Of a stretch of DNA of 64,000 nt, positions 1-64,000 are shown in pieces. Under the pieces are notes generated by a model. The model was not told the origin of the DNA. It worked only from the letters and a program-made list of their open reading frames with translations, and searched no databases. The stretch comes from Opitutus sp. GAS368 (GTDB lineage Bacteria > Verrucomicrobiota > Verrucomicrobiia > Opitutales > Opitutaceae). Position numbers and translations under genes: made by a program. The stretch covers positions 3,207,001 to 3,271,000 of the forward strand of contig NZ_LT629735.1 of assembly GCF_900104925.1 (NCBI RefSeq), read 5' to 3'. Numbering within the stretch: position 1 is the first letter of the stretch; each line of letters begins with the position of its first letter.

Positions 1-16
1 TACAAGGAAAGGCTGA

Positions 17-43
17 ATAAAAAACGGCGGTCATAGACCGCCG
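17..43 (-). terminator. Intrinsic terminator after the small basic protein gene
   Basis: A perfect 8-bp stem (CGGCGGTC / GACCGCCG, 25-32 and 36-43) with an ATA loop is followed on the minus strand by a T-rich tract (17-24). It lies 26 bp past the stop codon of the minus-strand gene at 69-173, where a rho-independent terminator for that gene would sit. Confidence 0.8.
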
Positions 44-68
44 CTACAGATCAGAGGCGGGAGAAAGC

Positions 69-173
69 TTACTTCTTGGCCTTGGCGATCTTGGCCTTCA
101 GGGCGGCATTGCGACGCTTGTGGTAAGCGAGGCGGCGTTTCTTTTTGATGTGCTTGTTGGTTTGTTGACCCAT
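69..173 (-). CDS. 34-residue lysine-rich small basic protein
   Basis: This encodes 34 residues beginning MGQQTNKHIKKKRR. About half of the residues are Lys or Arg, and the C-terminus is an Ala/Lys repeat. The frame stays open upstream to 290, but that extension looks like translated non-coding DNA, so the ATG at 171-173 was chosen. There is no signal peptide or membrane segment. The composition suggests a nucleic-acid- or ribosome-binding role, like other very small basic bacterial proteins, but no biochemical function can be assigned from sequence. It is monocistronic with its own strong terminator downstream. I believe similar short proteins are annotated as hypothetical in Verrucomicrobiota; that is recollection, not something shown here. 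Confidence 0.75.
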   Translation of the reverse strand: MGQQTNKHIKKKRRLAYHKRRNAALKAKIAKAKK

Positions 174-321
174 GGTGAGATGAATTGAGGGGAACTTGTC
201 CTGAAAGCCCGGGCCGGAGTCAAGCGGTGGATTGAAACGTAGGGCCGGTGCTAGTCGCCGGGCCGTTTGGCAAGAGGGGTCCGCCGGCAAGCGGCGACCC
301 TACAAGGGCCTCCAGCACCAT

Positions 322-642
322 TCAATACCGCGCCAAACCCGGGTCGATTTGCTCGGCCCAGGCGTCGATGCCGCCCGCGACGTTGGTGACCTGCGCGAAG
401 CCGTTGGCCCGCAGGAACTGGGTGACCCGCAGGCTGCGGCCGCCATGATGGCAAATCACCAGGATGGGCTGGTCGCGGGGCAGGGAGGAAACGTTTTCCG
501 GGATCTGCCGCATCGGGATGTGCCGGCTGCCGGTCACGGCGCAGATCTGGACCTCAAACGGCTCGCGGACGTCGAGAAGCAGAGCTCCGTCGCCCAGCTT
601 TTGGGCGGCAGTGGCGACGTCGGTTTCGAGCGGGATGTCCAT
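322..642 (-). CDS. Single-domain rhodanese (sulfurtransferase)
   Basis: A 106-residue single rhodanese domain. The visible signatures are LLDVREPFEV near residue 25, the IPMRQIP segment, and the active-site loop CHHGGRS, which has the C-x4-R arrangement of catalytic rhodaneses. The cysteine that would carry the persulfide is present, so activity is plausible. The C-terminal motif NVAGGIDAW is also typical. It resembles GlpE/PspE-type cytoplasmic sulfurtransferases that pass sulfane sulfur to thiol or cyanide acceptors. The reading frame continues upstream to 780, but that part overlaps a hairpin repeat (702-751) and is not rhodanese-like, so the ATG at 640-642 was chosen. No clear Shine-Dalgarno is visible. 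The gene stands alone and is divergent from the guanylyltransferase gene. Confidence 0.85.
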   Translation of the reverse strand: MDIPLETDVATAAQKLGDGALLLDVREPFEVQICAVTGSRHIPMRQIPENVSSLPRDQPILVICHHGGRSLRVTQFLRANGFAQVTNVAGGIDAWAEQIDPGLARY

Positions 643-701
643 GGCGGGCCGCGGAACATGGTGCCGAAGGAGCGAAAAGCAACACGGCATGTTTTGGCAG
701 A

Positions 702-751
702 GTGGGAGCGGGTTTAGCCCGCGACAGGTCGGGGCATAAAGCCCCTCCCAC
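702..751. repeat. REP-like double hairpin
   Basis: Outer arms GTGGGAG (702-708) and CTCCCAC (745-751) enclose two smaller hairpins, GCGGGTTTAGCCCGC and GGGGCATAAAGCCCC. It lies between two divergent genes. The build (short G/C stems, outer inverted repeat, intergenic position) is that of repetitive extragenic palindromes. Other hairpin elements with GGAG-type arms occur at 43897-43975 and 51012-51039. Confidence 0.6.
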
Positions 752-796
752 CACCAACCCGTCCGGAGGCCGGGTTCCACCTCAATATGCCGTTGA

Positions 797-813
797 CCCC
801 GACAGGGTCGGGG
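797..813. repeat. Hairpin just upstream of the guanylyltransferase start
   Basis: CCCCGAC-AGG-GTCGGGG is a perfect 7-bp stem with a 3-nt loop ending 15 nt before the ATG at 828. It could form in the 5' leader of the transcript. No T-run follows it, so it is not an intrinsic terminator. A REP-like origin or a weak translational role are both possible. Confidence 0.45.
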
Positions 814-827
814 ATGTCGTTAGCGGC

Positions 828-1916
828 ATGTCCGAACGTTTTGTCGTGATCATGGCCGGCGGCCGCGGAGAGCGGTTCTGGCCCCAAAGCCGCGAAGCCA
901 CCCCCAAGCACCTGCTGCCCATCGTCGGCGACAAGCCGATGCTGGCCCAGACCGTGGACCGGGTCGCCGGCATCGTGCCGCCCGCGAACATCTTCGTCAT
1001 CACCACGCAGGCCCAGCTGGCGGGCTGTCGCGCCGCCTGCACCGGCCTGCCCGCGGCCAATATCGTCGCCGAGCCCATGGGCCGCGACACCGCCGCCGCG
1101 ACCGGCCTGGCGATGCTGCTGGTCAAGCAGCGCAACCCCGCGGCGGCGTTCGCCATGCTGCCGGCGGACCATGTCATCCACGACACCGCCGAATACGCGA
1201 AGCTGCTCAACGTCGCGTTTGAGTCCGCCGAGTGCGCCGACGTGCTCGTGACTCTCGGCATCAAGCCGGCCACGCCCGAGACTGGTTTCGGCTACATCCA
1301 GCAGGCAGGCCCGTGGAAAAAAGTCGGCGGCCGCGACGTGATGGCCGTAAAGCGCTTCGTGGAGAAGCCGAATCTGGAGACGGCCAGGGGTTACCTCGCC
1401 TCGGGCGAATACTTCTGGAATGCCGGTATGTTCGTCTGGCGCGTGCCGGTCGTTGAGGCGGCCTTCAAGGCGCATGCGGCGGAACTCTACGCCGGGCTGG
1501 CGCAGCTCGAGGCCGCGGCCAAGACGGCCGGGGGCTGGACCAGGGCGCTGTCGGAAATCTATCCGACGCTGAAGAAAATCTCCGTGGACTATGCGCTGAT
1601 GGAGAAGTCGACCAACGTGGTCGTGGTGCCGGCGACGTTTGATTGGGATGACGTCGGCGCGTGGCCGGCGATCGCCAAGCATTTCACGCCGGACGCCGCC
1701 GGCAACGTCCTGCGCGGACTGGCGATGGTCGAGGGCGGCGCCAACAACATCGTCGTCTCGACCGACGGCCACCTGACCGGCGTGGTGGGTGTCAGCGACC
1801 TCGTCGTGGTGCACACCGCCGAGGCCACGCTCGTGTGCCCCAAGGACAAGGCGCAGGAGATCAAGGCGCTGCTCGAGCGCCTGAAGTCGGATCCGGCGAA
1901 GAAGAAGTTCCTCTGA
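828..1916 (+). CDS. manC: Mannose-1-phosphate guanylyltransferase
   Basis: A 362-residue cytoplasmic nucleotidyltransferase that would make GDP-mannose from mannose-1-phosphate and GTP. The N-terminus carries the pyrophosphorylase signature GGRGERFWP (residues 11-19), followed by PKHLLPI with the conserved lysine. FVEKPN lies near residue 176, with the family motif YFWNAGMFVW just after it and VDYALMEK later. There is no C-terminal cupin domain, so this is the short monofunctional form and not the fused guanylyltransferase/phosphomannose isomerase of about 470 residues. The start is the ATG at 828; an in-frame extension back to 702 covers a repeat and was rejected. GDP-mannose could feed the exopolysaccharide genes at 30-42 kb, but no local operon links them. 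Confidence 0.9.
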   Translation: MSERFVVIMAGGRGERFWPQSREATPKHLLPIVGDKPMLAQTVDRVAGIVPPANIFVITTQAQLAGCRAACTGLPAANIVAEPMGRDTAAATGLAMLLVKQRNPAAAFAMLPADHVIHDTAEYAKLLNVAFESAECADVLVTLGIKPATPETGFGYIQQAGPWKKVGGRDVMAVKRFVEKPNLETARGYLASGEYFWNAGMFVWRVPVVEAAFKAHAAELYAGLAQLEAAAKTAGGWTRALSEIYPTLKKISVDYALMEKSTNVVVVPATFDWDDVGAWPAIAKHFTPDAAGNVLRGLAMVEGGANNIVVSTDGHLTGVVGVSDLVVVHTAEATLVCPKDKAQEIKALLERLKSDPAKKKFL

Positions 1917-1930
1917 CCAGCAGAGTCCGA

Positions 1931-2027
1931 AAACCACGAATGGGCACGAATGAACACGAATTGAGGACCGATTCGAACCGGAGCACCTTGGTTGTCATTC
2001 GTGCCTATGGGTGTCCATTCGTGGTTG
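1931..2027. repeat. Degenerate inverted repeat (CACGAATG type)
   Basis: The left arm near 1932-1962 has three spaced copies of CACGAAT. The right arm near 1990-2027 has the complementary ATTCGTG units (GTCATTCGTGCC, GTCCATTCGTGG). The element fills the gap between the guanylyltransferase gene and ruvX. Arms made of short periodic units like this recur around the GxxExxY gene (2483-2932) and at 20981-21113 with different unit sequences. Confidence 0.65.
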
Positions 2028-2049
2028 TTCCGTCTTGTTCCGCCTGACC

Positions 2050-2484
2050 ATGCGCTGCCTGGGCATCGATTACGGCACGAAGCGCGTCGGCCTGGCCCAC
2101 GGGGACGACATCGGGGTCGCCACGCCGCTGCCCGCCCTGACCGACGCCGACGAGGCCGCCCGCTGGACCAAGCTCGGCGAGGTGATCAAGCAGCGCCGCA
2201 TCACCGACCTCGTGCTCGGCTATCCTTACAACATGGACGGCTCCGTCGGTTTCAAGGCGAAGGAAGTCGACGCGTTCGCGGCGAAACTGAAGACGGCTTT
2301 CGGGCTCCCCGTGCACCTGGTGGACGAGACGCTCACGAGCGACGCGGCGGAATCTTCCATCGCGAAGAAGGACCGGCGCGGCGTGCGCGACTCGGGGCTG
2401 ATCGACTCGCGCGCCGCGTGCCTGATCCTGCAGGACTATCTCGATCAAAAGTTCCCACCGACTTTAACGGGCCAAGATACATAA
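2050..2484 (+). CDS. ruvX: Putative pre-16S rRNA nuclease / Holliday junction resolvase-like protein
   Basis: A 144-residue YqgF/RuvX-family RNase H-fold protein. The N-terminal strand GIDYGTKRVG contains the first metal-binding Asp (D7). LGYPYNMDGS follows near residue 58, LVDETLTS near 95, and a C-terminal acidic motif DSRAACLILQDYL near 120. Members have been studied as 16S rRNA 5'-end processing nucleases and named as possible Holliday junction resolvases; sequence alone does not choose between the roles. The length is normal (about 140). The start is the ATG at 2050; the upstream extension to 2011 is repeat DNA. The stop overlaps the beginning of the inverted repeat that precedes the GxxExxY gene. 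Confidence 0.9.
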   Translation: MRCLGIDYGTKRVGLAHGDDIGVATPLPALTDADEAARWTKLGEVIKQRRITDLVLGYPYNMDGSVGFKAKEVDAFAAKLKTAFGLPVHLVDETLTSDAAESSIAKKDRRGVRDSGLIDSRAACLILQDYLDQKFPPTLTGQDT

Positions 2485-2513
2485 CCACGGAATACACCGA
2501 ACACACGGAAAGG
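2483..2513. repeat. Left inverted repeat flanking the GxxExxY gene
   Basis: This arm is built on spaced CACGGAA/CACCGAA units (ACCACGGAATACACC...). It is an imperfect inverted match to 2904-2932, agreeing at roughly 26 of 31 positions when one arm is reverse-complemented. It begins at the ruvX stop codon and ends just before the Shine-Dalgarno of the next gene. Confidence 0.75.
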
Positions 2514-2521
2514 AGAGGCCC

Positions 2522-2902
2522 ATGACTACGAAATTGATCCATGCTGATGAGACGCATGCCCTGCTCGGAGCATGCTTTGAGGTATACAAAGAGAAAGGAT
2601 GCGGCTTTCTGGAGGCAGTCTTCCAGGAATGTTTGGAGTTCGAATTCACGGATCGCGGAATCCCGTTCAAGGCTCAGGCACCATTGCAGATACATTACAA
2701 GGGACGCCCACTGAGGCAGAGTTATCAGCCTGATTTCCTGTGCTTCGATAAGGTGATTCTTGAGATCAAGGCGGTATCAAAGTTGGCGGATGAACACCGG
2801 GCCCAGGTTCACAATTACCTCAGGGCGACAGGCTGCCGGGTCGGGTTGCTGGTGAATTTTGGCCATTTCCCGTTGGTTGAACACGAACGGATTGTGCTCT
2901 GA
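2522..2902 (+). CDS. GxxExxY family protein (PD-(D/E)XK nuclease-like fold)
   Basis: A 126-residue protein of the GxxExxY family. The family motif reads GFLEAVF (Phe in place of Tyr), followed by the conserved ECLEFEF helix. YQPDFLCFDKVILEIKAV is a D...ExK core typical of PD-(D/E)XK nuclease folds, and the end LVNFG is typical of the family. No function is established for the family; a nuclease-like activity is inferred from the fold signature only. The start is supported by AGGAGAGG a few bases upstream. The gene sits exactly between two imperfect inverted repeats and separates ruvX from truA. Its base composition is visibly more AT-rich than its neighbours, which fits acquisition as a cassette. 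Confidence 0.85.
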   Translation: MTTKLIHADETHALLGACFEVYKEKGCGFLEAVFQECLEFEFTDRGIPFKAQAPLQIHYKGRPLRQSYQPDFLCFDKVILEIKAVSKLADEHRAQVHNYLRATGCRVGLLVNFGHFPLVEHERIVL

Positions 2903-2903
2903 G

Positions 2904-2932
2904 CTTTCCGTGTATTCCGTCTGTTCCGTGGT
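2904..2932. repeat. Right inverted repeat flanking the GxxExxY gene
   Basis: This arm (CTTTCCGTGTATTCC ... TTCCGTGGTT) pairs with 2483-2513. It begins right after the GxxExxY stop codon. Its last bases include the GTG at 2928 that is the best start for truA, so the truA initiation region appears to be formed by repeat DNA. Confidence 0.75.
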
Positions 2933-3680
2933 TAAAAATCATAAACCCTCCCGCTGGAAATGCGTCTGCGCCTACGACGGCGGGCCGTTCAACGGCTGGC
3001 AGAGCCAGGAGGGCGGCAACACGATCCAAGACCTGATCGAGAAGCAGCTGAAGAAGATCTTCGGCCGACAGATCCGCATCGAGGGCAGCGGCCGCACCGA
3101 CTCGGGCGTCCATGCCCATGCCCAGGTGTTTCATTTCGACGCGGCGTGGAGGCACGGCGCCGGCAAGCTGCGGCTGGCGCTGCAGACCGGCCTGCCGCGC
3201 AGCATCCAGCTGAAAACCCTGCGCGCGGTCTCGGCGAAATTTCACGCCCGCTTCAACGCCAAGGGGAAGATCTACCGCTATCACCTCCACCTTGGCGCGG
3301 CGGACCCGTTCGAGACGGCCTATTGCTGGTCGCTCAACCGCGAGCTCGACTGGCCGGCGGTGCAGGCCGCGGCCAAGGTGCTACGCGGGAAGCACGACTT
3401 CTGGGCCTTCTCCGGCGAGAACGACCGGACCTACGAGACGACCGTCCGCGACCTGCGCCGGCTGGATGTGAACCGCAAGGGCCCGCGCATCACCTTCACG
3501 TTCGAGGCCGACGGCTTCATCTACAAGATGGCGCGCAGCCTGACCGGCGCGCTCGTCAATGTCGGCCTCGGCAAGCTCACGCCGTCGGACCTGGCGGGCC
3601 TGATCAAGAGCCGGCGGCGCATCCCGACGGTGGTGACGGCGCCGCCGCAGGGCCTGTTTTTAGTCAAAGTGATTTACTGA
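2928..3680 (+). CDS. truA: tRNA pseudouridine(38-40) synthase
   Basis: A 250-residue TruA. It would isomerise uridines 38-40 in the tRNA anticodon stem-loop to pseudouridine. The N-terminal motif YDGGPFNGWQ and the catalytic loop GRTDSGVHA (D58 is the nucleophilic Asp) are intact, and so are FHARF near residue 100 and the C-terminal FIYKMARSLTGALVNVG. The frame extends back to an ATG at 2859, but that stretch lies inside the upstream gene and a repeat. The GTG at 2928 gives a protein of normal length and was preferred. No good Shine-Dalgarno precedes it. The GTG itself is within the right inverted repeat of the GxxExxY cassette. Confidence 0.85.
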   Translation: MVKNHKPSRWKCVCAYDGGPFNGWQSQEGGNTIQDLIEKQLKKIFGRQIRIEGSGRTDSGVHAHAQVFHFDAAWRHGAGKLRLALQTGLPRSIQLKTLRAVSAKFHARFNAKGKIYRYHLHLGAADPFETAYCWSLNRELDWPAVQAAAKVLRGKHDFWAFSGENDRTYETTVRDLRRLDVNRKGPRITFTFEADGFIYKMARSLTGALVNVGLGKLTPSDLAGLIKSRRRIPTVVTAPPQGLFLVKVIY

Positions 3681-3729
3681 TCCGGAATATTAAACACAGA
3701 GCGCGCAGAGATCGCGGAGGGAATTCTAC

Positions 3730-4095
3730 TTACTTGGAGGGTGCCAACAGCGCCTGTGTGCCCTTTTCCCAATTCAGACCCCAATCGCGAATCGATTTGA
3801 GCACCGGGCCCAAGGCGCGGCCCTTGGCCGTCAGTTGATACGCCGGGTGCTTTGAGCCGTCCGCCGCTCCGGTCAGTTCCACAATCCCGTGATTTTGAAG
3901 GCGCTCCAGGCGTTCGCTGAGGATGTTCGTGGGGATGCCCTCCGGCGAGGCCATGAATTCCTTGAAGCGCTGCCGGCCGAGCGCAAGGTCACGGATCACC
4001 AGCAACGACCACCGGTCGCCGAAAAGATCGAGGCTGCACGCCACCGGGCACGGTGAACGGCGCGCATTTTGGGCGGAAGCTCGCGGCTTGGGCAT
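3730..4095 (-). CDS. HxlR-family winged-helix transcriptional regulator
   Basis: A 121-residue winged-helix protein. It has the HxlR hallmarks: CPVACSLDLFGDRWSLLVIRDL at the first helix, with a Cys near the N-terminus as in redox- or ligand-sensing members, then FKEF, the recognition helix region PTNILSERLERLQNHGIV, and the wing YQLTAKGRAL. Such proteins act as DNA-binding repressors or activators, commonly of adjacent divergent genes. The start at 4095 was preferred to the in-frame ATG at 4137 because the extension runs into the palindromic operator region and is not family-like. The divergent export operon starting at 4246 is its likely target. Confidence 0.85.
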   Translation of the reverse strand: MPKPRASAQNARRSPCPVACSLDLFGDRWSLLVIRDLALGRQRFKEFMASPEGIPTNILSERLERLQNHGIVELTGAADGSKHPAYQLTAKGRALGPVLKSIRDWGLNWEKGTQALLAPSK

Positions 4096-4123
4096 GGAAA
4101 ACAGTATGCAGCTGCGAAAAAGG

Positions 4124-4162
4124 CTTGCAAGTCGCAAGTAAGCTTACTTGCGTAATGCAAGT
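4124..4162. promoter_or_regulatory. Palindromic operator between the HxlR gene and the export operon
   Basis: The core CGCAAGTAAGCTTACTTGCG (4133-4152) is a perfect 20-bp palindrome. It is flanked by further half-sites CTTGCAAGT (4124-4132) and GCAAGT (4157-4162). It lies 29 bp or more from the HxlR start and 84 bp or more from the divergent gene. Symmetry, half-site repetition and position make it the likely binding site for HxlR, controlling both directions. Binding itself is inferred. Confidence 0.7.
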
Positions 4163-4245
4163 ATGAGCTCTCCACCGCTTTTTCCCCCGCCGTCTTCCGG
4201 TTCCGCCCCGGGCCGGTCGTCGGCAAAGCCGGTTCTGCAACTAAC

Positions 4246-4677
4246 ATGAAAAACTCAAGATCATCCGGTAAGCGTTGGTTCACGATTGCAGCCGCAGTCG
4301 TTTTTATCGCTGGCACTGTCGCGTCGTCGTCCGGTCAGCCGCTGGCTCCTCCTCCCGCCACCAGGGTCATGGTCAGCCTCACGATAAAAACCGGCGTCCC
4401 CCGGGAGGAGCTGATGCAAGCCATGCCCGACGAAATCCGGGCGACGGTGAAGCTCTACCTCGAGGGCAAGATCGACCAGTGGTATTCTCGCACCGATGGG
4501 CAAGGCGTCGTCTTTCTCGTTAACGGCAAAGATGCCGACGAGGCGAGGACGCTCATGGGCGACCTGCCTTTGGCCAGAAGGGGCCTCGCCGAATTCACCT
4601 ACACCCCGCTCAGTCCGTTGGCGCCCCTAAAGCTCCTTCTTCAAACCCCCGCCGCCGGACCCCGGAATACGCCTTGA
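4246..4677 (+). CDS. Secreted muconolactone isomerase-like protein, function unknown
   Basis: A 143-residue protein with an N-terminal hydrophobic signal segment (roughly residues 11-30, ending near VASSSGQ). The mature domain begins RVMVSLTIKTGVPREELMQAMPDEIRA and continues KLYLEGKIDQWY, then the closing strand AEFTYTPLSPLAPL. That pattern is the ferredoxin-like alpha-beta fold of the muconolactone isomerase / YciI-like group. A periplasmic location makes a classical catabolic isomerase role unlikely; a small-ligand-binding role is possible. It is the first gene of the HxlR-controlled operon, 18 bp before the ABC ATPase gene. Identification of the fold is tentative. Confidence 0.65.
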   Translation: MKNSRSSGKRWFTIAAAVVFIAGTVASSSGQPLAPPPATRVMVSLTIKTGVPREELMQAMPDEIRATVKLYLEGKIDQWYSRTDGQGVVFLVNGKDADEARTLMGDLPLARRGLAEFTYTPLSPLAPLKLLLQTPAAGPRNTP

Positions 4678-4695
4678 GTGACCAAAAGATAATCC

Positions 4696-5424
4696 ATGAC
4701 AAACAATGAACAGACTGCAGTGGTCTTCGAAAACGTTTCCAAGACCTACCGAATGGGTGAGATCCAGGTCCCGGCCCTGAAGGGCGTAAACTTGGCGATC
4801 CGCGAGAGGCGTTTCTCGATGGTGCTTGGGCCCTCGGGCAGCGGAAAGACGACGCTCCTGAACCTCATCGGTTGCCTGGACCAGGCGACCGCGGGCGTCG
4901 TCACCGTCTGCGGGCAGAATATCAGCGAGCTCTCGGACGGCGCGATCTCCAAGTTCCGCGCGCAGCACATCGGTTTCATCTTTCAAAACTTCAATTTGAT
5001 CCCGGTTTTATCCGCCTACGAGAACATCGAATACCCGCTGGTCCTGCTTGGGGTCGCCGCTTTGGAGCGAAAAGCGCGCACCGGGCAGATCCTGGAATCC
5101 GTCGGCCTGAGCCACGTTGCCGAGCACCGCCCAAATCAGCTCAGCGGCGGCCAAAAACAGCGCGTAGCGATCGCCCGCGCGCTGGTGAAGGGTCCCAGTC
5201 TCGTTCTCGCGGACGAGCCCACCGCCAACCTGGATTCGAAAACCGGCGCGGCGATCATCGAGCTTATGCACAATGTCCAAGAGCAGTATGGGGCGACCTT
5301 TGTCTTCTCCACCCATGACCCGCAGTTGATCTCACATGCCCAGGACTCGTTTGTGATTCGCGACGGCGAATTGATCGAGCACCGGGTGAGCGAAGGCCAT
5401 CCTCAACCAGTGGAGGCGAAATGA
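4696..5424 (+). CDS. ABC transporter ATP-binding protein (MacB/LolD type)
   Basis: A 242-residue ATPase. Walker A is GPSGSGKTT (residues 45-53), the Q-loop region FIFQNFNLIPVLSAYENI is typical of the MacB/LolD/FtsE group, the signature is LSGGQKQR (149-156), and Walker B is LVLADEPTANLD (from 170). The switch His is in FSTHDPQ. It should power the FtsX-type permease encoded next, with which it overlaps by 4 bp (ATGA). MacB/LolD-type ATPases drive mechanotransmission, extracting lipoproteins or pushing substrates from the periplasm, not conventional membrane import. The substrate is unknown; the LolA-like and outer-membrane partners downstream suggest lipoprotein or lipid transfer. Confidence 0.92.
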   Translation: MTNNEQTAVVFENVSKTYRMGEIQVPALKGVNLAIRERRFSMVLGPSGSGKTTLLNLIGCLDQATAGVVTVCGQNISELSDGAISKFRAQHIGFIFQNFNLIPVLSAYENIEYPLVLLGVAALERKARTGQILESVGLSHVAEHRPNQLSGGQKQRVAIARALVKGPSLVLADEPTANLDSKTGAAIIELMHNVQEQYGATFVFSTHDPQLISHAQDSFVIRDGELIEHRVSEGHPQPVEAK

Positions 5425-6821
5425 ACACCATCAAGATTGCTTCCAGGAGCATCCTGCGAAATGTCCGGCGCAGCCTCATGACCGTGCTCGCCATCTCGGT
5501 GGGCGCAAGTTCGATGGTCGTCTTCGGCGAATTCGTTTTCCGGGTCTTTGCACAACTTGAGACCCGCGGGGTGATCTCGGGCGGCCACATTGCGGTCTAC
5601 CGCAGCGGCTACTTCGACTACGGAACGGGCAATCCCGCGGCTTACGGGATCCGTGACTACCAATCGCTCCTCGACTTGATCGCCAACGACCCGGTGTTGA
5701 AGCCCAAGATCAATGTTGCGACTCCTACCATCAATCTCTTTGGGATCGCCGCCAACTTCGAATCGGAAGCGTCCAAGACGTTTTTCGGCCGCGGCGTGGT
5801 GGCGGCCGACTACAACCAGATGCAGCAATGGGATGAGCACGACCTGAAGGATTTCGTCGTCGATTCGAACATCAACCTGGAGGATTCGGCCCACGGAAAT
5901 GTCGGGGTGGGTCTCGCCAGAATCCTGAAGCTCACAAAGGCGCTGAAACTCGATTCCGGCCCGCCGCCATTGGGCACGGAGGAGCAAGCGCGCAGCGGGC
6001 ACACGGATGCAAAGCGGGACTTCGCCAGCCTGGAGGAGCGCGGGAAGGACGGCTCAAGTGCCAGCGGGAGCCCGACCGCGGCGCGGCTCGACCTGCTGGC
6101 GGCAACGTCCGCCGGCGCTCCGAACGTGGTGAACTTCTTTGTCGACAAGGCCATCTCGCAGGGAATGAAGGAGGTGGACGATTCGTTCGTGCTCATGAAC
6201 TTCGAGCTGTCCCAGCAGCTTCTTTTTGGCCGCGGGGAAAAGCAGGCGGTGGGCATCGTATTGCAGCTTCACCATACGCGCGACATACCGGCCGTCCGCG
6301 CGCGACTGAATCAGCTCTTCAAGGAGAAGAAGCTGGATCTGGAGGTCAGGGACCTCAAAGAGCTCCAGCCGTTCTACAAACAGGCCGTCGGTATGTTTTC
6401 GGCGATCTTCATGTTTGTGGCGGTCATCATGATTGTGATCGTGCTCTTTACCGTCGTGAACACGATGAGCATGAGTGTCATGGAGCGGACCCAGGAGATC
6501 GGGACCCTGCGGGCTCTCGGCCTCGGCAGAACGGGAGTGCTGGCGCAATTCGTCCTGGAGGGTGCACTGCTGGGACTCATCGGCACGATTGTCGGACTGC
6601 TGATCGGGTTCGCGATCAGCCAAATCGTCAACCGCGCCGGCCTGACCTGGCAGCCTCCGGGATCGGCCTTTCCGGTGCCGCTCAAGCTCATGACCAATGG
6701 AGCCATAACCCTGTTCCTGGGCGTCGGGCTCGGGCTGTCCGCGATCGCGACCCTGGCGGCCTTGATCCCGGCGCGGAATGCGGCGCGCATGAAAGTCGTG
6801 GATGCCTTGGGACACGTATGA
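5421..6821 (+). CDS. FtsX-domain ABC transporter permease
   Basis: A 466-residue inner-membrane permease of the MacB/LolCE/FtsX type. There is one N-terminal membrane helix (about residues 14-40), a large periplasmic domain (about 45-315) and three C-terminal helices. The C-terminal block contains VVNTMSMSVMERTQEIGTLRALGLGR, the coupling-helix motif of this family, and ends LIPARNAARMKVVDAL. The periplasmic domain has a low-complexity Ser/Gly/Glu-rich insertion near residues 185-220. It pairs with the upstream ATPase (4-bp overlap) and overlaps the LolA-like gene by 4 bp. One permease copy suggests a homodimer, as in MacB. Confidence 0.9.
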   Translation: MNTIKIASRSILRNVRRSLMTVLAISVGASSMVVFGEFVFRVFAQLETRGVISGGHIAVYRSGYFDYGTGNPAAYGIRDYQSLLDLIANDPVLKPKINVATPTINLFGIAANFESEASKTFFGRGVVAADYNQMQQWDEHDLKDFVVDSNINLEDSAHGNVGVGLARILKLTKALKLDSGPPPLGTEEQARSGHTDAKRDFASLEERGKDGSSASGSPTAARLDLLAATSAGAPNVVNFFVDKAISQGMKEVDDSFVLMNFELSQQLLFGRGEKQAVGIVLQLHHTRDIPAVRARLNQLFKEKKLDLEVRDLKELQPFYKQAVGMFSAIFMFVAVIMIVIVLFTVVNTMSMSVMERTQEIGTLRALGLGRTGVLAQFVLEGALLGLIGTIVGLLIGFAISQIVNRAGLTWQPPGSAFPVPLKLMTNGAITLFLGVGLGLSAIATLAALIPARNAARMKVVDALGHV

Positions 6822-7615
6822 ACATGAAAACGAGATCCATTCTTGGCGCCGTGATGTGCTCCCTCTTGTTCCGGGGAATTGCCTTCGCGCAACCCGAACC
6901 CACCGCGCAGGAGATCATCACTCGGGCCGATGAGGTAAGAAACCCGAAGGAGCCGTTCCAGGTGACGATTCAACTTGCCGAATACATCAACGGGACCGCC
7001 CGGAACGATGTCACTCTGACGCTCTTCTCAAAGCGGGCCGGAGCCGCGGAACGGTTTCGCAACCTCGTGCGTTATGCTGAGCCCGCGCGGGACCGAGGAA
7101 AGAGTGTCCTGATGGACGGCACGGTCATGTGGTTCTACGACCCGGCCTCGAAGACGAGCGTCCGCATTTCGCCCGAGCAGCGACTCGTGGGTCAGGCCTC
7201 CCAGGGCGATGTCATGACCGTGAACCTGGCAAGGGATTACTCGGCCAGGTTGATCGGGTCGGCGGAGGGCGAGGCCATCCCGGACGCCGACAAAGTCGTG
7301 CGGAACTGCTGGCATCTCGAGCTATCCCCGAAAGACAGCGACGCGATCTATGCCAAGGCTGAGTATTGGGTCGAAAAGGATTCGTTTCACCCGGTCAAGG
7401 GGAGGTTTTATTCCGACAGCGGACGGCTGCTGAAGATCACCTACTACCATCGCTACGAGAAGCATCTGGGAGCAGAACGGCCGGCGGAAACGATCATCAT
7501 CGATGCCGTAAATTCCAAGCTCGTTACGACAATGGGTTTTCAGGGTTATCGCGGAATGGAGATTCCGGACAGTTGGTATCAACGCGAATACCTGCCGCGG
7601 CTGAAATTGGAGTGA
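6818..7615 (+). CDS. LolA-like outer-membrane lipoprotein-sorting protein
   Basis: A 265-residue secreted protein with a signal peptide ending near GIAFA-QPEP (about residue 25). The mature part fits the LolA-like group of outer-membrane lipoprotein-sorting proteins, with AQEIITRADEVRNP at the start, VLMDGTVMWFYDPASKTSVRISPEQRLVGQAS in the middle, and YWVEKDSFHPVKGRFYSDSGRLLKITYY later. These fold as an open beta-half-barrel that carries hydrophobic cargo through the periplasm. Its overlap with the permease gene and with the following outer-membrane protein gene (start inside its stop) argues that all act as one trans-envelope export path. Confidence 0.85.
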   Translation: MNMKTRSILGAVMCSLLFRGIAFAQPEPTAQEIITRADEVRNPKEPFQVTIQLAEYINGTARNDVTLTLFSKRAGAAERFRNLVRYAEPARDRGKSVLMDGTVMWFYDPASKTSVRISPEQRLVGQASQGDVMTVNLARDYSARLIGSAEGEAIPDADKVVRNCWHLELSPKDSDAIYAKAEYWVEKDSFHPVKGRFYSDSGRLLKITYYHRYEKHLGAERPAETIIIDAVNSKLVTTMGFQGYRGMEIPDSWYQREYLPRLKLE

Positions 7616-9018
7616 TGCGAACCCTTGTCGCAGCGTGTGCGTGTGTTGCGTTCTGCCCAGGCCTTGGGGCGCGCGCAAGCGGCGCGGACGATCCGGGTTC
7701 GGACTTGGACGCGATCCCCACGAGTGTCTTCAACGCCAAACCGCCGACGGCACCCGCGTTGCAGGCCACCCGCACTGAGAGCCGGGTTTTTCTGGAAAGC
7801 GCGCTGACGACCTGGAGGAATCGAAGCAATCTCCTGGTGCCGGCGCCAAACGTCCAACCCGGCTATCAGGAACGGCTGAGCCTGGATGCGTCGTATCAAT
7901 GGAAGGCAACCGACGCGCTCCGGTTCAGCCTGAGCGACCGACTCAACGCCTTCGCCGGCGATGCGATCTCGTGGCCAAGTTCCGGCAGTCTGCGCAATGA
8001 CCTGCGCGAGGCATTCGCCTCCGACGAAGTCGCTTCGCAGACATACGTGGAGGTCGGGAGGATCAATCTGAAGAACGGACCCGCCCTGGGATATAATCCG
8101 ACCGATTTCTTCAAGGCGCGCGCACAAGTAAATCTTGCGTCGATTGATCCCTCGGCGTCGAAACAAGACCGGCTCGGTGTTTTGATGATATATGGCCAAA
8201 AGCTTTTGGCCGGTGGAGCCTTTACCGTGGCTTTCGCCCCCGGGGTGCGGCACGTGACGCGGCAGCTCACCGGCGCTCCCGCCCCCTTCGATCCCCTGTT
8301 CGGGCAAACCAATTCCTCTCCGCGCTACCTGGCATCGTTGAGCTGTGATCTCGCGGGCTTGAACCCGCAGGTCCTCCTGTTTCACGACAGCGTCGGCACC
8401 CATCTCGGCGCCAGTTTGAGCCGTGTCATGAGCAACAATGTGGTGATGTATGCCGAATGGTCCGGGTGCGAGGAGGGCACCCTGAGCCGTCGTGCCATCG
8501 CATTTGGAGAGGCGACCGGGAGCATTCCGTCCGGCTCCCCGGTTATTCCGCAGTTGTCCACCTCGGAGGGGTTTCAAAATGACGCGGCGGTCGGAGTATC
8601 CTGGACCAATAGTTCCAGGATGACACTTAACGTGGAGTTTCACTATCATCAGTCTGGTTTCACGCGCCGCGAATTCGACCAGTGGATCACCTTGGGTCGG
8701 TCGCATACACAGCTGGCCGCCGAGCTGTGGTTTGTCCGCGTATATGCTGCGGATCAGGCGGAACCGCTGATGCAACAACAGATCTTCGCGCGATTGGATT
8801 GGCAGGATGCGTTCTTGAAATACCTGGATCTCGGGGTGGTCGGTTTCATCAATCCATTCGATCGCTCAACGCTGGCGCAGCTCTCGGTGCAATATGATCT
8901 GTCGAAGCACTGGACGCTGGGGTTTTATGAAACCGCCGCCTTCGGTTCGTCAAATCAAGAGAAAGGCAGCATTCCTTGGGCGAAGAATTCGGCCTTTCAA
9001 ATCATTCGATACTTTTGA
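7615..9018 (+). CDS. Putative outer-membrane beta-barrel protein of the export operon
   Basis: A 467-residue protein with a signal peptide (MRTLVAACACVAFCPGLGARA). The rest has alternating hydrophobic and polar strands and ends in IIRYF; a terminal Phe is typical of outer-membrane barrels recognised by the BAM machinery. No conserved catalytic motif is visible. The start ATG at 7615 overlaps the preceding stop (TGATG), so translation is coupled. A longer in-frame start at 7366 would overlap the LolA-like gene and lacks a signal peptide, so it was rejected. Given its neighbours it probably receives or passes on whatever the ABC/LolA-like proteins transport. The exact family was not recognised. 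Confidence 0.75.
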   Translation: MRTLVAACACVAFCPGLGARASGADDPGSDLDAIPTSVFNAKPPTAPALQATRTESRVFLESALTTWRNRSNLLVPAPNVQPGYQERLSLDASYQWKATDALRFSLSDRLNAFAGDAISWPSSGSLRNDLREAFASDEVASQTYVEVGRINLKNGPALGYNPTDFFKARAQVNLASIDPSASKQDRLGVLMIYGQKLLAGGAFTVAFAPGVRHVTRQLTGAPAPFDPLFGQTNSSPRYLASLSCDLAGLNPQVLLFHDSVGTHLGASLSRVMSNNVVMYAEWSGCEEGTLSRRAIAFGEATGSIPSGSPVIPQLSTSEGFQNDAAVGVSWTNSSRMTLNVEFHYHQSGFTRREFDQWITLGRSHTQLAAELWFVRVYAADQAEPLMQQQIFARLDWQDAFLKYLDLGVVGFINPFDRSTLAQLSVQYDLSKHWTLGFYETAAFGSSNQEKGSIPWAKNSAFQIIRYF

Positions 9019-9097
9019 CGGGGGGGATTGCGTGGGCGGCACTCAAATCACGGGGCGACCGGATTCCCGCCGGTTGCCGTTGCTTCGGGCCGCGTGA

Positions 9098-9400
9098 TCA
9101 GTGCTGTCTTGACGAGGTGAAACGGGCCAAGGGAGGAACCGCCGGCACTTCCGGGATGAATCCGGTGCGGTTGCAGCAGTCGCAATAGACCAGCAGGCCG
9201 GACTTCCCGTCATAAAGCATTCCCGCGCCCTCGCACCAGGGGCACGGGGTTTTCCCGGCGGGCGGTTCGCTGGCGCCGAACAGGATCGCCTTGTAGCGGC
9301 GCCAGAGCGCCGCCAGGCCGTTCTTTGGCTCGTGTAACACTCCGCTCGGCATGGCTGTAGGGGGTTGGGTTTCGGGTTTGGCCGCGGGCGGGCTATTCAA
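9098..9400 (-). CDS. Small protein with a paired-Cys zinc-ribbon motif
   Basis: A 100-residue protein with a Pro-rich N-terminus, a short basic/aromatic stretch LAALWRRYKAILFG, and a four-cysteine motif CPWCEGAG ... CDCCNRTG. This resembles half of a DnaJ-type CxxCxGxG zinc finger. It may bind one zinc ion. The start at 9400 overlaps the end of the protease gene by 8 bp on the same strand, so the two are likely translated together. An internal ATG (residue 17) is an alternative start. No function is assigned. Confidence 0.6.
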   Translation of the reverse strand: MNSPPAAKPETQPPTAMPSGVLHEPKNGLAALWRRYKAILFGASEPPAGKTPCPWCEGAGMLYDGKSGLLVYCDCCNRTGFIPEVPAVPPLARFTSSRQH

Positions 9401-11921
9401 GGGAGAAGCTGTCGCGGAAGCTGTTCAGTGCGGCGGCTAGTTCCCCGCGACTAAGGGTGTCGCTGGGCCGGAACTGGACCGTGCCCGGATTCAGGAACAC
9501 GGCCGTGAGGAAACCCTTGTTCAACGCGATCTGGGCGTAGCCGCGCTGGTCAGCCGGGATGTCGGCCAGGTCGGCGACGACGAAGCTGTTGCCGTTGGCA
9601 TCGGTCGCGGTCACGGCGGTGCCGGCGAGCGCCCGGGCCTGCGCATCCTGGCCGAGAGCGCGGACGAGCGCGACGGCAAGTTCGAGGCGGGTGATGGTGT
9701 TGTTCGGCAGGAATGAGCCGTTCACGGGTGCGAGCAGGCCGTCCACGCGGTAGTCGAAATGCCGCAGCGTGGCGCCTTGTGCGGTGATTGCCGCCGCAAG
9801 CGGCTGCAGCGAGCCCGTTGCGTCGGGGAACGTCGCGCCGTTGACGGCCTGGCGGAGCGGCGTGTTGATCGTCATGGCATCGGCGAAATCGGCGCGCGTC
9901 ACGGTCCACCACGGGCGGAAAGTGTTGTCGCCGAAAGTGTCGAGATAGCGGTGCTTCAGCGCATGGATGATTTCGCTCTCGTAAGGAGTGCCGGCGATGT
10001 CGGATACGGGCGGGAGGTTGAAGGTCGTGCGGTCGATGAAGGTGTTGACCTGATCGGGCAGCGCGAGCGCCACCGGCGAAGTGGCTTGTGGGACGGCGGC
10101 GAGGCCGCGGGCGCCGCGCACCTCGACCACCCAGTCGCCCGGGGGCGGGCTGACCACGCGCACGTAGCGGCGCGGCGTGTCGGTGACGAAGAGCACGCTG
10201 CCGGCGTTGGAGTAGGTGTGGCCGTCCGGACTGTAGAGCCGCAGGATCAGGATGTTGCCGAAGAGCGTGAGGTCGGTGTTGCCGTATTGGATGGCGACCT
10301 CGAGCAGGTCCGTGCCGGAGGAGATGGTGAAGTGGCGGGCGTTGGAGCTGTCGGGTCCGGGCGTGGCTGTCGGGCTGTAGGCGATGGTGAAGGTCTCGGT
10401 GGGCGCCTTGGTCGTGGTGACCTGGGCATTGTAGCTGGTGCGGGCAAGCGAGGCATAGGGTTTGGACAGGTTAAAGGCGTTGTCGACGGCAGCCCAGGCG
10501 TTGACGTAGCCCGCGCCGACTTCCCACTCGGCATAACCCGGCATGGCCGTGGCGGTGTCGACCAGGATCTGCTTCACTTGGTCGGGGGTGAGCAGCGGGT
10601 TGGCGTTTAGCATCAGGGCGACCACGCCCGCGATGTGCGGCGTGGCCATCGAGGTGCCGGAGATCTGGGTGTAGAAGGGCAGGTAGGCCGGGGGAATCTC
10701 GGTGTCGCTGGTCAGGCCGTTGGCGACGACGTTGCTCGAGGAGCGAGTGGAAACGATGGCGGCGGTGAACTTGCCGGCATCGGTCGCGAACTCACGCCCG
10801 GTGCCGGGCGCGGTGACCGTGGGCGCGTTGAAGTCGTCGTTCGGATCGGAGTTCGCCAGACGCTGATCCTTTGGCACGCCGCGCGACGAGAAGCTCGCAA
10901 GCCCGCCCTCCTTGGTGCCGGCGGCGACGCCGATGACCCATGGCGCCTTGGCGTAGGGGTTCATCGTGTCGGGCGCGGGGCCGTTGTTGCCGGCAGCGAA
11001 GACGACGGTGATGTTGCGGTCGTGCGCGGTCTTGGTGGCTATGTTGATGGGGTCGGCCGGGTCGAACGCGCCCGTGCCGCCCCAGGAGTTGGAGATGACG
11101 CGGATGTGGTAGCGCGGCTGGTTGGCGAGCGACCACTCGAAGCCACCCAGCGCCGCAAGGATGAACTCCACGGCGCCGGAGCCGCAGCCGATGAGCCTGG
11201 CCCCCGGGGCGACGCCGCGGTAGAGCCCGCCGGAGCGAACCCCCGAGCCGCCGACGATACCGGCGCAGTGCGTGCCGTGGCCGATGTGGGTGTCGGTGTT
11301 GGGCACATTCTCGACGAAAACCAGCGGCGTGAAGCCATAGAGCGAGGGCGCAAGGCCCAGCGCCGAGGAGGTGGCCTGGTCCGCGACAATCTGGACGTTC
11401 TGGACGACATGGTCGCCGAACATCAGGTCGGCGTGCGTGGCGTCGATGCCGCTGTCGTTTATGACCACCGAGAAATCTCCGCTGCCGAAGACCGGTGTGC
11501 CGCCGTTGGCGAGGGTGAGGGCGGGGTCGGACTGGAGCTGGTCCACGCCGGTGAGCACCCGCGCCTCATGCATGTAGTAGTTCAGCGGGTCGTTGGCCCA
11601 GATCGAGCGGACCGCGGGGTTGCCGGCCAGGGCGTTGACCTGCGCGACGGTGGCGTTGACGGCGACCATGCCGAGGGTGGGAAGGGTCTGGCCGGTGGTG
11701 AGGCCGGCGGCGCGCAGGGCATCGAGATGCGTGGTGGTGAGACCGCCATCAACATTGTTGAAGGCAACGATGACGGTGCCAACGGAGTCGGTGGGCAGCA
11801 GGGCAGAGGTTTTGGCCCCCAAGGAAGGCCCCAGGGTGGCGGCGGAGGCGGTGAGGGACAGGCACAGGCCGGCGCACCAGAAAGCGCAGACGAGTGCCAA
11901 GGATAATTTTGAGAGTTTCAT
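9393..11921 (-). CDS. Subtilisin-like (S8) serine protease with C-terminal S-layer-homology-like repeats
   Basis: An 842-residue secreted protease. The signal peptide ends near LTASA-ATLG. The catalytic triad is visible: D156 in VVINDSGID, H215 in IGHGTHCAGI, and S424 in SGTSMATPHIAGV. The oxyanion Asn is in AAGNNGP (about 312). An inhibitor-like propeptide region precedes the catalytic domain (about 45-110). A beta-rich P-domain-like segment follows (about 500-640). From about 655 come three S-layer-homology-like units: TVTRADFADAM, TITRLELAVALVRALG and TLSRGELAAALNSF. The SLH-like tail may anchor the enzyme to the cell surface. It is a plausible client of the type II secretion system at 42-55 kb. 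It is followed by the overlapping small zinc-ribbon gene. Confidence 0.9.
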   Translation of the reverse strand: MKLSKLSLALVCAFWCAGLCLSLTASAATLGPSLGAKTSALLPTDSVGTVIVAFNNVDGGLTTTHLDALRAAGLTTGQTLPTLGMVAVNATVAQVNALAGNPAVRSIWANDPLNYYMHEARVLTGVDQLQSDPALTLANGGTPVFGSGDFSVVINDSGIDATHADLMFGDHVVQNVQIVADQATSSALGLAPSLYGFTPLVFVENVPNTDTHIGHGTHCAGIVGGSGVRSGGLYRGVAPGARLIGCGSGAVEFILAALGGFEWSLANQPRYHIRVISNSWGGTGAFDPADPINIATKTAHDRNITVVFAAGNNGPAPDTMNPYAKAPWVIGVAAGTKEGGLASFSSRGVPKDQRLANSDPNDDFNAPTVTAPGTGREFATDAGKFTAAIVSTRSSSNVVANGLTSDTEIPPAYLPFYTQISGTSMATPHIAGVVALMLNANPLLTPDQVKQILVDTATAMPGYAEWEVGAGYVNAWAAVDNAFNLSKPYASLARTSYNAQVTTTKAPTETFTIAYSPTATPGPDSSNARHFTISSGTDLLEVAIQYGNTDLTLFGNILILRLYSPDGHTYSNAGSVLFVTDTPRRYVRVVSPPPGDWVVEVRGARGLAAVPQATSPVALALPDQVNTFIDRTTFNLPPVSDIAGTPYESEIIHALKHRYLDTFGDNTFRPWWTVTRADFADAMTINTPLRQAVNGATFPDATGSLQPLAAAITAQGATLRHFDYRVDGLLAPVNGSFLPNNTITRLELAVALVRALGQDAQARALAGTAVTATDANGNSFVVADLADIPADQRGYAQIALNKGFLTAVFLNPGTVQFRPSDTLSRGELAAALNSFRDSFSLE

Positions 11922-12225
11922 GGGATGGGGGCTTTTCCCAAGCAGACCATATTCGGCCGGGGTCAGGCATGGGGTGGGAACCCCGAAACGCCCCGGCTGC
12001 CACCTCCCGGGGCCTGCGGCCAGTGGAAGAACAGATTCAAGCGGCGCGCCGGCAATTTCTTTCGCGGAGCCGGGTGCGGCGCGCGGCCAGCACCGATTTC
12101 ATGCATTTTTCATGGGAACCGGTTTGTAGGCGGAACGCCGACAAGTGGCTGTGCGCGGCACCGACAGGATAATCAGCCCGGCGCCGATTATGGGGGGCGC
12201 GGGAAAAATCTAGGATGGCGGGGTT
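11922..12225. other. Intergenic region between the divergent protease and giant cellulase genes
   Basis: The 304 bp separate two divergent secreted-enzyme genes and must contain both promoters. GCCGGGG (11956-11962) and CCCCGGC (11991-11997) form an outer stem around an inner hairpin GGGGT-GGGA-ACCCC (11971-11984), within the leader of the minus-strand protease gene. A GATAAT (12168-12173) could be a -10 element for the plus-strand gene, but no convincing -35 was seen. No reading frame here looks genuine. Confidence 0.4.
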
Positions 12226-15200
12226 ATGAAATCACTCATTCGCACGCTCCTCGCCGCCACGGTCCTCGGGTTCCTCGCCCAGGCCGCGCGTGCCGTTGAA
12301 GCCACTTGGAACTACGCGGTGCAAGTCAGCGCCGCTGTGCAGGCGTCTCCTGCCAAAATCACGCTCACCTGGCCGCAGGACACGACCGCGACGCCGACGA
12401 GCTACACCGTCTACCGCAAGGCGCCCGGCGCCACCTCTTGGGGTTCGGGCACCGTGCTCGCGGGCACCGTCCTGACCTATGCCGACACCAGCGTCGCCGT
12501 GGGCACCGTCTACGAATACCAGATCGTCAAGAACGCCGGCACGTATTCCGGCTATGGCTACATCCAGGCCGGCATCAACGTGCCGCTGGTCGAGAACCGC
12601 GGGAAAGTCGTCCTCATCGTCGACAACACCTACGCGGCCAATCTCGCGGCCGAGCTTACGCGCCTCCAGCAGGACCTCGCCGGCGACGGCTGGACCGTGC
12701 TGCGCCACGACGTCAGCCGCACCGCCACCGTCCCGAGCGTGAAGGCGCTCATCCAGGCCGACTACACCGCCGACCCGGCGAACGTGAAGGCGGTCTTCCT
12801 CTTCGGCCACGTGCCCGTGCCGTATTCCGGCCAGCTCAACCCCGACGGCCACCCCGACCACGTCGGCGCCTGGCCCGCGGACGTCTATTACGGCAACATG
12901 AGCGGCACCTGGACCGACTCCACCGTCAACTTCACGCAGACGGTCAACACCGATCCCGTCGACGCCGCCCGCCTGACCAATCTCCCGGGCGACGGCAAGT
13001 TCGACCAGACGACGATCCCCGGCACCGTCGAGCTCCAGGTCGGCCGTGTCGATCTCGCCAACATGCCCGGCCGCACCACCTGGGGCGGCCCGGCCACCTT
13101 CCTCAGCGAGCAGGAACTGCTCCGCCAGTATCTGGGCAAGGACCACAACTACCGCGCCGGTCTCATGCCCGTGCAGCGCCGCGCCATCGTCGGTGACTAT
13201 TTCGGCATCCGCAGCGGCGAGGCGTTCTCGTCCAGCGCCTACGGCGCCGCGACGGCGTTCTTCGGCGCGAACAACATCACCAACCTCAACACCCAGTACA
13301 ACGACCAGCAGGGCGTCTGGGTGCCCGCGCTCGCGGCCGGCAACTACCTCTTCGCCTACGGTTGCGGCGCCGGCAGCTATCTGACCATCGCCGGCCTGGG
13401 CAACTTCGACGTCAATCACAACACCAACACGGTCGAGGTCGTCACCAACAACGTCCACGGCGTGTTCAACCTCGTCTTCGGCAGCTGGCACGGCGACTGG
13501 GACCACGAGGACGACGTCATGCGTTCGCTCCTCTGCACCACGACCAACGGCCTGACGGCGGCGTGGTCGGGCCGCCCGCACTGGTTCATGCATCCCATGG
13601 GCCTCGGCGAGACCGTCGGCTACACCGCACGGCTGACGCAGAACAACACCGGACTCTACCAGAACCAGATCAACAGCTCGGCCAACCTGATCCACGTCGC
13701 GCTCATGGGCGATCCCACGCTGCGCCTGCACGTCGTCGCCCCCCCGGGCACGCTCTCCGGCACGCTCGCCGGTTCCAGCGCCGCGCTGGCCTGGACCCCC
13801 TCGCCCGACACCGTGCTCGGCTATCACGTCTACCGCGCGACCTCGGCCACCGGCCCGTTCACGCGCCTGACCAGCTCGCCCGTCACGGGCACGACATTCA
13901 CGGATCCGTCCGCCCCCTCGGGTGCGACCTACATGGTCCGCGCCGTGAAACTCGAGACCTCCTCGAGCGGCACCTATAACAACGCCTCGCAGGGCGTCTT
14001 CTGGACCGTCGGCGGCGCGTCCGTCCCGGTTTCTGATACGACCCCCCCCACCGTCTCGCTGGCCGCGCCGCTCGCCGGCGCCACGGTCTCGGGCACCGCG
14101 GTTGCGGTCTCGGCCAACGCCGCCGACAACGTCGGCGTCGTCGGTGTGCAGTTCAAGCTCGACGGCAACAACCTCGGTTCCGAGGTCCTCGCCGCCCCGT
14201 TCAGCGTCACGTGGAATTCCACGCTGGCCGCCAACGGCCCGCACACGCTGAGCGCCGTCGCCCGCGACCTCGCCGGCAACACCGCCACCGCGACCACCGT
14301 GAACGTGAACGTCAGCAACACCGGCACCAGCACGACCTTCGTCTGGGTCGATGACGCCCTCCCGGCCGGCGCCTCCGGTTCCGGCACGGGTGGCGACACC
14401 TGGACCTGGGTCAGCAGCAACCCCACGCCGTTCTCCGGCACGAAGGCCCACCAGACCAACATCGCCTCCGGCCTGCACGAGCACTCGTTCAACTGGGCGA
14501 GCGCCACCATGCCGGTCGCGACCGGGGACAAGCTGTTCGCCTACATCTACCTCGATCCCGCCAACCTGCCGTCCGAAATCATGATCAGCTGGCAGGGCAA
14601 CAACTGGGAGCACCGCGCCTACTGGGGCTCGAACCTCATCACTTACGGCACGAACAACACCGCCAGCCGCTTCTACGTGGGCGCGCTGCCCGCCGCCGGC
14701 CAGTGGGTGCGCCTCGAAGTCCCGGCCAGCTCGGTCGGCCTCGAGGGCCAGACCATCACCGGCATGAGCTTCTCGCTCTACAACGGTCGCGCCACCTGGG
14801 ATTACATCGGCAAGGTCTCGGGCTCCGGCTCCACGCCGCCCGTCACCGACACCACCCCCCCGACCGTCTCGGTCTCCGCGCCCGCCAACGGTGCGACGGT
14901 CTCCGGTGGCAGCGTCGTCGTCACGGCCAACGCCTCCGATAATGTCGGTGTCGCCGGGGTGCAGTTCAAGCTCGACGGCGCCAACCTCGGCGCCGAGGTC
15001 ACCGCCGCGCCCTACAGCTTCTCGTGGGATTCCACGCTGTCTGCCAACGGCGTGCACACGCTGAGCGCCGTCGCGCGCGACGCGGCCGGCAACACGGCCA
15101 CGGCGACCAACGTCACGGTCACCGTCAGCAACGTCGTGATCGACACGACCCCGCCTACCGTCTCGATCACCGCGCCGGCCAACGGCGCCACCGTCACCGG

Positions 15201-18200
15201 CGGCAGCGTCATGGTCACAGCGAACGCGTCCGACAATGTCGGTGTCGCCGGGGTGCAGTTCAAGCTCGACGGCGCCAACCTCGGTGCCGAGCAAACGGTG
15301 GTCCCCTACAGCTTCTCGTGGGATTCCACGCTGTCGCTGAACGGCTCGCACACGCTGAGCGCGGTCGCGCGCGACGCGGCCGGCAACACCGCCACGGCGA
15401 CCACCGTAACCGTCCTGGTCAGCAACGCCGTCACGCCGCCGCCGGCCTCGACCGCCGACGTCGTGTGGGTGGACGACGCGTTGCCCGCCGGTGCGTGGGG
15501 CAGCAGCACCGGCGGCGATGCGTGGACCTGGGTGACCAGCAACCCCGCGCCATACTCCGGCTCGGTGGCCCACCAGAGCAACCTCGCCTCCGGCATCCAC
15601 GAACACTCGTTCAACGGTGCGACCGCCACGCTCGCCATCAACACCGGCGACGTGCTCTTCACCTACGTCTACCTCGATCCGGCCAATCTGCCGACCGAGC
15701 TCATGCTGAGCTTCAACGGCAACAGCTGGGAGCACCGCGCGTATTGGGGCGCCAACACGATCCTCTACGGCACCGATGGCACCGCCAGCCGCTATCGTGT
15801 CGGTAACCTGCCCGCGGCCGGCCAGTGGGTCCGTCTCGAGGTCCCCGCCAGCGTCCTCGGTCTGGAGGGTCAGACCCTCACCGGCATGAGCTTCTCGCTC
15901 GTCGGCGGCCGCGCCACCTGGGACAAGACCGGCAAGGGCGCCCCCGCGCCCGTGTCGCCCACCGTCACCGTGTCGCCGGCCACCGCCTCCGCCACCATCG
16001 GCGGCAGCAACGCCGTGCTGACGTTCGCACGCACCGGCGCGACCACCGCCGCGCTCACCGTCAACTATGTGCTCGGCGGCACCGCCGTGAAGTGGAACGA
16101 CTACCGCACCACCAACGGCGACATGCCCGTCGCCGTCACCATCCCGGCCGGCGCGGCGTCGGCGACCTGCACCATCGTGGCGGTCGCCAACTCGACCAAC
16201 GCCAACCCCGAGACCGCGAGCTTCACGCTCGCGGCCGACCCGACCTACACGGTCGGTTCCGCCAGCAGCGCGACGCTCACGCTTCTGGCTTCCGCGGCGA
16301 CGCCGACACCCACGCCCACACCGACACCGACGCCGACACCGACGCCGACGCCCACGCCTACTCCGTCCGGCTCGTATAATGTGGCCACCATCCCGGCGTC
16401 GAATCCGACCGACTACCTCGCGCTGGAGCAGCCGCTCGTCGGCGACAACGCGCTGCGCATCGCTTCGCCCTCCGTGCTCGAGCTGCAACGCATCAACACC
16501 AAGTTGTCCACCGCGACCACGGTCGACTGCTGGGACTTCGTCAGCAGCACCAGCACGCTCACCGCGCCGGCCGCGGGCAAGTTCACCGTCACCGTCAACG
16601 GCTCGCCGGTTACGGTGACGGGCGTCGGCTTCAAGCGTCGTCCGCTCTACGCGCCGCTCGCGACCTACATGCTGCGGATCGAGAGCGATCTCTACCTCAC
16701 GCTCGCCACCCCGGTGCCCAGCGGCGCCCAGGTGGTCGTGACCAATCCCGACGCCTCCCTGTGGCCGGCCACGATGACGTTCGCCGCGACGGCGCACCCG
16801 CTGCGCTACAGCCCGGCGATCCATGTCAACCAGGAGGGCTACATGCCCGCCTACGCGAAGAAGGCCGAAGTCGGCTACTACCTCGGCAGCCTCGGCGAGA
16901 TGGCCATCCCGGCCTCCGCCGGCTTCCAGGTGGTCGATGCGTCCTCGGGCGCGGTCGTGTTCACGGGCTCGCTGGTCGCGCACCCCGACACCGGCTGGAC
17001 TTACTCGCCGACCCCGTATCAACAGGTTTACGAAGCCGACTTCAGCGCGTTCACCACGCCCGGCCGCTACTACCTGACCGTGCCCGGCCTGGGCGCCTCG
17101 GTGCCGTTCAAGATCAATGAGGGCATCGCCATGGCCTGGGCCCGCGCCTACGCGCTCGGCCTCTACCACCAGCGCTGCGGCACGACGAACGCCATGCCGT
17201 TCACGCGCTTCGTCCACGATGCCTGCCACACCGGGCCGGCCAGCGTGCCTTCACCTGCGGCGAACTTCCCGTTCACCTGGACGACGGTCGCGAGCTATGC
17301 GAACAACATTAACACGAACAACCCGACGCAGATCGCGCCCGCGCTCACCAGCGAGTCCGCGCAGCTCTACCCGTTCGTGAACCAGGGGACGCTCGACGTC
17401 TCCGGCGGCCACCATGACGCCGGCGACTACAGCAAATACACGATCAACAGCGCCTCGCTCATCCACGAGCTGATGTTCGCCGTCGATTCGATCCCCGGCA
17501 TCTCCGACCTCGACAACCTCGGCACGCCCGAGAGCGGCGACGGCATCAGCGACGTCATGCAGGAGGCGAAGTGGGAGGCCGACTTCCTCGCCAAGATGCA
17601 GGACGCCGACGGCGGCTTCTACTTCCTGGTCTACCCGATGAACCGGGAATACGAGAGCAACGTGCTCCCCGACAAGGGCGACCCGCAGGTGGTCTGGCCG
17701 AAGAACACCGCCGCCTCGGCCGCCGCCACCGCGGCGCTCGCCGAGATCGCCTCCTCGCCGAAGTTCAAGGCCGCCTATCCGACCGCCGCCGCGAACTACC
17801 TCGCCAAGGCGAAGCTCGGCTGGACGTTCCTCACCAACGCCATCGCCAAATACGGCAAGGCCGGCGCCTACCAGAAGATCACGCACTACGGCGACGACTT
17901 CACGCACGACGACGAACTCGCCTGGGCGGCCACCGCGATGTTTGTCGCGACGGGGGACCAGACGATCCATGCCACGCTCAAGTCCTGGTATGATCCGGCC
18001 AATCCCGCCACCTGGCGCTGGGGCTGGTGGCACTGCTACATGAGCTGGGGCAACGCCGTCCGCTCCTACGCCTTCGCGGCCACCAGCGGCCGCCTCCCGG
18101 CAAGCGCGCTCGACGCCACCTTCCTGGCCAAGTGCCAGGCGGAAATCCTGGCGGCCGGCGACGACGGTGTCACCTGGGCGCAGCAAAGCGCCTACGGCAC

Positions 18201-19293
18201 CAGCTTCCCGACCGACACGAAGCACGTGAACAGCGCGGGCTGGTATTTCTCCGGCACGCAGGCGTTCGACATGGCCGTGGCGAACCAGGTCACCGCCAAG
18301 CCCGCGTATCTGGACGCGATCCTCCGCAACCTCAACTACGAGGCCGGCACCAATCCGATCAACCAGTCCTACGTCACCGGCCTCGGCCTGAAGCGCCAGC
18401 ACGAGATCGTGCACCAATACGCGCAGAACGACCGCCGCGATCTGCCGCCCTCGGGCATTCCGCTGGGCAACATCCAGACCGGCCCGGTCTACACCGCGAC
18501 CTACGGCACCACGCTGGCGTCGCTCGTGTTCCCGGCCGATTCCGCCGGCACCGCGCCCTATCCGTTCTACGACCGCTGGAGCGACACGTTCAACGTCACG
18601 ACCGAGTTCGTGCACCTCGACACCGCGCGCAGCCTGATCGCCTACGCCTCCGTCGGCGCGCAGACCTCGCTCAAGACCCAGGCGTGGAAGCCGGTCGCCG
18701 CGACCATCACCGGCCTGACGGCCACGCTCCTCGCCGGCACGCCGGTCACCGCGACGCTCACGCCTCCGGCGGGCATCGACCTCACGGGCGCGACCATCGT
18801 GTGGGAAGCAGCCAGCCAACCGGCCCACTACGGCACGTCCTTCACCTTCACTCCCTCGGCCTATGGCCAGCAGTGGGTGGAGGCGGAGGCCACCCTGGCC
18901 GACGGTCGTCGCGTGTTCGCAGTCCAGAACTTCTTTACGGACAACGGACTGTCCAACGTCACGGTCGTCGCCACCAGCGCCACGATGAGCATCTCGAATC
19001 CGTCCATCACCGCCGCGTTCACGTTCACCCGCAGCGGGAGCACGAGCCAGGCGCTCACCGTGAACTACTCGCTCACCGGCTCCGCCGTTAAATGGAACGA
19101 CTACCGCACACCGGCGGGCGACATGCCGGTCTCCATCACAATTCCCGCCGGCGCGACCTCGGCCACCCTGACCATTGTCGCCGTGGCCAACACAACCGGC
19201 GCGAACCCAGAGACCGTGGTGGTGACCGTAACGCCCGACACGACCTACAACGCCGGGTCGCCGGCCTTCGCCACCGCCACGATCACAAACTGA
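12226..19293 (+). CDS. Giant multidomain GH9 cellulase (2355 residues)
   Basis: A secreted endoglucanase with a signal peptide ending ARA-VEATW (about 23). The order is: fibronectin-III-like domain (25-120); gingipain/C25-like domain (about 126-502, ending MGDPTLRLHVV) with altered catalytic positions; second FN3 (505-598); Ig-like repeat (about 604-699); a module with VWVDDALPAGA and HRAYWG (703-865); two near-identical Ig-like repeats (875-1065); a second copy of that module (1078-1238); Calx-beta-like domain (1245-1355); Thr-Pro linker (1358-1381); cellulase N-terminal Ig domain (1527-1630); GH9 catalytic domain (about 1635-2145); C-terminal Ig and Calx-beta domains. GH9 residues are D1731/D1734 in DAGDYSKY and E2127 in TTEFVHLD. 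Unlike the second cellulase it has no CTERM tail. A strong terminator follows. Confidence 0.93.
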   Translation: MKSLIRTLLAATVLGFLAQAARAVEATWNYAVQVSAAVQASPAKITLTWPQDTTATPTSYTVYRKAPGATSWGSGTVLAGTVLTYADTSVAVGTVYEYQIVKNAGTYSGYGYIQAGINVPLVENRGKVVLIVDNTYAANLAAELTRLQQDLAGDGWTVLRHDVSRTATVPSVKALIQADYTADPANVKAVFLFGHVPVPYSGQLNPDGHPDHVGAWPADVYYGNMSGTWTDSTVNFTQTVNTDPVDAARLTNLPGDGKFDQTTIPGTVELQVGRVDLANMPGRTTWGGPATFLSEQELLRQYLGKDHNYRAGLMPVQRRAIVGDYFGIRSGEAFSSSAYGAATAFFGANNITNLNTQYNDQQGVWVPALAAGNYLFAYGCGAGSYLTIAGLGNFDVNHNTNTVEVVTNNVHGVFNLVFGSWHGDWDHEDDVMRSLLCTTTNGLTAAWSGRPHWFMHPMGLGETVGYTARLTQNNTGLYQNQINSSANLIHVALMGDPTLRLHVVAPPGTLSGTLAGSSAALAWTPSPDTVLGYHVYRATSATGPFTRLTSSPVTGTTFTDPSAPSGATYMVRAVKLETSSSGTYNNASQGVFWTVGGASVPVSDTTPPTVSLAAPLAGATVSGTAVAVSANAADNVGVVGVQFKLDGNNLGSEVLAAPFSVTWNSTLAANGPHTLSAVARDLAGNTATATTVNVNVSNTGTSTTFVWVDDALPAGASGSGTGGDTWTWVSSNPTPFSGTKAHQTNIASGLHEHSFNWASATMPVATGDKLFAYIYLDPANLPSEIMISWQGNNWEHRAYWGSNLITYGTNNTASRFYVGALPAAGQWVRLEVPASSVGLEGQTITGMSFSLYNGRATWDYIGKVSGSGSTPPVTDTTPPTVSVSAPANGATVSGGSVVVTANASDNVGVAGVQFKLDGANLGAEVTAAPYSFSWDSTLSANGVHTLSAVARDAAGNTATATNVTVTVSNVVIDTTPPTVSITAPANGATVTGGSVMVTANASDNVGVAGVQFKLDGANLGAEQTVVPYSFSWDSTLSLNGSHTLSAVARDAAGNTATATTVTVLVSNAVTPPPASTADVVWVDDALPAGAWGSSTGGDAWTWVTSNPAPYSGSVAHQSNLASGIHEHSFNGATATLAINTGDVLFTYVYLDPANLPTELMLSFNGNSWEHRAYWGANTILYGTDGTASRYRVGNLPAAGQWVRLEVPASVLGLEGQTLTGMSFSLVGGRATWDKTGKGAPAPVSPTVTVSPATASATIGGSNAVLTFARTGATTAALTVNYVLGGTAVKWNDYRTTNGDMPVAVTIPAGAASATCTIVAVANSTNANPETASFTLAADPTYTVGSASSATLTLLASAATPTPTPTPTPTPTPTPTPTPTPSGSYNVATIPASNPTDYLALEQPLVGDNALRIASPSVLELQRINTKLSTATTVDCWDFVSSTSTLTAPAAGKFTVTVNGSPVTVTGVGFKRRPLYAPLATYMLRIESDLYLTLATPVPSGAQVVVTNPDASLWPATMTFAATAHPLRYSPAIHVNQEGYMPAYAKKAEVGYYLGSLGEMAIPASAGFQVVDASSGAVVFTGSLVAHPDTGWTYSPTPYQQVYEADFSAFTTPGRYYLTVPGLGASVPFKINEGIAMAWARAYALGLYHQRCGTTNAMPFTRFVHDACHTGPASVPSPAANFPFTWTTVASYANNINTNNPTQIAPALTSESAQLYPFVNQGTLDVSGGHHDAGDYSKYTINSASLIHELMFAVDSIPGISDLDNLGTPESGDGISDVMQEAKWEADFLAKMQDADGGFYFLVYPMNREYESNVLPDKGDPQVVWPKNTAASAAATAALAEIASSPKFKAAYPTAAANYLAKAKLGWTFLTNAIAKYGKAGAYQKITHYGDDFTHDDELAWAATAMFVATGDQTIHATLKSWYDPANPATWRWGWWHCYMSWGNAVRSYAFAATSGRLPASALDATFLAKCQAEILAAGDDGVTWAQQSAYGTSFPTDTKHVNSAGWYFSGTQAFDMAVANQVTAKPAYLDAILRNLNYEAGTNPINQSYVTGLGLKRQHEIVHQYAQNDRRDLPPSGIPLGNIQTGPVYTATYGTTLASLVFPADSAGTAPYPFYDRWSDTFNVTTEFVHLDTARSLIAYASVGAQTSLKTQAWKPVAATITGLTATLLAGTPVTATLTPPAGIDLTGATIVWEAASQPAHYGTSFTFTPSAYGQQWVEAEATLADGRRVFAVQNFFTDNGLSNVTVVATSATMSISNPSITAAFTFTRSGSTSQALTVNYSLTGSAVKWNDYRTPAGDMPVSITIPAGATSATLTIVAVANTTGANPETVVVTVTPDTTYNAGSPAFATATITN

Positions 19294-19342
19294 CGGCGTT
19301 TTAATCAGGTTCCACCGAGGCGTCGATCGCGCCTCCGTCCCG

Positions 19343-19378
19343 GGGCGGTGTCACGAAAGTGACACCGCCCTTTTTTTT
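19343..19378 (+). terminator. Strong intrinsic terminator after the giant cellulase gene
   Basis: GGGCGGTGTCAC (19343-19354), a GAAA tetraloop, the perfect complement (19359-19370) and eight T residues (19371-19378). It lies 50 bp after the stop codon. This is a textbook rho-independent terminator. Confidence 0.93.
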
Positions 19379-19635
19379 GCTTCTGGCCGCCCGGGGCCCG
19401 GTATTCACCTTCGACGACAACGGTTGGCCAAGGGGGCGGCGGGTTTTCTCCCGCCCGGGCCGGATGGACTTGGGCAAGGCCCGGCGGGAATTTCAGGCGG
19501 ACACCCAGCCGCTCCGCCGGCACGGTTGACAGGCTGAAGGGTCGGTGAGCGGTGCGGCGAACCCGCCACCTCAGATGCAAACCAAGCTGCAGCCGACCGC
19601 CGTGTTGGTTGGAACCGCACGGCGAAACCAACGCA
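19379..19635. other. Intergenic stretch before the NRPS remnant
   Basis: Together with the terminator region this leaves about 340 bp without a supported gene. GC-rich hairpin-prone sequence is present (for example around 19390-19460), but no promoter pair or coding frame could be supported. Confidence 0.35.
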
Positions 19636-20268
19636 ATGTGCGAAGACGTGGTGCGCCGCGGCATGCTCCATGAAATTTTCGAGGCCAGTGCCGATGCGAG
19701 CCCCGACGCCGTCGTGGTGATTTGCGGCCGCGAGGAAACCACCTACGGCGAACCGGAGGCGCAGGCCAACCGGATGGCGCGCCATCTGCGCCGGTGCGGC
19801 GTGCGACGCGGGGCGCGCGTGGGCCTGCTGCTGCCGCGGTCAGCAGGGGCTTACGCGGCGCTGCTCGGGATCCTCAAGGCCGGCGCGGCCTATGTGCACA
19901 CGACGGGCTTTCTCGAGTGGGACCTGGTCGAGATCGACGACGACGTGGCGCTCAACGAGGACTGCATCTTGCAAACCCACCTCTTCGAGGACCGCGTCCT
20001 GAAAGCCGCTCGGCTGCGGATCGGGGATGGTTGTGAACTGGGCGCCTGCTCCGTCGTGCTCTACGACTCGGAAATGGAGGATGGGTCGCGGCTGGATGCG
20101 CTTTCACTGCTCATGAAGGGCGAGCGGCTCCCGTCCGGCACCGCGTGGGTGGGCAGCCCGGCGTCCCGCCATCAGGCCCGGGACAACGGATCGGGCCTGG
20201 GCAGGGAAAGTCCCATCGCTGGAGTTGGCGGGCCGCTCCTACAGGGAGATGCTCGCAAGGTGGGGTAA
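19636..20268 (+). pseudogene. Internally deleted Pls/PosA-type non-ribosomal peptide synthetase remnant
   Basis: The frame encodes 210 residues and joins two distant pieces of one known architecture. The first part (about 19663-19896) is the start of an adenylation domain: MLHEIFEASADASPDAVVV, a Tyr/Asn motif region, and LLGILKAGAAYV, which is the A2 core. Immediately after AAYV it changes to GFLEWDLVEIDDDVALNE, then LQTHLFEDRVLK, VVLYDSEMEDGSRL and ALSLLMKGE. That is the hexapeptide-rich C-terminal region of Pls/PosA synthetases. The rest of the A domain, the carrier domain and the membrane helices are missing, so about a thousand codons appear to be deleted in frame near 19897. The last residues are degenerate. 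It cannot be an active synthetase. The start is uncertain (19636 or 19663). Confidence 0.75.
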
Positions 20269-20361
20269 ACACCCACTGCCGGCCCGCCGCGCCTGCGGCT
20301 AGCATGCGGCGCCTGTTAGCTAGAGTAGAGAGTAGAGAATAGAGAAGAACATGTGTGTAGG

Positions 20362-20389
20362 AACGGCGCCGGCACGAGCCGGCGCCGTT
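20362..20389 (+). terminator. Perfect 12-bp hairpin, possible terminator
   Basis: AACGGCGCCGGC (20362-20373), an ACGA loop, and the exact complement (20378-20389), followed by only a short TTCATT. It lies after the NRPS remnant and about 80 bp before the next start. The weak T-tract leaves open whether it ends upstream transcription or is a leader structure of the next mRNA. Confidence 0.5.
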
Positions 20390-20469
20390 TCATTCCCAAC
20401 CGGGACAATCCCGGTCCCGGGCCGGCCCGACGACCCGGATCAGTCCAACAACCCAACAGGAGCATGAAC

Positions 20470-20937
20470 ATGACCATGAAGCACCCGATCCGCGCGGCCG
20501 TGATTTCCGCCGTGCTGCTCACCGCCACGGCGTCCGGCATGGCGCAACTCGGCCTGGCCGTCACGGCCGGCGCCCGCCAGCCGGTCTCATCCTCGCTGAT
20601 CGTGGCCTCCGCCACCGAGGCCATCCGCACCTGCGCCTATGAGGCACGCAACCAGATGGTCTTCGACCTCGAGGCGAGGCTCAAGGCCACGAACGAGGCC
20701 ATGGGCGGCCTGTCCGGCGGGGTCCGGTCCCTGCCGCAGGCGCAGCAGGAGCATTTCGAGAGCACGATCCAGGAGATGAAAAGCCAGGAGCGCGCGTTGC
20801 GGCTCGGCATGCAGGCGGCCGGGCAGGCGACCGAGAAAACGTGGCCGCAGGTGCGGGCGGCGCTGGCCTTCAGCTATATCGATTACATCAGCGTGGTGAC
20901 GCGGGCGGAGGGCATAGTCACCGGGCGGGACGGCTGA
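20470..20937 (+). CDS. Secreted alpha-helical protein of unknown function
   Basis: A 155-residue protein with a signal peptide (MTMKHPIRAAVISAVLLTATASGMA). The mature part is Ala/Glu/Gln-rich, probably helical (EARNQMVFDLEARLKATNEAM; EHFESTIQEMKSQERALRLGMQ), with one Cys near residue 57 and no recognised motif. AGGAG at 20458-20462 is 7 nt from this ATG, so it was preferred over ATGs at 20464 and 20476. The gene stands alone between the NRPS remnant and a repeat-rich region. Family and role are unknown. Confidence 0.7.
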   Translation: MTMKHPIRAAVISAVLLTATASGMAQLGLAVTAGARQPVSSSLIVASATEAIRTCAYEARNQMVFDLEARLKATNEAMGGLSGGVRSLPQAQQEHFESTIQEMKSQERALRLGMQAAGQATEKTWPQVRAALAFSYIDYISVVTRAEGIVTGRDG

Positions 20938-20980
20938 GCCGCCCGCCCCCCGCTACAGCGCTACAGCAGTTTAAGTTTAA

Positions 20981-21113
20981 ATACCAATCGCCTCAAGCTA
21001 CTACACTCTACACCAAGGTCGCCAAGACCGCGAAGCAGATCCTGCGTTGGGAAATATCTCTGCGTTCTTTGCGGCCTTCGTGTAAAAGCTTTGGGTGTTT
21101 GGTATAAGTAATA
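20981..21113. repeat. Composite degenerate inverted repeat
   Basis: Inner arms ACACCAAGGTCGCCAAGACC (from about 21010) and the complement of CTTTGCGGCCTTCGTGT (to about 21084) agree at roughly 20 of 26 positions. Outer arms near 20981 (ATACCAATCGCC) and 21095-21106 (GGTGTTTGGTAT) also pair partially. The arms are built from short spaced units, as in the elements at 1931-2027 and 2483-2932. Confidence 0.6.
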
Positions 21114-21123
21114 GCATGGCCGC

Positions 21124-21160
21124 AAAAAAAAGCAGGGCGGAGCGGCCCGCTCCGCCCTGC
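21124..21160 (-). terminator. Intrinsic terminator of the stressosome/two-component operon
   Basis: A perfect 13-bp stem (GCAGGGCGGAGCG, GCC loop, complement; 21132-21160) is followed on the minus strand by eight T residues (A8 on plus, 21124-21131). It lies 136 bp downstream of the response-regulator stop codon and reads in its direction. Confidence 0.85.
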
Positions 21161-21188
21161 GTGGGTCAACCCGGTCTCGGCGCACCAG

Positions 21189-21207
21189 CCTTCGCCAAGG
21201 CTACGGC
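21189..21207 (-). repeat. Intergenic copy of the GCCGTAGCCTTGGCGAAGG repeat
   Basis: The minus strand reads GCCGTAGCCTTGGCGAAGG, identical over 19 bp to 42853-42871 inside gspG and with one difference to the matching part of gspH. Here it lies in non-coding DNA, which shows it is a dispersed repeat and not a pseudopilin-specific coding sequence. Confidence 0.75.
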
Positions 21208-21295
21208 CGGCGGGCCGGGCCGGCGACGAGGGCGCAGCCTCGGCGGTGCGCCCTGCCACAGGAACTGCGATGGCTGCACTTCAGCTTGATCCGCT

Positions 21296-21973
21296 CTAGG
21301 CGGGCCCGAGCGCCGGCTTGGACTCGATGAGCCCCTTCGCGATGGCGTAGCGGGTGAGGCCGGCGATGTCGTGGATGTTCAGCCGGTTCATCACCTGCTG
21401 GCGGTGCTTCTCGACCGTCTTGATGCTGATGCACAGCTCGGCGGCGATCTGCTTGTTCGTCTTGCCCTCGGCGATGAGCTGCAGGACCTCGCACTCGCGC
21501 GAAGTGAGCGATTCGCCGGCTTTGCGGATCGGCTGGCCGCTCATGAAGGCCTGGCGGTAATGGTCGAGCATGCGCCGGGAGATGGCCGGGCTGAAGTAGG
21601 CGTTGCCCTGCTTCGCCTCCCGGATGGCCTTGAGCAGGTCGGTGGCGGCGGTCTGCTTGAGCAGGTAACCGATGGCCCCGGCGTCGGTCAGCTGCTCGAC
21701 ATATTCGTCGTCGCTGTAGGAGGAGAGCATGATGACCCGGGTGGAGGGCACCTCGCGGGTGATCTGGCGCGTGGCCTCCAGGCCGTTGAGCAGCGGCATG
21801 GCGATGTCCATGACGACGACATCGGGCAGGAATTTCTGGACCAGCTGCACGGCCTGCCGGCCGTTGTCCGCCTCGCCGACGACCTCCATGTCGGGTTCGG
21901 CGGCCAGCAGGGCGCGCAGGCCCTGACGCAAGACGGTGTGATCATCGGCGAGCAATACGGTGGTTTTTTGCAT
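21296..21973 (-). CDS. NarL/LuxR-type response regulator
   Basis: A 225-residue two-component response regulator. The receiver domain has the acidic pocket LLADDH, the phospho-acceptor in VVVMDIAMPLLNG (about D55), the switch residues in MLSSYSDD, and LLKQ with the conserved Lys. A LuxR-type helix-turn-helix follows (LTSRECEVLQLIAEGKTNKQIAAELCISIKTVEKHRQQVMNRL, about 153-195). It would be phosphorylated by the PAS histidine kinase encoded just upstream and then bind promoters. It is the last gene of a six-gene minus-strand run beginning with rsbR, so its probable role is to turn stressosome or PAS signals into transcription. The start at 21973 follows conservation; an upstream ATG at 22006 would overlap the kinase gene end. 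Confidence 0.93.
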   Translation of the reverse strand: MQKTTVLLADDHTVLRQGLRALLAAEPDMEVVGEADNGRQAVQLVQKFLPDVVVMDIAMPLLNGLEATRQITREVPSTRVIMLSSYSDDEYVEQLTDAGAIGYLLKQTAATDLLKAIREAKQGNAYFSPAISRRMLDHYRQAFMSGQPIRKAGESLTSRECEVLQLIAEGKTNKQIAAELCISIKTVEKHRQQVMNRLNIHDIAGLTRYAIAKGLIESKPALGPA

Positions 21974-22002
21974 GGGAGTGGCTGGGTTGAAGGTTGACCG
22001 GG

Positions 22003-23907
22003 TCACCGGGATTGGACCGGCGCGAAGGGGATTATGATCCGGAGGGCGGTGCCCTGGCCGGGGGTGGATTCCACGGCAAACTCGCCATTGACGAGCCGCA
22101 CGCGCTCGGCGATCCCGAGCAGGCCCAGCCGGTTGGTGGCGGCGTCGGGGGCGAACCCCCGGCCGTCGTCCCGGACCTCCAGCTGCACCCGTTGCGGCAG
22201 CTCGGTGAGGGTCACCGTCACCTGCCGGGCCTGGGCGTGCTTGGCGGTGTTGTTCAGGCCCTCCTGCACCACGCGGTAGACCAAGGTCTTGCGCTCCGCA
22301 TCCAGCCGCGCGACGCCTTCGGCCCCTTCCGCGGCAAGGCGGACGGCGATGCCGGTGCGCTCGGTGAAGCTCTTAAGGTAGGATCGCAGGGCAGGCAGCA
22401 GGCCAAGGTCATCGAGCATGGCCGGGCGCAGCTCGCGGGAAAACCGGTGCACGGTCTCCATGGTCTGCTCGAGGAGCTGTCGCGTGTCGGCGATGCGCTG
22501 GGTGACTTCCGGCGGGGCCTCGGCCAGCGACTTTTGCATGACCGCCAGGTTGACGTTGATGGCGGTGAGCGCTTGCCCGACCTCATCGTGCAGGTCGCGG
22601 CTGATGCGTGTGCGCTCCTGCTCCTGGACTTCGAGGATGCGGTCGGAGAGCCGCCGGAGGTTCTCCTGCATCTGGTAGGCCTGGTGGAAGAGCTCCCGGT
22701 AATGCTCCTCGCTGTGCAGGACCGCCTCCTCGGTGCGCTTGCGCTCCGTGATGTCGCGCCCGGTGGCGACGATGAGATGCTGGCTGGGCAGGGTGGTGGC
22801 GTTCCACAGGGTCCACTTGATGGAGCCGTCCTTGCAGGGGCAGCGCATCTCGAAGGCGGTGATATCCTGCCCCTGCTGCAGGCGGATCAGCTCCTGCATG
22901 ACCCCGGCGCGGTCGTCGGGGTGCACGAATTCCAGGTAGGGGCGGCTGAGCAATTCCTCGGTGGCGAAGCCGAGAGTCCGCTCCCAGGCCGGGTTCACGC
23001 GCTTGAGGTAGCCGTCGTAGCCGGCGAGGCAGTGCATGTCGAGCGAGCGGTTGAAGAACCGGTCGAGCTGCTCCTCGGCGTGCTTGCGCTCGGTGATATC
23101 GCGGCCGATGCCGAAGAATCCGATGATGACGCCATCCTTGCGCTGCGGGGCGATGGTGAATTCCCCCATAGCGTAGTCGCCCCCGGCCTTGCGCATGCGA
23201 TACTCGCGCCGCCGGGGTTCGGCGGTTCCTTGCATGATCGCATGAAATCGCTCCAAGGCCACCGGCCGGTCCTCCGGGTGCAACAGCGGGGCAAAGGGCT
23301 GGCCGAGCCAGTCGGCGCGGGGCCAGCCGGTGAGCGCCTCGAACGCCGGATTGAGCGCTGCGATGCGGCCGTCGGTCGTCAGCATGAAGATGACATCGTT
23401 GGCCGACTCGATGAGGACGCGATACCGGTCCTGCGATGCCCGCAGCTCGGTGGCGGCCCGCTGCTGCTCGGTCATGTCCCGCGTGAGGACGATGGCGTGG
23501 GGCCGGCCATCGTCGCTGCGGTAGGGGTAGAGGCTGACCTCGAAGTCGCGCAGCCCGGTGCGCGGAAACTCGAAGCGCCCCTGGTAGTGGACCTCCTCGC
23601 CCGCGAGGCATTTTTCCAGCTGGGGCCGGAGATGGGTCCGGTAGACTTCCGCGCCCCAGAGTTCGGCCACCGTGTGTCCGATGATCCGCTCGCGGGGCCG
23701 ACCGTGGGCCTGGCAGTAGGCGTCGTTGACCGCCAGGTAGGCATGGTCGGAATCAATCAGCGTGAAATAGTCGGTCGGGAGGTTCACGATCGTCTCGAAG
23801 CGTTGCCGCAGTTCGACCAGGTGGGCATACTCGTCGGGGACGGGCGGGGCTCCGACGTTATCCGGGGGCGCGAGCTTGGTGACACTAGGCGGCATGGTTC
23901 GTTTCAT
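22003..23907 (-). CDS. Triple-PAS sensor histidine kinase (NarX/DegS type)
   Basis: A 634-residue cytoplasmic kinase without obvious membrane helices. Three PAS/PAC units occupy roughly residues 35-150, 155-275 and 280-400; they show PRERIIGHTVAELWG, LNPAFEALTGWPRADWLG and VNPAWERTLGFATEELL. The dimerisation/phosphotransfer helix is of the HisKA_3 type: QEQERTRISRDLHDEVGQALTA, with H440 as the phosphorylated histidine. The ATPase domain ends with DDGRGFAPDAATNRLGLLGI. HisKA_3 kinases normally pair with NarL-type regulators, and one is encoded 29 bp downstream. The start overlaps the end of rsbX by 23 bp, tying the kinase to the stressosome genes. PAS ligands (heme, flavin or other) cannot be read from the sequence. 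Confidence 0.92.
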   Translation of the reverse strand: MKRTMPPSVTKLAPPDNVGAPPVPDEYAHLVELRQRFETIVNLPTDYFTLIDSDHAYLAVNDAYCQAHGRPRERIIGHTVAELWGAEVYRTHLRPQLEKCLAGEEVHYQGRFEFPRTGLRDFEVSLYPYRSDDGRPHAIVLTRDMTEQQRAATELRASQDRYRVLIESANDVIFMLTTDGRIAALNPAFEALTGWPRADWLGQPFAPLLHPEDRPVALERFHAIMQGTAEPRRREYRMRKAGGDYAMGEFTIAPQRKDGVIIGFFGIGRDITERKHAEEQLDRFFNRSLDMHCLAGYDGYLKRVNPAWERTLGFATEELLSRPYLEFVHPDDRAGVMQELIRLQQGQDITAFEMRCPCKDGSIKWTLWNATTLPSQHLIVATGRDITERKRTEEAVLHSEEHYRELFHQAYQMQENLRRLSDRILEVQEQERTRISRDLHDEVGQALTAINVNLAVMQKSLAEAPPEVTQRIADTRQLLEQTMETVHRFSRELRPAMLDDLGLLPALRSYLKSFTERTGIAVRLAAEGAEGVARLDAERKTLVYRVVQEGLNNTAKHAQARQVTVTLTELPQRVQLEVRDDGRGFAPDAATNRLGLLGIAERVRLVNGEFAVESTPGQGTALRIIIPFAPVQSR

Positions 23908-24508
23908 TGATCCGGGCGACCAGGACGAGGGCGTCGTCGGTGCCCTTGTAGTATTTTTGCAGGATATGGTCGGCGATCCGCTGCGGCGGGCCCTTGACCG
24001 GCACGTCGTGCTCGTAGTCCGGGCGGATGCCGTCGCTGACCATGATCAGCACGTCGCCCGGGTTGACCGGAATGACGTTGGCGTAAAGCACGGGCAGCTG
24101 GGAGCCCACCGTGCCGCCGCGCAGCAGGGCGCTCTCGGGCGTGGTGAAGCCGGCCTCCACCCGGAAAAGCCGGGCCTCCACGTTGCCGACGCCGCACCAC
24201 GTGATGGTGCGATCGTCGAGGTCGAGGGCGACCAGGGTCATCACCACCCCGCGCGTCAGGGCGAGGGCGGCGTGGCAGCGCTTGGTGAGGGCGTGGACGG
24301 AGTCGCCCGGTTGCTGAAGGAGGGCATCCACCGCAATGGCCGCCGCCCGCCCGGCCTCGGGCCCGTGGCCGATCCCGTCGACCACGGCCAGCAGCACGCC
24401 GCGCCCGTGCGGCTGCACCAGGTGCCGGTCGCCGGAGACGGTCTGCCCGGGCGTGGCTTTCTGCGCCACCGCCCAGTCAACCGGGTGGGTTAAGCTTGTT
24501 GGTTTCAT
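23885..24508 (-). CDS. rsbX: RsbX-like serine phosphatase
   Basis: A 207-residue PP2C/SpoIIE-superfamily phosphatase. Metal-binding motifs are VVDGIGHGPEAGRAAA and IMVSDGIRPDYEHD. There is no regulatory N-terminal domain, which is the RsbX arrangement and not RsbU. In the known stressosome cycle RsbX removes phosphate from RsbS and RsbR and so resets the complex after RsbT has been released. The ATG at 24508 overlaps the 3' end of rsbT by 32 bp. The frame is open further upstream but that part is the shadow of rsbT. Gene order R-S-T-X matches stressosome modules of both Gram-positive and some Gram-negative bacteria. Confidence 0.85.
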   Translation of the reverse strand: MKPTSLTHPVDWAVAQKATPGQTVSGDRHLVQPHGRGVLLAVVDGIGHGPEAGRAAAIAVDALLQQPGDSVHALTKRCHAALALTRGVVMTLVALDLDDRTITWCGVGNVEARLFRVEAGFTTPESALLRGGTVGSQLPVLYANVIPVNPGDVLIMVSDGIRPDYEHDVPVKGPPQRIADHILQKYYKGTDDALVLVARINETNHAA

Positions 24509-24920
24509 TCTTGAGCCATTTGCGCATGACCACCTTCGTGCCTTCGCCGACCTTGGACGTGATCTCAAAGTCATCCATGAGCCACTTCGCGCCCGGCAGG
24601 CCGACCCCGAGGCCGCGGCGGGTGGAGTAGCCGTATTGCATGGCGACGCCGATGTCGGGGATGCCCGGGCCCTGGTCCTGGGCGATGACCTGCAGGCCGC
24701 GGTGGTTGCCATGCTGCACCTGGGAAAACAGGACTTCGCCGCGTTTGGCGTGATCGAGGATGTTGCGCGCTATCTCGGAGATGGCCGCGGCCACGAGGGT
24801 GACCTCCGCGCCCGAGAAGCCCAGGCTCAGCGCCAGCTCGCGCCCCTGCTGGCGGGCGGTGACGATGTCGATCGTCGACCGCACCTCCACCCGGGCTTCA
24901 TTATTTGGCGGGTTTGGCAT
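24477..24920 (-). CDS. rsbT: RsbT-like switch kinase (GHKL anti-sigma factor type)
   Basis: A 147-residue HATPase_c/GHKL kinase. The Bergerat fold motifs are present: N-box AISEIARNILDHAKRGEV, G1 box AQDQGPGIPD, and G2 region TRRGLGVGLPGAKWLMDDFEI. Unlike typical SpoIIAB proteins it has the RsbT-like GLGVGLPG. It would phosphorylate RsbS and RsbR in the stressosome and, once released, act on a downstream partner. No RsbU or sigma-B gene is nearby, so the output may pass to the adjacent kinase/regulator pair. The ATG at 24920 is preceded by GAGAAGG and overlaps rsbS by 20 bp. Confidence 0.88.
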   Translation of the reverse strand: MPNPPNNEARVEVRSTIDIVTARQQGRELALSLGFSGAEVTLVAAAISEIARNILDHAKRGEVLFSQVQHGNHRGLQVIAQDQGPGIPDIGVAMQYGYSTRRGLGVGLPGAKWLMDDFEITSKVGEGTKVVMRKWLKNETNKLNPPG

Positions 24921-25275
24921 GTTGCTTGGCCTTCTCATTCAGGAACGCCAGCCCCTCCTCGAGGTCGAGGGCCGTGCCAACCCCCTCGAGGGTCAGGCCC
25001 AGCTGCACCATGGCAAAAGCAACTTCGGGCTGGATGCCCACGATCACCGTCTCGGCGCCGCGCAGCTGCAGCATGTGCGCCATGGCGCGCAACGTGCGCG
25101 TGGCGAACGAGTCGATCACGTCGAGCACGGTCACGTCGATGATGACGCCGCGCGCGCGGTATTGGCCGACGCGGTCGGCGAGGTCGTCGCGCAGCTGCAG
25201 CATGTCGGCGTCGGAGAGCACCGACTGGATGCTGGCGATCAGGTAGCTGCCCTGTTTGAGAATCGGGACTTGCAT
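24901..25275 (-). CDS. rsbS: RsbS-like STAS stressosome scaffold protein
   Basis: A 124-residue single STAS domain. The key segment is DVTVLDVIDSFATRTLR, with S56 at the position phosphorylated by RsbT in RsbS proteins. The N-terminus PILKQGSYLIASIQSVLSD is also typical of the family. With RsbR it would form the large icosahedral stressosome core that sequesters RsbT. The gene lies 12 bp after rsbR and overlaps rsbT. The length is close to the usual 120 residues. Confidence 0.9.
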   Translation of the reverse strand: MQVPILKQGSYLIASIQSVLSDADMLQLRDDLADRVGQYRARGVIIDVTVLDVIDSFATRTLRAMAHMLQLRGAETVIVGIQPEVAFAMVQLGLTLEGVGTALDLEEGLAFLNEKAKQHAKPAK

Positions 25276-25287
25276 GGCCCGAGCGGG

Positions 25288-26280
25288 TTACTTGTCGTCT
25301 TCGATTTCCCCGGCGACGGCGTCGACGGTCTTGACCTTGTAGCCGAGCATCTTCTCGGCGAGCTCGATGCCGCCCTGCAGATCGCCGACGGCGTTCATCT
25401 TGCTCAGGTCCACGCCGATGGTCACGAGGGTCTGCGCGATTTCGGAGGAAAGGCCGGTGATGATGACGCCGGCGCCCATGAGACGGGAGGCTTCCACCGT
25501 TTGCACCAAGTGGTTGGCCACGGTGGAGTCGATCGTCGGCACGCCGGTGATGTCGACGACGACGACCTTGGCGCGGTTGTTGCGGATGCCGCGGAGCAGC
25601 TGCTCGGTGAGCTGCCGGGCGCGCTGGGAGTCGATGACGCCGACCATCGGGAGAATGAGCAGCCGCTCGCGCACCTGGAGCACGGGGGTGGAGAGCTCGC
25701 GGATGGCCTCCTGTTGCTGGCGGATGATGCGCACGTTCTCCTGCACGAAGGAGACGGCCACGGTGTTCGCGATGCGGTTGGCGGCCGGTTCGTAGGCGTC
25801 CAGCACGCGGTTGAGCAGGTCGAAGTCGTGCTGGTATTTCTTGAACAGTGAGCGGGCGAGCACGTCGCGCAGCAGCAGCACGATGCCGATGACCTCGTCC
25901 GTCTCGACGCCGCGGGGGATGATGCGCTCGGACAGGTTGCGGGCGTAGGCCTGGAGGGCGTCGACACTGCCGGTTTCCAGCACCTCGACGTAGTTGTCAT
26001 ACACGGAGGTGACCTCGGAGAAGATTTCCTCCTTGCTCATCGCCGAGAGCAGCTTGGCGTCGAGAATGTTGCGGGCCCAGACCTCGCGCAGCTGGGTGCG
26101 GTTTTCGCGCAGGTGCGAGACGAGTTCGCGCAGCAGGGGGTCGCTGTAGTTGACGGTCGGCTGCAGCTTGACCTGCGGCACGGTGCTGGTGTCGGCGGGG
26201 GCGGCAGGCATGTGCTTGGTTATTTCAGCACGGCGCTGCGACTTGGGCCGGTTGGCGAGGGGGTCCGGGTTGCCCTTCAT
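25288..26280 (-). CDS. rsbR: RsbR-like stressosome sensor/scaffold
   Basis: A 330-residue RsbR paralog. The N-terminal half (about 45-190) is an all-helical globin-like RsbR_N sensor domain (LVSHLRENRTQLREVWARNIL; LLRDVLARSLFKKYQHDFDLLNRVLDAY). The C-terminal STAS domain (about 205-320) keeps the RsbT phosphorylation positions: Thr in STPVLQV and Thr/Ser in ITGVPTIDSTVANHL. It would be the input subunit of the stressosome; no cofactor-binding His could be assigned with confidence. A Shine-Dalgarno AGGAA lies 8 nt upstream. It is the first gene of the minus-strand module rsbR-S-T-X-kinase-regulator. Confidence 0.9.
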   Translation of the reverse strand: MKGNPDPLANRPKSQRRAEITKHMPAAPADTSTVPQVKLQPTVNYSDPLLRELVSHLRENRTQLREVWARNILDAKLLSAMSKEEIFSEVTSVYDNYVEVLETGSVDALQAYARNLSERIIPRGVETDEVIGIVLLLRDVLARSLFKKYQHDFDLLNRVLDAYEPAANRIANTVAVSFVQENVRIIRQQQEAIRELSTPVLQVRERLLILPMVGVIDSQRARQLTEQLLRGIRNNRAKVVVVDITGVPTIDSTVANHLVQTVEASRLMGAGVIITGLSSEIAQTLVTIGVDLSKMNAVGDLQGGIELAEKMLGYKVKTVDAVAGEIEDDK

Positions 26281-26551
26281 GTGGGTGGTTCCTGTTAGTC
26301 CTGGTTGAGGAGCTTATGAGATTTGCCTGAGCAGACCCGCTCCGACTTGGGCCGGCCGAGCCTATAAAGCCAGAGTAGTCGGTGTTTGCCCAGTAGGTGG
26401 ATACCCCATCCGGGGCGGGCAAAAGACCCAGAGTCCGGCCCCGGGCCGGCCCCTCTTGGCCCGGGCGTAAAAAGGCATCCGGTATCGGCTCAAGGAGAAG
26501 TCGGGACATACTCCATCGCGGCATTCCCCCAAGTGGGCTTAAGTGGGCTAA

Positions 26552-29500
26552 ATGAGAAAACATCGCTTCCAATACCGCTTCCGACCCCGGGGGCTTTGCG
26601 GTCTGTTTTTGTCCGGGTTTGTCTTGCTGGTGTCGGGGCTGATGGGCCCGCCTACGGGCCTCCGGCTGGGGGCACAATCCGTCTCACCCGGCCAGTTGCT
26701 GCTGGCGCCGCCCGGTGCGGGGGATCATGCGCTGCGCATCCTGACCCCCAATGTGCTCGAACTGGAACTGGACCAGGTCAAGGCCCCCGATCCCGCGACG
26801 CTGGCGCTGTGGAATTTCGCCGGCCCCGGGTCGCAGATGGTGGCGTTGGGCCTGCCCCAACTCGCCGTGACCGTGAATGGCAGCCCGGTCGCCGTGCAGG
26901 CGCTGGGCTTCAAGCGCCGGGTGGCCTATGCGCCGCTGGTCCGGCGGGACCTGCGGGTGGCCAGCTACCTGTATGTGCAGATCGCGGGCGGCATCGCGGA
27001 CAACCAGAGCGTGGCGGTGAGCAATCCGGACGGCCAGCTCTGGTCGCCGACGATCACCTTCACGGCCCCGGCGGATCCGCTCCGGTTCAATCCGGCCATC
27101 CATGTGAACGAGGAAGGCTATCTGCCCTCGTTCCCGAAGCGGGTGATGGTCGGCTATTACCTCGGCAGCCTCGGCGAAATGCCGGTCCCGACGGGCGGCG
27201 GGTTCTCCGTGGTGGACGCGAACAGCGGGCAGGGCGTCTTCTCCGGCACGCTCCGGCAGCGTTCCGACGTGGGCTATCTTTACAGCCCGGTGCCCTACCA
27301 GGTGGTCTATGAGGCGGATTTCAGCGCGTTCACCACGCCCGGCACCTACCGGCTGGTCGTGCCCGGCATGGGGGCTTCGCTGCCGTTCCGCCTCGACGAC
27401 GGCATTGCCATGAATTTCGCGCGGGCGTATGCCCTCGGCCTCTACCACCAGCGCTGCGGGACGGACAATTCGCTGCCGTTCACGCGCTTCACGCACGCCG
27501 CGTGCCACACGGCGCCCGCCAGCGTGCCTTCGCCCGCGGCGAATTTCCCCTTCACCTGGACTACGGTCGCCTCCTACGCCAACACGATCAACACGAACAA
27601 CCCGGCCCAGGTCGCGCCGCGCCTCACCGGCGAATCCGCGCAGCTGTATCCGTTCGTCAACCAGGGGGCGATCGACGTCTCCGGGGGCCACCATGACGCC
27701 GGCGACTACAGCAAATACACGACCAACAGCGCCGCGCTGATCCATATCCTGGTCTTCGCGGTGGATTCGCTCCCGGGCGTCGCCGCCCTCGACAACCTCG
27801 GCCTGCCCGAGAGCGGCGACGGCGTGCCCGATCTCCTGCAGGAAGCCAAATGGGAGGCGGATTTCCTGGCCAAGATGCAGGATGCCGACGGCGGCTTCTA
27901 CTTCCTCGTCTACCCGAAGAACCGCGAATACGAGAGCGACGTGCTGCCCGACCAGGGCGACTCGCAGGTGGTCTGGCCGAAGAACACCGCGGCCACCGCC
28001 GCCGCCGTGGCCGCGCTGGCGCAGGCCGCCTCCTCGCCCCGGCTCAAACAGGCCTACCCGGCCGCCGCCGCGAACTACCTCGCGAAGGCGAAGCTCGGCT
28101 GGCAGTTCCTCGCCAGCGCCATTGCCAAATACGGCAAGGCCGGCGCCTACCAGAAGATCACGCACTACGGCGACCTCTTCACCCACGACGACGAACTGGC
28201 CTGGGCCGCGACGGAGATGTTCCTCGCCACCGGCGACGAAACCTATCACCAGACGCTGAAGTCGTGGTTCGATCCCGCCGACCCCGCCACCTGGCGCTGG
28301 GGCTGGCAGCACATGAGCGAAAGCTATGGCAACGCGATCCGCAGCTACGCCTTCGCCGTGCGCAGCGGCCGGCTGACCGCCGACCGGCTGGACGCCACGT
28401 TCCTGCAGAAATGCCAGCAGCAGATCGAGAGCGCCGGTCGCGACGCGCTCAAATGGTCGGGCCAGAGCGCCTACGGCACCAGCTTCCCCGAGGAGACCAA
28501 GCATGTGCTGGGCGGCGGCTGGTATTTCTCGCTCGACCAGGCCTTCGATCTCATCGTGGCGGACCAGCTCGATTATCCCTCCGGCAGCGATCCGCGGCCC
28601 CAGTTCATCGACGCGTTCCTGGCCAACCTGAACTACGAGGGCGGCACCAATCCCGTTAACATCTCCTATGTCACCGGCCTCGGGCTCAAGCGGCAGCGCG
28701 AGATCGTGCACCAATATGCACAGAACGACCGGCGCGTGCTGCCGCCCTCCGGCCTGCCGCTGGGCAACATCCAGACCGGCCTGCCGTATCTGAGTCTTTA
28801 CGGGTCGGAACTGGGCGCGCTTTCCTTTCCGACCGACGGCGGGTCCGTGGCGCCGTATCCCTATTACGACCGCTGGTCGGACACCTACAATGTCTCGACG
28901 GAATTCGTCGTCGTGAACCAGGCCCGGGCGCTCGCCGGCCTGGCCTTCCTGGCGGCGCAGACCTCGCTGAGCAGCCAGGCCTGGCGTTCCGCCACGGCCC
29001 AGATCTCCGGGCTGCCGGCCAGCACGCCGGTCGGCTCGTCGGTCACCGCCCAATTCCAAGCCCCGGCCGGTTTCGATCCGTCCGCGGCCAAGGTGGTCTG
29101 GGAGGCGCAGGACCAGCAGCCGGCCTCGGGCAATTCCTTCACCTTCACGCCGGTCTCCAATGGCAGCCAGTGGGTGGAGGCCGAGGCCTCCTGGCCGGAT
29201 GGCCGGCGCGTCTTCGTCGCGCAAAATTTCAACGCGGCCAACGGCCTGCCCAACATCACCGTCACCGCCCCGGTGACGCTGGCCACCGTGGCCGATTCCG
29301 GCCAGGGAACCTTTGTGTTTCGCCGCACGGGCGATGTTTCCGCCGCGCTGACCGTGAACTTTGACCTGCTCGGCACCGCGACCAAGTGGAACGACTACCG
29401 CCGGCCCCAGGGCGATATGCCCGTCAACGTGACCTTCCCCGCGGGCGCCGACACGGTCTCCCTGGTGATCGTGCCCGTGGCGGCGAGCCTGGCCGGCCAG

Positions 29501-29914
29501 ACCAAGGTCGTGACACTCGCACTGAAGTCGACCTCCGCTTACAACGCCAATACACCCGCTTCGGCCAGCATCACGCTCGTGGGCGAGGGCAGTTCGGCTC
29601 CACCGCCGACAACCAGCCCGCCGCCGCCGACAACGAATCCGCCGCCGACAACGAATCCGCCCCCGACGACCAATCCTCCTCCTCCGACCACTCCACCACC
29701 GCCCACGGATAATCCGCCGCCGACAACCAGCCCGCCGCCGCCGCAGACCACACCACCGCCGACGACCACACCGCCGCCGACGATGAATCCGCCGCCCGTG
29801 TCCAATCCTACTCCGGCCGCTCCGGCCGGCGGCGGGGGTGCCATCGAGAACTGGTTTGTCGCCGCCTTGCTCGGCCTGTGGCTGTTGCGCCTGCGATGCC
29901 GCGGGCGGGCGTGA
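26552..29914 (+). CDS. GH9 cellulase with GlyGly-CTERM-like sorting tail
   Basis: An 1120-residue secreted endoglucanase. The N-terminal signal segment is about 17-41. The Ig-like cellulase N-terminal domain starts RFNPAIHVNEEGYLP (about 178). The GH9 domain runs from about 289, with catalytic D382/D385 in DAGDYSKY and E784 in STEFVVVN. A Calx-beta-like domain (about 900-1010) and a long Pro/Thr/Asn linker (about 1015-1085) follow. The C-terminus is GGGGAIENWF, a hydrophobic helix, then an Arg-rich end: a GlyGly-CTERM-type signal recognised by rhombosortase. The GH9 core and flanking domains are closely similar to residues 1384-2355 of the giant cellulase at 12-19 kb, so the two are paralogs. 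The upstream region has a direct repeat AAGTGGGCTT/AAGTGGGCTA at 26531-26550 just before the start. Confidence 0.93.
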   Translation: MRKHRFQYRFRPRGLCGLFLSGFVLLVSGLMGPPTGLRLGAQSVSPGQLLLAPPGAGDHALRILTPNVLELELDQVKAPDPATLALWNFAGPGSQMVALGLPQLAVTVNGSPVAVQALGFKRRVAYAPLVRRDLRVASYLYVQIAGGIADNQSVAVSNPDGQLWSPTITFTAPADPLRFNPAIHVNEEGYLPSFPKRVMVGYYLGSLGEMPVPTGGGFSVVDANSGQGVFSGTLRQRSDVGYLYSPVPYQVVYEADFSAFTTPGTYRLVVPGMGASLPFRLDDGIAMNFARAYALGLYHQRCGTDNSLPFTRFTHAACHTAPASVPSPAANFPFTWTTVASYANTINTNNPAQVAPRLTGESAQLYPFVNQGAIDVSGGHHDAGDYSKYTTNSAALIHILVFAVDSLPGVAALDNLGLPESGDGVPDLLQEAKWEADFLAKMQDADGGFYFLVYPKNREYESDVLPDQGDSQVVWPKNTAATAAAVAALAQAASSPRLKQAYPAAAANYLAKAKLGWQFLASAIAKYGKAGAYQKITHYGDLFTHDDELAWAATEMFLATGDETYHQTLKSWFDPADPATWRWGWQHMSESYGNAIRSYAFAVRSGRLTADRLDATFLQKCQQQIESAGRDALKWSGQSAYGTSFPEETKHVLGGGWYFSLDQAFDLIVADQLDYPSGSDPRPQFIDAFLANLNYEGGTNPVNISYVTGLGLKRQREIVHQYAQNDRRVLPPSGLPLGNIQTGLPYLSLYGSELGALSFPTDGGSVAPYPYYDRWSDTYNVSTEFVVVNQARALAGLAFLAAQTSLSSQAWRSATAQISGLPASTPVGSSVTAQFQAPAGFDPSAAKVVWEAQDQQPASGNSFTFTPVSNGSQWVEAEASWPDGRRVFVAQNFNAANGLPNITVTAPVTLATVADSGQGTFVFRRTGDVSAALTVNFDLLGTATKWNDYRRPQGDMPVNVTFPAGADTVSLVIVPVAASLAGQTKVVTLALKSTSAYNANTPASASITLVGEGSSAPPPTTSPPPPTTNPPPTTNPPPTTNPPPPTTPPPPTDNPPPTTSPPPPQTTPPPTTTPPPTMNPPPVSNPTPAAPAGGGGAIENWFVAALLGLWLLRLRCRGRA

Positions 29915-30103
29915 CCGGGGGCAGGGCAAAAAAAGTGCGAATCCGCGCCGGGGTTGGAACGCTACTTCGCGCCCGTTTCGTGTCCGGCAACCGGGGTAAC
30001 GGGTGGGTGTGAGGGACAGGCTTTGTGGGTCTTTACCCACTGGGGAGCAAGGGCTCAGGAGTGTAACCTGATTGTCACTCGCTCAGCCGCGAACTTCTCC
30101 GTG

Positions 30104-31306
30104 ATGAAACTGCTCTTCGTGCATGACCGCCTCGGTGCGCAAGCCGGCGCCGAATCCAACCTCCGGCACACCGCCGCCGAATTGCAGCGGCGGGGGCACA
30201 TGGTGGCACTGGCGCATGGCCCTGGCACGGGGCAGGGCGAGGCGGATTGGCGGCTGCTTTTTGCGGAGCGCTACGATCTGAGCGCGGGTGATCCGGTCGG
30301 GACCATCGGGACCGCCCTGGAAATGTTCCGCCCCGACCTGGTCTACCTGCACAATCCTCCCGGCCTGGCGGTGGTCGAGGCGCTCGCGGAGGTGGCGCTG
30401 CCGGTGGTGCGCATGGTGCACGATCACCAGCTTTTCTGTCTGCGCGGCTGCAAATACCCCGCGTGGAGCCGGCGGCCCTGCGCCCGGGCGCTGTCACCGT
30501 TCTGCGTGTTTCCCTGCGGCGGCTTCGTGCGCCGGGCCGCCTCGGGCGACCGGTCGCTCGAATGGGCCAGCTACGCCGCGAAAAAACGCGAGCTGGAACT
30601 GCACCGCGAATTTTACCGGCTGGTCGTGGCCAGCGAGTACATGCGCGCCGAGCTGCGGCGCAACGGCTTCGCCCCGGAACAGATCGAGATCCATGCTCCG
30701 GTGCCGCCGCCGGCGGTGGCGGCCGCCCCGCTGCCCGTCTTCGGCCCGCGCAACCTGATCGTCTATGCCGGCCAGATCGCGCGGGGCAAGGGCGTCGACG
30801 TCCTGCTCGAGTCCCTGGCCATGGTGCGCTGGCCGTTCGAGTGCGTCATCCTCGGTGACGGCCATCACCGGGCGCATTGCGAGGAGCTGAGCCGGCGGCT
30901 GGGGCTCGCGGACCGCGTCCGTTTCCTCGGCTACGTGCCGCAGGCGGAACTCGCGCACTACTACCGCGAGGCGACGCTGGCCCTGGTCAGCTCGGTGTGG
31001 CCGGAACCCTTCGGGGCGGCCGGCCTCGAAGCCATGCGCTGCGGGCTGCCGGTGGTCGCCTTCGATGTGGGCGGCATCAGCGAATGGCTGCTCGACGGGG
31101 TCAACGGCCTGCTCGTGCCGTGGATGAACCGGACGGGCTTCGCCCTCGGGGTCGAGATGCTGCTCGCGGACAAGGCGCTGGCGCGGCGGCTCGGCGCGCG
31201 CGGGCGCGTGCTGGCGGGGGAAAGGTTTGATTTCGACCGTTACGTCAGCGGCCTCGAGGCGCTTTTCGCCCGGGCGACCGCGCCGGACAGCGAGGTGCTG
31301 GCATGA
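30104..31306 (+). CDS. Group 1 (GT4-type) glycosyltransferase
   Basis: A 400-residue GT-B-fold glycosyltransferase. The N-terminus KLLFVHDRLGAQAGAE is the acceptor-domain start seen in GT4 enzymes. The C-terminal nucleotide-sugar domain has YAGQIARGKGVDVLLESL, FLGYVPQAELAHYYREA and the E-x7-E motif EPFGAAGLEAMRCGLP. It would add a sugar to a lipid-linked polysaccharide on the cytoplasmic face of the membrane. The middle has several Cys residues (LFCLRGCKYPAWSRRPCARALSPF), resembling the Cys-rich insert of some GT4 members. The start ATG at 30104 gives the standard N-terminus; the in-frame region upstream to 29954 is not conserved-looking. The stop overlaps the next start (ATGA). Confidence 0.88.
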   Translation: MKLLFVHDRLGAQAGAESNLRHTAAELQRRGHMVALAHGPGTGQGEADWRLLFAERYDLSAGDPVGTIGTALEMFRPDLVYLHNPPGLAVVEALAEVALPVVRMVHDHQLFCLRGCKYPAWSRRPCARALSPFCVFPCGGFVRRAASGDRSLEWASYAAKKRELELHREFYRLVVASEYMRAELRRNGFAPEQIEIHAPVPPPAVAAAPLPVFGPRNLIVYAGQIARGKGVDVLLESLAMVRWPFECVILGDGHHRAHCEELSRRLGLADRVRFLGYVPQAELAHYYREATLALVSSVWPEPFGAAGLEAMRCGLPVVAFDVGGISEWLLDGVNGLLVPWMNRTGFALGVEMLLADKALARRLGARGRVLAGERFDFDRYVSGLEALFARATAPDSEVLA

Positions 31307-32007
31307 ACGGATTCCACAAGTCCAAGCTCGTGGCGATCGCCGGCGGCAGCGGCGCGGGCAAGAGCTGGCTGGCCGGCCAGCTGCACAATCTGCTCGGGGA
31401 AAAGGCCGGGCGCCTCTCCCTGGACAGCTTCTACCGCGACTGGTCGCACCTGCCGCCGTCGCGGCGGGATCGGGTGAATTTCGACGACCCGCAGGCGATC
31501 GAGTGGCCGCTGGTTGAGCGCGCCTTGCAAAACTGCAAGGCCGGCCGGGCGCTCAACGTGCCGCGCTATGATTTCAGCACCCATTGCCGCACGAACGGCC
31601 TGGAAGCCAAGCACCCGCGCCCGGTGATGCTCGTCGAGGGTCTGTGGCTGCTGCGGCGCCCCGCGGTCCGCCGCGCGTTCGACCTGAAGATCTTCATCGA
31701 CTGCCCGGAGAAGCTCCGCCTGCAGCGCCGGCTGGCGCGCGACAAGGCGGAGCGCGGCCGCAGCGCGCCGGGCGTCCGCCGGCAGTTCAAGGCCACGGTG
31801 GCGCCGATGCACCGGCGCCACGTCGCCCCGCAGGCGCGCTGGGCGGACGTGGTGCTGCACCAGCCCTACAGCGACGCGGATATCCGCCAGCTGCACGAGT
31901 CGCTCTGGCTGCTTCTGCACAGCGGTTCGCTGCTCCCCGCGTGGATGCGGGAGACTTTTCGCGCGGAACTGACCGCGCTGCTCAAAACCAAGGAGAAACC
32001 AGCATGA
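31303..32007 (+). CDS. Uridine kinase-like P-loop kinase in the polysaccharide operon
   Basis: A 234-residue P-loop kinase. Walker A is AGGSGAGKSWLA (about 13-24), followed by LSLDSFYRDWSHLPPSRRDRVNFDDPQAI, which closely matches the uridine kinase/phosphoribulokinase pattern. PRYDFSTH and VMLVEGLWLL complete the family motifs. The substrate could be a nucleoside or another small hydroxyl compound; sequence does not decide. Its 4-bp overlaps with both the upstream glycosyltransferase and the downstream sugar-phosphate transferase genes suggest a job in making an unusual sugar or lipid precursor. This is an uncommon member of an exopolysaccharide operon. Confidence 0.8.
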   Translation: MNGFHKSKLVAIAGGSGAGKSWLAGQLHNLLGEKAGRLSLDSFYRDWSHLPPSRRDRVNFDDPQAIEWPLVERALQNCKAGRALNVPRYDFSTHCRTNGLEAKHPRPVMLVEGLWLLRRPAVRRAFDLKIFIDCPEKLRLQRRLARDKAERGRSAPGVRRQFKATVAPMHRRHVAPQARWADVVLHQPYSDADIRQLHESLWLLLHSGSLLPAWMRETFRAELTALLKTKEKPA

Positions 32008-32735
32008 TCCCGACCAACCCAAACCTCATGATGATCGAACGCCGCTGCCTCGCCGCCGCCAGCCCCTGGGGCCGCGCGGTCCTGGCCCTGCATGTCGCCC
32101 TCGAGCGCCGGTTGTGGCGCGTGCTTATGGCCGGCGACGAACTCGGCAAGCGGGCCTTCGACGCCGCCGCCAGTTGCGCGGCGCTCGTCCTGATCAGCCC
32201 GCTGTGGGCCCTGATCGCCCTGTTGATCAAGCTGGAGGATGGCGGCCCCGTCATCTTCGCCCAGACGCGCGTCGGCAAGCACGGCCGCGAGTTCAAGATG
32301 TATAAGTTCCGCTCGATGCGGCCCGACGCCGAGCAACGCCTGCGCGAGCTGCTGGCCAAGAACCAGCACCGGGACGGCGTGACCTTCAAGATCAAGGACG
32401 ATCCCCGCATCACCCGCGTCGGCCGCTGGCTGCGGAAGTTCTCCTTCGACGAGCTGCCGCAGTTCTACAACGTGCTGATCGGCGACATGTCCATCGTCGG
32501 CCCGCGCCCGCCGGTGCCCCGCGAGGTGGCGCTCTACTCGCTGGCCGACCGCCGCCGGCTGGCGATCAAGCCCGGCATCACGTGCATCTGGCAGATTTCC
32601 GGCCGGGCCCAGATCGACTTCCACGGCCAGGTCGAGCTGGACGTCCGCTACATCGAAACGCGCACTTTCTGGAGCGACCTGCGCATCATCCTCAAGACCG
32701 TGCCCGCGGTCCTCTCGGGCACCGGGGCCTATTGA
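32004..32735 (+). CDS. Undecaprenyl-phosphate sugar phosphotransferase (priming enzyme)
   Basis: A 243-residue short-form bacterial sugar transferase. One hydrophobic segment (about 52-75, AASCAALVLISPLWALIALLIK) is followed by the catalytic core: GGPVIFAQTRVGKHGREFKMYKFRSM, then KFSFDELPQFYNVLIGDMSIVGPRPP, and the closing GITCIWQISGRAQIDF. It would transfer a sugar phosphate from a nucleotide sugar to undecaprenyl phosphate and so start repeat-unit assembly. It lacks the four extra N-terminal helices of long WbaP-like forms. AAGGAGAAA upstream gives a good ribosome site. It is the pathway-defining enzyme of this exopolysaccharide cluster. Confidence 0.9.
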   Translation: MIPTNPNLMMIERRCLAAASPWGRAVLALHVALERRLWRVLMAGDELGKRAFDAAASCAALVLISPLWALIALLIKLEDGGPVIFAQTRVGKHGREFKMYKFRSMRPDAEQRLRELLAKNQHRDGVTFKIKDDPRITRVGRWLRKFSFDELPQFYNVLIGDMSIVGPRPPVPREVALYSLADRRRLAIKPGITCIWQISGRAQIDFHGQVELDVRYIETRTFWSDLRIILKTVPAVLSGTGAY

Positions 32736-32738
32736 CCC

Positions 32739-33626
32739 ATGAAAGCCCTGCTCATTTGTCCCGCCGCCCGGTCCGGCCTGGCCGCGCTGACCGCCGACAC
32801 TTCCCCGGCCATCCTGCCGCTCCTCGGCGAAACCCCGCTGGCCTACTGGCTGGTCCACCTCGCCGGCCTCGGGGCCAGGGAGGTGACCGTGCTCGCGCCG
32901 GACCGGCCGGATGACATCCGGGCGGTGGTGGACGGCGGCACCCGCTGGGGCCTGCGCGCGACGGTGGTGCCGGTGCCGGCCGAACTCACCGTGGCCGAGG
33001 CCCGCGCCCGGTATCAGGGCGGCGACCCGGCCGAGTGGCTGCCCGCGCCCGACGATGTGGTGTTGCTCGACCACCTGCCCGGACTGCCCCGGGCCGGGTT
33101 GTTCAGCAGCTATGCGGCGTGGTTTTCCGCCGCCCAGGCCTGGATGTTCCGCGCGCTGACCCCCGACCGGGTGGGGGCGCACGAGATCCGCCCGGGCGTC
33201 CGGGTCGGCCTGCACAGCCGCATTCCCGATGACGCGGTGCTGATCCCCCCATGCTGGATTGGTGAGAAGGTTTTCCTCGGCGCCGGCGTGACCATCGGCC
33301 CGATGACCGTCGTGGAGGACCGTGTCGTGGTCGAGGCCGGCGCGGAGATCACGCGCAGCATCGTCGGCCCCGAGACCCTGGTCGGCAAGCTGACCGAGCT
33401 CACCGACTCGATCGCGTGGGGCGACTGCCTGATCAACTGGCGGAACGGTTCGAGCGTGCGCGTGACCGACGATTTCCTGCTGAGCCCGCTGCGCGAGCGG
33501 AACACCCCGCCGGTGGCCGCGGGCGCCGCGCCGTGGCGTCTGCCCCGCCTGTGGCGGCCGTTCCCGGCGGCCCTGTCCCCCGCGGGTCTCTTTCGGAAAA
33601 TGACCAATGCTACCGATGAAAATTGA
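32739..33626 (+). CDS. Nucleotidyltransferase-like protein with hexapeptide repeats
   Basis: A 295-residue protein. The N-terminal part (LLICPAARSGLAALTADTSPAILPLLGETPLAYWLVHLAGLGAREVTVLAPD) resembles the start of sugar-nucleotide pyrophosphorylases, but the G-x-G-T-R loop is degenerate (AARSGLAAL). The middle and C-terminal part has left-handed beta-helix style repeats (VLIPPCWIGEKVFLGAGVTIGPMTVVEDRVVVEAGAEITRSIVGPETLVG). It may bind a sugar nucleotide without forming one, or act as a regulator of the pathway. It starts 3 bp after the sugar transferase gene and overlaps the STAS gene. Confidence 0.7.
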   Translation: MKALLICPAARSGLAALTADTSPAILPLLGETPLAYWLVHLAGLGAREVTVLAPDRPDDIRAVVDGGTRWGLRATVVPVPAELTVAEARARYQGGDPAEWLPAPDDVVLLDHLPGLPRAGLFSSYAAWFSAAQAWMFRALTPDRVGAHEIRPGVRVGLHSRIPDDAVLIPPCWIGEKVFLGAGVTIGPMTVVEDRVVVEAGAEITRSIVGPETLVGKLTELTDSIAWGDCLINWRNGSSVRVTDDFLLSPLRERNTPPVAAGAAPWRLPRLWRPFPAALSPAGLFRKMTNATDEN

Positions 33627-33942
33627 AATCACCGAAGATATCGTGCGGGTGACCGACCTGCCGGAGCTGGGCGAACGGCAGGCCGCCGCCTTCCAGGCCG
33701 AGGTCTCCGCCGCGCTACCCGCCTGCCCGGGCCTCATCGAGGTCGACCTCGGGCAGACCACCCACGTGGATTATGGCGGGCTGGCGGCGCTCGTCGTGAC
33801 GCTTGACCAGGCCCAGCAGCGCAACCGCGAGGCGACGCTGCGCGTGGTGGATCCGTCGCCCCCGGTCCGGCAGTTGCTCGAGCTGACCCGGCTGCACCGG
33901 ATCTTTGCCGTCGTGGAGCGCGTCCCCGCCGGACCGTCATGA
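33616..33942 (+). CDS. STAS-domain protein (anti-sigma factor antagonist-like) without the usual phospho-Ser
   Basis: A 108-residue single STAS domain (IEITEDIVRVTDLPELGERQAAAFQAEV; IEVDLGQTTHVDYGGLAALVVTLDQAQ; RVVDPSPPVRQLLELTRLHRIFAV). The place where SpoIIAA-like proteins have D-S-S-G reads DYGG, so the classical phosphorylated serine is missing. It may be a constitutively unphosphorylated partner or use another residue. The start could be 33607 or 33616; both overlap the upstream gene. Its position inside an exopolysaccharide operon recalls systems where STAS proteins regulate polysaccharide output, but no partner kinase is adjacent. Confidence 0.8.
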   Translation: MKIEITEDIVRVTDLPELGERQAAAFQAEVSAALPACPGLIEVDLGQTTHVDYGGLAALVVTLDQAQQRNREATLRVVDPSPPVRQLLELTRLHRIFAVVERVPAGPS

Positions 33943-35138
33943 AAAGCATCCTGCCCCTCTTCGTCTTCATCGACGCATGCGGCTGGGAGATCATCCGCGA
34001 CGATCCGTTCGGGCGCGACTTCGCCCCCGCACGGCACCGGCTGCGCTCGGTGTTCGGCTACAGCTCGGCGTGCATCCCCTCGATCCTGTCGGGCCGCTGG
34101 CCGGTCGAGCACCGCAACTGGTGCTACTTTGTCCACGACCCGGCGCGCTCGCCGTTCCGGATGCTGCGGCCGCTGCGCTGGCTGCCGCGCTTCGTCACCG
34201 GCCGCCGCATCTTCCGGCGCTGGCTCTCGAAGTTCCTCCGCGGGCCGCTGAAGTTCCGCGGCTACTTCGACCTCTACAACATCGCGTTCCGCCACATCCC
34301 GCTCTTCGACTTCACGGAGAAGAAGAACCCGCTCCAGCCCGGCGGGATGAACCGCGGACCGAACATCTTCGATTTCCTCGCGGAGCGCGGCATCCCGTAT
34401 CACGTGAGTGACCCGGCCCGGAACGAGCAGGCGAATCTCGACGCGCTCCGCGCGGACATCGCGGCGGAGCGCATCGACTTCGCCTTCCTCTACTGGCCCG
34501 ATCTCGACGGGCTGCTGCACCGCGTGGGCAACCGCTCGCCCGCCGTCCCGGCGAAGCTCCGGGAATACGAGCAGCGGTTGCACCATCTGATGGCGACGGC
34601 GCGGGAGCACTACGACGAGGTGCGGCTGTATGTATTCAGCGACCACGGCATGGCCAACTGCGACGAGCTGCTCGACCTGCGGGCCCGGCTCGGGTTGCTG
34701 ACGGCCCGCATGCCCCGGGACTATGCGGTCGTCTACGATTCCACCATGGCGCGCTTCTGGTTCTTCAACGCCCGGGCCCGCACCGAGGTCACCGCCTGCC
34801 TCCGGCAGGTGCCGCAGGGCCGCATCCTGTCCGACGAGGAACTGGCCGGACTCGGAACGCTGTTCCCCGACCGCTATTTCGGCGAATTGATCTTTCTCGT
34901 GCGGGAGGGGGTGCTCATCGTGCCCAGCGACATGGGCGAGCGTCCGATCCGCGCGATGCATGGCTATCACCCCGACGCGCCGCACAGCTACGCCGCGCTG
35001 CTGACCAACGTGCCCGATCTGCCCGTGGGGATCTCCGACATCCCGCACATCCATCGCCTCATGACGCACGATGCCTTGGGGGCCCACGCGGCCAACCGGG
35101 CGCCGGTCCGGCAGGCGGAGACGGTGCCGGCGGCCTGA
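33939..35138 (+). CDS. Alkaline phosphatase superfamily protein (phosphodiesterase/nucleotide pyrophosphatase-like)
   Basis: A 399-residue cytoplasmic-looking protein of the alkaline phosphatase fold. The first metal site is in PLFVFIDACGWEII. The nucleophile region is YSSACIPSILSGRWP, where the usual Thr/Ser nucleophile is in SSACIPS. Later metal ligands are in FAFLYWPDLDGLLHRVG (Asp...His) and YVFSDHGMANC (Asp-His). A final His lies in MHGYHPDAPHSYAALLTN. Such enzymes cleave phosphodiester, pyrophosphate or phosphonate bonds; a role in adding or removing phosphoethanolamine-like groups on the polysaccharide is possible. It overlaps the STAS gene by 4 bp and is the last plus-strand gene before a converging set. 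Confidence 0.82.
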   Translation: MKSILPLFVFIDACGWEIIRDDPFGRDFAPARHRLRSVFGYSSACIPSILSGRWPVEHRNWCYFVHDPARSPFRMLRPLRWLPRFVTGRRIFRRWLSKFLRGPLKFRGYFDLYNIAFRHIPLFDFTEKKNPLQPGGMNRGPNIFDFLAERGIPYHVSDPARNEQANLDALRADIAAERIDFAFLYWPDLDGLLHRVGNRSPAVPAKLREYEQRLHHLMATAREHYDEVRLYVFSDHGMANCDELLDLRARLGLLTARMPRDYAVVYDSTMARFWFFNARARTEVTACLRQVPQGRILSDEELAGLGTLFPDRYFGELIFLVREGVLIVPSDMGERPIRAMHGYHPDAPHSYAALLTNVPDLPVGISDIPHIHRLMTHDALGAHAANRAPVRQAETVPAA

Positions 35139-35149
35139 GGCCGGCCTCA
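35136..35149. repeat. 14-bp palindrome containing both convergent stop codons
   Basis: TGAGGCCGGCCTCA is a perfect palindrome. It begins with the TGA stop of the plus-strand phosphatase gene and ends with the complement of the minus-strand deacetylase stop. No T-runs flank it, so any terminator function is doubtful. Confidence 0.35.
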
Positions 35150-35962
35150 GTGCCAGGGCACCGCGCCGGCGGCCACGTCGGCGAAGCTGACCACGCGGTT
35201 CTCCGGATCGGCTGCCAGCAGCGCGGCTGTGCGGTGGAGCAGGTCGATGAATTCCTCGTCGGGCCGGCCCTCGGGAAAATATTCCCACCAGTGCGTCACC
35301 AGCACGGTGAGCGGCCGCGCGGCGATGGCGCGCCGGATTTCGTCGAGCAGGTGATCGCGCGGCCGGAAGCGCGAGAGCAGGCAGCCGGGGTGGGAGAGCA
35401 GCAGCGTCCGGGGTGTGCGCCAGTGGGCCTGCCGCCGCAGCTTCTTGAGGGCGTAGGCCGGCCACCACTCGGGCGGCAGGTTGAGCCATTCGAACCAGCC
35501 GGTGGAAATCACGGGGAAGAAGCGGGCCGCCGCGCGCAGGCCTTGCGGCGAGAACCGGTCGTAGGGGGCGACGAAGGCGGGCGACCGCGGGAAGCCCGCC
35601 TCCGCGAGCAGGTGCGCGCCCTTGGCCAGCCGCCGGTCGAGGTCAAAAAAGTCATGACTGCCGAACTCGTAGAGCGAATGGTTGTAGCCGTGCTGGACGA
35701 TGTGGTAGCCCGGGTTGCGGTGCAGGTAGGCCACCAGGTCCCGGTTGCGGCCGATCGCTGCGTGCGAGCCGGAGCCCCCGGTGTGCCCGTGCAGGAACCC
35801 CTCCGGCTTGCCGTCGGCCCGCTGGGCGTCGGTGCGGACATTGGGGATCGTGGCCAGGTTGACGGGCAGGCCGCGGTCCAGGAAAGGACGGTAGAGCCGC
35901 TCGAGGCAGTCGACCGGGGTCAGGGCGTTCGTGTCGTCGTCACGCAGGATGATGTAGCGCAT
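35147..35962 (-). CDS. Polysaccharide deacetylase-like protein (NodB superfamily)
   Basis: A 271-residue protein. The N-terminal motif YIILRDDDTNALTPVD supplies the catalytic/metal Asp of the NodB group. The metal-binding H-x3-H is seen in VQHGYNHSLYEFGSHDFF. Later parts (FPRSPAFVAPYDRFSPQGLRAA; LVTHWWEYF) fit the remaining family motifs. It would remove N- or O-acetyl groups from a polysaccharide. No signal peptide is visible, so a cytoplasmic substrate such as a lipid-linked precursor is possible. It overlaps the end of the upstream glycosyltransferase gene by 23 bp. Confidence 0.82.
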   Translation of the reverse strand: MRYIILRDDDTNALTPVDCLERLYRPFLDRGLPVNLATIPNVRTDAQRADGKPEGFLHGHTGGSGSHAAIGRNRDLVAYLHRNPGYHIVQHGYNHSLYEFGSHDFFDLDRRLAKGAHLLAEAGFPRSPAFVAPYDRFSPQGLRAAARFFPVISTGWFEWLNLPPEWWPAYALKKLRRQAHWRTPRTLLLSHPGCLLSRFRPRDHLLDEIRRAIAARPLTVLVTHWWEYFPEGRPDEEFIDLLHRTAALLAADPENRVVSFADVAAGAVPWH

Positions 35963-37208
35963 TTTTCTTCTCGATCAGATCGTAATAGAGCGCCTGCATG
36001 CGTCCGGCCAGGACGGTGGTATCGTATTCGCGCTCGACCAGGCGGGCGCCCGCGGCCGCCTGGCGCGCCGCCAGCTCCGGCTCGAGCAGCACGCGGTTCA
36101 GGGCGGTGTGGAACGACAGCGCGTCACCGAGCTTGAACAGCCAGCCGTTCTCGCCGTGGTCGATCAGCGCGCTGGCGCCGGACGTGCGGCTGGCGATCAC
36201 GGGGGTGCCCGCGGCCCAGGCCTCGAGGAGAACCAACCCGAAGGTCTCGGAAAGGGACGGCAGCAACACCACGCGCGCGGTCTGCATGAGCCCGATCAGC
36301 CGCGGGTCGCCGGGCGGCAGCCCGCCGGTAAACAGTACGCGGGGCGCGAGCCCGAGTGTCGCCACCTCGCGCTTGAGGGTGGCGCCGTAGACGGGATCGG
36401 TGCAGGCGCCGGCGAACACCAGCAGCGCGTCGGGGTGGCGCTGGAAAATCTGCGGCGCGCGTTCCACCAGCCAGAACTGGTTTTTCACCGCGTCGATCCG
36501 CCCCACGCACAGCAGGACCTTGCGGCCGGCGATCGCGGGGAAGGCCGCCAGCGCCGCCGCGCGATGGTCGGTGCGGTGGTGGGCCAGGTGGACGCCGTGC
36601 GGGTGCACGATGATGCGCTTGTCGGGATGTTGCTGACTCATCAGCTCCGCCTCGCGTGGGTTGCAGGTCAGGATGGCGTCGGCATCCGCGAGCACATGGC
36701 GCGCGCGCCACCACCAGCCGAAGAGCCGGCCCCACTCGAGCCCGCCGCGGACCGGGGCGGAAAGCTCCTGTCGCACCTTCGGGGGCAGGTCGAGCACGCC
36801 GCCATGGATCGTGACCACGCCGGGCACGCGCCGGCGCCGGGCGGCCGCGAGGGCGATGCCACCCAGCCGGCCGAGCGTGTGGGTGTGCACGATATCCAGG
36901 CTGGGTTCCCGGGCGAGCAGTCGCGGCAGCTCGAAGGACAGCAGGTTGCCGCCGACCGCGAGCATCTGGCGCCGGGCCGCCGCCCGTAATCCCCAGACCG
37001 GCACGCACGCGCGGAAACGTTTCACCGTGCAACCGGCCGCGGCCAGCGGGTCGCGGGCATCCGTCGCGCCGCCCGGACCGTCAGCCGGGCAGAACACGAC
37101 CGACTCCACCCCGTGCCGGCCGAGGCCTTCCGTGAGCCGCTGCAGGGCGGTCTCGGTGCCGCCCCATTCGGCGGGCTGGTATTTGCGCATGATATGGGCG
37201 ACGCGCAT
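35940..37208 (-). CDS. Group 1 (GT4-type) glycosyltransferase
   Basis: A 422-residue GT-B glycosyltransferase. The start MRVAHIMRKYQPAEWGGTE, the motif LDIVHTHTLGRLGG, and the C-terminal nucleotide-sugar site (LLCVGRIDAVKNQFWLVERAP; LLPSLSETFGLVLLEAWAAGTPVIAS with the E-x7-E pair) are all present. It would extend the lipid-linked oligosaccharide. The region around residue 150-190 has Trp/Arg-rich hydrophobic patches (GRLFGWWWRARHVL) that may contact the membrane. It is the second gene to be read on the minus strand after the ligase/polymerase gene, separated by 72 bp. Confidence 0.88.
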   Translation of the reverse strand: MRVAHIMRKYQPAEWGGTETALQRLTEGLGRHGVESVVFCPADGPGGATDARDPLAAAGCTVKRFRACVPVWGLRAAARRQMLAVGGNLLSFELPRLLAREPSLDIVHTHTLGRLGGIALAAARRRRVPGVVTIHGGVLDLPPKVRQELSAPVRGGLEWGRLFGWWWRARHVLADADAILTCNPREAELMSQQHPDKRIIVHPHGVHLAHHRTDHRAAALAAFPAIAGRKVLLCVGRIDAVKNQFWLVERAPQIFQRHPDALLVFAGACTDPVYGATLKREVATLGLAPRVLFTGGLPPGDPRLIGLMQTARVVLLPSLSETFGLVLLEAWAAGTPVIASRTSGASALIDHGENGWLFKLGDALSFHTALNRVLLEPELAARQAAAGARLVEREYDTTVLAGRMQALYYDLIEKKNALHHPA

Positions 37209-37280
37209 GATCGTTAGAAGGCGGATTTCATTTCCGGCGGGCGGATTGGTTCGATGGCAGCCAGGGTGAGAAATTTCCTT

Positions 37281-38747
37281 TCAGGCCTCGACGGGTTCGG
37301 CGAGCGGCGGCTCGGCCGCCCATTCCTCCACGAGCACCGGTTCTCCCGATCCGGCGGCCTCGCCGGTGCGCCGCGTGTGGTGCAGGCTGGCGAGCACGCC
37401 GAGCAGCGCGTGGAAAGTGAGAAAAATCTGCGTCTGGCGGAAAATCCACTCGGTCTGGCTCTGCATGAACACGCCGAGCACGCCGAAGAAGAGCCCGACA
37501 CCCAGCCGGTGCAGTCCCGCGGGCCACCGGGGTCGCAGGAAGCTGTAGCCCAGCCGGAGCCAGCGGAACCAGAGCAGGGAAAAGAGGGCCAGCCCGGCCC
37601 AGCCGAGTTCGCCCGCGGTGAGGGCGCCGAGGTTGTGCGCCGGCGCCGCATAGCGATACATGGGCAGCAGGTCGTTGGGCGGGGCGAACGTGATGTCGTC
37701 ATAGGTCTCGTAACGCATGTCGAGTTCGGCGCCGTATTTCCGGCTCACCCAGTAGGACCAGTTGTTCAGTCCGACGCCGAACGGCTGGTCCTCCAGGATC
37801 ACCCCCGCCTGCCGCAGGTAATAGCCGCGGCCCTCGGACTTGTCGTCGAGGTATTCCTCCTCGAGGGTGGCCGAGCCGTAGCGGGCCGCCAGCAGATCCC
37901 AGGATTTCCAGACCACCAGGCTCACGCCCAGGCCGATGAGCGCGGCGGCGGCGATCTTCTGGAATGTGATGCGCCACGTCATGCACCAGGCCACCGCGCC
38001 GCCCGCGGCCAGCGCGAAGGCCGGGATGCCCGCGCGCGAGAGCGTCAGCATCACGGTGATGGCGGCCGTGCCGACGCCCAGCCAGCAGCACCGGCGGACC
38101 CAGGCGGGCAGCGTCGAGGCGCCGGCCGCGGCGAGCACCGGACCGACCAGGCACAGATACATGGAGAGGCTGTTGGGATGGTCGAGCGTGCCCGTCACGC
38201 GGTAGATGCCCTCCAGGTAGCGCTGCCGGAGCGAGCTGGCGCCCTCGAGCAGCACGGCGCAGCCGAGGGCCAGCACCAGGATGGAGAGCTCGCGCTCGCG
38301 CCGGACGAAAAACGCCGCGGCGAAGAAAAACATGAGTCCCCGGAGAAGTTTGGACAGTTCGTAGGCGCCGAAAATCTTCGGACTGGCGAACAGCACCGAG
38401 CCGGCGGCATACAGCACGAACAGCAGCATGGGGGCGAGGCCCGCCGGCCAATACCACCGCGGGCGTTCGTGCCGGGGCAGCAGCAGCGTGCTCAGCAGGA
38501 GGCTGAGCCCGAGGATGTCGACGAAGGTGACCTCGAAACCGCGCGTCGTGCCCCGATACCAGTAGGCGCCATAGAAGTTGATGCTCAGTTTCTCGCTCAG
38601 CACGGCCCCCGCCATCATCACGAAGAGCGCCAGCTCCCGCAGGCGTTGCGACAGCAGCAGCGCGCCGGTGGTCGCGCCGGTGGCCGCGAACAGGATCGCG
38701 ACTCCGATAAAATCCTTGGTCTCAAACGTGATCGGCAGCTGGTTCAT
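37281..38747 (-). CDS. O-antigen ligase/polymerase-like membrane protein
   Basis: A 488-residue protein with about ten to twelve hydrophobic helices from residue 12 onward. A long periplasmic loop (about 300-370) includes LRQAGVILEDQPFGVGLNNWSYWVSRKYGAELDMRYETYDD and HNLGALTAGELGWAGLALF, the pattern of the Wzy/WaaL O-antigen ligase family. It would polymerise repeat units or ligate them to an acceptor on the periplasmic face. The hydrophilic C-terminus ends in Glu/Ala-rich sequence. It is 15 bp downstream of the glycosyltransferase 2 gene stop, so they probably form one minus-strand transcript. Confidence 0.85.
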   Translation of the reverse strand: MNQLPITFETKDFIGVAILFAATGATTGALLLSQRLRELALFVMMAGAVLSEKLSINFYGAYWYRGTTRGFEVTFVDILGLSLLLSTLLLPRHERPRWYWPAGLAPMLLFVLYAAGSVLFASPKIFGAYELSKLLRGLMFFFAAAFFVRRERELSILVLALGCAVLLEGASSLRQRYLEGIYRVTGTLDHPNSLSMYLCLVGPVLAAAGASTLPAWVRRCCWLGVGTAAITVMLTLSRAGIPAFALAAGGAVAWCMTWRITFQKIAAAALIGLGVSLVVWKSWDLLAARYGSATLEEEYLDDKSEGRGYYLRQAGVILEDQPFGVGLNNWSYWVSRKYGAELDMRYETYDDITFAPPNDLLPMYRYAAPAHNLGALTAGELGWAGLALFSLLWFRWLRLGYSFLRPRWPAGLHRLGVGLFFGVLGVFMQSQTEWIFRQTQIFLTFHALLGVLASLHHTRRTGEAAGSGEPVLVEEWAAEPPLAEPVEA

Positions 38748-38762
38748 GGGGGCCGGCGTGTT

Positions 38763-39923
38763 TCAACCGGGCAGGACGGGCCGGACCAGGCCCACGGGGC
38801 CGTCGGGGCGGCCCGGCGGCTGGCGCTTGTCGGGCCAGTAGCGCAACCGGCCGCGCCGCAGGGCGCGGGCTGCCAGCCAACAGGCCGCCAGTGTGACCCC
38901 GAAGCCGATGAGCGTGGCGGGCAGGTGCCGCAGCCGTTTGGCGACCGGCAGCCGGGCCAGTCGGCGGAAACGGAAACTCAGGATGCCCGGAAAAAGCCGC
39001 CAGAACCAGCGGGTCCGCCGGAGGTGTTCCGCGACGAGGCGCCGCAGCCAGGCCGGATCCTCTTCGTCGAGCCGCTGCACGGTCCGGTTCAGGTCGGCCC
39101 GGGCCGCCGCGGGAAGCGCGGGCAGGTAGCGGTCGATCAGCAGATGCACGAAGGTCTGGCCGATCATCTGCCGCTTCTGGTTGCGAAGGATGGCGCCGAT
39201 GGAAACGTAGGCCTCGAAGATATGGGAGGCGTGCCGCGCACGCACCACCCGCGCCGGTTGGGGTTCCTTGGTCAGGGAATCGGTGCAGACCAGGCTCTTG
39301 ATCAGGCCGTCTTCGCAGGCCGGGAGTTCGCGCGGCAGGCGGACGCGCCGGGCCGTGGCCGCCCGGATGCAGTAGAGCTGGCCGGTGAGCTGCGCCGCTG
39401 AGCCCTGGGTCAGGCGCGAGGTGGCGAGAGAGATCCGCTCGCGCAGGGAGGGATCTTTTTTAAGCGCGAGATCCTTCACCGGCTCGCCGGCCGAGATCTG
39501 CGCGAAGGAGTCTTCCTCGAGGGCGCGGCAGAGATTCCACAGGGTGGTCACGTGGCCGAACCGGATGTCGGCGTCCATCAGGATGAGATAGCGTGCGTCG
39601 GCGGCCGACACGCGGTGCACAAAAAGATTCCAGGCGTTGATCTTGCCGGCTTCGGGCACGGTGAGCACACGCGCGGTGAACACGTGGCGGTGGGGGTGCC
39701 CGGCACCGTGGTGGGCGAGGATCCGGCCGGCCACCTCCACAGTCGCATCGGTGCAGTCGTTGGCGACGCACCAGATTTCCGCCGCCAGGCCGCGCTGCTC
39801 CAGCTCGGCGAACAGGGACTGGCGGAAAAGCGATTCGAGGGCGGGCCCGATGGCTTTTTCTTCGTTGCGCGCGATCATCCCGAGGGAAACCCAGGCGGCG
39901 CTGGCGGATGCGATGACTTTCAT
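38763..39923 (-). CDS. Family 2 glycosyltransferase (membrane-associated)
   Basis: A 386-residue GT-A glycosyltransferase. The N-terminus AAWVSLGMIARNEEKAIGPALESL is typical of GT2. The metal-binding DxD is in RYLILMDADIRFG (about residue 115). The middle has the acceptor-site region LPRELPACEDGLIKSLV. A hydrophobic segment near the C-terminus (TLIGFGVTLAACWLAARAL) could anchor it. The start at 39923 was chosen because the N-terminal GT2 strand begins soon after; the ATG at 39971 is an alternative. It is divergent from the next GT2 gene at 40075, leaving about 150 bp for promoters. Confidence 0.85.
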   Translation of the reverse strand: MKVIASASAAWVSLGMIARNEEKAIGPALESLFRQSLFAELEQRGLAAEIWCVANDCTDATVEVAGRILAHHGAGHPHRHVFTARVLTVPEAGKINAWNLFVHRVSAADARYLILMDADIRFGHVTTLWNLCRALEEDSFAQISAGEPVKDLALKKDPSLRERISLATSRLTQGSAAQLTGQLYCIRAATARRVRLPRELPACEDGLIKSLVCTDSLTKEPQPARVVRARHASHIFEAYVSIGAILRNQKRQMIGQTFVHLLIDRYLPALPAAARADLNRTVQRLDEEDPAWLRRLVAEHLRRTRWFWRLFPGILSFRFRRLARLPVAKRLRHLPATLIGFGVTLAACWLAARALRRGRLRYWPDKRQPPGRPDGPVGLVRPVLPG

Positions 39924-40028
39924 GGGCAAAAGGCGCGCCCAGGTCCCCGGGGTCCAACGGCGCAAACCCATGCTATTACAGAAGCGCCGGAGGCAGGATG
40001 GGGTGCCCGACCCGAAACGATGGAGGCC

Positions 40029-40065
40029 CTTACCCCATAGGCGGATTCCCGGCCGGCCATATTAT
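40029..40065 (+). promoter_or_regulatory. Possible promoter with a short shared motif upstream of the GT2 gene
   Basis: A TATTAT (40060-40065) lies 9 bp before the ATG at 40075, so a transcript would have almost no leader. Directly upstream, CTTACCCCATAGGCGGATTC (40029-40048, continuing to 40050) agrees at about 16 of 23 positions with 26385-26407 upstream of the second cellulase gene. No -35 consensus is seen. Function is uncertain. Confidence 0.25.
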
Positions 40066-40074
40066 AGGTGCACT

Positions 40075-41010
40075 ATGGACGAGCCACTGGTCAGCATCAT
40101 TATCCGTTCTTTCAACGAGGGTTGGGCACTGCGCCAGACCCTGCCTGCGCTACAGGCGCAGGACTACCACAACTGGGAACTGATCGTCATCGATTCCGGC
40201 TCGACGGACGACTCGATCGAGTTGATCCGGAAAGCCCAGCCGCGCCACTTCATCCAGATCGAGCCGGCGGATTATCACGCGCCACGGGTGATGAACCACG
40301 GCATGCGGCTCGCGCGTTCGAACTTCGTGATCTTCCTCAACGCCGATGCCACGCCGCAGGACTCGCAGTGGCTGCGGCCGCTGGTGCGCGTGCTGCTCAA
40401 CCCCAATGTCGCGGCCGTGTTCGGCCGCCAGGTGCCGCGCCCGGGCTGTCAGGCGGTGTTCGCCCGCGACTACGAAACCTGCTTCGGGTCGCAGCACACG
40501 ACCGGCCGGCGGAATTGCTTCTTCAGCATGGTGAGCAGTGGCATCCGCAAGGACATCTGGGCGCGGCGCGGCTTCAATGAGGCCCTGCGGTATTCCGAGG
40601 ATGCCGAATACACCCGGTGGTGCCGCGCGCACTGCTACCATGTCATCTACGAGCCCGCGTCGTGCGTGATGCATTCGCACAATTACACGCCGGCGCAGGC
40701 CGCCCGGCGCAGCTTCGGCGAGGGTCGGGCGGAGGCGGCGATGTGGGGCGGCAATCCGCAGTTGTATAACTTCCTGCGCACCGTGCTGCTGGGCTGGGCC
40801 AATGATGTGCGCCGCGATTTGGCGTTCTGCCTGCGCCACCGCCGGCTGCGGGAGTGGCCGCGCGCCCTTCATATCCGCTGGTGCCAGCGGCGGGCGCGTC
40901 TGGCGGGTTTCCGTGACGGTTGGCAAGAGTATCGCGCGAGCCAGGTTTCCGGCGTCAGGCCGCCCCTCTGGGCCCGGGGCGAATTCGGAAATCTCAGCCC
41001 GCAATCCTGA
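40075..41010 (+). CDS. Family 2 glycosyltransferase (rhamnosyltransferase-like)
   Basis: A 311-residue GT-A enzyme. The nucleotide-sugar motifs are VSIIIRSFNEGWAL at the start, VIDSGSTDDSIELI, and the DxD region FLNADATPQDSQWLRPLV. The acceptor side has the sequence FSMVSSGIRKDIWARRGFNEALRYSEDAEYTRWC, with the ED pair typical of GT2 catalytic bases. A rhamnosyl- or similar transferase is likely; the donor sugar cannot be read. It is followed 13 bp later by the nucleotidyltransferase-fold gene. A much longer frame upstream to 39637 lies antisense to the other GT2 gene and was rejected. Confidence 0.87.
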   Translation: MDEPLVSIIIRSFNEGWALRQTLPALQAQDYHNWELIVIDSGSTDDSIELIRKAQPRHFIQIEPADYHAPRVMNHGMRLARSNFVIFLNADATPQDSQWLRPLVRVLLNPNVAAVFGRQVPRPGCQAVFARDYETCFGSQHTTGRRNCFFSMVSSGIRKDIWARRGFNEALRYSEDAEYTRWCRAHCYHVIYEPASCVMHSHNYTPAQAARRSFGEGRAEAAMWGGNPQLYNFLRTVLLGWANDVRRDLAFCLRHRRLREWPRALHIRWCQRRARLAGFRDGWQEYRASQVSGVRPPLWARGEFGNLSPQS

Positions 41011-41023
41011 ACCGCCCGGCCCC

Positions 41024-42256
41024 ATGATCCTGACGCAAACCAACCTGCATCTCCCCGCGACGGCCCGCCCTTCCTCCGCTTCGCCGATCCCCGGCGGCCC
41101 ACGCCAGTTCACGCTGGACGGCGACGAGGCGCTGGAGCACCGCCTGGCCAAGCTCTGCCAGCAGGTCCGCACCTCCGTGCTGATCGGCATCGTTCCGCGG
41201 CGGAAACTGGAGGGCATCGTGCTGGCCGGCGGCTACGGGCGCGGGGAGGGCGGCGTGCTGCGCACCCCGCGGGGCGACCAGCCCTACAACGACTTGGAAT
41301 TCTATGTCTTTGTGCGCGGCAGCACCTTCATCAACGAGCGGCGCTACGGCGGCGCCCTCCACCTGCTGGCCCAGCGGCTCGCTGCGCTGGCCGGCGTGGA
41401 AGTCGAGTTCAAGATTGCCTCGCTCGCCCGGCTCCGGCGCAGCCCGGTGTCGATGTTTTCCTACGACCTCGTGACGGGCCACCGCTGGGTGTATGGCCAC
41501 GAGGAACTGCTCGCGGGTTGCGGCCACCACCGGCGGGCCGCGGACATTCCCCTGCACGAGGCCACCCGGTTGCTGATGAACCGGTGCAGCGGCCTGCTCT
41601 TCTCGCTCGAACGGCTCCGCCGCCCGGAGTTCACCCCCGACGATGCGGATTTCGTCGGCCGCAACCTGGCCAAGGCCCGGCTGGCCCTCGGCGATGTGGT
41701 GCTGGCCGCCACCGGCCGCTATCACTGGAGCTGCCGCGAACGGGAGAAGCGCCTCGTGGACCTCAGCTGGTCGGTCTGGGCGAGCTGGCCGTGGTTTCCC
41801 GCCGTGCTGGACCAGTATCGGCGGGGCGTCGCCTTCAAGCTGCACCCGGAGCGCACGGCCGGCCCGACCGCGGAACTGCAGGCGGAGCTGGATGCGATCT
41901 CGGTGCTGGCCTGCCGGCTCTGGGTCTGGCTGGAAGGCCGCCAGCTCCAGCGGCGTTTCGCCTCCCCCGGGGAATACGCCTCCTGCGACGCGGACAAATG
42001 TCCCGAGACCCCGCGGTGGCGGAACCTGCTGGTGAACCTGCTGCATTTCGGGCCGATGGTGCTGTGGGGTCCGGGCCGCACCACCCGCTATCCGCGCGAA
42101 CGGCTGCTGCAGGCGCTGCCCCTGTTGCTGTGGGAGCCGGCCGCGCTGATCGACCTCAATTTCCACCACCACCTGCGCCATTACCTCGCCACCACGGCCT
42201 CCGATTTTCCCGGGTTCGTGGCGGCCTATGCCCGCCTGTGGGAGCGCTTCCGCTGA
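41024..42256 (+). CDS. Protein with an N-terminal nucleotidyltransferase fold, function unknown
   Basis: A 410-residue protein. LAGGYGRGEGGVL followed by PYNDLEFYVFV gives the G-G...D-x-E core of the minimal nucleotidyltransferase fold (about residues 63-100), as in DNA polymerase beta-like and antibiotic nucleotidyltransferase families. The remainder is mainly helical and Trp/Arg/Leu-rich with no second recognised domain (HEATRLLMNRCSGLLFSLERL; NLAKARLALGDVVLAATGRYHW). It may transfer a nucleotide to a sugar, lipid or protein in the polysaccharide pathway, but there is no direct evidence. It lies between the GT2 gene and the start of the type II secretion genes, 12 bp before the latter. Confidence 0.7.
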   Translation: MILTQTNLHLPATARPSSASPIPGGPRQFTLDGDEALEHRLAKLCQQVRTSVLIGIVPRRKLEGIVLAGGYGRGEGGVLRTPRGDQPYNDLEFYVFVRGSTFINERRYGGALHLLAQRLAALAGVEVEFKIASLARLRRSPVSMFSYDLVTGHRWVYGHEELLAGCGHHRRAADIPLHEATRLLMNRCSGLLFSLERLRRPEFTPDDADFVGRNLAKARLALGDVVLAATGRYHWSCREREKRLVDLSWSVWASWPWFPAVLDQYRRGVAFKLHPERTAGPTAELQAELDAISVLACRLWVWLEGRQLQRRFASPGEYASCDADKCPETPRWRNLLVNLLHFGPMVLWGPGRTTRYPRERLLQALPLLLWEPAALIDLNFHHHLRHYLATTASDFPGFVAAYARLWERFR

Positions 42257-42268
42257 AAACCTCCCGCC

Positions 42269-42817
42269 ATGAGAGCCGCACGGATAATCCTCGGTCTGCT
42301 CCTGACCGGCGCGACCGCTGGTGCCCAACTGCGGCCGGGACTGCTGGAATCGCTGGTGCAGGATTCGCCCTTCCAGCCGGGTCAGGGCGGCGGGCTGCCG
42401 GCGGACGGCGGGTCGGCGCAATTTGAATTCCGCGGCGTCGTGGCCGAGACCGGCGGCTACCTCTTCAGTGTCTACGATCCCGGCCGGCGCGAGGCCGGGT
42501 GGGTCAAGCTCGACGAGCCCGGCCGGCCGTTTGTCGCCCGCCGCTACGATCCGGCCAAGGACACGCTGGTCATCGAGCACAACGGCCAGGCGCTGACGCT
42601 CAATCTCAAGCGCGCCGCGGTGCAGCCCCTGACCCCGGCCCCGCCCATGCCGGTCTCGCCGCCGCCGTTGCCGACGGCGGCGGGCGCCGCGCCGCCCTCG
42701 ACGAACGCCACCAACGCGCAGGAGGCCCAGCGCCTCCAAAACATCGCCGATGAAATCCGCCGCCGTCGCGCCCTCCGCCAGCTGCCGCCCGCGGACAAGC
42801 CGGCCGGCAAACCCTGA
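42269..42817 (+). CDS. First gene of the T2SS block, GspC/PilP-like secreted protein (tentative)
   Basis: A 182-residue protein with a signal peptide (MRAARIILGLLLTGATAGAQ). The middle region reads FEFRGVVAETGGYLFSVYDPGRREAGWVKLDEPGRPFVARRYDPAKDTLVIEHNGQALTLNL. This has the beta-rich pattern of GspC homology-region/PilP-type domains, which bind the secretin. A Pro-rich stretch and a basic coiled segment end the protein. No N-terminal membrane anchor other than the signal is present. The start is 12 bp after the preceding gene; gspG follows directly, its ATG being next to this stop. The equivalence with GspC is inferred from position and general pattern only. Confidence 0.55.
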   Translation: MRAARIILGLLLTGATAGAQLRPGLLESLVQDSPFQPGQGGGLPADGGSAQFEFRGVVAETGGYLFSVYDPGRREAGWVKLDEPGRPFVARRYDPAKDTLVIEHNGQALTLNLKRAAVQPLTPAPPMPVSPPPLPTAAGAAPPSTNATNAQEAQRLQNIADEIRRRRALRQLPPADKPAGKP

Positions 42818-42818
42818 C

Positions 42819-43277
42819 ATGAAAACGCCCGCCGCCCGTGCTCCCTTGCCGCGCCGTAGCCTTGGCGAAGGCGGGTTCACGCTCCTTGAGATCCTCGTCG
42901 TGCTGGCCATCATCGGCCTGCTCGTCGGGCTGGTGGTGTCCAACACCGACAAGATCTTCGGCCAGAGCCAGGTGGCGGTCGCGCGGATCTTCGTCCGCGA
43001 CACGCTCAAGACCCCGCTCACCCGCTACCGGATGGACATGGGCGATTATCCTTCGACCGCCGAGGGGCTGCAGGCGCTGGTCACGCCACCGTCCGCCCGG
43101 ACCGAGGCCTGGCATGGACCCTACCTGGACGCCCCCGGCGGCCGACTGCCGACCGACCCGTGGGGCGAGCCCTACCAATACCGCTACCCCGGCATCAAGA
43201 ACCCGGGTGGTTGCGACATCTTTTCGAAGGGCCCGGACAAGGTCGCCGACACGGAGGACGACATCGGCAACTGGTGA
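42819..43277 (+). CDS. gspG: Type II secretion major pseudopilin GspG
   Basis: A 152-residue major pseudopilin. The prepilin peptidase site is GEGG-FTLLE, with Glu at mature position 5, then a hydrophobic helix ILVVLAIIGLLVGLVVS. The C-terminal part has the GspG-specific sequence MGDYPSTAEGLQAL ... DPWGEPYQYRYPG and the calcium-site region with DIFSKGPDKVADTEDDIGNW. GspG polymerises into the periplasmic pseudopilus that pushes substrates through GspD. The leader is 19 residues; its residues 8-19 (ARAPLPRRSLGEGG region) are encoded by repeat DNA that recurs in gspH and at 21189-21207. The ATG at 42819 directly abuts the preceding stop. Confidence 0.93.
   Translation: MKTPAARAPLPRRSLGEGGFTLLEILVVLAIIGLLVGLVVSNTDKIFGQSQVAVARIFVRDTLKTPLTRYRMDMGDYPSTAEGLQALVTPPSARTEAWHGPYLDAPGGRLPTDPWGEPYQYRYPGIKNPGGCDIFSKGPDKVADTEDDIGNW
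42840..42883 (+). repeat. Repeat copy inside the gspG leader
   Basis: This 44-bp segment matches 43330-43373 in gspH at 42 of 44 positions, while DNA on either side of the pair is unrelated. It encodes APLPRRSLGEGG plus the first conserved residues of the mature pseudopilin. A 19-bp part (42853-42871) is identical to an intergenic copy at 21189-21207 on the other strand. Confidence 0.8.
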
Positions 43278-43290
43278 GGCCACCCACGCC

Positions 43291-43830
43291 ATGTCTAAAA
43301 TCCATTCCATCCATGCCCGCCGGTCCCGCGCTCCCGTGCCGCGCCGCAGCCTTGGCGAAGGCGGGTTCACGCTGGTGGAAGTGATTCTCGTGCTGGCCCT
43401 GCTCGTCCTGATCATCGCGGTGCTGCTGCCCGCCGCGGGCTCGCTGCTGCGCGGCGCGCGCGGCGAGACGGCGGAGGAGACCGCCCTCGCGGTCCTGCAG
43501 GACGCGCGCCGGCAGGCCGTGCTTTCCGGCCGGGAGGTGGCCTTGCGCTACGCGCCGGCGGAACACGCGCTCGTCTGGACCGACGGGGTGCAGGACGGCC
43601 GCCGGGTCTTCGAGGACGGGAACGTGACGGTGGAGTTCCTGCGGCCGGGCGGAGGGGCCATCCTGCTCGGCGGCCAGCTCGTCGAGGCCGATCCGGTCGA
43701 CGAGATGAAATTCTACGCGGATGGCAGCTGCGAACTGATCCGCCTGCAATTGCGCCCGGCCGACGCCGCCCCGCGCGTCATCCCCATCGATCCCTGGACC
43801 TGCGCCCCGGTGCTCGCGCCGCCCGCGTAA
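43291..43830 (+). CDS. gspH: Type II secretion minor pseudopilin GspH-like
   Basis: A 179-residue pseudopilin. The cleavage site is GEGG-FTLVE, followed by the helix VILVLALLVLIIAVLLPAAGSLL. The C-terminal domain (ETALAVLQDARRQAVLSGREVALRY; FYADGSCELIRLQL) matches the GspH/minor pseudopilin pattern. The unusually long leader (25 residues) contains the same 44-bp repeat as gspG (43330-43373; APVPRRSLGEGG). GspH with I, J and K forms the tip complex of the pseudopilus. It starts 13 bp after gspG. Confidence 0.85.
   Translation: MSKIHSIHARRSRAPVPRRSLGEGGFTLVEVILVLALLVLIIAVLLPAAGSLLRGARGETAEETALAVLQDARRQAVLSGREVALRYAPAEHALVWTDGVQDGRRVFEDGNVTVEFLRPGGGAILLGGQLVEADPVDEMKFYADGSCELIRLQLRPADAAPRVIPIDPWTCAPVLAPPA
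43330..43373 (+). repeat. Repeat copy inside the gspH leader
   Basis: Second copy of the element at 42840-42883, two mismatches in 44 bp. It encodes residues 14-28 of GspH, ending just beyond the peptidase cleavage site. It overlaps coding sequence and is translated in the same frame as in gspG. Confidence 0.8.
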
Positions 43831-43872
43831 ATATCCCCGGAGCACCTGGCCAAACCAATCCGCCAACCCACC

Positions 43873-44418
43873 ATGTCCGCCGTTTCTTCTCTTATTTGTA
43901 GGAGCCTGCTTGCAGGCGATTCGGCATCCGATCCGTTGGCGGGCATTCCGAATCGCCTGCAAGCAGGCTCCTACATCCCCGGCCGCCGCGCCGCCTTCAC
44001 CCTGGTGGAGGTGCTCGTGAGCCTCGCCATCTTCGCCATGGCGGCGGTCGTGCTGGGCGCGACCTACGTCAACATCCTCACCAACTACCAGGCCGCGATG
44101 ACCCGGCCCGCGCAACAGGCCGAACTCGCGTTGCTGCGCCCGGCCCTGCTGGCCGAGCCGGACCGGGCGCGCGCGGAGAAAGGCGCCGAACAGCCGCTGC
44201 CGGGCAACCGCACCGCCCGCTGGCAATCCCGGATCGAGGAGACCGCCATCGCCGACCTGTTCGCGGTGACCTTCGAGTGGGAGATCGACGAGCCGGGCCG
44301 GCGACCGGTGACCGGGCAGGAGGAGTTTATGCTGCTCCGGCCGACCTGGTCGGACCCGGCGGGGCGCGAAAAGCTGCGCGAGGCTTCCCGGCAGCGCCTG
44401 GCCAAACGGGAGTTCTGA
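43873..44418 (+). CDS. gspI: Type II secretion minor pseudopilin GspI
   Basis: A 181-residue minor pseudopilin. The mature N-terminus is FTLVEVLVSLAIFAMAAVVLGATYVNIL, typical of GspI, preceded by RRAA instead of the usual Gly at -1. The leader would be 41 residues long. Residues 9-35 of it are encoded by a 79-bp element with perfect 28-bp inverted arms (43897-43924 and 43948-43975). The rest fits GspI (AELALLRPALLAEPDRARAEKGAEQPLPG; VTFEWEIDEPG). An ATG downstream of the repeat is not available before the hydrophobic helix (the first is M56), so the leader with the repeat is probably translated. It follows gspH by 42 bp. Confidence 0.85.
   Translation: MSAVSSLICRSLLAGDSASDPLAGIPNRLQAGSYIPGRRAAFTLVEVLVSLAIFAMAAVVLGATYVNILTNYQAAMTRPAQQAELALLRPALLAEPDRARAEKGAEQPLPGNRTARWQSRIEETAIADLFAVTFEWEIDEPGRRPVTGQEEFMLLRPTWSDPAGREKLREASRQRLAKREF
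43897..43975. repeat. REP-like element with perfect 28-bp inverted arms inside gspI
   Basis: The left arm starts TGTAGGAGCCTGCTTGCAGG (43897-43916, continuing to 43924) and its exact complement ends the element (43948-43975), with a 23-bp spacer. A shorter relative, TGTAGGAGCCTGC-TT-GCAGGCTCCTACA, is intergenic at 51012-51039. It is read through in frame as residues 9-35 of the GspI leader. Confidence 0.9.
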
Positions 44419-44419
44419 C

Positions 44420-45079
44420 GTGCAAGCGCAGCCATATCTCTATTTCAAGCGGCGGCGGGGTTTCACGCTGGTGGAAGTCCTCCTGGCTTTCACGCTGCTC
44501 ACGGCCCTGCTGCTCGCGCTGAACGTGTTCGTGCTCTCGATGGGCGAGATCTGGGGCCGGAACCGTGAGAAGCGCCTGTTCGAGCAGCATGTGCGTGCGG
44601 TCAGCCGTTACGTGGAGGACCTGCTGCGCCGCGCGGTGCAGCCTCCGGCGGAGAGCGCCGCCATGGACGCCACGGAGATCCGCCTGCCCGCCGGCGCCAA
44701 CGAGGCCCTGCTGACCTTCGAGCTGCCCGCCGGCGACCGCCGTCTCGTCTGGCCGGACCACCCGCTGCCGGACGTGCGTTGTGCATTCGCCGCCCGTCCG
44801 GGGCTGGGCCTCGTGCTCTACTGGCAGTCACGCCTCGAGCTGAAGTTTGCCGACGATCCGCCGCGGGTGACGGTGTTGTCGCCCTTCGTGACCGGCTTGG
44901 ACTACGATTACTTCAACGCCAACTACCGCGCCTGGCAGAGCCAGCCGGTGCTCCAGCGCGACCCCGCGGGCCGCTGGCTGACCCCGGACCGCCTGCGGCT
45001 GCACTTCCGCCACGGCGAATACTCCGCCGAGACCGCGGTGAACGTGCCGCGGGTCACGGAAGGCCTGCCGCCCTTCTGA
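44420..45079 (+). CDS. gspJ: Type II secretion minor pseudopilin GspJ
   Basis: A 219-residue minor pseudopilin. The site is KRRRG-FTLVE with Glu at +5, then VLLAFTLLTALLLALNVFVLSM. The rest has the wide beta-rich GspJ-type domain (DYDYFNANYRAWQSQPV near the C-terminus). The leader is short (14 residues) and, unlike gspG, H, I and K, contains no repeat. The start codon is GTG at 44420, one base after the gspI stop. Confidence 0.82.
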   Translation: MQAQPYLYFKRRRGFTLVEVLLAFTLLTALLLALNVFVLSMGEIWGRNREKRLFEQHVRAVSRYVEDLLRRAVQPPAESAAMDATEIRLPAGANEALLTFELPAGDRRLVWPDHPLPDVRCAFAARPGLGLVLYWQSRLELKFADDPPRVTVLSPFVTGLDYDYFNANYRAWQSQPVLQRDPAGRWLTPDRLRLHFRHGEYSAETAVNVPRVTEGLPPF

Positions 45080-45091
45080 TACTGCTTGGAC

Positions 45092-46270
45092 ATGGGCATG
45101 ATTTCCCCAGCGACACCCCTTTCGGCACCCCTCTCCAGAGGGGAACTGCGCCAGCGGAGGATTGGATCCCCTCTGAAGAGGGGTGGCGCGATAGCGCCGG
45201 GGTGTGTTGGCCACCCGCTCCGCCGCCCGCGCGGTGCCGTGATCGTGATGGTGCTCATCACCATCCTGGTCGCCTCCCTGCTGCTCGCCCGCTTCATGGA
45301 GCGCACCACGACGGAGCTGTTGGTGGAGGCGCGCGCCGCGCAGGCCGTGCGCCTGCGGGGCGACGCCTACTCGGCGCTGGAGGTCACGCTGGCCGTGCTG
45401 GCCGATTACCGCGCGGCCGACGGCGGCCTCTGGGCGCCCGCCCAGGGCTGGGGTGACCCGTTCGCCTGGGCCCGCTACGAGCCCCGCGCGGGCGTGACCG
45501 TCGCCGTCGCGTTCGAGGATGAGAGCGGCAAGCCCTCGCTGCCGCGCCTCGATACGCCGGGCCTGCAAAACCTCGGCGAGCTGCTGGGCCTGGCGCCGGA
45601 TGACGCCGCCCGGCTGGCCGATGCGCTGTTGACCTGGACGCAACCGGACCACGTGCCCGCGACGCTCGGGAGCGACCTGCGGAGCTACGAGCGCGCGGAT
45701 CCACCGCACCATCCGCCGCAACGCGCCCTGCGCTCGTTCGACGAACTGGCCGCGATTGCGGTGGCCCGGGACTTCTTCTACGACAAGGCCGGTCATCCCA
45801 CCGAACTGCGGGCGCAGTTCGCGCAGAGCGTGTCGCTCTACGATTATCCTGCGGCGAACCTGAACGCCGGGCAGCCGCTGGCCCTGGCCTTTGCCGGCCT
45901 CGATGAGACCCAGAGCCGCCGGCTCACCGACTACCTCGGCGGCAGGACCCGTCCCCGCGGCACCCCGCCGTTTTTCCGCTCGGCGGCCGAGACCGCGGCG
46001 ATCCTCGGCGCCGGCGCACCGGGCCTTGGCACCGAGGTGCGGTGCCTGCGCATCCGGGTGCGGGTCCGCGAGGGCGCGGCCGTCTTCGGCCTCACCGCCG
46101 TGGTGTCGCCCCCCGGGGGGGCGGTGATCGCGGCGGAACCGTCCCCGGACAACGCGGCCAAGGAGAAACCCGCCGCCCCCGGGCCGGCGAAAAGCCTGGC
46201 CTATCCGTTCACGATCCTCGACCTGCAGGAAACCATGGAGCCGCTGGCGGCACCGGGAGGCGCGGCATGA
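45092..46270 (+). CDS. gspK: Type II secretion minor pseudopilin GspK
   Basis: A 392-residue protein of the GspK type. The hydrophobic segment is AVIVMVLITILVASLLLARF with Glu of METTTE-like sequence following. The large C-terminal domain (LPRLDTPGLQNLGELLGLAPDDAARLADALLTWTQPD; FDELAAIAVARDFF; SVSLYDYPAANLNAG) is the GspK pattern. It caps the pseudopilus tip. The leader before RPRG-AVIV is 48 residues, most of it (about 12-42) encoded by an inverted-repeat element (45126-45185 and flanks). The ATG at 45092 was chosen; a TTG at 45086 is possible. It overlaps gspL by 4 bp. Confidence 0.85.
   Translation: MGMISPATPLSAPLSRGELRQRRIGSPLKRGGAIAPGCVGHPLRRPRGAVIVMVLITILVASLLLARFMERTTTELLVEARAAQAVRLRGDAYSALEVTLAVLADYRAADGGLWAPAQGWGDPFAWARYEPRAGVTVAVAFEDESGKPSLPRLDTPGLQNLGELLGLAPDDAARLADALLTWTQPDHVPATLGSDLRSYERADPPHHPPQRALRSFDELAAIAVARDFFYDKAGHPTELRAQFAQSVSLYDYPAANLNAGQPLALAFAGLDETQSRRLTDYLGGRTRPRGTPPFFRSAAETAAILGAGAPGLGTEVRCLRIRVRVREGAAVFGLTAVVSPPGGAVIAAEPSPDNAAKEKPAAPGPAKSLAYPFTILDLQETMEPLAAPGGAA
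45126..45185. repeat. Inverted repeat element inside the gspK leader
   Basis: CACCCCTCTCCAGAGGGGA (45126-45144) pairs with TCCCCTCTGAAGAGGGGTG (45167-45185) at 18 of 19 positions. Each arm is itself a small hairpin (CCCTCT...AGAGGG). A related single unit lies upstream of gspF at 50969-50989. Here it is translated as part of the GspK leader (SRGELRQRRIGSPLKRGG). Confidence 0.8.
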
Positions 46271-47409
46271 GTTCTCCGGACGCCACGCTGACGATGGCGG
46301 AGCCGGGCGTGGAGGCGCGCGTGCTGCTCGTGCCCGCCGACCGCTTCTTCGTGCAGGCCGTGCCGCTGGAGCCGGGGGCCGATGCCGACGCGCAGGCCGC
46401 GCTGGTGCTGGAGGAACTCGCGCCGTTTCCGCTGGCCCAGCTCTACCACGGCCACCTGGTGGCGTCCGACCGCAGCCAGGCGCTGGTGTTCGCCGCCTAC
46501 CGCCGCCGGTTTTCCGCGGCCGAGACGGCCGCCTGGGCCGCCGCCGATCTCGTGTTGCCGGCATTCGTGGCGCTGCTGGGCACATCGGGCGACGGCGCGG
46601 GGCTGGTGCTGCACGCCGCGGGTCCGGCCCTGATGGGCGTGGCGTGGGACGGAAAATCCCCGCTGCCCTCGCAGGTGCTGGCGCAGGCCGGCGCGGAGCC
46701 GCCCACCGCGGGGCAGCGCGCGACGTTCGCGGCCGAACTGCAGGCCGGCAGCAGCCTGCCCCCGGTTCCGGTGCGGGAGCTCGACGGGCCGGTCGCCGTG
46801 GTGCGCGACACGGACGGCTGGGTGGTGTTCACCATCGACGGCGTCGAGACGGCGCGGCTCTCGCCGACGGTCCTGGCCGCCGCGGATGTGCGCGACAAGG
46901 AATTCCTCGAGGAACAGCGCCGCGTGGGCCGGCGCGACCTGTGGCTGTGGCGCGGCGTGCTCGCGGCGGCGGCGGCGGCGGCGCTCGCCGCCGCGCTGGA
47001 CCTCGGCGCGCTGGCCCTGAACGGGTGGGCCGGCGGGATCCGGCGCGCCGTGGCGGCGGCGGCGCCGCAGGTGCAGCGCATCGAGACGGCCCAGAGGCTG
47101 GCCGCCCGGATCGAGGACCTCTCGCGTCGCCAGTTCCGGCCGCTGGAGATGCTGGCCCTGGTCAGCGAGCGCCGGCCGCGCTCGATCCAGTTTTTGCGCA
47201 CCACCACCCAGGGGCTCTACACGCTGGAGATCGAGGCGCAGACCCCCAATGCCGCCGACGTCGGCGGCTACGAGGTGACGCTGCGGGGCCTGAACACCCT
47301 GGAGCGGGTGGAAACGCGCGACCTGCGCACGCGCGATGGCCTCACCAGTTTCGTGCTGGCGGTGACGTTCAAACCCGCCGCCTTGCAGGCGGAAGGAGGC
47401 CCGCCATGA
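46267..47409 (+). CDS. gspL: Type II secretion inner-membrane platform protein GspL-like
   Basis: A 380-residue protein. An N-terminal actin-like cytoplasmic domain (about 1-205; ARVLLVPADRFFVQAVPLEPGADADAQAALVLEELAPFPLAQLYHG) is followed by one membrane helix (GVLAAAAAAALAAALDLGALALNGW, about 235-260) and a periplasmic ferredoxin-like domain (IQFLRTTTQGLYTLEIEAQTPNAADVGGYEVTLRGL). The order matches GspL, which links the GspE ATPase to the pseudopilus. Similarity is by architecture and position, as GspL sequences are divergent. It overlaps gspK and gspM by 4 bp each. Confidence 0.78.
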   Translation: MSSPDATLTMAEPGVEARVLLVPADRFFVQAVPLEPGADADAQAALVLEELAPFPLAQLYHGHLVASDRSQALVFAAYRRRFSAAETAAWAAADLVLPAFVALLGTSGDGAGLVLHAAGPALMGVAWDGKSPLPSQVLAQAGAEPPTAGQRATFAAELQAGSSLPPVPVRELDGPVAVVRDTDGWVVFTIDGVETARLSPTVLAAADVRDKEFLEEQRRVGRRDLWLWRGVLAAAAAAALAAALDLGALALNGWAGGIRRAVAAAAPQVQRIETAQRLAARIEDLSRRQFRPLEMLALVSERRPRSIQFLRTTTQGLYTLEIEAQTPNAADVGGYEVTLRGLNTLERVETRDLRTRDGLTSFVLAVTFKPAALQAEGGPP

Positions 47410-47960
47410 AAAACTGGTTCCTGTCCCGCACGCTGCGGGAAAAACTCCTGCTGCTCTTTTTCACCGCGGCCGCGGCGGTCGGGTGGCTCGCGGCCGCGAC
47501 CGGCCGGCTGGTGCAGGGCGGGCAGGGCTGGCACAGCGTGGCGGTCGAGCAGGAGAACCAGCGCCTGTGGCTCGGGCACCGCGCGGCCATCGAGGAGCGC
47601 GCCGCGCAGGCGGTGAAGAACATCGATCCGGGCCGCACGCTGGACGCGTCGCATCTGATCGGCGAGGTGTCGGCCCTGGCCGGCGCGGCCGGGCTGTCGG
47701 TCGGCATCGACCCCCCGCGCACGCAGCGCACGGACCGGTTTGCCTACCACACCGTGCAGGTGACCTTCCGCCGGGCCGCGCTCGGTGCGCTGGTGAATTT
47801 CTACGCGGCGCTGGGCAAGCGCGCGCCCTATCTCGCGCTCGAGCAATGCACGCTCGCGGCCGACCGGACCAACCCGGCGCAGCTCAACGCGACGTTCAGC
47901 ATTTTCTCCGTCGAGGTGGATGCTTCCGTCCATGGCCCGGACCGCGGTGGCAGAGAATGA
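47406..47960 (+). CDS. gspM: Type II secretion protein GspM-like
   Basis: A 184-residue bitopic protein. A single N-terminal membrane helix (LLLLFFTAAAAVGWLAAATGRL, about 14-35) is followed by a periplasmic coiled/ferredoxin-like domain (LDASHLIGEVSALAGAAGLSVGIDPPRTQRTDRFAYHTVQVTFRRAALGALVNFYAAL). The layout is that of GspM, which partners GspL in the inner-membrane platform. The first 12 residues (MKNWFLSRTLRE) fit a GspM cytoplasmic tail. It overlaps the rhombosortase gene by 41 bp. Confidence 0.75.
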   Translation: MKNWFLSRTLREKLLLLFFTAAAAVGWLAAATGRLVQGGQGWHSVAVEQENQRLWLGHRAAIEERAAQAVKNIDPGRTLDASHLIGEVSALAGAAGLSVGIDPPRTQRTDRFAYHTVQVTFRRAALGALVNFYAALGKRAPYLALEQCTLAADRTNPAQLNATFSIFSVEVDASVHGPDRGGRE

Positions 47961-48534
47961 CCGTCCGGTGGTGCCGTGGGCGACCCTGGCGCTGGCGGCG
48001 GCGGCCGGGCTCGCCTTCGCCGTTCCCCGGGTGGGGGCGGCCTGCCTGTATGAGCGCGGCCCGATCCTGCAGGGGGAGGTCTGGCGCGCGTGGACCGGCC
48101 ACCTGGCGCACTTTGGCCCCGGTCACCTGGGCTGGAACCTCGCGGTGTTGCTGCCGGCCGGTTGCTGGCTGGAGCGCCTCCATCCGGTCCGGGTGCGCTG
48201 GCTTTATCTGGTGTGTCCGCTGGTCATCTCCGCGACCTTGCTCGTTTTCGACCGCTCGCTGGACCGCTATGCCGGCCTCTCCGGGCTGGCGACGGGGACG
48301 CTCGTGCTGCTCGCCGGCCGGCAACTCCTGGTGGGGGCGGGCGAGCCGGCGTGGATCTGGTTGGGCGTGTTCGCCTTGCTCGGCGTCAAGGTCGCCTGGG
48401 AAACCGCCACCGGGGAACCGTTGCTGGCCGACGGACACAGTTTCCGGGCGGTGCCGCTGGCCCACCTGAGCGGCGCCGTTTGCGGGCTGCTCTTCGGCGC
48501 GGGACTGCGGCGGGAATTTCCCCGGCGCCGTTGA
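47920..48534 (+). CDS. rrtA: Rhombosortase (rhomboid-family intramembrane serine protease)
   Basis: A 204-residue rhomboid with about six membrane helices. The catalytic Ser is S121 in YAGLSGLATG, and the catalytic His is H182 in LAHLSGAVCG. Family features include GEVWRAWTGHLAHFGPGHLGWNLAVLLPAG. The small size and the WTGHL...HL..N pattern fit the rhombosortase branch, which cleaves GlyGly-CTERM tails before T2SS-dependent export. It is embedded at the end of the pseudopilin block and overlaps gspM by 41 bp. A GlyGly-CTERM-like substrate is encoded in this window (cellulase at 26552-29914). The start could also be the ATG at 47932. Confidence 0.85.
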   Translation: MLPSMARTAVAENDRPVVPWATLALAAAAGLAFAVPRVGAACLYERGPILQGEVWRAWTGHLAHFGPGHLGWNLAVLLPAGCWLERLHPVRVRWLYLVCPLVISATLLVFDRSLDRYAGLSGLATGTLVLLAGRQLLVGAGEPAWIWLGVFALLGVKVAWETATGEPLLADGHSFRAVPLAHLSGAVCGLLFGAGLRREFPRRR

Positions 48535-48600
48535 AGCGACGGCGTGGCGTTTGGGTGAAAATTGCAAATAAAGATCCCCGGGGCATTGATCGAACCACCC

Positions 48601-48691
48601 GCGGGCGGGGTCGCCCGCTCTCCAGTTATTCGTTCTGGAGCCACGGCGACCTCGCCGTGGAATCTCAAGACCAAGCCGGAGCAAGCTCCGG
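48601..48691. repeat. Cluster of three perfect hairpins
   Basis: GCGGGCG-GGGT-CGCCCGC (48601-48618), CCACGGCGA-CC-TCGCCGTGG (48641-48660) and CCGGAGC-AA-GCTCCGG (48676-48691) follow each other within 91 bp. They lie between the rhombosortase gene and the toxin-antitoxin pair. None has a T-run, so REP-type DNA is more likely than a terminator. Confidence 0.65.
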
Positions 48692-48780
48692 GGGATTGAA
48701 CCCAAAGGGAATAAACGGGGTCAGGCTCGGCCAGCCCGGGTTTAGTATGTTGCGATCGACGCAGAAGTTCAGAGGGAGGC

Positions 48781-49104
48781 CTAGCTTACGATGAGCACCT
48801 CGGGATGCCTCCTGGCAATATCCAGCAAACGGAGCGCAGCTCCGGTCGGTTTTCTCCTGCCCCGTTCCCAACTGGCTGCCGTTATCGACGGGATGTTCAT
48901 CATCGCGGCAAACACGGGTTGGCTGACATTGAGTTTTTTACGGATCGCGCGGACCTGGGCGGGAGACAATGGCTTCACCCGTGCCGGCATGGCGACGGTC
49001 TTGGTGCGCAGGGTGACCTTGTTCTTACCCGAAAGGTGATTGGCCAGCGTTTCCACGCTACCAACCAAGTCCTCGGCGTTAAATTCAATGGCTTTGGTTT
49101 TCAT
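48781..49104 (-). CDS. Helix-turn-helix antitoxin of a type II TA pair
   Basis: A 107-residue protein with an Xre-type helix-turn-helix in its C-terminal half: PLSPAQVRAIRKKLNVSQPVFAAMMNIPSITAASWERGRRKPTGAALRLLDIARRHPEVL. The N-terminal half is a short linker region. This is the antitoxin form found second in HigBA/RelE-type modules. It would bind the toxin and repress the promoter. It overlaps the toxin gene by 20 bp. The pair has a less GC-rich composition than the flanking secretion genes. Confidence 0.85.
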   Translation of the reverse strand: MKTKAIEFNAEDLVGSVETLANHLSGKNKVTLRTKTVAMPARVKPLSPAQVRAIRKKLNVSQPVFAAMMNIPSITAASWERGRRKPTGAALRLLDIARRHPEVLIVS

Positions 49105-49435
49105 GTCTGAATTCTCGTTTGATGGTTTCGACTGCGGTGCGAAGGCGACGTTCTTGATCTGGTGTCAGGTTTTCCGACTTGGCCTTGGTGTAGATATAAA
49201 AGAAGATGACAACGCGCTGCTGGGGAAGGTTGAGATAGATGACCCGGGCGCCACCTGACCGGCCGCGACCTTCAAGCGCCATGCGCACCTTGCGCAGGCC
49301 GTGAAGCCGGGGAATCAAGTCGCCCTTTTCCGGGTTCTTTAGCAGGTCATTTTGAAGTTGGCGGTAGTGTTGGTCATCGGTGATCTGCGTTACGAGGCTG
49401 GTAAACAGCGGCAGTTCGATGAAGGTTAGTTTCAT
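49085..49435 (-). CDS. RelE/HigB-type toxin
   Basis: A 116-residue RelE/ParE-superfamily protein. The pattern MKLTFIELPLFTSLVTQITDDQHYRQLQNDLLKNPEKGDLIPRLHGLRKVRMALEGRGRSGGARVIYLNLPQQRVVIFFYIYTKAKSENLTPDQ follows the usual order: Leu-rich start, NP..G..IP..GG-like loop, then R..R..Y and a basic/aromatic end. Such proteins usually cleave mRNA at the ribosome. GGGAGA lies just before the ATG. The toxin-first order is that of higBA modules. A 17-bp inverted repeat overlaps the leader. Confidence 0.85.
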   Translation of the reverse strand: MKLTFIELPLFTSLVTQITDDQHYRQLQNDLLKNPEKGDLIPRLHGLRKVRMALEGRGRSGGARVIYLNLPQQRVVIFFYIYTKAKSENLTPDQERRLRTAVETIKREFRHENQSH

Positions 49436-49438
49436 TCT

Positions 49439-49455
49439 CCCTTACAGAGTAAGGG
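49439..49455. promoter_or_regulatory. Inverted repeat upstream of the toxin gene, probable autoregulatory operator
   Basis: CCCTTAC-AGA-GTAAGGG is a perfect 7-bp inverted repeat ending 4 bp before the toxin start codon and covering its ribosome site. TA modules are normally autorepressed by antitoxin binding to such palindromes. The role is inferred from position and symmetry. Confidence 0.6.
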
Positions 49456-49663
49456 TATCTATTCTGGTAAGTCAAAATGAAAGGTGACCTGAAATGAGAG
49501 GGCGAGGAGCCTCTCGGGTCAGAGCGATTCGTCGGGGTCAGGCCGGGACCCGGTTTCGCCCCGCTTCCAAGGTCCGCTGGCAAGCCGCCGGCGCCAAGCC
49601 TGTGGCGCCCAAGGCGGCGACCATACATTTTCGAATTAGGACACGACCCACCACCGGCAAGCG

Positions 49664-50896
49664 TCAAAACTTGAAGCTGGCGCTGACCTGGAAGACGGCG
49701 GAGACGATCGCGTAGGCGAGGAAGGCGACGAAACTGAAGGCGAAGATCAGCACCGCGGTGGAGACGACCCGCGTGAAATTCTGCAGCCAGCCGGTGAGGT
49801 CCTCCCGGTAATCGGCGGCGATGTCCCGCAGGCTGGGCGCGAGGCTGCCGGTCTGCTCGCCGACCGCCAGCCGGTCGAGCATCAGCGGCGGGAACACGGC
49901 GGTGCGGGCGAGCGAGCGCGACAGGCCTTCGCCCTCGAGCACCCGGTCGGTGGCGGCGCGCAGCAGCTGGCGCAGCGCGGTGTTGCCGACGGTGCGCTCG
50001 GCCAGGCGCAGGGCCTCGGCGGTGGTGATGCCGTTCTCGAGCAGGATCGCCAGCGTGTGGCTGAAATTCAGGATCGTCACGCGCACGGCGAGCGCGCCGG
50101 TGAGCGGCGTCCGGAGCAGCCAGGCATCGGTCGCGGCGCGGCCCGCGGGGGTGCGGCGCCACTGCCACCAGCCCAGCGCGGCCAGGACCGCCACCGCCGC
50201 CACGAAAATCCCGTAGTGTAGCACGAAATTCGACAGCGCCACGAGCAGCTGCGTCGAGGGCGGCAGCCGGCCGCCGAGCGAGGCGAGCAGGGCCTCCAGG
50301 CGCGGCAGCAGGAAGAAGAGGAAGAAAAGGATGACGCCGAGGGCCAGCACGCAGATGAACAGGGGGTAGGCGAGCGCGGTGAGCAGCGTCCGCTGCAGCG
50401 TGCGCTGCTCGGTGAAATGCTGGATGAGCCGCTGCAGCACCTCGCGCAGGCTGCCGGTAGCCTCGCCGGCGGCGACCAGGTTGACGGTTTGGCTGTCGAA
50501 GACCGACGGGAAATCCTCCAGCGCCCGCGAGAGGGTGTAGCCCTCGCTCAGGCGTTCCCACAGGGCGGTGGCGAGGCGGCGCAGACGCGGCTCGTTCAGG
50601 CGGGCGGCCAGCAGGCGCACAGCCTCGCCGGCCGACAGGCCGCTGGCGACGAGGCGCGCAAGCGCCTCGAGGAAGGGCAGACGTTCGCGGCGGGTCCAGC
50701 GGACGGGGCCGCGGGTGGTGCGCAAGCCCGCGACGGTCGCCGGCAGGGCGGCGGAGTTGGGCTCCTCGCTGATCCCGACGGGCTTCAGGCCGCGCGCGCT
50801 GAGCGCGCGCAGCGCATCGCGGCGGCTCGGGGCCTCGAGCACCCCCTGCCGGGTCTGGCCGCCGGAATCGTGCGCGGTGTAGGTGAAGTGAGCCAT
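49664..50896 (-). CDS. gspF: Type II secretion inner-membrane protein GspF
   Basis: A 410-residue polytopic protein. Two T2SSF repeats are visible: FLEALARLVASGLSAGEAVRLLA ... GYTLSRALEDFPSVFDSQTVNLVAAGEATGSLREVLQRL and LNFSHTLAILLENGITTAEALRLAERTVGN ... VFPPLMLDRLAVGEQTGSLAPSLRDIA. Membrane helices follow each (LTALAYPLFICVLALGVILFFLFFLLP; VVSTAVLIFAFSFVAFLAYAIV). GspF is the central rotor-like platform protein of the T2SS. The ATG at 50896 gives the standard start MAHFTYTAHDSGG. In-frame sequence upstream comes from a repeat-rich region. It is the third gene of the minus-strand block gspD-E-F. Confidence 0.9.
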   Translation of the reverse strand: MAHFTYTAHDSGGQTRQGVLEAPSRRDALRALSARGLKPVGISEEPNSAALPATVAGLRTTRGPVRWTRRERLPFLEALARLVASGLSAGEAVRLLAARLNEPRLRRLATALWERLSEGYTLSRALEDFPSVFDSQTVNLVAAGEATGSLREVLQRLIQHFTEQRTLQRTLLTALAYPLFICVLALGVILFFLFFLLPRLEALLASLGGRLPPSTQLLVALSNFVLHYGIFVAAVAVLAALGWWQWRRTPAGRAATDAWLLRTPLTGALAVRVTILNFSHTLAILLENGITTAEALRLAERTVGNTALRQLLRAATDRVLEGEGLSRSLARTAVFPPLMLDRLAVGEQTGSLAPSLRDIAADYREDLTGWLQNFTRVVSTAVLIFAFSFVAFLAYAIVSAVFQVSASFKF

Positions 50897-50968
50897 CAGG
50901 AACAGAGGACGGAGGACGGAAGACGGGGGGCAGAGGACGGACTTCCCGGCACACCCCGCCTTGCCGGG

Positions 50969-50989
50969 CACCCCTCTTCATAGAGGGGA
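50969..50989. repeat. Hairpin unit upstream of gspF, related to the gspK leader repeat
   Basis: CACCCCTCTTCATAGAGGGGA has the same stem (CCCCTCT/AGAGGGG) as the arms at 45126-45144 and 45167-45185. It lies in the leader between gspE and gspF. Confidence 0.7.
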
Positions 50990-51011
50990 TTTTCGCCGGC
51001 GTGGGCCGGGA

Positions 51012-51039
51012 TGTAGGAGCCTGCTTGCAGGCTCCTACA
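51012..51039. repeat. Perfect hairpin related to the gspI leader repeat
   Basis: TGTAGGAGCCTGC, a TT loop, and the exact complement. The arm equals the outer 13 bp of the long inverted repeat at 43897-43975. It is intergenic, between the gspE stop (51071) and the gspF start. Confidence 0.85.
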
Positions 51040-51070
51040 GGTGAGAGGGGAATCGGGACGCATCATGGGC

Positions 51071-52756
<1,686 letters not shown>

Positions 52757-52772
52757 GGCCGGGGAGACCGCC

Positions 52773-54818
52773 TCAGCCCTTGGATTTGCCGGCGGGCGGG
52801 CGGTAGTTGGGATCGAGGGCGGAGCGGATATCATCGCGCTGGGGGCCGGCGTCGATGCGCCGCATCGCCTCGGCGTTATCGGCGGCGGTGTTGGCGAGGA
52901 CGACCGGCCGGAGGAAGAAGACGAGCTCGGTGCGGGTGTTGTCCCGCCTGCGGGTGCCGAGCAGGTCGCCGATGATCGGCACCGGGCCGAGGCGGTTGGT
53001 GTTTTTCGTCAGCGAATTGCGCTGCAGGCCGCCGAGCACGATGATCTCGCCGCTCTTCACGCTGACGAAGGACTCGGTCTTGCGCCGGCCGATGATGGGC
53101 TGCTCGTTGCCGTCGAGCGTGATGCTGCCCGTCACGTCGTTGACCTCCTGCTTGATCTCGAGCTGCACCGAGCCGTCGTCGCCGATCAGGGGCGTGACCT
53201 CGAGGTCGATGCCGATGTCCTTTTCCGTGACGGTGCTGGTGTAACCGGTGCCGACGGTGCCGCCGGTCGTCACGCCGGTGTTGAGGTAGCTGGAGATGAC
53301 GGGGCGCTGCTCGCCGACGAAGATGGTGGCCTTCTTGTTGTGGGTGGTGACGATGTTGGGCATCGAGAGGATGTTGGCGGTGGTCTTCCGCGGCGTGGTG
53401 CCGAGGCTGATGATGCCGGCGAGCGAGCCGGTGCCCGCGAGCTGCGCGAAGCCGGTGGGGGTGCCGCTGGCGCTCGTGCCGCCAACCGTGGTGCCGGAAC
53501 CGCTGCCCGAGAGGCCGACGAGGCGGTTGGCGTAGACCTGGAGCCCGAGGGCGTCGATGCCGCTGGTCTGGCTGTCGCCGAGCGTGACCTCGGCGACAAC
53601 GACCTCGATGCGCACCTGGGCGAGCAGCACGTCGATCTTGTCCACCAGTTCGCGGATGAGCCGGATGTCGTCCACGGTGCCGGAGACGACGAGGGAGTTG
53701 CTGCGCTCCTCGGGCAGGATGGTGAGGAGGTTGCTGAACTCGTGCGTGGCATCGAGGGTGAGGCCGGCCGGAAGGGCCGCGGCCGGCGGGGCGGGGACGT
53801 TGGGCGCGGGGGCCGCCCCGGTGGCGGGGCGCACGGGCTCGGTGCCGGCGGTGCGCGCGGCGGTGTTCTGGCCGGAGACCAGCAGGCTGAGCAGCGTGGC
53901 CACGTCCTTGGCGGCGGCGTGCTTGAGGAAGATGACGTCGTTGCGGGTGTTGGGGTCGGCCTTGACGTCGAAGCGCGAAATGAGCTGGTCGAAGAAGTCG
54001 ATCTGCCGCGGGTCCGAAATGAGGACGATCTGGTTGGTGCGGTCGTCGGCCTGGTAGCTGGTGGAGGCGCCCAGCTGCATCTGGAGCGGGCCGGCGAGGA
54101 CGGTGCGGAGCTTGTTCACGACGTCACTGGCCTTGGCCGACTGCAGGGTGTAGAATTTCGGGGTGTTGTTGCGCAGGATGGGCTGGTCGAGGCGGGAGAG
54201 GAGGAGTTCGATGCGCTGCAGGTTGCTGATGGAATCGGTGACGAGCGCGGCGTTGGCCTTCTCGAACAGGACCGGCGCGGCGCCGAGGTTGGGGTTGAGC
54301 AGGGCGGCGATCTGCGGCAGGAACTCCGAGACCCGCAGGAACTGGAGTTCAAAGAGCTTGCTGGCCACGCGGCCGCTCGGCGGCAGGCCGAGCACGGGGC
54401 CGTCGATGAACTCGGGGGCCTCGGCCCGCGCGAGATTGAGCGAGGTGATCTTGAGGAAGCGGCCGCCGAGGGGCGTCACGGCCACGCCGTTCATGTTCAG
54501 CAGGGTCTCGAGGGCGAGGATCGCCTCCTCCTTGGATGCGGCCCGGTCCAGGGTGAGGGTGTAGGTGTTGGCCGGCAGCGCCTGCGGGCGGAGGATGGTC
54601 CGGCCGGTCCAGCGTTCGAGCAGTTCCAGGACCTGGTCGATGCTGTCGTCGCGCAGCTTGATCAGGCCGACGGTGTCACCGGCCGGGGCCGGCGGCGTGG
54701 TCGGCAGCGGGGCCGGCGTTTGCGCGGCCAGCCGGGCGGCGGCAGTCAGCCCGAGCAGGGCGGCGGCAAGGACGAAACTGCGGGCGCGAAACCCAATGCT
54801 GCCGGAGCCCTTTTCCAT
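52773..54818 (-). CDS. gspD: Type II secretion outer-membrane secretin GspD
   Basis: A 681-residue secretin. The signal peptide is MEKGSGSIGFRARSFVLAAALLGLTAAARLAAQ. The periplasmic N domains begin LIKLRDDSIDQVLELLERWTGRTIL, and repeated N1/N2/N3 ring-building motifs follow (SKLFELQFLRVSEFLPQIAALL; FYTLQSAKASDVVNKL; VIFLKHAAAKDVATLLSLL). The secretin core has VRIEVVVAEVTLGDSQTSGIDALG, QRPVISSYLNTG, and IGIDLEVTPLIGDDGSVQLEIKQEVNDV, with the closing GGLQRNSLTKNTNRLGPVPIIGDLLGTR. It forms the outer-membrane channel. It is the first gene of the gspD-E-F block, converging with gspC-like-M-rrtA. The ATG at 54818 gives the best signal peptide. Confidence 0.93.
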   Translation of the reverse strand: MEKGSGSIGFRARSFVLAAALLGLTAAARLAAQTPAPLPTTPPAPAGDTVGLIKLRDDSIDQVLELLERWTGRTILRPQALPANTYTLTLDRAASKEEAILALETLLNMNGVAVTPLGGRFLKITSLNLARAEAPEFIDGPVLGLPPSGRVASKLFELQFLRVSEFLPQIAALLNPNLGAAPVLFEKANAALVTDSISNLQRIELLLSRLDQPILRNNTPKFYTLQSAKASDVVNKLRTVLAGPLQMQLGASTSYQADDRTNQIVLISDPRQIDFFDQLISRFDVKADPNTRNDVIFLKHAAAKDVATLLSLLVSGQNTAARTAGTEPVRPATGAAPAPNVPAPPAAALPAGLTLDATHEFSNLLTILPEERSNSLVVSGTVDDIRLIRELVDKIDVLLAQVRIEVVVAEVTLGDSQTSGIDALGLQVYANRLVGLSGSGSGTTVGGTSASGTPTGFAQLAGTGSLAGIISLGTTPRKTTANILSMPNIVTTHNKKATIFVGEQRPVISSYLNTGVTTGGTVGTGYTSTVTEKDIGIDLEVTPLIGDDGSVQLEIKQEVNDVTGSITLDGNEQPIIGRRKTESFVSVKSGEIIVLGGLQRNSLTKNTNRLGPVPIIGDLLGTRRRDNTRTELVFFLRPVVLANTAADNAEAMRRIDAGPQRDDIRSALDPNYRPPAGKSKG

Positions 54819-54900
54819 AGGGACCAAGCTTAGCGGACGGGCCGGTGGCAGCCATGGGGTGAGCACCGTAATTTCGCCCGAAAAAGAACCTCTCCGGGGT

Positions 54901-55659
54901 TCAGGCGCAATTGGCCACCAGCGGGCGGTCCGCGGTTTCGGCGGGCAGCCGGGTGATCCAGCGACCGCACTTGAGCCGCGGATGGCCGGCGGCGAGCGCG
55001 ACCGCCGCCGTGTAGCCGGCGGCGGGTTGCAGCCGGATGGTCATCCAGGGCAGGGGCGACCAAGGCCGGCCGGAGGAATCTTCGGGTGATTCGAGCGCCT
55101 CGGCCAAGCCCATCCCCCGGGCCTTGGCCAGCGCCTCCTTCTGCGTCCAGAGCTGGAAGAAGATGTCATCGCGGCGGTCCGGCCCCAGGCGGTGCAGCAG
55201 CTCAGACTCCGCGGGACGGAAGTGGCGCCGGGCGATCAGGGACATCTCCGGCACCGGCCGGACCTGCTCCAGGTCGACCCCGATCGGCTCGCCCCAGGCG
55301 ATTGCATACAGCGCGAGGCCGCCGCAGTGGGAGAGGTTGAACTGCAGTTCGCCGGCGGGTTGCGCCAGCCGCGGTTTGCCGCCGGGACCGTAGGCAAAGC
55401 GCAGTTCCTCCGGCGGAGTCGCCACGTAGCTGGCGAGGATTTCGCGCAGCTGGCCGCGGGCGGCGACAAAGCGCTGCCGGTCGCGGGGGAAGCGCAGGCG
55501 CTGCGCCCGGTGCCGTTCATCGTCGGAGAGCAGGGGTGAGAATGCGCCGGGCGTGCCGGCGGCCTCGTCGAGCGAGGCGCACCAGACATGCACGTCACCG
55601 GGGCGGAGATGGGCCGGCCCGGCGAGGGCGGGCCAGAGGATTGGCGGGGTGGGATTCAT
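54901..55659 (-). CDS. 4'-phosphopantetheinyl transferase (Sfp type)
   Basis: A 252-residue Sfp-type transferase that would activate the carrier domains of the neighbouring synthetases by adding phosphopantetheine from CoA. Motifs: FAYGPGGKPRLAQPAGELQFNLSHC (P1-P2 region), GVDLEQVRP with the metal Asp/Glu, and FFQLWTQKEALAKARGMGL, the WxxKEA signature. The start at 55659 (MNPTPPILWPAL) is preferred; the frame is open to 55722. It is the last gene of the NRPS operon, 13 bp after the ABC exporter gene. Confidence 0.9.
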   Translation of the reverse strand: MNPTPPILWPALAGPAHLRPGDVHVWCASLDEAAGTPGAFSPLLSDDERHRAQRLRFPRDRQRFVAARGQLREILASYVATPPEELRFAYGPGGKPRLAQPAGELQFNLSHCGGLALYAIAWGEPIGVDLEQVRPVPEMSLIARRHFRPAESELLHRLGPDRRDDIFFQLWTQKEALAKARGMGLAEALESPEDSSGRPWSPLPWMTIRLQPAAGYTAAVALAAGHPRLKCGRWITRLPAETADRPLVANCA

Positions 55660-55672
55660 GGCGGGTGGAAAT

Positions 55673-57343
55673 TCAGCGGCCCGGCGCGGTGGCCAGCACC
55701 GGCTGGGCAAAGCGCGGTTCATGCTTCGGCGCGGCGACCAGCTGGCCGTAGTCGAGCTTGAGGACGCGGTCGGCGAGGTGGAAATACCGGTCGTCGTGCG
55801 TGATCACGAGGACGGTCTTGCCGCGGTTGCGCAGGTCCGGCAGCAGCTGCCGGTAGAAGATGTCCTTGAAGACCGGGTCCTGGTCGGCGGCCCATTCGTC
55901 GAAGACATAGAACGGGCGGTCCTCCAGGTAGGCCGTCAGCAGCGCGAGCCGCTTGCGCTGGCCCTGGGACAGCGCGGTGGTGGAGAGGCGGCCGTTGGCG
56001 ACCTTGACCTTGTGGCGCAGGTGCAGCTGCGAGAGGTAGTCCTCCGCCTGGGCGTCGAGATCGGGTGTCTTCAGGCCGAGCAGGCTCTCGAAGAGGTAGA
56101 AGTCGGCGAACACGGCCGAAAAAAGCTGCCGGTAGTCGTCGCGGTTCGCGTCGGTCACGGGCCGGCCGTCGAGGCGGATCTCGCCCGACTCGGGCGGGTA
56201 GAGCCCGGTCACGATCTTCGCGAGGGTGGACTTGCCGCTGCCGTTGCCGCCGACGAGGAACACGAGCTCGCCGGCGTGCAGCGTGAGGTTGAGCGGGCCG
56301 AGCACGAAGTTGTCCTCGCCCTGCTCGTGGTGGTAGGCGTGGGCGACGCCCACCAGGTCGAGCCGGCCGAAGGCCGCGACCGCGGGGTGGGCGGCACCGG
56401 GCGCCGCCTCGCAGGCCCGCGCGCTGAGGGACATGCCGAGGGACTCGACCTTGCGCAGGGCGATGTCGGCGCGGCTGAACACCGACAGGCTGCTCATGAC
56501 GCCGGCCAGCGGGCCCATCAGGTAGAGCGTGGTGAGCACGTAGCCCGTCATGGTCTTGATGCTCACCTGCTGGTAGAGGGGCAGCAGGAAGAGGATCAGG
56601 CCGATGAGGCAGTAGAAGAGCAGGTGCGCCCAGTTGTGCGCGAGGATGAAGCGGGTCTCCGCCGTCACGCTGTGCCGCTGGAACTCGGCGGTGGTGGACT
56701 GGAGCCCGTGGTGCAGGAACGCCCCGCGGCGCTCGCGGTGGAGCTTGAGTTCCTTGATGCCCTCGGTCAGCGCCCGGAAGTGGCCGAAGAGCTTGTCCTC
56801 CGCCTCGCGGGCGGACACCAGCGAGCGGAACCCGCTGGTGATGAAGAGCCGGTAGCAGCAGGCGCCGAAGAGGATGAACAGCCCCATCACCAGCAGCAGG
56901 TGCCACGAAAGCCAGGCGAGGTAGATCGAGCCGCCGAGCAGGATGGCGAAGTTCACCGACAGGGTGGGGAAGCCGAAGAGCGCGGAGGTGAGGCTGGTGA
57001 TGTCGTCGGTCAGCGCGGCCATGAGCCGGGCCGCGCCGATCTCCTCGAGCTGGCGCAGCGGCACGGCGAGGATCTTGCGCACCAGGTCCCGCCGGAGGTC
57101 GGAGACCGCCTGCTGGGAGAAGCGGATGAGCCAGACCTGCGAGACGAAGCCGGTCACGATCTTGCCGAGGACCAGCGCGCAGAAACCGAGCAGCAGCACC
57201 CGGGTGATGTGGTCGGGATCGTTGACGATCCCGTTGATGAGGGCGATGAGCCCGGCGTTGCAGACGCCGCTGAACAGGGCGGTGAGCGCGGTGACGAGCA
57301 CCATGCCCCGGCATTTCTGGAATAGGAACCTGAGCAGATTCAT
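55673..57343 (-). CDS. Cyclic peptide-type ABC exporter (PvdE/SyrD-like)
   Basis: A 556-residue half-transporter. The N-terminal membrane region (about 10-300; MVLVTALTALFSGVCNAGLIALI, LLLVMGLFILFGACCYRLFI, LLFYCLIGLILFLLPLYQQVS) is fused to an ATPase domain (about 325-556) with Walker A VGGNGSGKSTLAK, a signature read as LSQGQRKRL, and Walker B VFDEWAADQDP. The Trp in place of Pro after DE and the fused cyclic-peptide-transporter layout are features of the PvdE/SyrD group. It would move the peptide product to the periplasm. It overlaps the NRPS gene stop by 4 bp, so translation is coupled. Confidence 0.9.
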   Translation of the reverse strand: MNLLRFLFQKCRGMVLVTALTALFSGVCNAGLIALINGIVNDPDHITRVLLLGFCALVLGKIVTGFVSQVWLIRFSQQAVSDLRRDLVRKILAVPLRQLEEIGAARLMAALTDDITSLTSALFGFPTLSVNFAILLGGSIYLAWLSWHLLLVMGLFILFGACCYRLFITSGFRSLVSAREAEDKLFGHFRALTEGIKELKLHRERRGAFLHHGLQSTTAEFQRHSVTAETRFILAHNWAHLLFYCLIGLILFLLPLYQQVSIKTMTGYVLTTLYLMGPLAGVMSSLSVFSRADIALRKVESLGMSLSARACEAAPGAAHPAVAAFGRLDLVGVAHAYHHEQGEDNFVLGPLNLTLHAGELVFLVGGNGSGKSTLAKIVTGLYPPESGEIRLDGRPVTDANRDDYRQLFSAVFADFYLFESLLGLKTPDLDAQAEDYLSQLHLRHKVKVANGRLSTTALSQGQRKRLALLTAYLEDRPFYVFDEWAADQDPVFKDIFYRQLLPDLRNRGKTVLVITHDDRYFHLADRVLKLDYGQLVAAPKHEPRFAQPVLATAPGR

Positions 57344-60300
57344 GGCGAGGAAGGAGGCAAACCGGTTCGGGCCGCGCCCGTTTGCGTCCGGTCGAGGCAG
57401 CGGCGCAACCGGGCGCTGAGCGTGCGGACATGCGGCTCCATGAAGATCTTTTCATGCGCCCCCGGCACGTTCACCACCTCGACGCCGCCGCCGGCCAGGC
57501 GGCCCCAGCCGAACTGTGGGTCGAACGAACAGAGGAACGGCTGGCCGCGGGTGCGGAAAAGCGTGACGCGGCCGGGATAGGGGCCGGACCGGTGGGACCA
57601 CAGCGCGCGCAGGTGGACCTTCCACAGCTGGATCTCGATCTCGGGGAACAGCGCGACGTCGATGACCTCGTCGAGGTCGATGTCCTCCTGCGCCGGGAGG
57701 GGCGGCCGCCGGCGGAAGCGCCGGGCGAGTTTCCGCCACAGGGTGCGTGATTTCCGCCCGACGAAACGCCGGCGCTCGGCCGGCGGCTGGCCCAGGAAGT
57801 CCCGCAGCCAGTAGGTCGTGTTTATCGCGAAACGGAGCAGGAAGACCGGCCGCCACCACGGGATGCTCTGGTAGAACCCGTCGGCGGGGGCGCTGTCGAG
57901 CAGGGCCAGCAGGGCGATCTCCTCGCCCCGGGCGTGCAACTGCCGCGCCATCTCGTAGGCGACGTTGCCGCCGAAGCAGTAGCCGCCCAGGTAATAGGGT
58001 CCGTGCGGCTGCACGGCGCGGATTTCCTGCACATAGTGCGCGGCCATGTCCTCGAGGCGGGTGAATTCGGTCCCGCCCCGCATCGCGCGGGACTCCAGCG
58101 CATAGACCGGCTGGTCGGGCCCGAGGTGTGGCACCAGGTTGGTGTAGGTCCACAGGTTGCCGCCGCCGGCGCCGTGCACGAAGAAAACCGGCGGGCGGGC
58201 GCCCTTCGGCTGGAGGGCGACGAGGGACGAGCCGTCGTCGCCCGTCCCGTCCAGGCGCAGCTGGCGGGCGAGCTGCCCGACCGTGGGCGCCTGGAAGAGC
58301 GTGGCCAGCGGCATCTTCCGGCCCAATTCCGTCTCGATCTGCGCGAAGAGTCGCACGCCCGCGAGCGAGTGCCCGCCGAGCGCGAAGAAATTGTCGTGGA
58401 TGCCGACCGGCGACACGCCGAGCACCCGCTCCCAGATCCTGGCCAGCTGCGCCTCGGTGCTGTCCCGGGGCGGGCTGTAGCCGGGGTCGGGGCCGATGCC
58501 CTTGCTTTCGGGGGCGGGCAAGGCGGCGTGGTCCACCTTGCCGTTGGCGTTGAGCGGCAGTTCGTCGAGGAAGACGAAGGCGGCCGGCACCATGTAGTCG
58601 GGCAGTTTTTGCTGGAGATACGACCGCAACTCCGCGGGCGCCGGAACCGGCGGCAGGGCGGTGACGTAGGCGACGAGGCGTTTTTCGCTGCTGGCTGCGC
58701 CGGGACGCGCGACCACGACCGCCTGGCGCACCGCCGGGTGCTGCTCGAGCACGGTATCGATCTCCTCCAGCTCGATGCGGAAGCCCCGGATCTTCACCTG
58801 CCGGTCGATCCGGCCGAGGAACTCGATGCTGCCGTCCGGCCGCCAGCGGACCCGGTCGCCCGTCCGGTAGAGGCGGGCCCCCGGCCGCGCACTGAAGGGA
58901 TGCGGCACGAATTTCTCTTCCGTCAGCTCCGGCTGGGCCAGGTAGCCGGTGGCCAGGCCGTCCCCGCCGGCGTAAAGCTCGCCCGGCACGCCCACCGGCA
59001 CGGGCTGCCGCGCGGCGTCGAGGATGAAGACCTGGGTGTTGGCGATGGGCCGGCCGATCGGCACGGAGCCGCCCGCCGGGGCCGGGTGGCTGATCCGGTG
59101 GCAGCAGGTGAAGGTGGTGTTCTCGGTGGGGCCGTAACCGTTGATCAGCCGCGTGCCGTCCAGTTTCTCCAGCGCGCGGGCCACGTGCGCGGCGGAGAGC
59201 ACATCGCCGCCCGCCAGCAGCTGGCGCACGCCGCGCAGGTTCTCCAGCTGGTGGTCGACCATCTGGTGGAACAGGCCGGCCGTGAGCCAGAGCGTCGTGA
59301 CCTGGTTTTCCCGGATGAAATGGCCGAGCTCGGCCAGGGACGGCAGCCCGGCCGGGAAAACCACGAGCCGGCCGCCGTTCAGCAGCGCGCCCCAGATCTC
59401 GAGGGTCGAGGCGTCGAAGCCGACGGGCGCGAACTGCAGGAAGGTTTCGTCCGGGCCGAAATGCGCGTAGTCCGCCCCCTGCACCAGCCGGACGACGCCG
59501 CGGTGCCGGACGCAGACCCCCTTGGGCCGGCCGGTCGAGCCCGAGGTGTAGCTGACATAAGCGAGCGATTCCGCGGTGGCCACGGGCGCCAGCTCCCCGC
59601 TGCTTTCCCGGCCGATGGGCCCGTCGCTCGTGTCGAGGCAGACCACATACGGTGAATGGCGCACCGGGCCGGAGACCAAGGGTTCGACGAACCCGTTCAC
59701 CGCGGCGCGAAGCTTTTCCTCGGTCAGCAGCACCGGGGCCTGGGTTTCCTGCAGCATGGAGGCCAGGCGCTCCCGCGGGTAGGCGGGATCGAGGGAAACG
59801 TAGGCGCAGCCGGCCTTCACGATGCCGAGCAGGGCGGCGATCAGGTCGGCCGAGCGCTCGAGACAGACCGCCACCAGCGATCCCGGGCCGGCGCCGAGCC
59901 GGCGCACGTAGCGGGCGATCTGGTTGGCGCGGGCGTCGAGCTGCCGGTAGGTCAGCGCGCGGCCGGCCTGCCGCACGGCGACGGCATCGGGCGTGCGGGC
60001 GGCCTGCGCCGCGAAGAGCCCGCCGATGGTGGCGTCGTGCGGATAGTCCGTGCGCGGGCCGCACCAGTCGTCGAGGATCTGGCGTTGCTCCGCGGGGGTC
60101 AGCAGGGGCAGCGCGGAGAGCCGGCGCCGCGGGTCGGCGACGATCCCCTCCAGCAGCGTGCGGAAATGCCCGAGCAGGCGGACGATGGTGTCGGGCTCGA
60201 ACAGGTCGGTGCGGTATTCCATCGCCGCGTGGAGCCCCTGCGGCAGCTCGGTGAGCGAGAGCGTGAGGTCGAACTTGGCGGTGCCGTTGTCGAGGTCGAG

Positions 60301-61551
60301 CGGCTGGATCCCGAGGCCGGCCGCCTGCGGGAGCGGGGCGGCGGCACTTTGCAGGACGAACATCACCTGGAAGAACGGATTGCGGCCGGGGCTGCGGTCG
60401 GGCTGCAGTTCCTCGACGAGCTTCTCGAACGGCAGTTCCTGGTGGGCGAAGGCCCCGAGCGCGGTCTCCCGCGTGCGCGCGAGGAGCTCGCGGAACGTGG
60501 GGTCGCCCGCGAGGTCGCCGCGCAGGACCAGGGTGTTCACGAAGAAGCCGACCAGCTTCTCCAGCTCCAGCTGCGGCCGGCCCGCGACACACGACCCGAT
60601 GGCGATGTCATCCTGCCCGGTGTAACGGTGGAGCAGGGCCTGGAAGGCGGCCAGGAGCGTCATGAACAGCGTGACACCCTCGCGCTGGCTCAGGGCCTTG
60701 AGCGCGTGGGTGAGGCCCGGTGACAGCGGCACCGCTTGCATGGCGCCGCGCGTGGTGGGCGTGACCGGCCGCGGCCGGTCCGTGGGCAGGTCAAGCGCCG
60801 GCACCGCGGCGACCTGGTCCCGCCAATAGGCCAGCGGTTTCTCCAGCTCCGCGGCCTGGAGGGTCTCGCGTTCCCAGACGGCGTAGTCCGCATACTGGAT
60901 CGGGAGCCCGGCCAGCGGGGCCGGCCGGCCGGCGGCGAACCCCTCGTAGCGTTCGGCGAATTCGCGAAAGATGATGCCCAGCGACCAGCCGTCGGAGATG
61001 ATATGGTGCATCGTCAGCAGCAGGGCGTGATCGGCCGGGCCGAGCCGCACGAGCAGGGCGCGGAGCAGCAGGTCGCCCGCGAGGTCGAACGGCCGGGCGG
61101 CCTCGGCCCGGAGCACGCGCTGGAGTTCCGTGTCGCGGGCCGGATCTGCGAGCGCCGAGAGATCGACCAGCACCGGCTCCAGCCAGCGTTCAGGGGCGAT
61201 GACCTGCACCGGGCTGCCCTCGTGCGTGGTGAAATTCGTGCGGAAGGCCTCGTGGCGCCGGATAAGGTCGTTGAGGCTCAGCGTGAGGGCGGACCGGTCG
61301 AGTTCGCCGGTGAGGCGCACCGCCTGGTAGATGTTGTAGACGGCCTGGTCGGGATAGAGCTGGCCGAGGAACCACAGGCGTTCCTGGGCGAACGACAGGG
61401 GCAGGTGGTCGCGCGGGGTCCGCGGGCGGATGCCCGGCGGCCGTTGCCGCAGGTAGGCGGCCGAGCGCGCGCCCTGCAGGCGCTTCTCCAGGAGCGCGCG
61501 CTGGGCGCCGGTGAGTTCCTGTCGCTGGAGCGTGAGTTGTTCGTTGGTCAT
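57340..61551 (-). CDS. Terminal NRPS module C-A-T-TE (predicted Val-like specificity)
   Basis: A 1403-residue synthetase. Condensation domain: SFAQERLWFL and HHIISDGWS (H182, H183, D187 intact). Adenylation domain: YTSGSTGRPKG (about 668-678), GYGPTEN, YRTGD, and the terminal NGKVD with the conserved Lys. Carrier domain: FFALGGHSLAG with S1062 as pantetheine site. Thioesterase: VFFVHGAGGGNLW and GGYCFGG, where C1192 replaces the usual Ser nucleophile. By alignment with the neighbouring A domain, the specificity residues read D-A-L-W-L-G-G-T-F-K, close to the known Val code DAFWIGGTFK. It is 4 bp downstream of the first synthetase gene and is followed by the exporter. It would add the last residue and release the product. 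Confidence 0.93.
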   Translation of the reverse strand: MTNEQLTLQRQELTGAQRALLEKRLQGARSAAYLRQRPPGIRPRTPRDHLPLSFAQERLWFLGQLYPDQAVYNIYQAVRLTGELDRSALTLSLNDLIRRHEAFRTNFTTHEGSPVQVIAPERWLEPVLVDLSALADPARDTELQRVLRAEAARPFDLAGDLLLRALLVRLGPADHALLLTMHHIISDGWSLGIIFREFAERYEGFAAGRPAPLAGLPIQYADYAVWERETLQAAELEKPLAYWRDQVAAVPALDLPTDRPRPVTPTTRGAMQAVPLSPGLTHALKALSQREGVTLFMTLLAAFQALLHRYTGQDDIAIGSCVAGRPQLELEKLVGFFVNTLVLRGDLAGDPTFRELLARTRETALGAFAHQELPFEKLVEELQPDRSPGRNPFFQVMFVLQSAAAPLPQAAGLGIQPLDLDNGTAKFDLTLSLTELPQGLHAAMEYRTDLFEPDTIVRLLGHFRTLLEGIVADPRRRLSALPLLTPAEQRQILDDWCGPRTDYPHDATIGGLFAAQAARTPDAVAVRQAGRALTYRQLDARANQIARYVRRLGAGPGSLVAVCLERSADLIAALLGIVKAGCAYVSLDPAYPRERLASMLQETQAPVLLTEEKLRAAVNGFVEPLVSGPVRHSPYVVCLDTSDGPIGRESSGELAPVATAESLAYVSYTSGSTGRPKGVCVRHRGVVRLVQGADYAHFGPDETFLQFAPVGFDASTLEIWGALLNGGRLVVFPAGLPSLAELGHFIRENQVTTLWLTAGLFHQMVDHQLENLRGVRQLLAGGDVLSAAHVARALEKLDGTRLINGYGPTENTTFTCCHRISHPAPAGGSVPIGRPIANTQVFILDAARQPVPVGVPGELYAGGDGLATGYLAQPELTEEKFVPHPFSARPGARLYRTGDRVRWRPDGSIEFLGRIDRQVKIRGFRIELEEIDTVLEQHPAVRQAVVVARPGAASSEKRLVAYVTALPPVPAPAELRSYLQQKLPDYMVPAAFVFLDELPLNANGKVDHAALPAPESKGIGPDPGYSPPRDSTEAQLARIWERVLGVSPVGIHDNFFALGGHSLAGVRLFAQIETELGRKMPLATLFQAPTVGQLARQLRLDGTGDDGSSLVALQPKGARPPVFFVHGAGGGNLWTYTNLVPHLGPDQPVYALESRAMRGGTEFTRLEDMAAHYVQEIRAVQPHGPYYLGGYCFGGNVAYEMARQLHARGEEIALLALLDSAPADGFYQSIPWWRPVFLLRFAINTTYWLRDFLGQPPAERRRFVGRKSRTLWRKLARRFRRRPPLPAQEDIDLDEVIDVALFPEIEIQLWKVHLRALWSHRSGPYPGRVTLFRTRGQPFLCSFDPQFGWGRLAGGGVEVVNVPGAHEKIFMEPHVRTLSARLRRCLDRTQTGAARTGLPPSSP

Positions 61552-61555
61552 GGGA

Positions 61556-64000
<2,445 letters not shown>

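What the first reader, a model, noticed from the sequence alone, without database searches (positions are those of the whole stretch)
42819..45240. Repeat DNA of three kinds translated inside the leaders of four neighbouring pseudopilins
The leaders of gspG and gspH contain a 44-bp segment (42/44 identical) that also has a 19-bp intergenic copy at 21189-21207. The gspI leader contains a perfect 28-bp inverted repeat whose short form is intergenic at 51012-51039. The gspK leader contains a third inverted repeat with a relative at 50969-50989. Only gspJ lacks one. Prepilin peptidase should remove each leader, so the mature pilins would be unaffected. Leaders may be a tolerated landing place for mobile repeats, or the repeats may regulate translation of this operon.
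Basis: partly seen in the sequence, partly recalled or inferred. Interest (0 to 1): 0.75.

Follow-up and report, generated by a model that had tools for sequence, protein, structure and literature searches.

The report
Mobile palindromes inside pilin leader peptides
In this bacterium and its relatives, short repeated DNA palindromes keep turning up in the disposable front end of pilin-like secretion proteins, the part that should be cut off before the protein is used, so this small stretch of gene appears to tolerate inserts much as non-coding DNA does.

Summary
The leaders of gspG and gspH carry one palindromic repeat (REP-A), gspI an inverted pair (REPIN-B), gspK another (REPIN-C), gspJ none. 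Genome counts are 40, 156 and 53 matches against 0, 1 and 0 control matches. The genome encodes REP-associated transposases. No start codon lies between repeat and cleavage site in gspG, H or I, so part of each repeat must be translated.

The pattern goes beyond the finding. Two more prepilins here carry REPs, one of a fourth family, D. In 90 orthologous loci, 27 of 420 leader regions hold a strong inverted repeat, against 1 of 420 shuffled, 1 of 411 mature-coding and 3 of 247 ordinary gene 5' regions, none of the 3 translated. The repeats are mostly unrelated. A same-genus relative has three elements of another family (51 matches) in its gspI, J and K leaders.

Best reading: prepilin leaders tolerate REP/REPIN insertion. 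A conserved regulatory role is less likely. Intragenic REPs are known, including in Opitutus terrae (PMC3733652); I found no report of the concentration in prepilin leaders. Mobility, translation and processing are untested.

The parts
42819..43277 (+). gspG, major pseudopilin; leader codons 42819-42875 (MKTPAARAPLPRRSLGEGG), mature part from Phe
   Evidence: sequence; Pfam T2SSG and N_methyl
42852..42874 (+). REP-A core in the gspG leader, codes for RRSLGEGG up to the -1 Gly
43291..43830 (+). gspH-like pseudopilin; leader 43291-43365
   Evidence: Pfam GspH and N_methyl below cut-off; position in operon
43342..43364 (+). REP-A core in the gspH leader
43873..44418 (+). gspI-like pseudopilin; 41-residue leader 43873-43995
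   Evidence: N_methyl; 119 of 142 genomes, own included, have a match
43897..43975 (+). REPIN-B (two inverted REP-B units) in the gspI leader
   Evidence: fold z -7.2
44420..45079 (+). gspJ-like pseudopilin, 14-residue leader, no repeat
   Evidence: N_methyl
45092..46270 (+). gspK-like pseudopilin; leader 45092-45235, mature part AVIVMVLITI
   Evidence: Pfam T2SSK_1st
45126..45185 (+). REPIN-C (two inverted REP-C units) in the gspK leader
   Evidence: fold z -2.7
21186..21208 (-). REP-A copy outside called genes, 2 mismatches
50969..50989 (.). REP-C relative upstream of the likely start (50896) of a gspF-like gene on the minus strand
51012..51039 (.). short palindromic form of REP-B outside called genes

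Best explanation
The repeats are members of several high-copy REP/REPIN families of this genome. RAYT-type transposases are probably what spreads them (inferred). Prepilin leaders lie at the gene's 5' end, need only some basic residues and a small residue before the cleavage site (general knowledge), and should be removed by prepilin peptidase. An in-frame insertion there lengthens or replaces the leader without changing the mature pseudopilin, so selection does not remove it. Leaders therefore collect REPs far more often than other coding sequence. Shown: repeat identity and copy number; translation of at least part of the repeat in gspG, H, I and K if only ATG, GTG and TTG start genes; excess over shuffles, mature coding DNA and ordinary gene 5' ends; mostly unrelated families in relatives; longer gene junctions at gspI and gspK. 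Inferred: the insertion step, removal by the peptidase, neutrality.
For: Copy numbers against controls. REP-A hairpin: 93% of cells paired and 25 cells changed on both sides against a shuffled mean of 7.1, 0 of 500 shuffles as high. RAYT genes: nine Y1_Tnp matches, five tested, three over the NCBIfam cut-off. In 90 orthologous loci (own included) 27 of 420 leader regions hold a strong inverted repeat against 1 of 420 base shuffles and 1 of 411 mature-coding; 23 of 27 leave no start codon between repeat and cleavage site, and in 12 of 27 the whole repeat must be translated. Ordinary genes of ten relatives: 3 of 247 matched 5' regions, all three with the repeat upstream of the start, and 0 of 247 in the first 50 codons; leaders of the same ten genomes 9 of 46; Fisher P 4e-6, and 23 of 420 against 0 of 247 for translated repeats, P 3e-5. 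G017 has three elements of a 51-match family in gspI, J and K leaders, and the core of that family flanks a RAYT on both sides in the window's genome. Family D sits in three different prepilin leaders of three genomes. Junctions: H-I 165 nt vs median 37 of 86; J-K 159 vs 59 of 73.
Against: The G-H junction is not longer than the median. No close strain with an empty site was found; the best GspI match is 63% identical. None of 62 listed REP-A copies in G037, G069 and G080 lies at a prepilin leader. No A, B or C copy directly flanks a RAYT here. Inside this genome, evidence independent of the given operon is modest: two more leaders against 0.19 expected (P 0.016), but D was found by looking in leaders; without D it is one against about 0.17, P about 0.15 (my arithmetic). 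Two of the five covariation measures do not exceed shuffles. The gene caller tends to place starts after repeats, which favours my reading. Several REPs in one operon may partly reflect REP-rich genomes.
Confidence: 0.78

Rival explanations
1. The repeats are kept because their RNA hairpins regulate translation or mRNA stability of the minor pseudopilins, setting the ratio of G to H, I, J and K.
For: The gspI hairpin begins 24 nt after the ATG and its region folds at -80.8 kcal/mol, z -7.2; gspK z -2.7. Strong inverted repeats are absent from 82 gspG leader regions and present in 27 of 338 others; chance about 0.003, post hoc.
Against: Families, positions and genes differ from relative to relative, 73 of 90 loci have no strong inverted repeat in any leader examined, and the gspG REP-A adds no special structure (z -0.6).
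Confidence: 0.12
2. The repeats lie in untranslated spacers and the pseudopilins start at unrecognised codons after them, so nothing is translated.
For: REPs at annotated N-termini are often mis-called starts (PMC3733652, section 15 read). The own gspF-like gene has REPs just upstream of its likely start.
Against: No ATG/GTG/TTG between repeat and cleavage site in gspG, H or I, nor in 23 of 27 strong cases; starting inside the mature part would lose the cleavage site.
Confidence: 0.06
3. The gspG/gspH repeat is shared by local duplication or gene conversion of an ordinary leader; only gspI and gspK hold inserted repeats.
For: Similarity extends over about 48 nt, beyond the REP core; the G-H junction length is ordinary.
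Against: The core occurs 40 times in the genome, and a third prepilin far away has it in the same frame and place. This may be true together with the main reading.
Confidence: 0.15

Closest known systems
Intragenic GTAG-type REPs of Opitutus terrae and others (PMC3733652; section 15 and passages read)
   Same: Short high-copy palindromes, single or paired, read in frame inside genes; O. terrae has the most intragenic GTAG repeats in that survey.
   Different: The paper stresses DNA synthesis and repair genes and doubts many N-terminal cases; 'pilin', 'leader' and 'signal peptide' do not occur in its main text. Here N-terminal leaders are the hot spot and downstream starts are largely excluded.
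Rickettsia palindromic elements (RPE) and Wolbachia counterparts
   Same: Palindromic DNA inserted in frame in many coding genes (as described in PMC3733652, passages seen; the original papers were not read).
   Different: Nothing in the passages seen reports RPEs concentrated in a cleaved leader; families and host phylum differ.
REPINs with RAYT transposases in Pseudomonas (PMC3116915, search listing and start of abstract only)
   Same: Inverted pairs of REPs in a genome with RAYT genes.
   Different: REPs are named as extragenic; here several elements are translated.

Membership tests
REP/REPIN | short palindrome in many copies per genome | tested here: met
   40, 156, 53 and 43 matches for A-D; controls 0, 1, 0, 0
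REP/REPIN | inverted pairs (REPIN) at recurring spacing | tested here: met
   B and C pairs at recurring spacings; REP-A is single, so it is a REP but not a REPIN
REP/REPIN | terminal GTAG or CGTC tag | tested here: inconclusive
   B starts GTAG; C and D do not; A holds GTAG inside the element only
REP/REPIN | RAYT gene in the same genome | tested here: met
   NF047646: three of five tested proteins over cut-off, of nine Y1_Tnp matches
REP/REPIN | RAYT directly flanked by the same REP | tested here: not met
   not for A, B or C (nearest B about 520 bp away); the REP core of G017's leaders does flank a RAYT here on both sides
REP/REPIN | demonstrated mobility | not testable with these tools
   no strain series with empty and filled sites
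Protein-coding palindromes (RPE-like behaviour) | element read in frame inside otherwise intact genes | tested here: met
   leaders; also IspG, GH3, S9 peptidase, YbeY and others
Prepilin leader | G or A at -1, Phe at +1, Glu at +5, hydrophobic stretch | tested here: met
   G, H, I, J; gspK reads RG|AVIVMV and lacks Phe and Glu, as GspK proteins often do (recalled)
Prepilin leader | cleavage by prepilin peptidase | not testable with these tools
   needs protein work

The most novel reading that the evidence does not exclude
REPs are not only tolerated but make leaders: they bring a start codon at their edge (GTG in family D and in G017 gspK, TTG before REP-A), basic residues and, for REP-A, the Gly at -1. 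RAYT-driven repeats would thus repeatedly replace prepilin leaders across the order, and REP-A (RRSLGEGG|F) would be a recurrent, functional, transposon-derived prepilin leader.
Probability: 0.27. Interest if true: 0.72.

Novelty: new variant of a known kind. Interest (0 to 1): 0.52.

Why it matters
It names a class of coding sequence, the removable prepilin leader, that takes up mobile palindromes more readily than the other coding DNA examined here. That gives a natural measure of which residues of a leader matter to prepilin peptidase and to membrane targeting. It offers a simple explanation for oddly long and variable annotated leaders. It also provides many natural insertion experiments for testing whether REPs are neutral passengers or change translation.

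Tried and rejected
Chance: rejected by shuffles and reversed-pattern controls. Conserved regulatory hairpin: rejected as a family-wide function because 73 of 90 loci lack a strong one and families differ. Mis-called starts: rejected for gspG, H and I. General attraction of REP-A to prepilins: in G037, G069 and G080, 0 of 62 listed copies are at a leader (compared by eye). REP-A fused to a GGFT-coding motif in the genome-contig collection: 28 matches in 26 stretches, of which three read as prepilins (L269 Opitutaceae, L270 Parcubacteria, L280 Opitutia); the others do not by eye and were not studied. The same motif in 142 genomes, own included: 12 hits, five exact, all five prepilin leaders (own three, G018, G014); of the seven with one mismatch one (L294) reads as a prepilin and six do not. 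The pattern itself asks for the GFT motif, so this is biased; L280 and the G018 hit have the same peptide and are probably one genome. My simple gene caller makes antisense shadow ORFs in this GC-rich DNA, so the 36 rows are not all real; I use only those with a recognisable protein. My notebook says 24 of 27 cases lack a downstream start; the table gives 23, used here. Rows dropped: gspK of L192, L207, L231, L239 and L262, where the motif pick was wrong; regions shorter than 120 nt; places beyond the 90 loci fetched. Three genomes (G012, G014, G081) give two loci each. One pattern was counted in G065 and G072 (50 and 44 matches, controls 9 and 1); in G059 and G025, whose leader repeats are other families, it gave 1 match each, below the controls of 6 and 2. 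Only about 150 of 292 family A-D matches were studied in context for B (first 100 listed) and D (not fetched).
Full report
Observation. Every sequence claim of the finding holds. The window is bases 3,207,001-3,271,000 of a single-contig 4,150,783-bp genome. gspG and gspH carry REP-A, gspI a REPIN-B, gspK a REPIN-C, and gspJ none. Genome-wide there are 40 REP-A matches (control 0), 156 REP-B (control 1) and 53 REP-C (control 0). B and C occur largely as inverted pairs. Of 137 elements seen in fetched stretches, 87 lie outside called genes, 14 overlap one and 36 are inside one (the caller over-predicts). An alignment of 30 of the 40 REP-A copies, in which no gaps arose, supports a hairpin: 93% of cells paired and 25 cells changed on both sides against a shuffled mean of 7.1, 0 of 500 as high; two of the five measures (pairs with a change on both sides, further pair types) do not exceed shuffles. 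Strong inverted repeats are rare: the same scorer finds 8 in the 64-kb window, of which two are the gspI and gspK leaders, two lie inside called genes and four lie outside them.

Translation. gspG, gspH and gspI have no ATG, GTG or TTG between the repeat and the cleavage site. In gspK the starts before the cleavage site are upstream of the repeat; the GTG and ATG codons further on lie inside the hydrophobic stretch and would lose the cleavage site. At least part of every repeat is therefore translated if standard starts are used. In contrast, the gspF-like gene of the same locus has a REP-C relative and a REP-B form upstream of its likely start, outside the protein.

Same genome, other prepilins. 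Among 34 N_methyl matches (gspK is a 35th prepilin not matched by that model), a prepilin at 2016707 (-) reads APSPLPRRSLGAGG|FTLVE with REP-A in the same frame and place as in gspG and gspH. A prepilin at 2008840 (-) carries a fourth element, D, whose 5' edge supplies in-frame GTG codons. D has 43 matches in this genome, 54 in G023 and 386 in G062, with no control match. So 6 of 35 leaders carry a REP element of four families. With about 170 elements (my estimate from 292 matches) and 150 nt per leader, 0.2 would be expected; P is about 1e-7. That figure includes the four elements for which the operon was picked. Without them it is two against 0.19, P 0.016, and D was found by looking in leaders; without D as well it is one against about 0.17, P about 0.15 (my arithmetic). 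The stronger independent evidence comes from relatives.

Relatives. 119 of 142 genomes, own included, have a GspI match. I took 90 loci (own included) and examined 420 leader regions of 150 nt: G 82, H 86, I 90, J 81, K 81. 27 hold an inverted repeat of score 12 or more, against 1 of 420 base shuffles and 1 of 411 mature-coding stretches. They fall in 17 of the 90 loci and in genes G 0, H 5, I 5, J 7, K 10; two of the 27 are the window's own. In 23 of 27 no start codon (four or more codons before the cleavage site) lies between repeat and cleavage site; in 12 of 27 the entire repeat must be translated. The repeats are mostly unrelated: only eight pairs among the 27 match at E below 0.001, and these include one family in different genes, D in gspI of L224 and gspK of L236, and another in gspI and gspJ of L204. 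L204 is from G017, of the same genus; its family has 51 matches in that genome and sits in the gspI, gspJ and gspK leaders. The core of that family flanks both sides of a RAYT gene at 4060860 in the window's genome. Over all loci, with or without repeats, the median distance from cleavage site to nearest start is 11-16 codons for G, H, I and J. The H-I junction of the window is 165 nt against a median of 37 (86 loci), and J-K 159 against 59 (73 loci); G-H is 88 against 88 (80 loci). Extra length is thus visible for gspI and gspK but not for gspH.

Ordinary genes as control. I fetched twenty arbitrary 20-kb stretches from ten of these relatives and called 247 genes in 19 of them. In a window placed like the leader windows (-105 to +45 around the start), 3 of 247 hold a strong inverted repeat, all three upstream of the start and none necessarily translated; in the first 50 codons there are 0 of 247. 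In the same ten genomes the leader regions give 9 of 46. Fisher P is 4e-6 for that comparison, 0.0015 for 27 of 420 against 3 of 247, and 3e-5 for 23 of 420 against 0 of 247 translated. The caller tends to put a start after a repeat, so the zero is partly built in; the 9 of 46 against 3 of 247 does not depend on this as strongly.

REPs elsewhere in coding DNA. REPs also sit in recognisable proteins of this genome: an S9 peptidase, a TPR membrane protein, a PrmC-like methyltransferase, a GH3 glycosidase, a secretin-like protein and IspG (families; PrmC by eye), YbeY with two different REPs, and a DsbD-like protein (named by eye). This fits the published finding that O. terrae has the most intragenic GTAG repeats of the genomes surveyed (PMC3733652, section 15 and passages read). 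That paper regards many N-terminal cases as mis-annotation and does not mention pilins in its main text. Searches for 'prepilin' with 'repetitive extragenic palindromic' (1 paper), 'pseudopilin' with 'palindromic' (15, of which 10 listed) and 'signal peptide' with REP terms (2, one being PMC3733652) showed no paper on this subject by title and abstract (listings only). I therefore know of no report of the leader hot spot in that library.

Mechanism. The most economical account is insertion by REP mobility followed by weak selection, because the leader should be removed and its length is loosely constrained. Regulation cannot be excluded: the gspI leader RNA folds far better than shuffles (z -7.2), gspK moderately (z -2.7), gspG not (z -0.6). 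The absence of strong inverted repeats from 82 gspG leader regions (about 0.003, post hoc) suggests that the major pseudopilin does not tolerate them, which would fit a cost in translation.

Limits. Gene starts, cleavage and mobility are inferred. No empty-site strain was available. The relatives are unnamed and partly draft genomes; the gspI leader of L204 contains a run of N. REP-A is not drawn to prepilins in all genomes: 0 of 62 listed copies in three relatives.

Noticed in passing
L065/L023, genome 391875-392474 (+): The rRNA endonuclease gene ybeY appears to carry two different REPs in frame, one of family C and one of family A.
   Followed up: partly
genome 3143004-3145049 (-), L149: IspG (GcpE) contains a single REP-B unit in frame at residues 382-388, beyond its best Pfam stretch 15-290.
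   Followed up: partly
L178-L267 gspG leaders: None of 82 gspG leader regions has a strong inverted repeat, against 27 of 338 for H-K; the major pseudopilin may be protected.
   Followed up: partly
L270, reverse strand: A Parcubacteria MAG has a prepilin with REP-A directly before the cleavage site (AHRSLGEGG|FTLVELLVV), so the same REP core may cross phyla.
   Followed up: no
genome 1734444-1734902 and 3396045-3396503: Two identical Y1_Tnp genes, IS200-like by eye, besides the RAYT-like ones.
   Followed up: no
genome 2018314-2019288 (-): An alanine-rich protein with a likely membrane segment seems to hold two REP-A derived stretches, PPVALAKGG and SAEASAKAE.
   Followed up: no
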